Below, in pieces: positions 1-19,945 of a stretch of DNA of 19,945 bases (positions are counted from its first letter, which is position 1; the number at the start of each line of letters is the position of its first letter). Made by a program: the position numbers and the translations under genes. The notes under the pieces are model-generated. The model had not been told where the DNA came from. It saw only the letters and a list, made by a program, of their open reading frames with translations, and searched no databases. The stretch covers positions 1-19,945 of the forward strand of contig JAKSOY010000063.1 in assembly GCA_024405255.1 (NCBI GenBank), read 5' to 3'. The stretch comes from Kiritimatiellia bacterium. Lineage in GTDB: Bacteria > Verrucomicrobiota > Kiritimatiellia > RFP12 > UBA1067.

Positions 1-598
1 GGTAGATCATCGCGCCCTTCACCTTGTTCTTGATCTTCTGCGCCTTTTCGGCGAATTCAGCCAGACGGTTCAACACGACTTCCAACACACCACCCGCCTC
101 ACCGGCCTTCACCATGTTGATGTAGAGGTTGTCGAAGATCTTCGGATACGCGGTGAGGGATTCGGAGAAGGTCGCGCCACCCGCGATGCCTTCGGAAATG
201 CCATTGAGGCAGTCCATCATCGCCGGCGCCATCTTCTGCTTCTTCAGAACCTCGATGCAGCGCATGAGCGGCAGACCGGCGTTCACCAGAGTCGCCAGCT
301 GGCGCGTGAACGCCGTCAGATCTTTCGGCTTCACCTTGCCCATCAGCCACTTCGGCAGCTTGATGTTGATCTCCTTGCTGCCCAAACCACCCTTCTTCGC
401 GGGCTTGGCACCCTTCGCGGGCTTGCCGCCCTTGGAAGGCGCAGCAGGCGCAGGAGCGCCCTTCACCTCGCCGATCGCACTCGGGAAAAGTCCGCCGGCG
501 CGAATAGCCGCAATAGCCGAGGCGCGGTCGCCCGCCTCGATCGTTCCGCGCTTCTCCTGACCAGCGCTATCCTTCGCAATGTACTGAAATGTCGCCAT
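1..598 (-). CDS. Type II secretion/type IV pilus inner-membrane protein, PilC/GspF family (partial, N-terminal part)
   Basis: The reading frame opens at an ATG at 598 and stays open to the window edge, so about 199 N-terminal residues are visible and the C-terminus is missing. It begins MATFQYIAKDSAGQEKRGTI, the small N-terminal domain typical of PilC/GspF, followed by a Gly/Pro/Ala/Lys-rich linker (about residues 45-75). The first T2SSF helical domain starts near residue 90 and contains FTRQLATLVNAGLPL and the later MVKAGEAGGVLEVVLNRLA, both close to the family consensus. The family forms the polytopic platform in the inner membrane that couples the PilB/GspE ATPase to pilus or pseudopilus assembly. 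An AGGA ribosome-binding site lies six bases before the ATG, and a strong promoter lies upstream. The long basic linker is a little unusual. Family assignment is secure; pilus versus secretion system cannot be decided here. Confidence 0.9.
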   Translation of the reverse strand, partial: MATFQYIAKDSAGQEKRGTIEAGDRASAIAAIRAGGLFPSAIGEVKGAPAPAAPSKGGKPAKGAKPAKKGGLGSKEINIKLPKWLMGKVKPKDLTAFTRQLATLVNAGLPLMRCIEVLKKQKMAPAMMDCLNGISEGIAGGATFSESLTAYPKIFDNLYINMVKAGEAGGVLEVVLNRLAEFAEKAQKIKNKVKGAMIY

Positions 599-641
599 CT
601 TAGGTCCTGCCTCAGTTTTTTGTTTGTACTGTCAAGGTTGT

Positions 642-670
642 ATTATACAATAGAAAGCTTGATTACGCAA
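642..670 (-). promoter_or_regulatory. Sigma-70-type promoter for the PilC/GspF gene
   Basis: On the minus strand TTGCGT (665-670) is followed by exactly 17 bases and a perfect TATAAT (642-647). This places the transcription start about 35 bases before the ATG at 598. The -35 box sits just downstream of the stop codon of the preceding gene (676), so the PilC/GspF gene can be expressed independently of it. Confidence 0.75.
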
Positions 671-675
671 GAGTT

Positions 676-3105
676 TCAAGGCGTCGAACGATCTTTCGAC
701 CCGTCCGATTTCGCCTCGGCCGCAGCCGCCTTCGCAGCGGCGATCTCGGCAAGTGTCTCCATCACTTCATCCGATGCCGGCAGCAGCTTCTGCGCCTTTT
801 GGGCATTCACTGTCGCCGCCTCGAAATTTCCCTGCTGCATCTGCGCGAGCGCCAGGTTGTTGAGCACCGCCGGCTCGTTGGGCTTGCGCACCAGACACCG
901 CATCAGCGCCTCTTCCGCCCGCGTCCACTGCGCCTGCGCGAACGCATACATGCCGAGCGCGAAATTGGCATCCGGATTATCAGGATCCGTCTCGACGAGA
1001 ATCGTCGCGTAACGACTCGCCAATGCGAAATCGGCCCGCAGCAACGCCAGCTGCAACCCCTCGCGCGGGGTGACCTGCCGCAACGAAACGGCCCGCCGCT
1101 TTTCCGCCTTCTTGACGAGCGCCTTCAAGTCGGCGTTTTTCTCGTCCAGCCGATCGGCCAGTCCGCTTTCCGCCTTCGCCCTCTCCTTGTCGCCCGCATG
1201 GTCGGCCTGCTTGGCCCGTTCACGCGCCAGGCAAGCCAAGCGCCACTGCATCAACGTAAAGACCTTCTTCGACACCGGCGGAATCGCCGAATCGATCTGT
1301 CCCTTTTCATAGAGCGCCAGAACACGCTCCGCCAACGCGTCCGCCGCAGCCGCTCCCTCCTTGCAGGCGGCCTCCGACATGCCCGGTCGCATCAACGTAC
1401 CCGACACCGGCGGCACTTTCTCGCCATCCCGCAGCCACTGGGAAAACCCGAGCATCAGCGCGCTCTTCTTCAGGCGCTCGGGACGATCCCGCTTCCACGT
1501 GCGAAGCGCCGTACCGACACCGCTTTCAAGAACCTGTCGGTCCTCTTTGTCCTCTGCGGCGCGAAGGCGCAGATTCTTTTCAGAGGACGAGTTCCCCGCC
1601 AGCAACGACAACGTGACGAGTTTCTTGCCCTTTTCGGCAGCCCCCAATTCGAGCCGCGTATCAAATGCACCATCGGTGAAGAGATAGCGCGCATCGCCGC
1701 ACTCCTTCAGGACTTCCGCAACATAGTCGTTCACCACGCCCAGCATCGCGCGCGCCTTCGTCTGCGTCCGCCCCGGCAGGGACCCCACGAGCATCACAAG
1801 ACAGAACCCCCCCAGAACGACGAGACCGCGAATGCTTGTCGGCATGTTCACATCGGCTTCCGGCAGCTGATCTTCCTCCTGCGCGCGGAAGCTCGCCAGC
1901 TTCACTTGGTTGCGGCAGCAGGCCTCCGTTCCCAGGACAACGAGGAAGTATCCGACCACGAGCGCGGACAGCAGCAGACACACCTGGAGAATGTAGAACG
2001 AGCGAACCACCGTGAGCGGACTCCACGTCCAGAACCAGATCGGCGATACGAACGAAAGCTGCGTGAACGACACGACGCCCGAAACGAATAACGCACCACC
2101 GATGTGATACGGCAAGAACTGCTCTTCATCCACAGCACGCGGCAGCATGATGCTCGCCACGCCAAACGGCAAAACGCACAGTACAAACGCCAGCACCCAT
2201 CCCAAGCTGCCGGCCGTTTCACTGAACACCGCCCACCACCGCAGGCCATAGGCCAACGGCAGACCGTTCGTCAACGTCGCACCGCCCCCCATCTTGAGGA
2301 AGCTCCAGCAGTTGAGTGCAAGTCCAACCGCAAGACCGACGCCCCAGAGAAAGGAAAGCATCCACTTCGCCGACTGCGCGGTGATCAGCTCCAAAAGCGG
2401 GATCCGTTCGCCCAACGCATCATGCCGCAACGCAACATGGTAGAGAAGCCAGCACACGAGCAGCAGAATGACACCCAACGGCGTCTCGGCGGCCAACACG
2501 CCGAGAAGGAACATCGACACGTAGGCGCACAGAAGCGTGCCATTGAGCATGAAGAGCATGAACGGCACCAGGGCAAGAACCGTGAGAAGGAGCAGCAACC
2601 CTTCGGACGAAAAGCACTGCGCCGTCTGCCAGGCCGGATCGGAACAGGCGAACAGAACCGCGCCAACCGCCGAACCGACGCGCTGGACGAGATAGCGGCG
2701 CGAGGAAAAACGCAACCGTCCCCGCACCAACATACCAATGACGGTCCTGAACAACAGGTACACGGCACCCGCCGTACATCCCGCGCAGACGGGGCCCAAA
2801 TGCTTGAGAAGGCTCACGCCGGAGGAAACACCTCCGAGGAAAAGCGCGTGCGCGATCGCGCGCCAAAAACCGGGGAAAACATCCACCGGCGGCCGAAGCC
2901 CTGCGGCAACAGCCGTCGAATCCCAGGCGACGGGCGAAAGCCCGGGCAGGGCGAAAACCGTCACTCCAATGAACACGAGCACTGCCAGGGAAGCCGCCAC
3001 CAGCCAGTCGACGAACGTCAGGTGTTCGTCCGCCAGGAACCTCTTCTGCTGCTGGTTGCCATCGCCTTCATCGTAGCCAAGATCGTCATCGTACGTACCG
3101 CGCAT
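676..3105 (-). CDS. Polytopic membrane protein, DUF2723/GT-C-like, with C-terminal TPR repeats
   Basis: The protein has 809 residues. A short acidic cytoplasmic N-terminus is followed by many hydrophobic segments between about residues 33 and 442. A soluble, Lys/Glu-rich C-terminal half follows, with tandem TPR-like repeats at about 709-790 (motifs such as ANFALGMYAFAQAQWTRAEE and LNNLALAQMQQGNFEAA). Features recalling DUF2723 (GT-C-fold glycosyltransferase-like proteins of Bacteroidota and PVC bacteria) are an early WDS after the first membrane helix (61-63), a tryptophan-containing loop before SEGLLLL (about 159-172), and LFTDGAFDT (475-483), which resembles the family's post-membrane motif. 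The match is by eye and divergent, so enzymatic activity is not claimed. A GAGGT ribosome-binding site precedes the ATG. The gene starts 18 bases after the small exported protein gene and probably shares its transcript. Confidence 0.75.
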   Translation of the reverse strand: MRGTYDDDLGYDEGDGNQQQKRFLADEHLTFVDWLVAASLAVLVFIGVTVFALPGLSPVAWDSTAVAAGLRPPVDVFPGFWRAIAHALFLGGVSSGVSLLKHLGPVCAGCTAGAVYLLFRTVIGMLVRGRLRFSSRRYLVQRVGSAVGAVLFACSDPAWQTAQCFSSEGLLLLLTVLALVPFMLFMLNGTLLCAYVSMFLLGVLAAETPLGVILLLVCWLLYHVALRHDALGERIPLLELITAQSAKWMLSFLWGVGLAVGLALNCWSFLKMGGGATLTNGLPLAYGLRWWAVFSETAGSLGWVLAFVLCVLPFGVASIMLPRAVDEEQFLPYHIGGALFVSGVVSFTQLSFVSPIWFWTWSPLTVVRSFYILQVCLLLSALVVGYFLVVLGTEACCRNQVKLASFRAQEEDQLPEADVNMPTSIRGLVVLGGFCLVMLVGSLPGRTQTKARAMLGVVNDYVAEVLKECGDARYLFTDGAFDTRLELGAAEKGKKLVTLSLLAGNSSSEKNLRLRAAEDKEDRQVLESGVGTALRTWKRDRPERLKKSALMLGFSQWLRDGEKVPPVSGTLMRPGMSEAACKEGAAAADALAERVLALYEKGQIDSAIPPVSKKVFTLMQWRLACLARERAKQADHAGDKERAKAESGLADRLDEKNADLKALVKKAEKRRAVSLRQVTPREGLQLALLRADFALASRYATILVETDPDNPDANFALGMYAFAQAQWTRAEEALMRCLVRKPNEPAVLNNLALAQMQQGNFEAATVNAQKAQKLLPASDEVMETLAEIAAAKAAAAEAKSDGSKDRSTP

Positions 3106-3123
3106 ATTCTACTACCTCACACC

Positions 3124-3510
3124 TTACAACTCGGCATTGCCACGCATCTCCGGCATTTCAATCAAGTTGACGGAGATGAACCCACTCGACACGAGATCCC
3201 GATAGGTCGGCATCACGTTCGCTCCGGAATCGACACGCCCGGTGCCCACAAGCCAATCCTGCAGACAATGCCAGAGATCCCACTGCATCACCCCGGCGGC
3301 CGTCGCACCGAACGCGATCCCCTCCATCGACCAGACGGACAGCGGATGCGTTGCCTTGTCTGTGAAGGTCTGCGGCTGGAGACTTGCCATCTGGTAATGC
3401 GAGACGCCTTTCTCCATGCCCGTCACTTGCCAAAGCAAAGCGCCTGCGTGCGAACACGCAGGTAACGCCACAACCAACAGAGCGGCGCACGTTGAAATTA
3501 GGCGACTCAT
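3124..3510 (-). CDS. Small exported hypothetical protein (128 aa)
   Basis: I do not recognise this protein. The start chosen is the ATG at 3510, which has a GGGGA/AGGA ribosome-binding region and a promoter directly upstream. The longer in-frame extension to 3810 would run antiparallel into the permease gene and lacks signals. The N-terminus (MSRLISTCAALLVVALPA) is a signal peptide, and LPAC at 16-19 is a possible but imperfect lipobox; otherwise cleavage near residue 22 is plausible. The mature part is Met/Trp-rich, with a short hydrophobic stretch near 63-76 and no known motif. It precedes the 809-residue membrane TPR protein by 18 bases, so a role in the same envelope process is likely but unproven. 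Confidence 0.7.
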   Translation of the reverse strand: MSRLISTCAALLVVALPACSHAGALLWQVTGMEKGVSHYQMASLQPQTFTDKATHPLSVWSMEGIAFGATAAGVMQWDLWHCLQDWLVGTGRVDSGANVMPTYRDLVSSGFISVNLIEMPEMRGNAEL

Positions 3511-3534
3511 TCCTACTTCCCCTTTTTGGGTGAT

Positions 3535-3563
3535 ATGATAACATGGATTAGACAAAAAGGCAA
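3535..3563 (-). promoter_or_regulatory. Sigma-70-type promoter for the small exported protein gene
   Basis: On the minus strand TTGCCT (3558-3563), a 17-base spacer and TATCAT (3535-3540) are visible, with TG two bases before the -10 (extended -10). It lies between the end of the permease gene (3606) and the ATG at 3510. No rho-independent terminator is visible between that permease gene and this promoter. Confidence 0.65.
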
Positions 3564-3605
3564 GTCTCATATACGTAGAACAGAAGGAAATCTTAGACAC
3601 CCGAA

Positions 3606-5252
3606 TTACGCCCTTTTCTCTCCGCCAAAGCGATCGGCATCTTTCATATTCGGTTCCTTCGGCGAGAACACATAGTCTTTCCCCGGCAGAATCGCGTTCA
3701 GCACAATCCCCATCAGCGCACCGACCGCCAGGCCCGAGAGCGTCAGTTTGATGGCGCCGATCGTGAAATTGATCCCTTTCGCCTCGGAGAAGCTGATGCC
3801 GAGCGCACACACGATCGTCACCGCGCAGATGAGCATGTTGCGCGGTTTCGAGAAGTCGACCTGGTGTTCAACGAGATTGCGCACGCCGACGGCCGAGATC
3901 ATGCCGTACAGGACGAACGACACGCCGCCTACCGTCGCAGGCGGCAACGTGGCGATCACCGCCGCGAACTTCGGACAGAACGACAGCAGAATCGCAATCA
4001 CGGCCGCGATGCGGATCACGCGCGGATCGTACACCTTCGAAAGCGACAGCACACCCGTGTTCTCGCCATACGTCGTATTCGCCGGCGCACCGAAGAGCGC
4101 TGCCAACGAGGTCGCCAGACCATCGCCGAGCATCGTGCGGTGAAGTCCCGGATTCTCGAAGAAGTTGCGGTTCACCGTCGAACCGATGGCCGAGATGTCG
4201 CCGACATGCTCCATCAGCGTCGCAGCGCAAAGCGGCACCACGATCGCAATCGCACTGAGGATGCGTCCCCAATTGTCACCTGGATTGCTGAAGATCGCAA
4301 ACACGGTTTCGTTCATCTGGAACGGCATACCGAACCACGGCGCCGAGGCGACCTTGCTGAAGTCGATGACCGCGTTCGACACACCGCAGCCATTCCCGAG
4401 GATCGCCGCCGTCGCATACGACACGAGCACGCCGACCAGAATCGGAATGATGCGGATCATCCCCTTGCCGAAACAGGACGCCACCAGCACGCCCACGATT
4501 CCCGCCAATGCCACCGGCCAGCAGCTGGAGGCGCTGCCCACGGCAACCGGGGACAGGACAAGGCCGATGCCGATCACGATCGGTCCTGTCACCACCGGCG
4601 GGAAGAATCGCATCACACGCTGCACACCGCACGCCTTCACGATGGCCGAGACAACGAGATAGACGAGTCCCGCCACCACGACGCCCGCCGAAGCGTAGGC
4701 CAGCAGCTGCGTCTTCGAGAGACCCTCCCACACGCCGCCCTTCATCGCCGTCAACGCGAAATAGCCCGGCAGAAACGCAAAGGAGGAACCGAGGAATGCC
4801 GGCACCTTCAGCTTTGTGAGGAAGTGGAAGAGCAATGTGCCCAGACCCGCAAACAGCAGCGTCGCCGAAATGCTCAATCCCGTCAGAATCGGCACCAGCA
4901 CCGTCGCACCGAACATCGCGAACAGATGCTGCACGCCCAACACGCCCATTTTCGGCAAACCGAGAACCCGCGCATCATAGATGGCGTCGGCGCCGCCGAA
5001 CTTCTGCTCGAGTCGTTCGATGGCTGCGGCGAGCATCCGCGATTCATCGGGATCGACGACGCCATCTTCGGCGATGTCGCCGAGCAATCGGACGAATACC
5101 GCGATGTCATCGTCCGACTTCACCAGAGGCGTGGCGAGACCGATCAACATCTTGACTTCGTCGAGATCAACCCGACCGTCGGCAAAAACGAACTTCCGTA
5201 CAGCTCGAATCAGCTGTGCGAACGACTTTTTCTCTTCTGAATTCAATGACAT
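3606..5252 (-). CDS. Uracil/xanthine permease (NCS2, UraA type) with N-terminal TerB-like module
   Basis: The protein has 548 residues, roughly 100 more than a usual UraA-type permease. Residues about 100-530 form the NCS2 nucleobase:cation symporter core: VQHLFAMFGATVLVPIL at the start, the MEHVGDI motif, and LHRTMLGDGLATSLAALFG followed by NTTYGENTGV, all strongly conserved in the UraA/PyrP branch. It should import uracil or a related base across the inner membrane; whether uracil or xanthine is preferred cannot be told. The extra N-terminus (about 10-82) is a helical module with two half-repeats, DGRVDLDEVKML (25-36) and DGVVDPDESRML (63-74). Homologous modules begin the purine permease and Apt encoded just upstream. 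The ATG at 5252 has a good AAGGAG seven bases before it and lies 26 bases after the apt stop. It is the last gene of the upp-azgA-apt-uraA operon. Confidence 0.92.
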   Translation of the reverse strand: MSLNSEEKKSFAQLIRAVRKFVFADGRVDLDEVKMLIGLATPLVKSDDDIAVFVRLLGDIAEDGVVDPDESRMLAAAIERLEQKFGGADAIYDARVLGLPKMGVLGVQHLFAMFGATVLVPILTGLSISATLLFAGLGTLLFHFLTKLKVPAFLGSSFAFLPGYFALTAMKGGVWEGLSKTQLLAYASAGVVVAGLVYLVVSAIVKACGVQRVMRFFPPVVTGPIVIGIGLVLSPVAVGSASSCWPVALAGIVGVLVASCFGKGMIRIIPILVGVLVSYATAAILGNGCGVSNAVIDFSKVASAPWFGMPFQMNETVFAIFSNPGDNWGRILSAIAIVVPLCAATLMEHVGDISAIGSTVNRNFFENPGLHRTMLGDGLATSLAALFGAPANTTYGENTGVLSLSKVYDPRVIRIAAVIAILLSFCPKFAAVIATLPPATVGGVSFVLYGMISAVGVRNLVEHQVDFSKPRNMLICAVTIVCALGISFSEAKGINFTIGAIKLTLSGLAVGALMGIVLNAILPGKDYVFSPKEPNMKDADRFGGEKRA

Positions 5253-5278
5253 GTCATTTCTCCTTGAAATTTTTCCTT

Positions 5279-6058
5279 TTACTTGCCGGGATACTTGATG
5301 AGCGAGACGACGTCGAACATCTTGAGCGCCTGTTCGCGCGCCGCGAATCCCTCTAGCTCAATGGGGAAGATCATTTTGACGACCGTTCCGCCCAACCGCT
5401 TGACGAGGCGCGCGGCGGCCGCAGCGGTCCCGCCCGTCGCAAGCAGATCGTCCACGATCACGACGCGCTCGCCCGGCACGATCGCATCTTCATGCATGTT
5501 CAACGTCGCCGTTCCGTACTCGAGTTCGTAGTCTTCGCAGATGCACGCGCGCGGCAGCTTGCCGGGCTTGCGGATCGGCACAAAGGCACACTGCAGACGC
5601 GAAGCCAGCGCCGAACCGAAGATGAACCCGCGCGACTCCGGCGCCGCCACCACGTCGACCGACACACCCGCAAGGGCCTTCTCCATCAAGTCGATGGCCA
5701 GCTTGAAACCATCGGCATTGTCGAGAATGCCCGTCACGTCGCGGAACAGGATTCCGGGACGCGGGAAATCCGGGATCACGCGCACATACTCTTCAAGCGC
5801 CAGACTGCCGTGCGAGATGTCATCGAGCATGGCGAGGATGCGCTGCGAATTCTCCGGCGAAACCGTCCCCAGCGTACGCACCTCGCGGAGCAGCTTGTCC
5901 AACAGACGAGCCGCCGTCACGCCCTTCTCGACAAACGGACGAATGCACCGCAGCAGCAACGCCGTTTCACCCAGGTCGACGACCCCATCCGCCTCGATGT
6001 CCTTGCGCACGGTTTCGATTCCGCGCGCAAAGGCCCCTCTGATCTTCACATCGCCCAT
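5279..6058 (-). CDS. apt: Adenine phosphoribosyltransferase with N-terminal TerB-like module
   Basis: The protein has 259 residues; stand-alone Apt is usually about 170-180. The C-terminal enzyme begins near residue 88 with the classic YVRVIPDFPRPGILFRDVT and carries the PRPP-binding loop VVIVDDLLATGGT at 199-211. It converts adenine and PRPP to AMP and pyrophosphate in the cytoplasm. Residues about 6-82 form an extra helical module with ADGVVDLGE at 23-31 and a degenerate second copy around 62-70; it is homologous to the N-termini of the two flanking permeases. The start chosen is the ATG at 6058, 11 bases after the azgA stop. The frame is open further upstream but only through azgA coding sequence. 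No strong ribosome-binding site is seen, so translational coupling to azgA is likely. Confidence 0.93.
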   Translation of the reverse strand: MGDVKIRGAFARGIETVRKDIEADGVVDLGETALLLRCIRPFVEKGVTAARLLDKLLREVRTLGTVSPENSQRILAMLDDISHGSLALEEYVRVIPDFPRPGILFRDVTGILDNADGFKLAIDLMEKALAGVSVDVVAAPESRGFIFGSALASRLQCAFVPIRKPGKLPRACICEDYELEYGTATLNMHEDAIVPGERVVIVDDLLATGGTAAAAARLVKRLGGTVVKMIFPIELEGFAAREQALKMFDVVSLIKYPGK

Positions 6059-6069
6059 GGCACCATCGC

Positions 6070-7755
6070 TTACATCAATGCATACTTCGCAATGAAGAGC
6101 ACCGAGAGGATATACATGATCCAATGGATCTTCTTCGCCTGACCGGTGATCAGATTGACGAACGTATAGGAAATGACACCCCACATGATACCGTCGGAAA
6201 TCGAATAGGCGAACGGCATGGCGGCAATCGTGAGAAACGCCGGAATCGATTCGGACGGATCCGTGAAGTCGATCTCGACCGCCGAGGACAACATCATATA
6301 GCCCACGACGATGAGCGCCGGCGCCGTGGCAAAGGACGGGATCGCCAGAAACACCGGCGCGAAGATGAGGGCGAGCGCAAAGAGTCCCGCCGAAGCAACC
6401 GCCGTCAGACCCGTGCGTCCACCCGCCATCACGCCCGAGGCGGATTCAACGTAGGTCGTAGTCGTGGAGGTACCCATCACCGCACCGACCGAGGTCGCAA
6501 TCGCATCCGCACACAAGGCGCCCGAGATGCGCGGCAGCTTGCCTTCCTTCGTGAGGAAGCCGCCCTTCATCGACACGCCGATGAGCGTGCCAAGCGTATC
6601 GAAGAGGTCCACGAAGAAGAACGCGAACATCACGACGAAGAAGTCAAGCGAGGTCACGAGCGACCAGCCCGAGCCCACGACCTTCTTGTCCACCGTATGC
6701 GTCCAGCCGTCGGCATTGAAAATCGCGCCGACCGTCTGGCCGAACTCCTTGAACGTGCCTGCGAGATCGTCGAACTTGAAGGACGGATAGAGCGAGAAGC
6801 ACTTCACGGCCGGATCCGGAATGTAGAGCCCCGTCGCCTGGCAGAGCATGCCAAGGCACCAGGTCGCAAAGATGCCGATCAGAATCGCGCCCTTGAACTT
6901 CTTGACGAGCAGGACGGCCGTGATGACCGTACCGACAAGCGCCAGCAGCGCCGCAATGCCCTGCGAGTGGAAGGCCGCCTTCTTGAAGCTGATCATCTGC
7001 ACGAGCGTCGCATCGTTGTTCACGATGACACCGGCCGTCTGCAACGCAATGAAGCAGATGAAGAGACCGATGCCGGCCGCCACGGCTTTCTTCAGGGTAA
7101 AAGGAATACAGTTGAAGATCGCTTCACGCACCGGCGTCAACGAAAGCGCGAGGAAGATGAGACCTTCCACGAACACCGCCAACAGCGCGAACTGCCAGCT
7201 ATAGCCCATGCCGAAGCAGACCGTGAACGTGAGGAACGCATTGAGACCCATACCCGGCGCCAACACGAACGGATAGTTCGACATGAACGCCATCAGCAGC
7301 GTCCCCACCACGGCGGCCAGCGCGGTCGCCACGAACACGCCCCCGCGCGGCATCCCCGCCATCGAGAGGAGGTTCGGGTTCACGGCCAGGATGTACGCCA
7401 TCGTCATGAACGTGGTAATGCCCGCCACCACTTCCGTCTTCACCGTCGTGCGATTGCGGCCGAGATGGAAGAGACGGTTGAGCAGCGTCGGCTTCTCGTC
7501 GACCAGCTCGTCCGCCTGCGTCAACCACGCAAGGAAGGCGCCCACGCGCACGGACTCGTCAGGCGTAATGACACCGTCTTCCAGCACCTGGTCAAGCAAC
7601 TTGACGAATTCCGCCATCTCCGCGGATTTCCCCGCGAACGGCGCGGCAAATTCACGGAGGGTCAACGCCTCCGCCTTGTCGATACGCGCGTCCTCAAGTA
7701 CGCCCGTACTCAGCTTCTTCAACGCCGACAGAATGTTGGGATCTTCGATCTTCAT
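6070..7755 (-). CDS. Purine permease (NCS2, AzgA/GhxP/PbuG type) with N-terminal TerB-like module
   Basis: The protein has 561 residues against about 430-480 for usual AzgA-type permeases. The permease core starts near residue 100 with TEVVAGITTFMTMAYILAVN and contains LAPGMGLNAFLTF, DLFDTLGTL and GTSTTTTYVESASGV, all hallmarks of the hypoxanthine/guanine/adenine branch. It should import purine bases by cation symport. Residues about 5-80 are the same helical module found in Apt and the UraA-type permease: EDARIDKAE (21-29, degenerate) and EDGVITPDES (59-68). The ATG at 7755 has AAGGA upstream and lies 20 bases after the upp stop. The exact purine substrate is not decided by the sequence. Confidence 0.92.
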   Translation of the reverse strand: MKIEDPNILSALKKLSTGVLEDARIDKAEALTLREFAAPFAGKSAEMAEFVKLLDQVLEDGVITPDESVRVGAFLAWLTQADELVDEKPTLLNRLFHLGRNRTTVKTEVVAGITTFMTMAYILAVNPNLLSMAGMPRGGVFVATALAAVVGTLLMAFMSNYPFVLAPGMGLNAFLTFTVCFGMGYSWQFALLAVFVEGLIFLALSLTPVREAIFNCIPFTLKKAVAAGIGLFICFIALQTAGVIVNNDATLVQMISFKKAAFHSQGIAALLALVGTVITAVLLVKKFKGAILIGIFATWCLGMLCQATGLYIPDPAVKCFSLYPSFKFDDLAGTFKEFGQTVGAIFNADGWTHTVDKKVVGSGWSLVTSLDFFVVMFAFFFVDLFDTLGTLIGVSMKGGFLTKEGKLPRISGALCADAIATSVGAVMGTSTTTTYVESASGVMAGGRTGLTAVASAGLFALALIFAPVFLAIPSFATAPALIVVGYMMLSSAVEIDFTDPSESIPAFLTIAAMPFAYSISDGIMWGVISYTFVNLITGQAKKIHWIMYILSVLFIAKYALM

Positions 7756-7775
7756 GGATTATCCTTATCCTCTTT

Positions 7776-8396
7776 TCAAAGCGTACCAAAAATGCGGTCG
7801 CCCGCATCGCCCAGACCGGGCACGATGTAATAGTGCGAATTGAGCCGCTCGTCCTTCGCGGCCGTGAACACCGGCACATCCGGATGATGCTTCTCGAAAT
7901 TCGCGACACCCTCAGGGGCGGAAACGAGATTCAGGAAAATGATCTTCGTGTATCCGAGTTTCTTGAGCTGCGTCACGGCATCGACCGCGCTTCCGCCCGT
8001 CGCAAACATCGGGTCGATGACGATCGCAAGCGCGTCGCCTTTCGCCGGCGGAACCTTCGCATAATAGGGAATCGGCTCGGCCGTCTCTTCGTTGCGCTGC
8101 ATGCCCAGCACGCCCACTTTCGCGTACGGCAGCACATGCAGCATCGCATCGAGCATGCCCATGCCGGCACGCAGAATCGGCACCAGCACGATATCCTCGG
8201 CGACCTTCCGTCCTGTCGTCTTGGAGACCGGCGTCTGAATCGGCACTTCGACCGTCTTCAGCTCTTTGAGCGCCTCGTACGCGAGGAATGTCGTAATCTC
8301 GGAAACCAGTTCGCGAAAGAGCTTCGGCTGGGTGGACTGATCACGCAAATAGGTCATACGGTGATCGACAAGCGGATGATGAAGAACGGTCGTCAT
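7776..8396 (-). CDS. upp: Uracil phosphoribosyltransferase
   Basis: The protein has 206 residues, the normal length. It starts with MTTVLHHPLVDHRMTYLRD and carries VPILRAGMGML (72-82), the PRPP loop IDPMFATGGSA (127-137; the family usually has Leu where Phe132-equivalent stands, IDPMLATGGS) and the uracil-binding end GLGDAGDRIFGT. It converts uracil and PRPP to UMP. The ATG at 8396 gives the canonical N-terminus; the 32-codon in-frame extension upstream crosses the terminator of the previous gene and was not used. It is the first gene of the salvage operon and the only one of the four without the N-terminal TerB-like module. Neither a strong ribosome-binding site nor a clear sigma-70 promoter is visible in the 50 bases upstream. 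Confidence 0.95.
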   Translation of the reverse strand: MTTVLHHPLVDHRMTYLRDQSTQPKLFRELVSEITTFLAYEALKELKTVEVPIQTPVSKTTGRKVAEDIVLVPILRAGMGMLDAMLHVLPYAKVGVLGMQRNEETAEPIPYYAKVPPAKGDALAIVIDPMFATGGSAVDAVTQLKKLGYTKIIFLNLVSAPEGVANFEKHHPDVPVFTAAKDERLNSHYYIVPGLGDAGDRIFGTL

Positions 8397-8444
8397 TTTC
8401 AAATAGATGATTAGAGGTTGAACAAAAGTGCCTGAAGGAAATGA

Positions 8445-8480
8445 GAAAAAGGCGGTAGGGTCCTTCCCCTCGCCGCCTCT
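8445..8480 (-). terminator. Rho-independent terminator of the outer-membrane protein gene
   Basis: On the minus strand AGGCGG pairs with CCGCCT (plus-strand arms 8473-8478 and 8450-8455), with an inner AGGG/CCCT stem and a GAAGGA loop. The arm is followed by a run of five T (plus-strand A run 8446-8450). It lies about 30 bases after the stop at 8511 and separates this gene from the upp operon. Confidence 0.8.
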
Positions 8481-8510
8481 TTCACTTGTCAACGCATCAC
8501 GCGCAATTCC

Positions 8511-9413
8511 TTAGAATTTCACCGTGATACCAACACCGCCCCACACGAAGTCCTTGTACTTACCATACGCCGGACCGCTCGCATAGTCGGCCGCATCACG
8601 CATGTCTTCGTCGAGAACCGAGCAATAGGCAACCTTCGCGAACAGACCGAAGTTGTCGGTGATCTGATAGGTCGCATCCAGCTGAAGCACCATCGTCGCC
8701 AGGCAGGAGTTGATCTTCTCGCCCTCTTCGTTGTAGCCGAAGTTGGGGAAGCACCAGCCATAGTTGCGGTTGCGCCACACGAACGTCGCACTCGGGGTGA
8801 GTGCGAACTTGTTCTCCTTGTCCATGGTGAACGCACGCTTCACACCGAACTGGATCAGATTGCCGTCGCTCTCATGATACTCATGGACGACATTGATGAA
8901 CGGCGTGACGAACGGGTTCTGGAGTTCAAAGGCGTGGTTCCAGTCCATCGTCGTGGCGACGGAACCCCACATGTGGTCGTGACGGCGATGGGGATAGTAG
9001 TACCACACGACCGTCGTACGATACGCCAGCGCCCACTTCTCGTCATTGTCGAGATAGAACTTCGTATCGAGATGGACATTGGGATCATACTCGTTGAACG
9101 CCTTGCCGAGCGAGCTGCGACGCTTGTCGGTGAGGTCCGTATTGGACCAGCAGCCGATACCGATCGACGTGTCGGAAAGAAGGTTGAGATTCGCCTCGAG
9201 GTACCCCTGCATCGTCGGCTGCGAGTTCACGAGCGAACCGTAGAGCTGATAGCCCGAGTAGACGCCATAGTTGCCGAAGCCCCACAGAATGGGATCGTCG
9301 CTCTTTTCAAGCTGCGCCGGCTGCGTCTGAGCAGGAGCTTCCGTCTTCTTGACATCCGCCGCGAACATCGTCCCAGCCGCCAGCAAAGCGGCCGCAATCA
9401 TCAACTTCTTCAT
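8511..9413 (-). CDS. Outer-membrane beta-barrel protein, unknown function
   Basis: The protein has 300 residues. It begins with a standard signal peptide (MKKLMIAAALLAAGTMFA, cleavage near residue 19) and a short Ala/Thr/Gln-rich linker. The rest alternates hydrophobic and aromatic residues in barrel-strand style, rich in Tyr, Trp, Asn and Asp, and it ends in GVGITVKF. A C-terminal Phe is the typical recognition signal of barrel proteins for the Bam machinery. Segments such as WGFGNYGVYSGYQLYG near the N-terminus resemble the first strand of MltA-interacting or porin-like proteins, but no specific family can be named. A GAGGT ribosome-binding site precedes the ATG, and the gene has its own strong promoter and terminator, so it is a monocistronic and probably abundant protein. 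It is divergent from the histidine-kinase operon. Confidence 0.8.
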   Translation of the reverse strand: MKKLMIAAALLAAGTMFAADVKKTEAPAQTQPAQLEKSDDPILWGFGNYGVYSGYQLYGSLVNSQPTMQGYLEANLNLLSDTSIGIGCWSNTDLTDKRRSSLGKAFNEYDPNVHLDTKFYLDNDEKWALAYRTTVVWYYYPHRRHDHMWGSVATTMDWNHAFELQNPFVTPFINVVHEYHESDGNLIQFGVKRAFTMDKENKFALTPSATFVWRNRNYGWCFPNFGYNEEGEKINSCLATMVLQLDATYQITDNFGLFAKVAYCSVLDEDMRDAADYASGPAYGKYKDFVWGGVGITVKF

Positions 9414-9450
9414 GTTGTTACCTCATGTGTTTAAATTGAAAACTTCCTTT

Positions 9451-9479
9451 ATTCTACCATAATCATGCGTTTGACGCAA
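9451..9479 (-). promoter_or_regulatory. Sigma-70-type promoter for the outer-membrane protein gene
   Basis: On the minus strand TTGCGT (9474-9479), a 17-base spacer and TAGAAT (9451-9456) are visible, with TGG directly before the -10 box (extended -10). The predicted leader is about 30 bases long. It lies back to back with the plus-strand promoter at 9494-9522; only 14 bases separate the two -35 boxes. Confidence 0.75.
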
Positions 9480-9493
9480 GTACCCTTGCGATC

Positions 9494-9522
9494 TTGATTT
9501 TGGTCTCAACTTATGGTACAAT
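9494..9522 (+). promoter_or_regulatory. Sigma-70-type promoter for the histidine kinase operon
   Basis: TTGATT (9494-9499), a 17-base spacer and TACAAT (9517-9522) are visible, again with TGG directly before the -10. The transcription start should fall about 20 bases before the ATG at 9550. The flanking ATTGTGACAAAT could be an operator half-site, but no clear palindrome is present. Confidence 0.7.
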
Positions 9523-9549
9523 TGTGACAAATCGTTTCATTGGGACTAA

Positions 9550-10697
9550 ATGGCGCAGATGAAGAATTTCCTCAAGAAAGTTGCAGACCGCATCGACAAG
9601 CTCGATGCGAAAGACCGACGTCAGCGATTCGAAGCGTTGGCCAACGAAGTCGGGTTCCTCGAATCCGTGTTCAATGCACTCTCGGAAGGCATCCTCGTCA
9701 TCAGTGCCGAAGGCACGCTGCTTTTTTCCAACGCACGGGCGGAGCGGCTCGCCTCGTGCGCCTTCACGCAGGAACGCGGCAAGCCGATTCGCGACCTTCT
9801 GCCGGACTGGGACTGGGGCCACTTGCTCCACCCGGCTTCCGAGGGCGATGGCTGGACCCGCAAGTCGTCCTGCGAACTCGAACTCGCCTATCCCGAGCAT
9901 CGCATTCTCGAACTCGGGTCGCTGCCCAAGGACGACGCTGTCGTGGTCATCATCCGCGATGTCACCCGCGAACATGCGCAAGCCGAGAATGCGCGTGAAA
10001 GCGAACGGACGGATGCCATTCAGGACCTGGCCGCCGGTCTCGCCCACGAAATCGGCAATCCGCTCAACGCCCTTTCGCTCAACCTGCAACTGATGGCACG
10101 CGAATTCCGCCGCGAACCGGACCCGACGCGCCGTGAACGCCTCCTGGCCGATGTGGCCACCGCGCAGAACGAGATCAAGCGCATCACCGCCATCAACCGC
10201 GGCTTTCTCGAAGCGATGCGCCCGGTTCGTCCCAACCTCGCGCCGGGTTCGCTGGCGGACCCCCTGCGCGACACGCTGGCCACCTTGAAATCGCAAATCG
10301 AGAGCCGTCAGATCCACGTGACGCTCGATCTGCCGAACGTCCTCCCGCCGGTCGCCCTCGACCGCGCCCAGATGGAACAGGTCTTTTTCAACTTGATCAA
10401 GAACGCCCTTGAAGCCATGAAAGACGGCGGCGAGCTCATCCTCACGCTCGATGCGGACGACGAGTCCGTCTCGGCCGCCTTCCGCGACACGGGCGGCGGC
10501 ATGGCGCCTTCCGCCGTGGCGGCGCTGTTCGAACCCTACCGTACCACCAAGCAGAAAGGCACCGGACTTGGCCTGATGCTGTCGCGACGCATCGTGCGCG
10601 CCCATGGCGGCGAGATCGATGTCGAGTCCAAAGAAGGCACCGGAACCAAATTCACGGTGCGCATTCCACGTCTGGAGAAACGAGTCAGAAGATTGAC

Positions 10698-10701
<4 letters not shown>
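9550..10701 (+). CDS. Soluble sensor histidine kinase (NtrB-like, PAS-HisKA-HATPase)
   Basis: The protein has 383 residues and no membrane segment, so it should sense a cytoplasmic signal. Residues about 35-145 look like a PAS domain (FNALSEGILVISAEGTLLFSN). The H-box LAHEIGNPLNAL puts the phosphorylated histidine at H166. The ATP-binding domain has the N-box NLIKNALEAM (281-290), G1 DTGGGM (313-318), FEPY (327-330) and G2 GTGLGL (337-342). The layout matches NtrB/AtoS-type kinases that partner sigma-54 regulators, which fits the response regulator gene that overlaps its stop codon by four bases (ATGA). The ATG at 9550 is preceded by GGGA; an in-frame ATG three codons later is an alternative. 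The PAS ligand is unknown. Confidence 0.93.
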
Positions 10702-12046
<1,345 letters not shown>

Positions 12047-12050
<4 letters not shown>

Positions 12051-12655
12051 ACATCTGTAAATCTCTCCTTGTGGTCGCCCTCCTCGTCTTCATCTCGGGA
12101 CCGCTCGCCGCCGAACCCGTCATCAAGACCGAGCCGTGTCCTGCCTGCCACGGCAAACGCTCGCTCTCGCTGACACCGCCGAACCTCGGCCAGTTCGATG
12201 GCGAAATCGGTGTCACGCCTGGTCGTCCCTTCACCTCGCACCGTTTTGACGTGCGTTATAAGGTGTGCCCGCTCTGCGAGGGCAAAGGACGCCACGAACT
12301 TTATCGTCTGACCGTCAAACCGCCGGTCGAGACCACGCTTGACGCGTGTTCCGAATGTCGCTGGGCCGGCGTGACGCCGTGCCGCAAGTGCAATGGCACC
12401 GGCTATCAGACGTGCCGCAAGTGCCAAACAAGCAGCTACAGCAACAAGGGCGGTAAACCCGGATGGATTGTCACGCAGAAGGCCGCGACCTCCGGCATGA
12501 AATCTTCGTCGAAGTACGCGAAAACACTCGTCACCCCGTGCGGGACCTGTTCGGGAATCGGTCGCGTGGTGTGCCCTGACTGCATGGGACGCGGAGGCGT
12601 CATCTGCCGTAAATGCCACGGTGAAGGCGGCCAGCCCAAGAAGGAGAAGAAATAA
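12047..12655 (+). CDS. Exported cysteine-rich protein with eight CxxC motifs (DnaJ zinc-finger-like)
   Basis: The protein has 202 residues. A signal peptide (MNICKSLLVVALLVFISGPL, cleavage after LAA near 22) is followed by eight CxxC motifs at residues 31, 74, 101, 112, 123, 165, 176 and 187. Many have the CxxCxGxG form of the DnaJ central domain (CRKCNGTG, CPDCMGRG, CRKCHGEG). Six of them form two triplets with an exact 11-residue period. The C-terminus is lysine-rich. No J domain is present. It probably binds zinc or another metal, or acts as a thiol protein outside the cytoplasm; the true role is unknown. Its ATG overlaps the regulator stop (ATGA) and its TAA overlaps the kinase ATG (TAATG), so it is translationally coupled to signalling proteins on both sides. 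Confidence 0.85.
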
Positions 12656-13710
12656 TGTCGGAAGATCAGTTCGCACAGGCACCCGGTCGCCGCCGCTACC
12701 ATTTTGCGAAACGTCCGCACATCGTCTTGCGGCCCACAGGTGACGTCGAACACGCGAAACCGGTCGAACCGCAGAGCGTCCAGCAGACACGTGTCCTCAA
12801 GAAGATTTCGCCCCTCTCGCGTGAGACGCCTCCGAACCTCCCCTTCCTGCGGTTCGACGCCATTGTCGGACGCGGAGGCATGGCCGTCGTCTGGCGCGCC
12901 TGGCACAAGGAGCTCAAACGGTTCGTTGCCGTCAAAGTGCTCGACGAACGGTTCACCGCCACAGGCCAGGACATTCGCCAGTTCATGGCAGAGGTCCGGA
13001 CGATGACAGACCTTCATCACCAGGGGATCGTCCAGGGCTATGGCGCCGACTGCGTCGACGGACGCTACTATCTCATTATGGACTATGTCGACGGGTATAC
13101 GTTCGGCTCCTTGATGAATCGCAAGTCGCGCATCTCGGAATCCGATGCCGTCATCATCTGCGAATCGGTCGCCGACGCGATGAAATACGCCTGGGACATG
13201 TTCAGCACGGTCCACTGCGACCTGAAGCCCGAAAACATCATGGTCGACCGCGATGGTACGGTCAAAGTGATGGACCTCGGACTCTGCCAGTCGACGGCCG
13301 CGATTTGCCGCGTGAATGAAAACGCGGATGAGGTCATCGGCACACCGGCCTATATCAGTCCAGAGCAAATCTATGGCGATGAGGAACTCGACTGCCGGGC
13401 GGACATCTATTGCCTCGGCGCGACGCTCTACCACCTCACGACCGGCCGCATGCTCTTTCCCTACGACGACAACAACGACATTCTCCGCGCCCACGTGAAC
13501 CCGAAGATCCAGGCGCTCGATCCGCGTGTCAATGCGCCGGACCTTTCGCTGGGATTCGTCCGCCTCGTGGCCGGCATGCTGGTCAAGGACCGCGAATGGC
13601 GCTACCAGACATGGGACGATGTCTACGACGACGCGAAGGAAGTCGAAGCCGGCGGCCTTATCGCGCCGCTACCGCCCGAAGCGATCTCGTCGGTCCATCT
13701 CGACGAGTGA
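12655..13710 (+). CDS. Serine/threonine protein kinase (eukaryotic-type, cytoplasmic, non-RD)
   Basis: The protein has 351 residues and no membrane helix or PASTA repeats, unlike PknB. A basic, probably flexible N-terminus of about 63 residues precedes a full kinase fold: Gly loop GRGGMAVVW (72-80), VAVK with catalytic K94, E113 of the C-helix, catalytic loop HCDLKPEN (187-194), metal-binding DLG (207-209), GTPAYISPE (229-237) and DIYCLG (250-255). The HRD arginine is replaced by Cys, which makes it a non-RD kinase, and DFG is DLG. Such kinases are usually not switched by activation-loop phosphorylation. It is the last gene of the four-gene signalling operon and starts inside the previous stop codon. 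Substrates may include the coupled two-component proteins, but this is inference. Confidence 0.92.
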   Translation: MSEDQFAQAPGRRRYHFAKRPHIVLRPTGDVEHAKPVEPQSVQQTRVLKKISPLSRETPPNLPFLRFDAIVGRGGMAVVWRAWHKELKRFVAVKVLDERFTATGQDIRQFMAEVRTMTDLHHQGIVQGYGADCVDGRYYLIMDYVDGYTFGSLMNRKSRISESDAVIICESVADAMKYAWDMFSTVHCDLKPENIMVDRDGTVKVMDLGLCQSTAAICRVNENADEVIGTPAYISPEQIYGDEELDCRADIYCLGATLYHLTTGRMLFPYDDNNDILRAHVNPKIQALDPRVNAPDLSLGFVRLVAGMLVKDREWRYQTWDDVYDDAKEVEAGGLIAPLPPEAISSVHLDE

Positions 13711-13745
13711 CACCATCCGGCGCATCAAATGCCCGGCGCCTCCAG

Positions 13746-13771
13746 AGTCCGCGCGTCTTAACGCGCGGACT
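13746..13771. terminator. Bidirectional hairpin between convergent operons
   Basis: AGTCCGCGCGT (13746-13756) and ACGCGCGGACT (13761-13771) form a perfect 11-bp, GC-rich stem with a four-base loop CTTA. On the plus strand it follows the kinase stop by 35 bases and is followed by TTCTGTT, a weak T tract. On the minus strand the loop supplies the TAA stop of the lactonase-like gene and one stem arm encodes its last codons. No T run follows on that side. Confidence 0.75.
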
Positions 13772-14879
13772 TTCTGTTGAATGCGAAATAGAGCGGCCGG
13801 TAGATGCCGTCCATTGCCGCGACTTGCGTGAAGGTTCCCTTCGTGCGGTCGTAGGCATAGCTCACCACGCGCCAGCTCTCCTTCAGGCCCACGAGGCAGA
13901 ACCTGCCCCCGGGCATGAATTCGAAGTCGCGCGGGAACTTGTCGTCAAAAGGCGCATTGTTGAGGAATTCCATCTTGCCCGTCGCCGGATCGATGTTGAA
14001 CACCGTGATGGAATCCTGACCGCGATTCGAACAGAAGAGCTGCGTGCCGTCTTCGGACAACTTGATCGCCGCCGCCTTGCTGAAACCCGTCTGTTCAGAG
14101 GAGAGGAGTTCTTTGATTTCAATGAACTCAAACCCTTCGCCCGTATAACGGTAGCTGGCGACTCTGTTCAGCAGTTCGAAGATCACAAAGGCGATCTTGC
14201 CGTTTGGATGGAAGACAATGTGACGAGGTCCAGCACCGGGAGCGACCTTGCGGGTATCGATCGTCGCAGCCGGAACCGCTTTCAAACCCTGGGTGCGATT
14301 CGCAAAATCGTAGGCGACGATCTTGTCGAGCGTCAAGTCCACGACGAGCAAGAACTTCCCGTCCGGCGTCACAATCGAGCAGTGCGCATGCGCGCGGTCT
14401 TGACGGGGCTTGTTAGGTCCGTCGCCGACATGCTGAACTTGGCAACGCGGATTGATTTTCGCCGGCGCACCGGCAAAATCCGTGTCAATCGCGCCTCGCC
14501 ACGTCAGGTCGGCATACCCTGCCGTGCCGCAGCTGTACTCGGCGTAGACAAGCGACTTCTCGGACGGGTCCAACGCAACATAGCAGGGACTCGTCCAACC
14601 CGTCGGAATCTGATTGAGCAACGTCAACTGATCGCCCAATGCATTCAACTTAAAGGCCGCGAGACCGCCATCGCGTCCACGCGGACCGAAGGACGAATCG
14701 TTCAACGCAACATAGAGACACGTGCAGGCGCGATTCAACGCCATATAGGTGGGATTCCGCAACGTGTCGATGACGCGCATCGCTCGGAAGTCGCCCGTTT
14801 CGGCATCACTCTCGAAAATGTGAATGCCGTCCGTGCGAGACTCTCCCGTATAACTGCCGATGTAGGTTGTGTACTTCAT
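13758..14879 (-). CDS. Lactonase-family seven-bladed beta-propeller (6-phosphogluconolactonase-like, YbhE type)
   Basis: The protein has 373 residues, a typical length. It opens with MKYTTYIGSYT, the hallmark N-terminus of the family (YIGTYT). It contains AHAHCSIVTPDGKFLLVVDL (163-182) and GPRHIVFHPNGK (217-228), both close to the conserved lactonase motifs HAHxxxxxPDGRFLxVxDLG and GPRHxxFHPxGK. The family includes Pgl (YbhE), which hydrolyses 6-phosphogluconolactone, but also many uncharacterised members. No signal peptide is visible, so it should be cytoplasmic. The ATG at 14879 was chosen over an upstream in-frame ATG (14951) because the upstream part overlaps the HemA fusion gene, and because GGGAGGGG precedes 14879. 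It is 28 bases after the HemA fusion and ends in the hairpin terminator. Confidence 0.85.
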   Translation of the reverse strand: MKYTTYIGSYTGESRTDGIHIFESDAETGDFRAMRVIDTLRNPTYMALNRACTCLYVALNDSSFGPRGRDGGLAAFKLNALGDQLTLLNQIPTGWTSPCYVALDPSEKSLVYAEYSCGTAGYADLTWRGAIDTDFAGAPAKINPRCQVQHVGDGPNKPRQDRAHAHCSIVTPDGKFLLVVDLTLDKIVAYDFANRTQGLKAVPAATIDTRKVAPGAGPRHIVFHPNGKIAFVIFELLNRVASYRYTGEGFEFIEIKELLSSEQTGFSKAAAIKLSEDGTQLFCSNRGQDSITVFNIDPATGKMEFLNNAPFDDKFPRDFEFMPGGRFCLVGLKESWRVVSYAYDRTKGTFTQVAAMDGIYRPLYFAFNRKSAR

Positions 14880-14907
14880 GTCGCCCCTCCCATTCCAATG
14901 AAAAGAT

Positions 14908-16377
14908 TTACATGCGCTCGCGGTACTCGGCGCGAATGACATCGTCCGCACGCGCTAGGACTTCGTTCAGTGTACCGGTCTTCACCCGGTGCCAAAGTTT
15001 CAAGTCGTCCAGATCCGCGACCGTGACGCCGTGTCCATAGTCGTCGAAGAACGGATCGATATTCCGCGGCACGCCCATATCGATGAAGAGCACGTTGCGG
15101 TCCGCAACGGCCGTCGACATTTCGGGCGTCACGACAGGCTTCGACGAATCGACGGCAGACAAAACGATGTCAGCCGTCTCAAGCGCCGAAGGAATCGACG
15201 TCATCGGAATCAAAGCCGGCTTCACCGCCGCGTTGGCAAACACGGGGTCCGACAAATCGGGCCGATGCACATGGTAGGCCCAGGTCACCCGGCAGCTGAA
15301 CTTCATCAGCGCCTCCACGGCGCCACGGCCCACCATCCCCGTGCCGATCATCAGCACGTTCGTCTTGGTATCGACATCGCCGTGCACGCTCAGATAGCGG
15401 ACAGCAACTTGATCGATTTCGGCCACGCGCAGCAAGCCTTCAACGGCATGGCGCACGACCTTCGACACGCGCAGCACTTCCGCGCCGGTAAACTGAATCG
15501 CCCCCGCGCTCCACTTGTTCGCCTCGGCTTCGGCCAGCGCGTCCTTGAGCTGCGAGACGATGTGGAATTCGCCCAAAAGCGACGACTCGAGTCCGCTCGC
15601 CACGCGCACGAGATGGCGGAACGCATCGAAACCGCGCAACTCGAACCGCTCGGACGGCAGCAACTTGTCGAGTCCGGTCAGACGCCGCAACACAGACGCG
15701 ACAAGCGGATCGCGCGACGCGACTACGACAAGTTCCACGCGGTTGCACGTGTTGAGAATGAAAAACTCGCGAACACCTTTCACACGCGTCAGCAATTCAC
15801 CGAGTACGGCACGCTCTTCGGCGGGCAGGTGATACGGCGCACGTTTGCGGCTCGGCAACAGAGCATCGCTGGTTCCGATGATCAACAACTCGAGATCGCT
15901 GCGTTCACGGAGGCGGGAAACGATTTCGTTCTTCACATCCCGCGCCGACGCGCAGCTTTGTCCGCTCGTCGAAACGGCAATCGTGAAGTCGCCGACATGC
16001 GCGGAGGCCGGGGTCGTAAAATCGCCGTCGCTCCAGTTCATGTCCGAGCAGCAACACGGCACGCGAACCGCACGCGCGTCATCCAGCACCGCACGATTCA
16101 CGTGCTTGTCGTCCGTACAGGCGAATACCAGCAGGTGCCCTGCCACATCGCCAACCACGTATTCACGCTTCGTCCAGAGGATGCGTCCCTCCTGGGCAAG
16201 CGTCTGCAATTCATCGACCGCGTCAGGACAAATCAGCTCCACCGCCGCACCGGCCTCGAGCAGGCCGCGCGTCTTGCGCAAACCCACGCGTCCGCCGCCG
16301 ACGACCAGCACCTTGCGCTCATCAATAATCAGGTTCAGCGGAATCGTCTGCCGAATCGGTCTACCTTCTCTATGCAT
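14908..16377 (-). CDS. hemA: Fused precorrin-2 dehydrogenase (Met8/CysG-N) and glutamyl-tRNA reductase
   Basis: The protein has 489 residues. Residues 1-160 are a Met8p/CysG N-terminal type NAD-dependent domain: VLVVGGGRVGLRK (23-35), a conserved Asp at 112 in the position of the catalytic residue, and VSTSGQSC (135-142). It would oxidise precorrin-2 to sirohydrochlorin. Residues about 163-489 are glutamyl-tRNA reductase: NTCNRVEL with catalytic C211 (209-216), HLVRVASGLESSLLGE (255-270), the NADPH loop IGTGMVGRG (344-352) and FIDMGVPRNIDP (431-442). It converts Glu-tRNA to glutamate-1-semialdehyde, the first step of tetrapyrrole synthesis. The protein ends only about 47 residues after that motif, so the long C-terminal dimerisation domain of normal GluTR appears absent. 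The start at 16377 has no strong ribosome-binding site and lies 13 bases after queF. Confidence 0.88.
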   Translation of the reverse strand: MHREGRPIRQTIPLNLIIDERKVLVVGGGRVGLRKTRGLLEAGAAVELICPDAVDELQTLAQEGRILWTKREYVVGDVAGHLLVFACTDDKHVNRAVLDDARAVRVPCCCSDMNWSDGDFTTPASAHVGDFTIAVSTSGQSCASARDVKNEIVSRLRERSDLELLIIGTSDALLPSRKRAPYHLPAEERAVLGELLTRVKGVREFFILNTCNRVELVVVASRDPLVASVLRRLTGLDKLLPSERFELRGFDAFRHLVRVASGLESSLLGEFHIVSQLKDALAEAEANKWSAGAIQFTGAEVLRVSKVVRHAVEGLLRVAEIDQVAVRYLSVHGDVDTKTNVLMIGTGMVGRGAVEALMKFSCRVTWAYHVHRPDLSDPVFANAAVKPALIPMTSIPSALETADIVLSAVDSSKPVVTPEMSTAVADRNVLFIDMGVPRNIDPFFDDYGHGVTVADLDDLKLWHRVKTGTLNEVLARADDVIRAEYRERM

Positions 16378-16390
16378 AGTACAAACTACT

Positions 16391-16855
16391 CTAGTCTCTC
16401 ACACCGTTCCAGCCCTCGAATCGCTTCGTCGCGAGAGCCTTGTACTTCGCACCCACGCCCCCGTTGACAAACGGATCGATCGAGATGCCACCACGCGCCG
16501 CAAACTTGCCATACACTTCCATGTACTTCGGCCGCAGCAACTTGACGAGGTCGTCGTAGATCACATTCACGACATCCTCGTGGAAATCGCCGTGGTTGCG
16601 GAAACCGAAGAGATAGAGCTTCAACGACTTCGACTCCACGAGCTTCTTCGCCGGAATGTAGCGAATCGTGAGCGTGGCAAAGTCGGGTTGCCCCGTCTTC
16701 GGACAAAGCGTGGTGAATTCAGGCGCCGTAAAGGTCACCCAGTAGTCGCGTTCGGGATGCTTGTTGGAGAAGGCGTCCAGAAGGGACGGATCGTATCCCC
16801 CTTCTGGACGCACCGTGCGTCCCAAGGCCGTCAGCTGGTCAAGGTCGTCTCTCAT
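16391..16855 (-). CDS. queF: NADPH-dependent 7-cyano-7-deazaguanine reductase QueF
   Basis: The protein has 154 residues, the short single-domain type (as in Bacillus, about 165). [20 protein letters not shown] holds the catalytic C51 and, seven residues on, D58, matching the Cys/Asp pair of the family. [14 protein letters not shown] (74-87) is the QueF NADPH-binding motif, followed by [12 protein letters not shown]. It reduces preQ0 to preQ1 in queuosine tRNA modification. The ATG at 16855 is 9 bases after the stop of the upstream oxidoreductase gene and has only a weak ribosome-binding site, so coupling is likely. It is followed after 13 bases by the CysG-HemA fusion. No other queuosine gene is in the window. 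Confidence 0.95.
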
Positions 16856-16864
16856 CCGTCAGAC

Positions 16865-18259
16865 TCACACGCGATAGAATTCTTCCCAGCCCTTGCGCGG
16901 CGTGCCCTTGGAACCCTTGAGCAGCGCATTCGCTTCGGCATCGCCGATGATTTCCTTCTTCACCGGATCGAACTTGAAGCTGCGGTTCAGGCGCTGCGCG
17001 ATGCAGCCGAGGCAGAAGACTTCGCTCAGCGGTCCCGTCACGGAGAACGGACTGCGCGTCTGCTCCTTGCCCATCACGCCCAAGAGGAAGTTCTTGTAAT
17101 GGTTGGAGCCCGGCTTCGTGAAGGCCGGTGCCGGATCCTGCGAACCACACATGCGAATCTTGGAACCATGCGAACCGCCCTGCCAGGCCGTCCCGTCGGA
17201 GAAGCAGAAGAACTTGCCCGGATTCAGCTTGCGCTTCTTGTCCTCAGTGGACCCCTTGGCCGCCGGAATCGAAGGATCCCATCCCTGCGCGATATAGCCC
17301 TTCGGGAGTTTCGGCAGGTTGCGGATGCCTTCATACCATTCAAGGTCGATCGCAGGGCGCTTGCCCTTAGCGGCGAACTTGAACGTGAGCGTGTCCTGCA
17401 TCGGGAAGACGAACGAGTTCCAGCCTTCGACGTCCTTGATCTGGACCTCCGTCGGCAGGCCGAGTTCAAAGAAGCGGTGCATCGTATCCATCGTATGCGC
17501 GCCCCAGTCGCCCAGACAGCCATTACCGAAATCGTACCAGCTGCGCCATTCGCCCTGCACGTAGTCCTTCGAATAATCGTGCGGCGTCGCCGTACCGGTC
17601 CAGGTATCCCAATCGAGGCCCCTCGGCATCTTCTCGCCGGTCGGGAACGCGTTCATGATGCCTTTCCACTTGTGCCAGCGGCGCGGGTTGTTCATGTGCG
17701 CGACAAGGCGCGTGAGCTTCGAGACATCGAGAATGCCCTTCTGGACATAGTCGCGGAACTGGAAGTAGTTGTCGCCCGAATGTCCCTGGTTGCCCATCTG
17801 CGTGGCCACCTTGTACTTCTTCGCCGCCGCCATCAGCAATTCGCACTCTTCGAACGTGTGCGCCAGCGGCTTCTCAGAGAAGACCGGAAGCCCGCGCTTC
17901 ATCGCCCCCATCAACGCCGGGAAGTGCGAGAAGTCCGGATTCATCACCGCGACCGCATCGATCTTGCCCTCCATCGCGTCGAGCATCTTGCGGAAGTCGG
18001 TGAACTGCGGCACGTTCGGAAATCTCTTCTTCGCCGCCGCGCACTGCCTGCCGAACTTGATATCCGTATCGCAGAGGGCTGCGATTTCGCAAATGCCCGT
18101 CTTGCTAAACTGCTGGATGTCATTCCACGCCTGCTGCCCCACGCCCACGCAGGCGAGACGCACTTTGTCCCGGCCAAAGGCACCGTGAACGGGAAGAAGC
18201 GGGAATGCCCCTGCGGCCAACGCAGCCTGCAGGAACGAACGACGCGACACAGTATTCAT
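16865..18259 (-). CDS. Gfo/Idh/MocA-family oxidoreductase with Tat signal
   Basis: The protein has 464 residues. The N-terminus SRRSFLQAALAAGAFPLLPV is a twin-arginine signal, so the enzyme should be exported folded with its cofactor. The Rossmann part begins KVRLACVGVGQQ (32-43) and carries the EKP motif (129-131). The C-terminal domain has GDWGAHTMDT with D251 and H255, the usual catalytic or structural pair of this branch, and the solvent-facing SRDP-like end common in PVC and Bacteroidota homologues. It likely oxidises or reduces a sugar or cyclitol; the substrate is unknown. The ATG at 18259 has AAGGA upstream and a good promoter. The gene follows the GH-D glycosidase by 81 bases and is the first gene of the run with queF, the CysG-HemA fusion and the lactonase. 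Confidence 0.92.
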   Translation of the reverse strand: MNTVSRRSFLQAALAAGAFPLLPVHGAFGRDKVRLACVGVGQQAWNDIQQFSKTGICEIAALCDTDIKFGRQCAAAKKRFPNVPQFTDFRKMLDAMEGKIDAVAVMNPDFSHFPALMGAMKRGLPVFSEKPLAHTFEECELLMAAAKKYKVATQMGNQGHSGDNYFQFRDYVQKGILDVSKLTRLVAHMNNPRRWHKWKGIMNAFPTGEKMPRGLDWDTWTGTATPHDYSKDYVQGEWRSWYDFGNGCLGDWGAHTMDTMHRFFELGLPTEVQIKDVEGWNSFVFPMQDTLTFKFAAKGKRPAIDLEWYEGIRNLPKLPKGYIAQGWDPSIPAAKGSTEDKKRKLNPGKFFCFSDGTAWQGGSHGSKIRMCGSQDPAPAFTKPGSNHYKNFLLGVMGKEQTRSPFSVTGPLSEVFCLGCIAQRLNRSFKFDPVKKEIIGDAEANALLKGSKGTPRKGWEEFYRV

Positions 18260-18307
18260 CTGACTTTCCTTATTTTGATGATTAAAAGACTTCGGGTTTT
18301 CAGGTGT

Positions 18308-18336
18308 ATTTTACCATATACACATCTGACTGCCAA
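18308..18336 (-). promoter_or_regulatory. Sigma-70-type promoter for the oxidoreductase-queF-hemA-lactonase operon
   Basis: On the minus strand TTGGCA (18331-18336), a 17-base spacer and TAAAAT (18308-18313) are visible, with TGG directly before the -10 (extended -10). The -35 box is only a few bases after the stop codon of the glycosidase gene. The predicted leader is about 42 bases. No terminator is visible between the two genes, so some read-through is possible. Confidence 0.75.
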
Positions 18337-18340
18337 GATG

Positions 18341-19930
18341 TTATTCCCACTTGTAGGTCTGCGTTTCAGAACCGAACTGCCACCGCGTCGGACGCAGCGT
18401 CTCAACCCAGTCGATCGGTTCGCCCGTGGGCTGTTCCTTCGCCGCACGGCGCAGGGCCTTCTCGAGGGCCTCCTTGATTTCAGGCGTGGTCAGCTGACGC
18501 CGCCAGCTCACGAAGAGCGCCGTACCCGAACGCGCCACGAGGTCGAGCCACTGGCGATTGAGATGCCACGGCACCTTGCCCGCATCCGTCAGGCCGAAGC
18601 AGTCGCCGTCCCCGCGATAGAACGTGTTGTTGTGAATCGCCCGCACGCCCAGCGTGTGCGGTCCCATCTTGCGCGTCCGCGCCCATTCGCGGCCGCTCGT
18701 GTCGTCGCCCGTACGCTGCAGGTCGAAGAGTCCCGCCGCGAAATGGTCGATGGCATTGCACCCGATGATATGCACATCCTCGCCGACGGCCTCGCGCATG
18801 ACGACATAGAGGCCCTTCACGACTTCCGCCGTCGTCCGCGACTTGTCGCACCAGGAGGGCAGCTTCTGCACGACGGGCGAATCCCCCATCGCGAATCCCC
18901 ACTTGTTGCACCAGTCGCAGGTGATGTAGTCGATCTTGATCAGCTCGTAGCCCCAGTCGACAAAGCGCTTGAGCTCCGTCCGCATCCGATCCGGCAGCGT
19001 CGGATCCGTGGGGTCCATCGGCAACGCGCGCCCGCCGGCATCCGGCAGGAACGGACGATACCAGAGTCCCGGATGCGCATCCAGCGCCTTGATTTTCTTC
19101 GCCAGCTCGTCCATCGGCATGCCCCAGCGCTTCTTGACGCCGGCCCAACGCTGCCCCGGTTCCTCGGCCTTGGCGGAACCGCTCCCCCGCTGCCAGCCGT
19201 CATCGACGACGAGGAACGGACGCACCTTCTCGCCCTTGACGAGCGAGCAGATGAAAGCTGCGTCGGCAATGAAGTTCTCCGCCGTGTTGCGTCCATACGC
19301 ACAATACCAGTCGTTGTAGCCGTAGATGGGCTCCTTCGGCAGCCGCGGCTTCGGACACATCACGCGGCAGAACGCCTGCCCTGCGGCAAACGGACGCTCT
19401 CCCACCAGTCCTTTCCGCGAAACAAGCCGGCAGGCCGCCAGTGTCCGCGTTCCCAACTGCACGGGATCCGAACCCGCGCGGCAGTCGAGACGCAACGTGA
19501 TCTCACCCGGCGTCGCATGCCAGCAGGCAAAGACGTTCGGCTGCGTTTCAACACCGTAGCCATCGGTGCGCGTACCGTCGGTCGCCAGGAAATACCACGG
19601 CATCGCGCCCTTGCGCGGACGCGCCTTCTCATTCTGCTCAAGCGGAATCCAGGCCGTGTCGCCGTAGGTTCGTTCCCATTCGCCGCCGATGACCTTCGTC
19701 GCGGCGCCCAGATCGACCTTCCACGTCAACGTCACCCACGAAAAGGGCTGCGCGCGCTGCACGCGGACCCAGCCGTCGGAACCGACCGTCACGCTCTCCG
19801 CCGCCGCCACACCGTCGATTGCAAGCGAAGCCGGCTGCTGCAGGTTGGCAAAATCCATCGCAAGCGCGGCCCCCGGACAAGCCAAGGCCCACATCGCGAC
19901 ACTCAACATTTTTTTGGTAATCTTTTTCAT
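18341..19930 (-). CDS. Secreted clan GH-D glycosidase, alpha-galactosidase-like (GH36/GH27 type)
   Basis: The protein has 529 residues. It starts with a signal peptide (MKKITKKMLSVAMWALACPG, cleavage near 24). An N-terminal beta-rich domain (to about 195) precedes a TIM barrel opened by YGYNDWYCAYG (203-213). VVDDGW (241-246) matches the conserved DDGW of GH36. YELIKIDYITCDW (328-340) places the nucleophile at D334, and RTGDDTSG (406-413) provides the acid/base Asp (D409 or D410), as in the RxSxD-like motif of the clan. It should cleave alpha-linked galactose or a related sugar outside the cytoplasm; the exact linkage is uncertain. The ATG at 19930 lies only six bases after a TATAAT box, so no ribosome-binding site fits. 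A second in-frame ATG seven codons later also lacks one. Confidence 0.82.
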   Translation of the reverse strand: MKKITKKMLSVAMWALACPGAALAMDFANLQQPASLAIDGVAAAESVTVGSDGWVRVQRAQPFSWVTLTWKVDLGAATKVIGGEWERTYGDTAWIPLEQNEKARPRKGAMPWYFLATDGTRTDGYGVETQPNVFACWHATPGEITLRLDCRAGSDPVQLGTRTLAACRLVSRKGLVGERPFAAGQAFCRVMCPKPRLPKEPIYGYNDWYCAYGRNTAENFIADAAFICSLVKGEKVRPFLVVDDGWQRGSGSAKAEEPGQRWAGVKKRWGMPMDELAKKIKALDAHPGLWYRPFLPDAGGRALPMDPTDPTLPDRMRTELKRFVDWGYELIKIDYITCDWCNKWGFAMGDSPVVQKLPSWCDKSRTTAEVVKGLYVVMREAVGEDVHIIGCNAIDHFAAGLFDLQRTGDDTSGREWARTRKMGPHTLGVRAIHNNTFYRGDGDCFGLTDAGKVPWHLNRQWLDLVARSGTALFVSWRRQLTTPEIKEALEKALRRAAKEQPTGEPIDWVETLRPTRWQFGSETQTYKWE

Positions 19931-19936
19931 GGCCCT

Positions 19937-19945
19937 ATTATAGCA
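19937..19945 (-). promoter_or_regulatory. Extended -10 promoter element for the glycosidase gene (partial)
   Basis: On the minus strand TGC directly precedes a perfect TATAAT (19937-19942) at the window edge; the -35 box would lie outside. Only six bases separate the -10 from the ATG, which implies transcription starting at or next to the start codon. Confidence 0.5.

Follow-up and report, generated by a model that had tools for sequence, protein, structure and literature searches.

Why do two nucleobase permeases and a soluble enzyme encoded in one operon begin with what looks like the same protein segment? The question is raised by a window of 19,945 nucleotides (the whole stretch of DNA that was analyzed) from a Kiritimatiellia bacterium, for which a preliminary description had proposed that an AzgA-type permease, the adenine phosphoribosyltransferase Apt, and a UraA-type permease share an alignable start of about 80 residues. 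This proposal was confirmed in the same segments of the three proteins.

The operon and its parts

The genes concerned are encoded on the minus strand. In the AzgA-type permease, the N-terminal module (positions 7504 to 7755; residues 1 to 84), supported by shuffles, profile-profile comparison, and the module HMM, precedes an NCS2 permease core (6070 to 7503) that scored 112.9 bits with PF00860 (cutoff of 27) and is 81% identical to the core of L001. The name “AzgA-type” was taken from relatives of this permease, which itself gave no NCBIfam match up to an E value of 1. The Apt module (5813 to 6058; residues 1 to 82), supported by shuffles, profile-profile comparison, and a structure model, is followed by the enzyme core (5279 to 5812), which scored 206.7 bits with TIGR01090 (cutoff of 185.85). 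The start of Apt was set at the ATG at 6058, giving 259 amino acids; the longer open reading frame would overlap azgA. For the UraA-type permease, the same three lines of evidence support the module (4995 to 5252; residues 1 to 86), and the NCS2 core (3606 to 4994) scored 274.5 bits with PF00860 (cutoff of 27). The same operon contains upp (7776 to 8396), which encodes a uracil phosphoribosyltransferase (TIGR01091, 257.3 bits; cutoff of 208.35) without the module; its start is likely at 8396, within an open reading frame that extends to 8492. Among the open reading frames of at least 45 amino acids in the window, only AzgA, Apt, and UraA scored above the inclusion threshold of the module HMM.

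Homology of the three N termini

The modules were compared by local alignment (BLOSUM62) against 5000 shuffles. The UraA/AzgA pair scored 105 (shuffle maximum of 58; z of 14.8), the UraA/Apt pair 91 (shuffle maximum of 55; z of 12.7), and the Apt/AzgA pair 62 (shuffle maximum of 57; z of 7.7), and for each of the three pairs the score was reached by 0/5000 shuffles. The start of Upp, used as a negative control, gave z values of 2.5, 0.6, and 0.1, with scores reached by 141, 1254, and 2308 of the 5000 shuffles. A profile search had been suggested as a check on the claim. Profiles of the N termini, built from relatives of each protein, were found to be related to one another with probabilities of 98.1 to 98.8% (E values of 8e-17 to 8e-14), against 0.07 to 0.4% for the Upp start. 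These comparisons indicate that the N termini of AzgA, Apt, and UraA are homologous.

Predicted fold and conserved turns

The shared segment had been considered helical, and structure prediction agrees. A four-helix bundle is predicted for both the UraA module (helices at residues 5-22, 30-43, 48-62, and 68-86; mean pLDDT of 83) and the Apt module (3-23, 28-43, 47-62, and 67-82, where residue 1 of the model is residue 2 of the protein). Residues 84-105 of the Apt model, located between the module and the enzyme, have pLDDT values under 50, and this low-confidence linker is perhaps flexible. A fold search with the module models returned generic bundles, with no function-identifying match and no TerB chain recognized among the matches listed.

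The module has two DGxVxxxE turns, and these hold 9 of the 12 most conserved columns across 50 modules. A signature made of two such blocks had been ascribed to all three proteins; both blocks are exact only in UraA, because the first block of AzgA reads DARIDKAE, which is not DG, and the second block of Apt reads GTVSPEN. An EF-hand, whose loop is acidic at positions 1, 3, 5, and 12, was rejected. Position 5 is D in 50/50 first turns and 48/50 second turns, and position 12 is E in the same proportions, but position 1 is mostly F, S, or A in the first turn and D in only 22/50 second turns, while position 3 is L or F in the first turn and L, A, or R in the second.

Host proteins and distribution

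A search for the module on other transporters, as had been recommended, found it beyond the three proteins of the window. In gut genomes of Kiritimatiellae it also occurs on a xanthine-type permease, at the C terminus of both an NhaC-type Na+/H+ antiporter and a GlnQ-type (amino-acid-type) ABC ATPase, on a HIT protein in a single genome, and as a free-standing module (L080, positions 10512 to 10844). It is present in many MAGs, and its copies mostly form host-specific clades. A selfish coding insert was set aside, given this clade pattern and the location of the copies at protein ends.

In a set of 25 genomes chosen as carriers, the module was found on 49 of the 52 nucleobase (NCS2) permeases and 17/20 strong NhaC paralogues, and Apt has it in 8/20 cases and lacks it in 12/20. 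None of 20 distinct upp genes encodes it, some of these being from loci whose UraA has the module. The device specific to nucleobase salvage that had been envisaged is not supported by these observations, since the module is shared with an Na+/H+ antiporter and an amino-acid-type ABC ATPase, is missing from Upp, and is found on only a minority of Apt proteins; with NhaC- and GlnQ-type hosts, a nucleobase metabolon alone does not describe the system. As far as the sequences tell, the module is a lineage-specific accessory domain attached terminally to several transport proteins that are unrelated to one another and to a few soluble enzymes.

Individual genomes differ in what they carry. UraA of genome G394 has no N-terminal copy and carries a C-terminal, xanthine-type copy instead. 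In G377 the module is absent from AzgA, UraA, the xanthine permease, and NhaC together; in G344, the sister of G377 in the AzgA tree, it is present on AzgA, Apt, UraA, the xanthine permease, and HIT. Two further carriers, G010 and G389, are of mixed state. From the AzgA and UraA core trees, 14 AzgA and 3 UraA rows cut by locus ends were dropped, as were the distant rows among L030-L046 except L033 and L041. Of the 60 genomes in the order that bear NCS2 permeases, a module match beside a permease was listed for 31 and not for the other 29; these 29 include G414, which was outside the module-profile search, and G298 and G387, which contain fragments. Examples of module-free relatives from the same order start shortly before the core, in agreement with the earlier statement that the module is not a usual part of its host families.

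Relation to known domains

None of the Pfam and NCBIfam models reached its cutoff on the module. A literature search at listing level found no description of the module, in line with what the preliminary description had supposed. A resemblance to TerB-like domains had been pointed out, and kinship with them is not upheld. The UraA module scored 14.2 bits and the stand-alone module 16.5 bits with Pfam TerB (PF05099), against a cutoff of 24.4, and none of the modules with listed bits exceeded it; 5 of 18 modules matched at an E value of ≤1 (best, 0.0038). When 21 TerB domains of that order were combined into a profile, only 22 columns of the module aligned with it, at 36%. The likeness to TerB and DUF533 is a short, subthreshold helix-DGxxxxxE-helix.

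The nearest known relative is the domain before BRCT in the phage family phrog_3989. This family was matched by 18/18 modules at an E value of ≤0.1 (best, 3e-5), and hhalign comparison with a profile of 4 sequences gave a probability of 96.8% (E value of 2e-10) over 68 columns; the match of the window Apt module alone was weak (E value of 0.044). In the Pseudomonas phages phi1 and Lodos, the homologous two-turn helical domain begins small proteins whose annotation is BRCT or DNA ligase, and related copies occur in exonuclease-like and stand-alone proteins of Kiritimatiellae. In contrast to the module, it is not on transporters and by annotation precedes a BRCT-like region, although Pfam itself gives no BRCT; among the Pfam matches of the window hosts (permeases and Apt), no BRCT follows the module.

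In how it works, the module may be compared with SPX, presented as a small domain in the cytosol that is attached to the transporters and enzymes for one nutrient and answers to a common signal (PMC7381174). SPX is, however, eukaryotic and has a basic binding patch, whereas the modules are mostly acidic (mean net charge of −4.7 for AzgA, −5.9 for UraA, and −2.0 for Apt; 0 for the window Apt). No Pfam match to SPX was found among the modules and, judged by net charge only, they have no basic patch. Potassium and compatible-solute transporters are described as carrying domains that read the signal c-di-AMP; the antiporter CpaA has RCK_C, and the enzyme pyruvate carboxylase is also treated as a receptor (PMC10243994). 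The likeness lies in one signal with domains on several transporters plus an enzyme; the c-di-AMP receptors (RCK_C, CBS, and USP) belong to several unrelated families, whereas the Kiritimatiellae hosts have one. The 16 Pfam families that 18 modules hit at E values of up to 1 include none of RCK_C, CBS, and USP.

A putative control domain and its rivals

Of the explanations weighed on these sequences, a putative shared cytosolic control domain is the most likely, and docking of Apt to the permeases is its main rival; we hold the former tentatively, at a little short of an even chance. All copies would lie in the cytosol, where each would act as a tethered receptor for one common cue, i.e., a small ligand, a cation, or a partner protein. 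Binding of the cue would raise or lower transport and, where Apt has the module, the first salvage step, and therefore uptake and use would move together. Control is favored because the host range extends beyond salvage, and the homology across hosts, with clean negative controls, is consistent with it. The C termini of ABC ATPases and of antiporters are places of control domains in other systems. The module is also kept regardless of position, as UraA of G394 illustrates, and is absent from four proteins of G377 together while the sister G344 has it. Its presence on nearly all NCS2 permeases and most strong NhaC paralogues of the carriers, and the clustering of conserved columns in the two turns, also count in favor of control. 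Against control, this concerted absence comes from one genome and G010 and G389 are mixed, most Apt proteins are without the module, only one genome has it on HIT, the fold matches point to no function, and the conserved turns (DG then [DT]xxE) can be read as helix caps needed only for folding.

Somewhat unlikely, but the strongest of the rivals, is that the module is a docking tag. Modules at the membrane would pair with one another or attach to a single scaffold, joining Apt to the permeases so that imported bases become nucleotides at once, with other transporters clustered likewise. Hochstadt-Ozer and Stadtman (1971; cited in PMC8170892) reportedly proposed that adenine uptake is coupled to the phosphoribosyltransferase, an idea that is similar in giving membrane Apt a role in this uptake; we know of no dedicated module for such coupling. 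In the 25 carrier-chosen genomes, 8/8 Apt genes with the module are directly downstream of azgA, against 1/12 of those without it (Fisher p of 7e-5, with the kinship of the genomes not corrected for). The module is common to membrane proteins and the soluble Apt and HIT, and the end-swapping in G394, the free-standing module, and the perhaps flexible Apt linker would all suit a tag. However, Upp, the uracil-trapping enzyme, lacks it in every gene compared, and the NhaC- and GlnQ-type hosts fall outside base salvage. The sensing of a common ligand, the other option raised in the preliminary description, fits the wider host range better than docking. A more far-reaching version is unlikely, namely, a lineage-wide common handle, spread over uptake systems and first salvage enzymes, through which one signal or scaffold commands purine, pyrimidine, and amino-acid uptake and sodium/proton exchange and physically couples AzgA to Apt (vectorial phosphoribosylation), as a bacterial counterpart of SPX.

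It is improbable that the module is a structural decoration that aids folding, insertion, or stability of its host without any signal. The conserved residues do fit helix caps, by our own reading, and relatives live without the module, as the genomes with none listed indicate, but the hosts have unrelated folds, with soluble enzymes and an ATPase among them, and nearly all permeases in the chosen carriers have it. Chance similarity, an assembly artifact, or recent copying of one DNA segment is scarcely conceivable: Apt/AzgA is the weakest pair and the DNA score of UraA/Apt (29) slightly exceeds the best of 200 shuffles (27), but the other two pairs (22 and 16, with shuffle maxima of 27 and 31) do not, this little or no DNA similarity speaks against recent copying, and the shuffles, profile comparisons, Upp controls, and host-specific clades in many MAGs contradict the rest.

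Implications

The same helical piece on unrelated transporters and a few salvage enzymes suggests a common control or gathering handle, and one of this kind seems not to have been described before. One domain links five Pfam host families in one bacterial lineage: NCS2 permeases (three branches), NhaC-type antiporters, ABC ATPases, phosphoribosyltransferases, and HIT. Should it serve for docking, nature provides pairs that have the module and pairs that lack it, and the old question of whether base permeases and phosphoribosyltransferases form a working unit could be tested directly on them. Should it serve for control, a purified bait of 80 residues could be used to look for the signal by which gut Kiritimatiellae would coordinate their nutrient uptake.

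Homology of the N-termini in the operon

The window carries on its minus strand the operon given in the preliminary description, comprising upp (start near 8396), an azgA-type gene (7755-6070), apt (6058-5279) and a uraA-type gene (5252-3606). The proposed homology among AzgA, Apt and UraA over their first ~80 residues was borne out by shuffling and by profile comparison, with the Upp controls at noise level. Aligned locally, the three pairs of N-termini score between 62 and 105, values that 0 of 5,000 shuffles reached for any pair, and the Upp start was noise-like against the modules in the same test. Profiles built separately from relatives matched at 98.8% (UraA/AzgA), 98.1% (UraA/Apt) and 98.4% (AzgA/Apt), and Upp starts compared with these profiles gave 0.37% (UraA), 0.09% (AzgA) and 0.07% (Apt). 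By its nearest relatives the window probably stems from the Kiritimatiellia: the core of its AzgA matches at 81% that of locus L001, from a Kiritimatiellia MAG. Elsewhere, the window encodes a 489-aa protein (14908-16377) in which a siroheme-synthase-like NAD-binding domain is fused to glutamyl-tRNA reductase, and an 809-aa protein (676-3105) with C-terminal TPR and, by eye, numerous membrane segments.

Host range of the module

Scanning genome contigs with the AzgA module yielded 46 loci, of which 28 (L001-L028) are AzgA genes and one (L029) is a UraA gene bearing the module; those with a group in their title are Kiritimatiellae, Verrucomicrobia or Lentisphaerae MAGs. In the other 17, the match lies mostly in the conserved region with which the permease core begins. 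A module HMM run over the ORFs of the 46 loci also recovered Apt, UraA, a xanthine-type permease and a GlnQ-type ABC ATPase with the module at its C-terminus. When 10 carrier genomes were searched with a profile, the 42 matches at E <= 0.01 further included a module at the C-terminal end of an NhaC-type antiporter and one standing alone. The module is thus not specific to nucleobase salvage, being present on the NhaC-type antiporter and the GlnQ-type ATPase and missing from the 20 distinct Upp genes seen.

Distinct module segments were counted across loci L001-L161 at E <= 0.1, with one gene sometimes yielding two; they lie on AzgA (31), UraA (31), NhaC (11), Apt (7), xanthine-type (6), GlnQ-type (6), exonuclease-like (2) and other (23) hosts. 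Among the last are a HIT protein, seen in a single genome, that ends in the module (L124), one AzgA and one NhaC piece cut off by contig ends (L028 and L136, respectively) and the stand-alone copy. The set also takes in small or exonuclease-like proteins that form a more distant group, as well as some weak matches, perhaps due to chance. Host names rest on PF03553 (165 bits) for NhaC, GlnQ (315 bits, under the equivalog cutoff of 379), pbuX (410 and 398 bits, just under 414) for the xanthine type, and PF01230 (27.9 bits) for HIT.

Several copies depart from the common form. The stand-alone module of L080 (10512-10844, genome G001) is of the Apt type, and no apt was found in this perhaps incomplete genome. 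Genome G341 (L121/L135) has a 297-aa Apt with a partial xanthine-like module piece and an Apt-like piece, and the NhaC-type protein of L088 (G005) has a truncated or shortened C-terminal module. The GlnQ-type module frames of G400 contigs C79 and C284 contain one inner TGA, which may reflect assembly error, decay or recoding.

Regularity, distribution and history

Regularity was assessed in 25 mutually related genomes picked for carrying the module, the titled ones being MAGs. Matching by coordinates placed the module on the N-terminal side in 48 of their 52 PF00860 permeases (NCS2 family). The UraA proteins of G010 and G389 lack it, each gene adjoining a module-bearing xanthine-type permease; the AzgA of G349 is seemingly split by contig ends; and the UraA of G394 has it on the C-terminal side. 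The strong NhaC paralogue bears the module in 17 of 20 genomes, and among the three exceptions the C-terminus of the G349 protein (L295) looks like a truncated module remnant. No module was found on Upp (0/20 distinct genes), and 8 of 20 Apt genes bear one. All eight lie directly downstream of azgA, as does one (G350) of the 12 module-free Apt genes (Fisher p 7e-5, not corrected for kinship).

The G394 UraA (L131, 2202-3881) has no N-terminal module, and the one at its C-terminus most resembles the modules of xanthine-type permeases (L123, 48% identity). Since uraA precedes the xanthine-type gene in the order azgA, uraA, xanthine-type, apt at L007, the simplest reading is that deletion of a xanthine-type core left its module joined to UraA. 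UraA has in this way retained a module, at the opposite end.

At E <= 1e-4 the module is detected in 50 of the 161 genomes from the order, weak distant types included. At the class level the figure is 42 of 345 with E <= 1e-8; in four of these 42, namely G440, G183, G496 and G346, the single match falls in a 223-384-aa ORF outside the transport and salvage hosts. The phylum sample gave 10 of 288 at E <= 1e-4, strong in G001, G002, G006 and G007 only. NCS2 permeases occur in 60 genomes of the order (155 searched), 31 having a module match beside the permease and 29 none listed. Among the latter, G411-G418 were absent from the order-wide module search; their permeases, checked directly except in G414, have no module.

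In a module tree built on few columns, sequences mostly group by host. The module label requires four changes on the AzgA core tree (48 rows, 29 with module) and five on the UraA core tree (46 rows, 33 with module), below every one of 500 shuffles on both, which fits a history of few gains and later losses. Concerted absence was seen in one genome, G377, where the AzgA, UraA, xanthine-type and NhaC genes are all module-free, although on the core tree its AzgA is sister to the AzgA of G344, a carrier (support 100/100).

Predicted structure and family kinship

AlphaFold2 predicts four helices for the UraA module (mean pLDDT 83, 50 sequences), and the full Apt model (mean pLDDT 72.6, 9 sequences) has four N-terminal helices placed about as in UraA, followed by a low-confidence linker. 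The spacing D-G-x-V-x-x-x-E is near-invariant in two turns, from which EF-hand acidic positions 1 and 3 are mostly absent. They may form a binding site or serve only to cap helices.

No Pfam or NCBIfam match above cutoff was seen for the module (families matched only by non-first members being judged by E-values alone, without bits). The suggested TerB kinship was not established, the profile comparison giving 36% over 22 columns. The nearest known relative is the phage family phrog_3989, which all 18 modules compared match at E <= 0.1, the best at 3e-5, and which hhalign pairs with the module at 96.8% over 68 columns. In that family the domain precedes the BRCT region of small phage proteins whose annotation reads BRCT or DNA ligase; the BRCT rests on this annotation, Pfam itself finding none. 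Distant domains of Kiritimatiellae exonuclease-like and stand-alone proteins group with the phrog_3989-type domain (98.3%). Such distant copies occur in L089, which is of the phrog_3989 type, in a second small protein, L093, and in L138, L090 and L140, which are ~350 aa long, have no assigned function and by eye look membrane anchored.

Possible role of the module

Both ends of NCS2 permeases are cytosolic, as are ABC ATPases, Apt and HIT proteins; the NhaC C-terminus is assumed to be so. Tentatively, the module may be a shared control domain, a reading favored by the hosts beyond base salvage, by Upp being without it, and by its C-terminal placement on the ATPase and antiporter. Alternatively, it would dock proteins to one another, as in the preliminary proposal that Apt and the permeases meet at the membrane; a part for Apt in adenine uptake is an old idea, reportedly from Hochstadt-Ozer and Stadtman in 1971 (cited in PMC8170892). 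The module-bearing Apt adjoining azgA and the free-standing copy speak for docking, the less probable of the two readings. A control domain would work like SPX domains (PMC7381174) and c-di-AMP receptor domains (PMC10243994), for which these sources describe one signal commanding many transporters and enzymes; the likeness is one of working, not of family membership.
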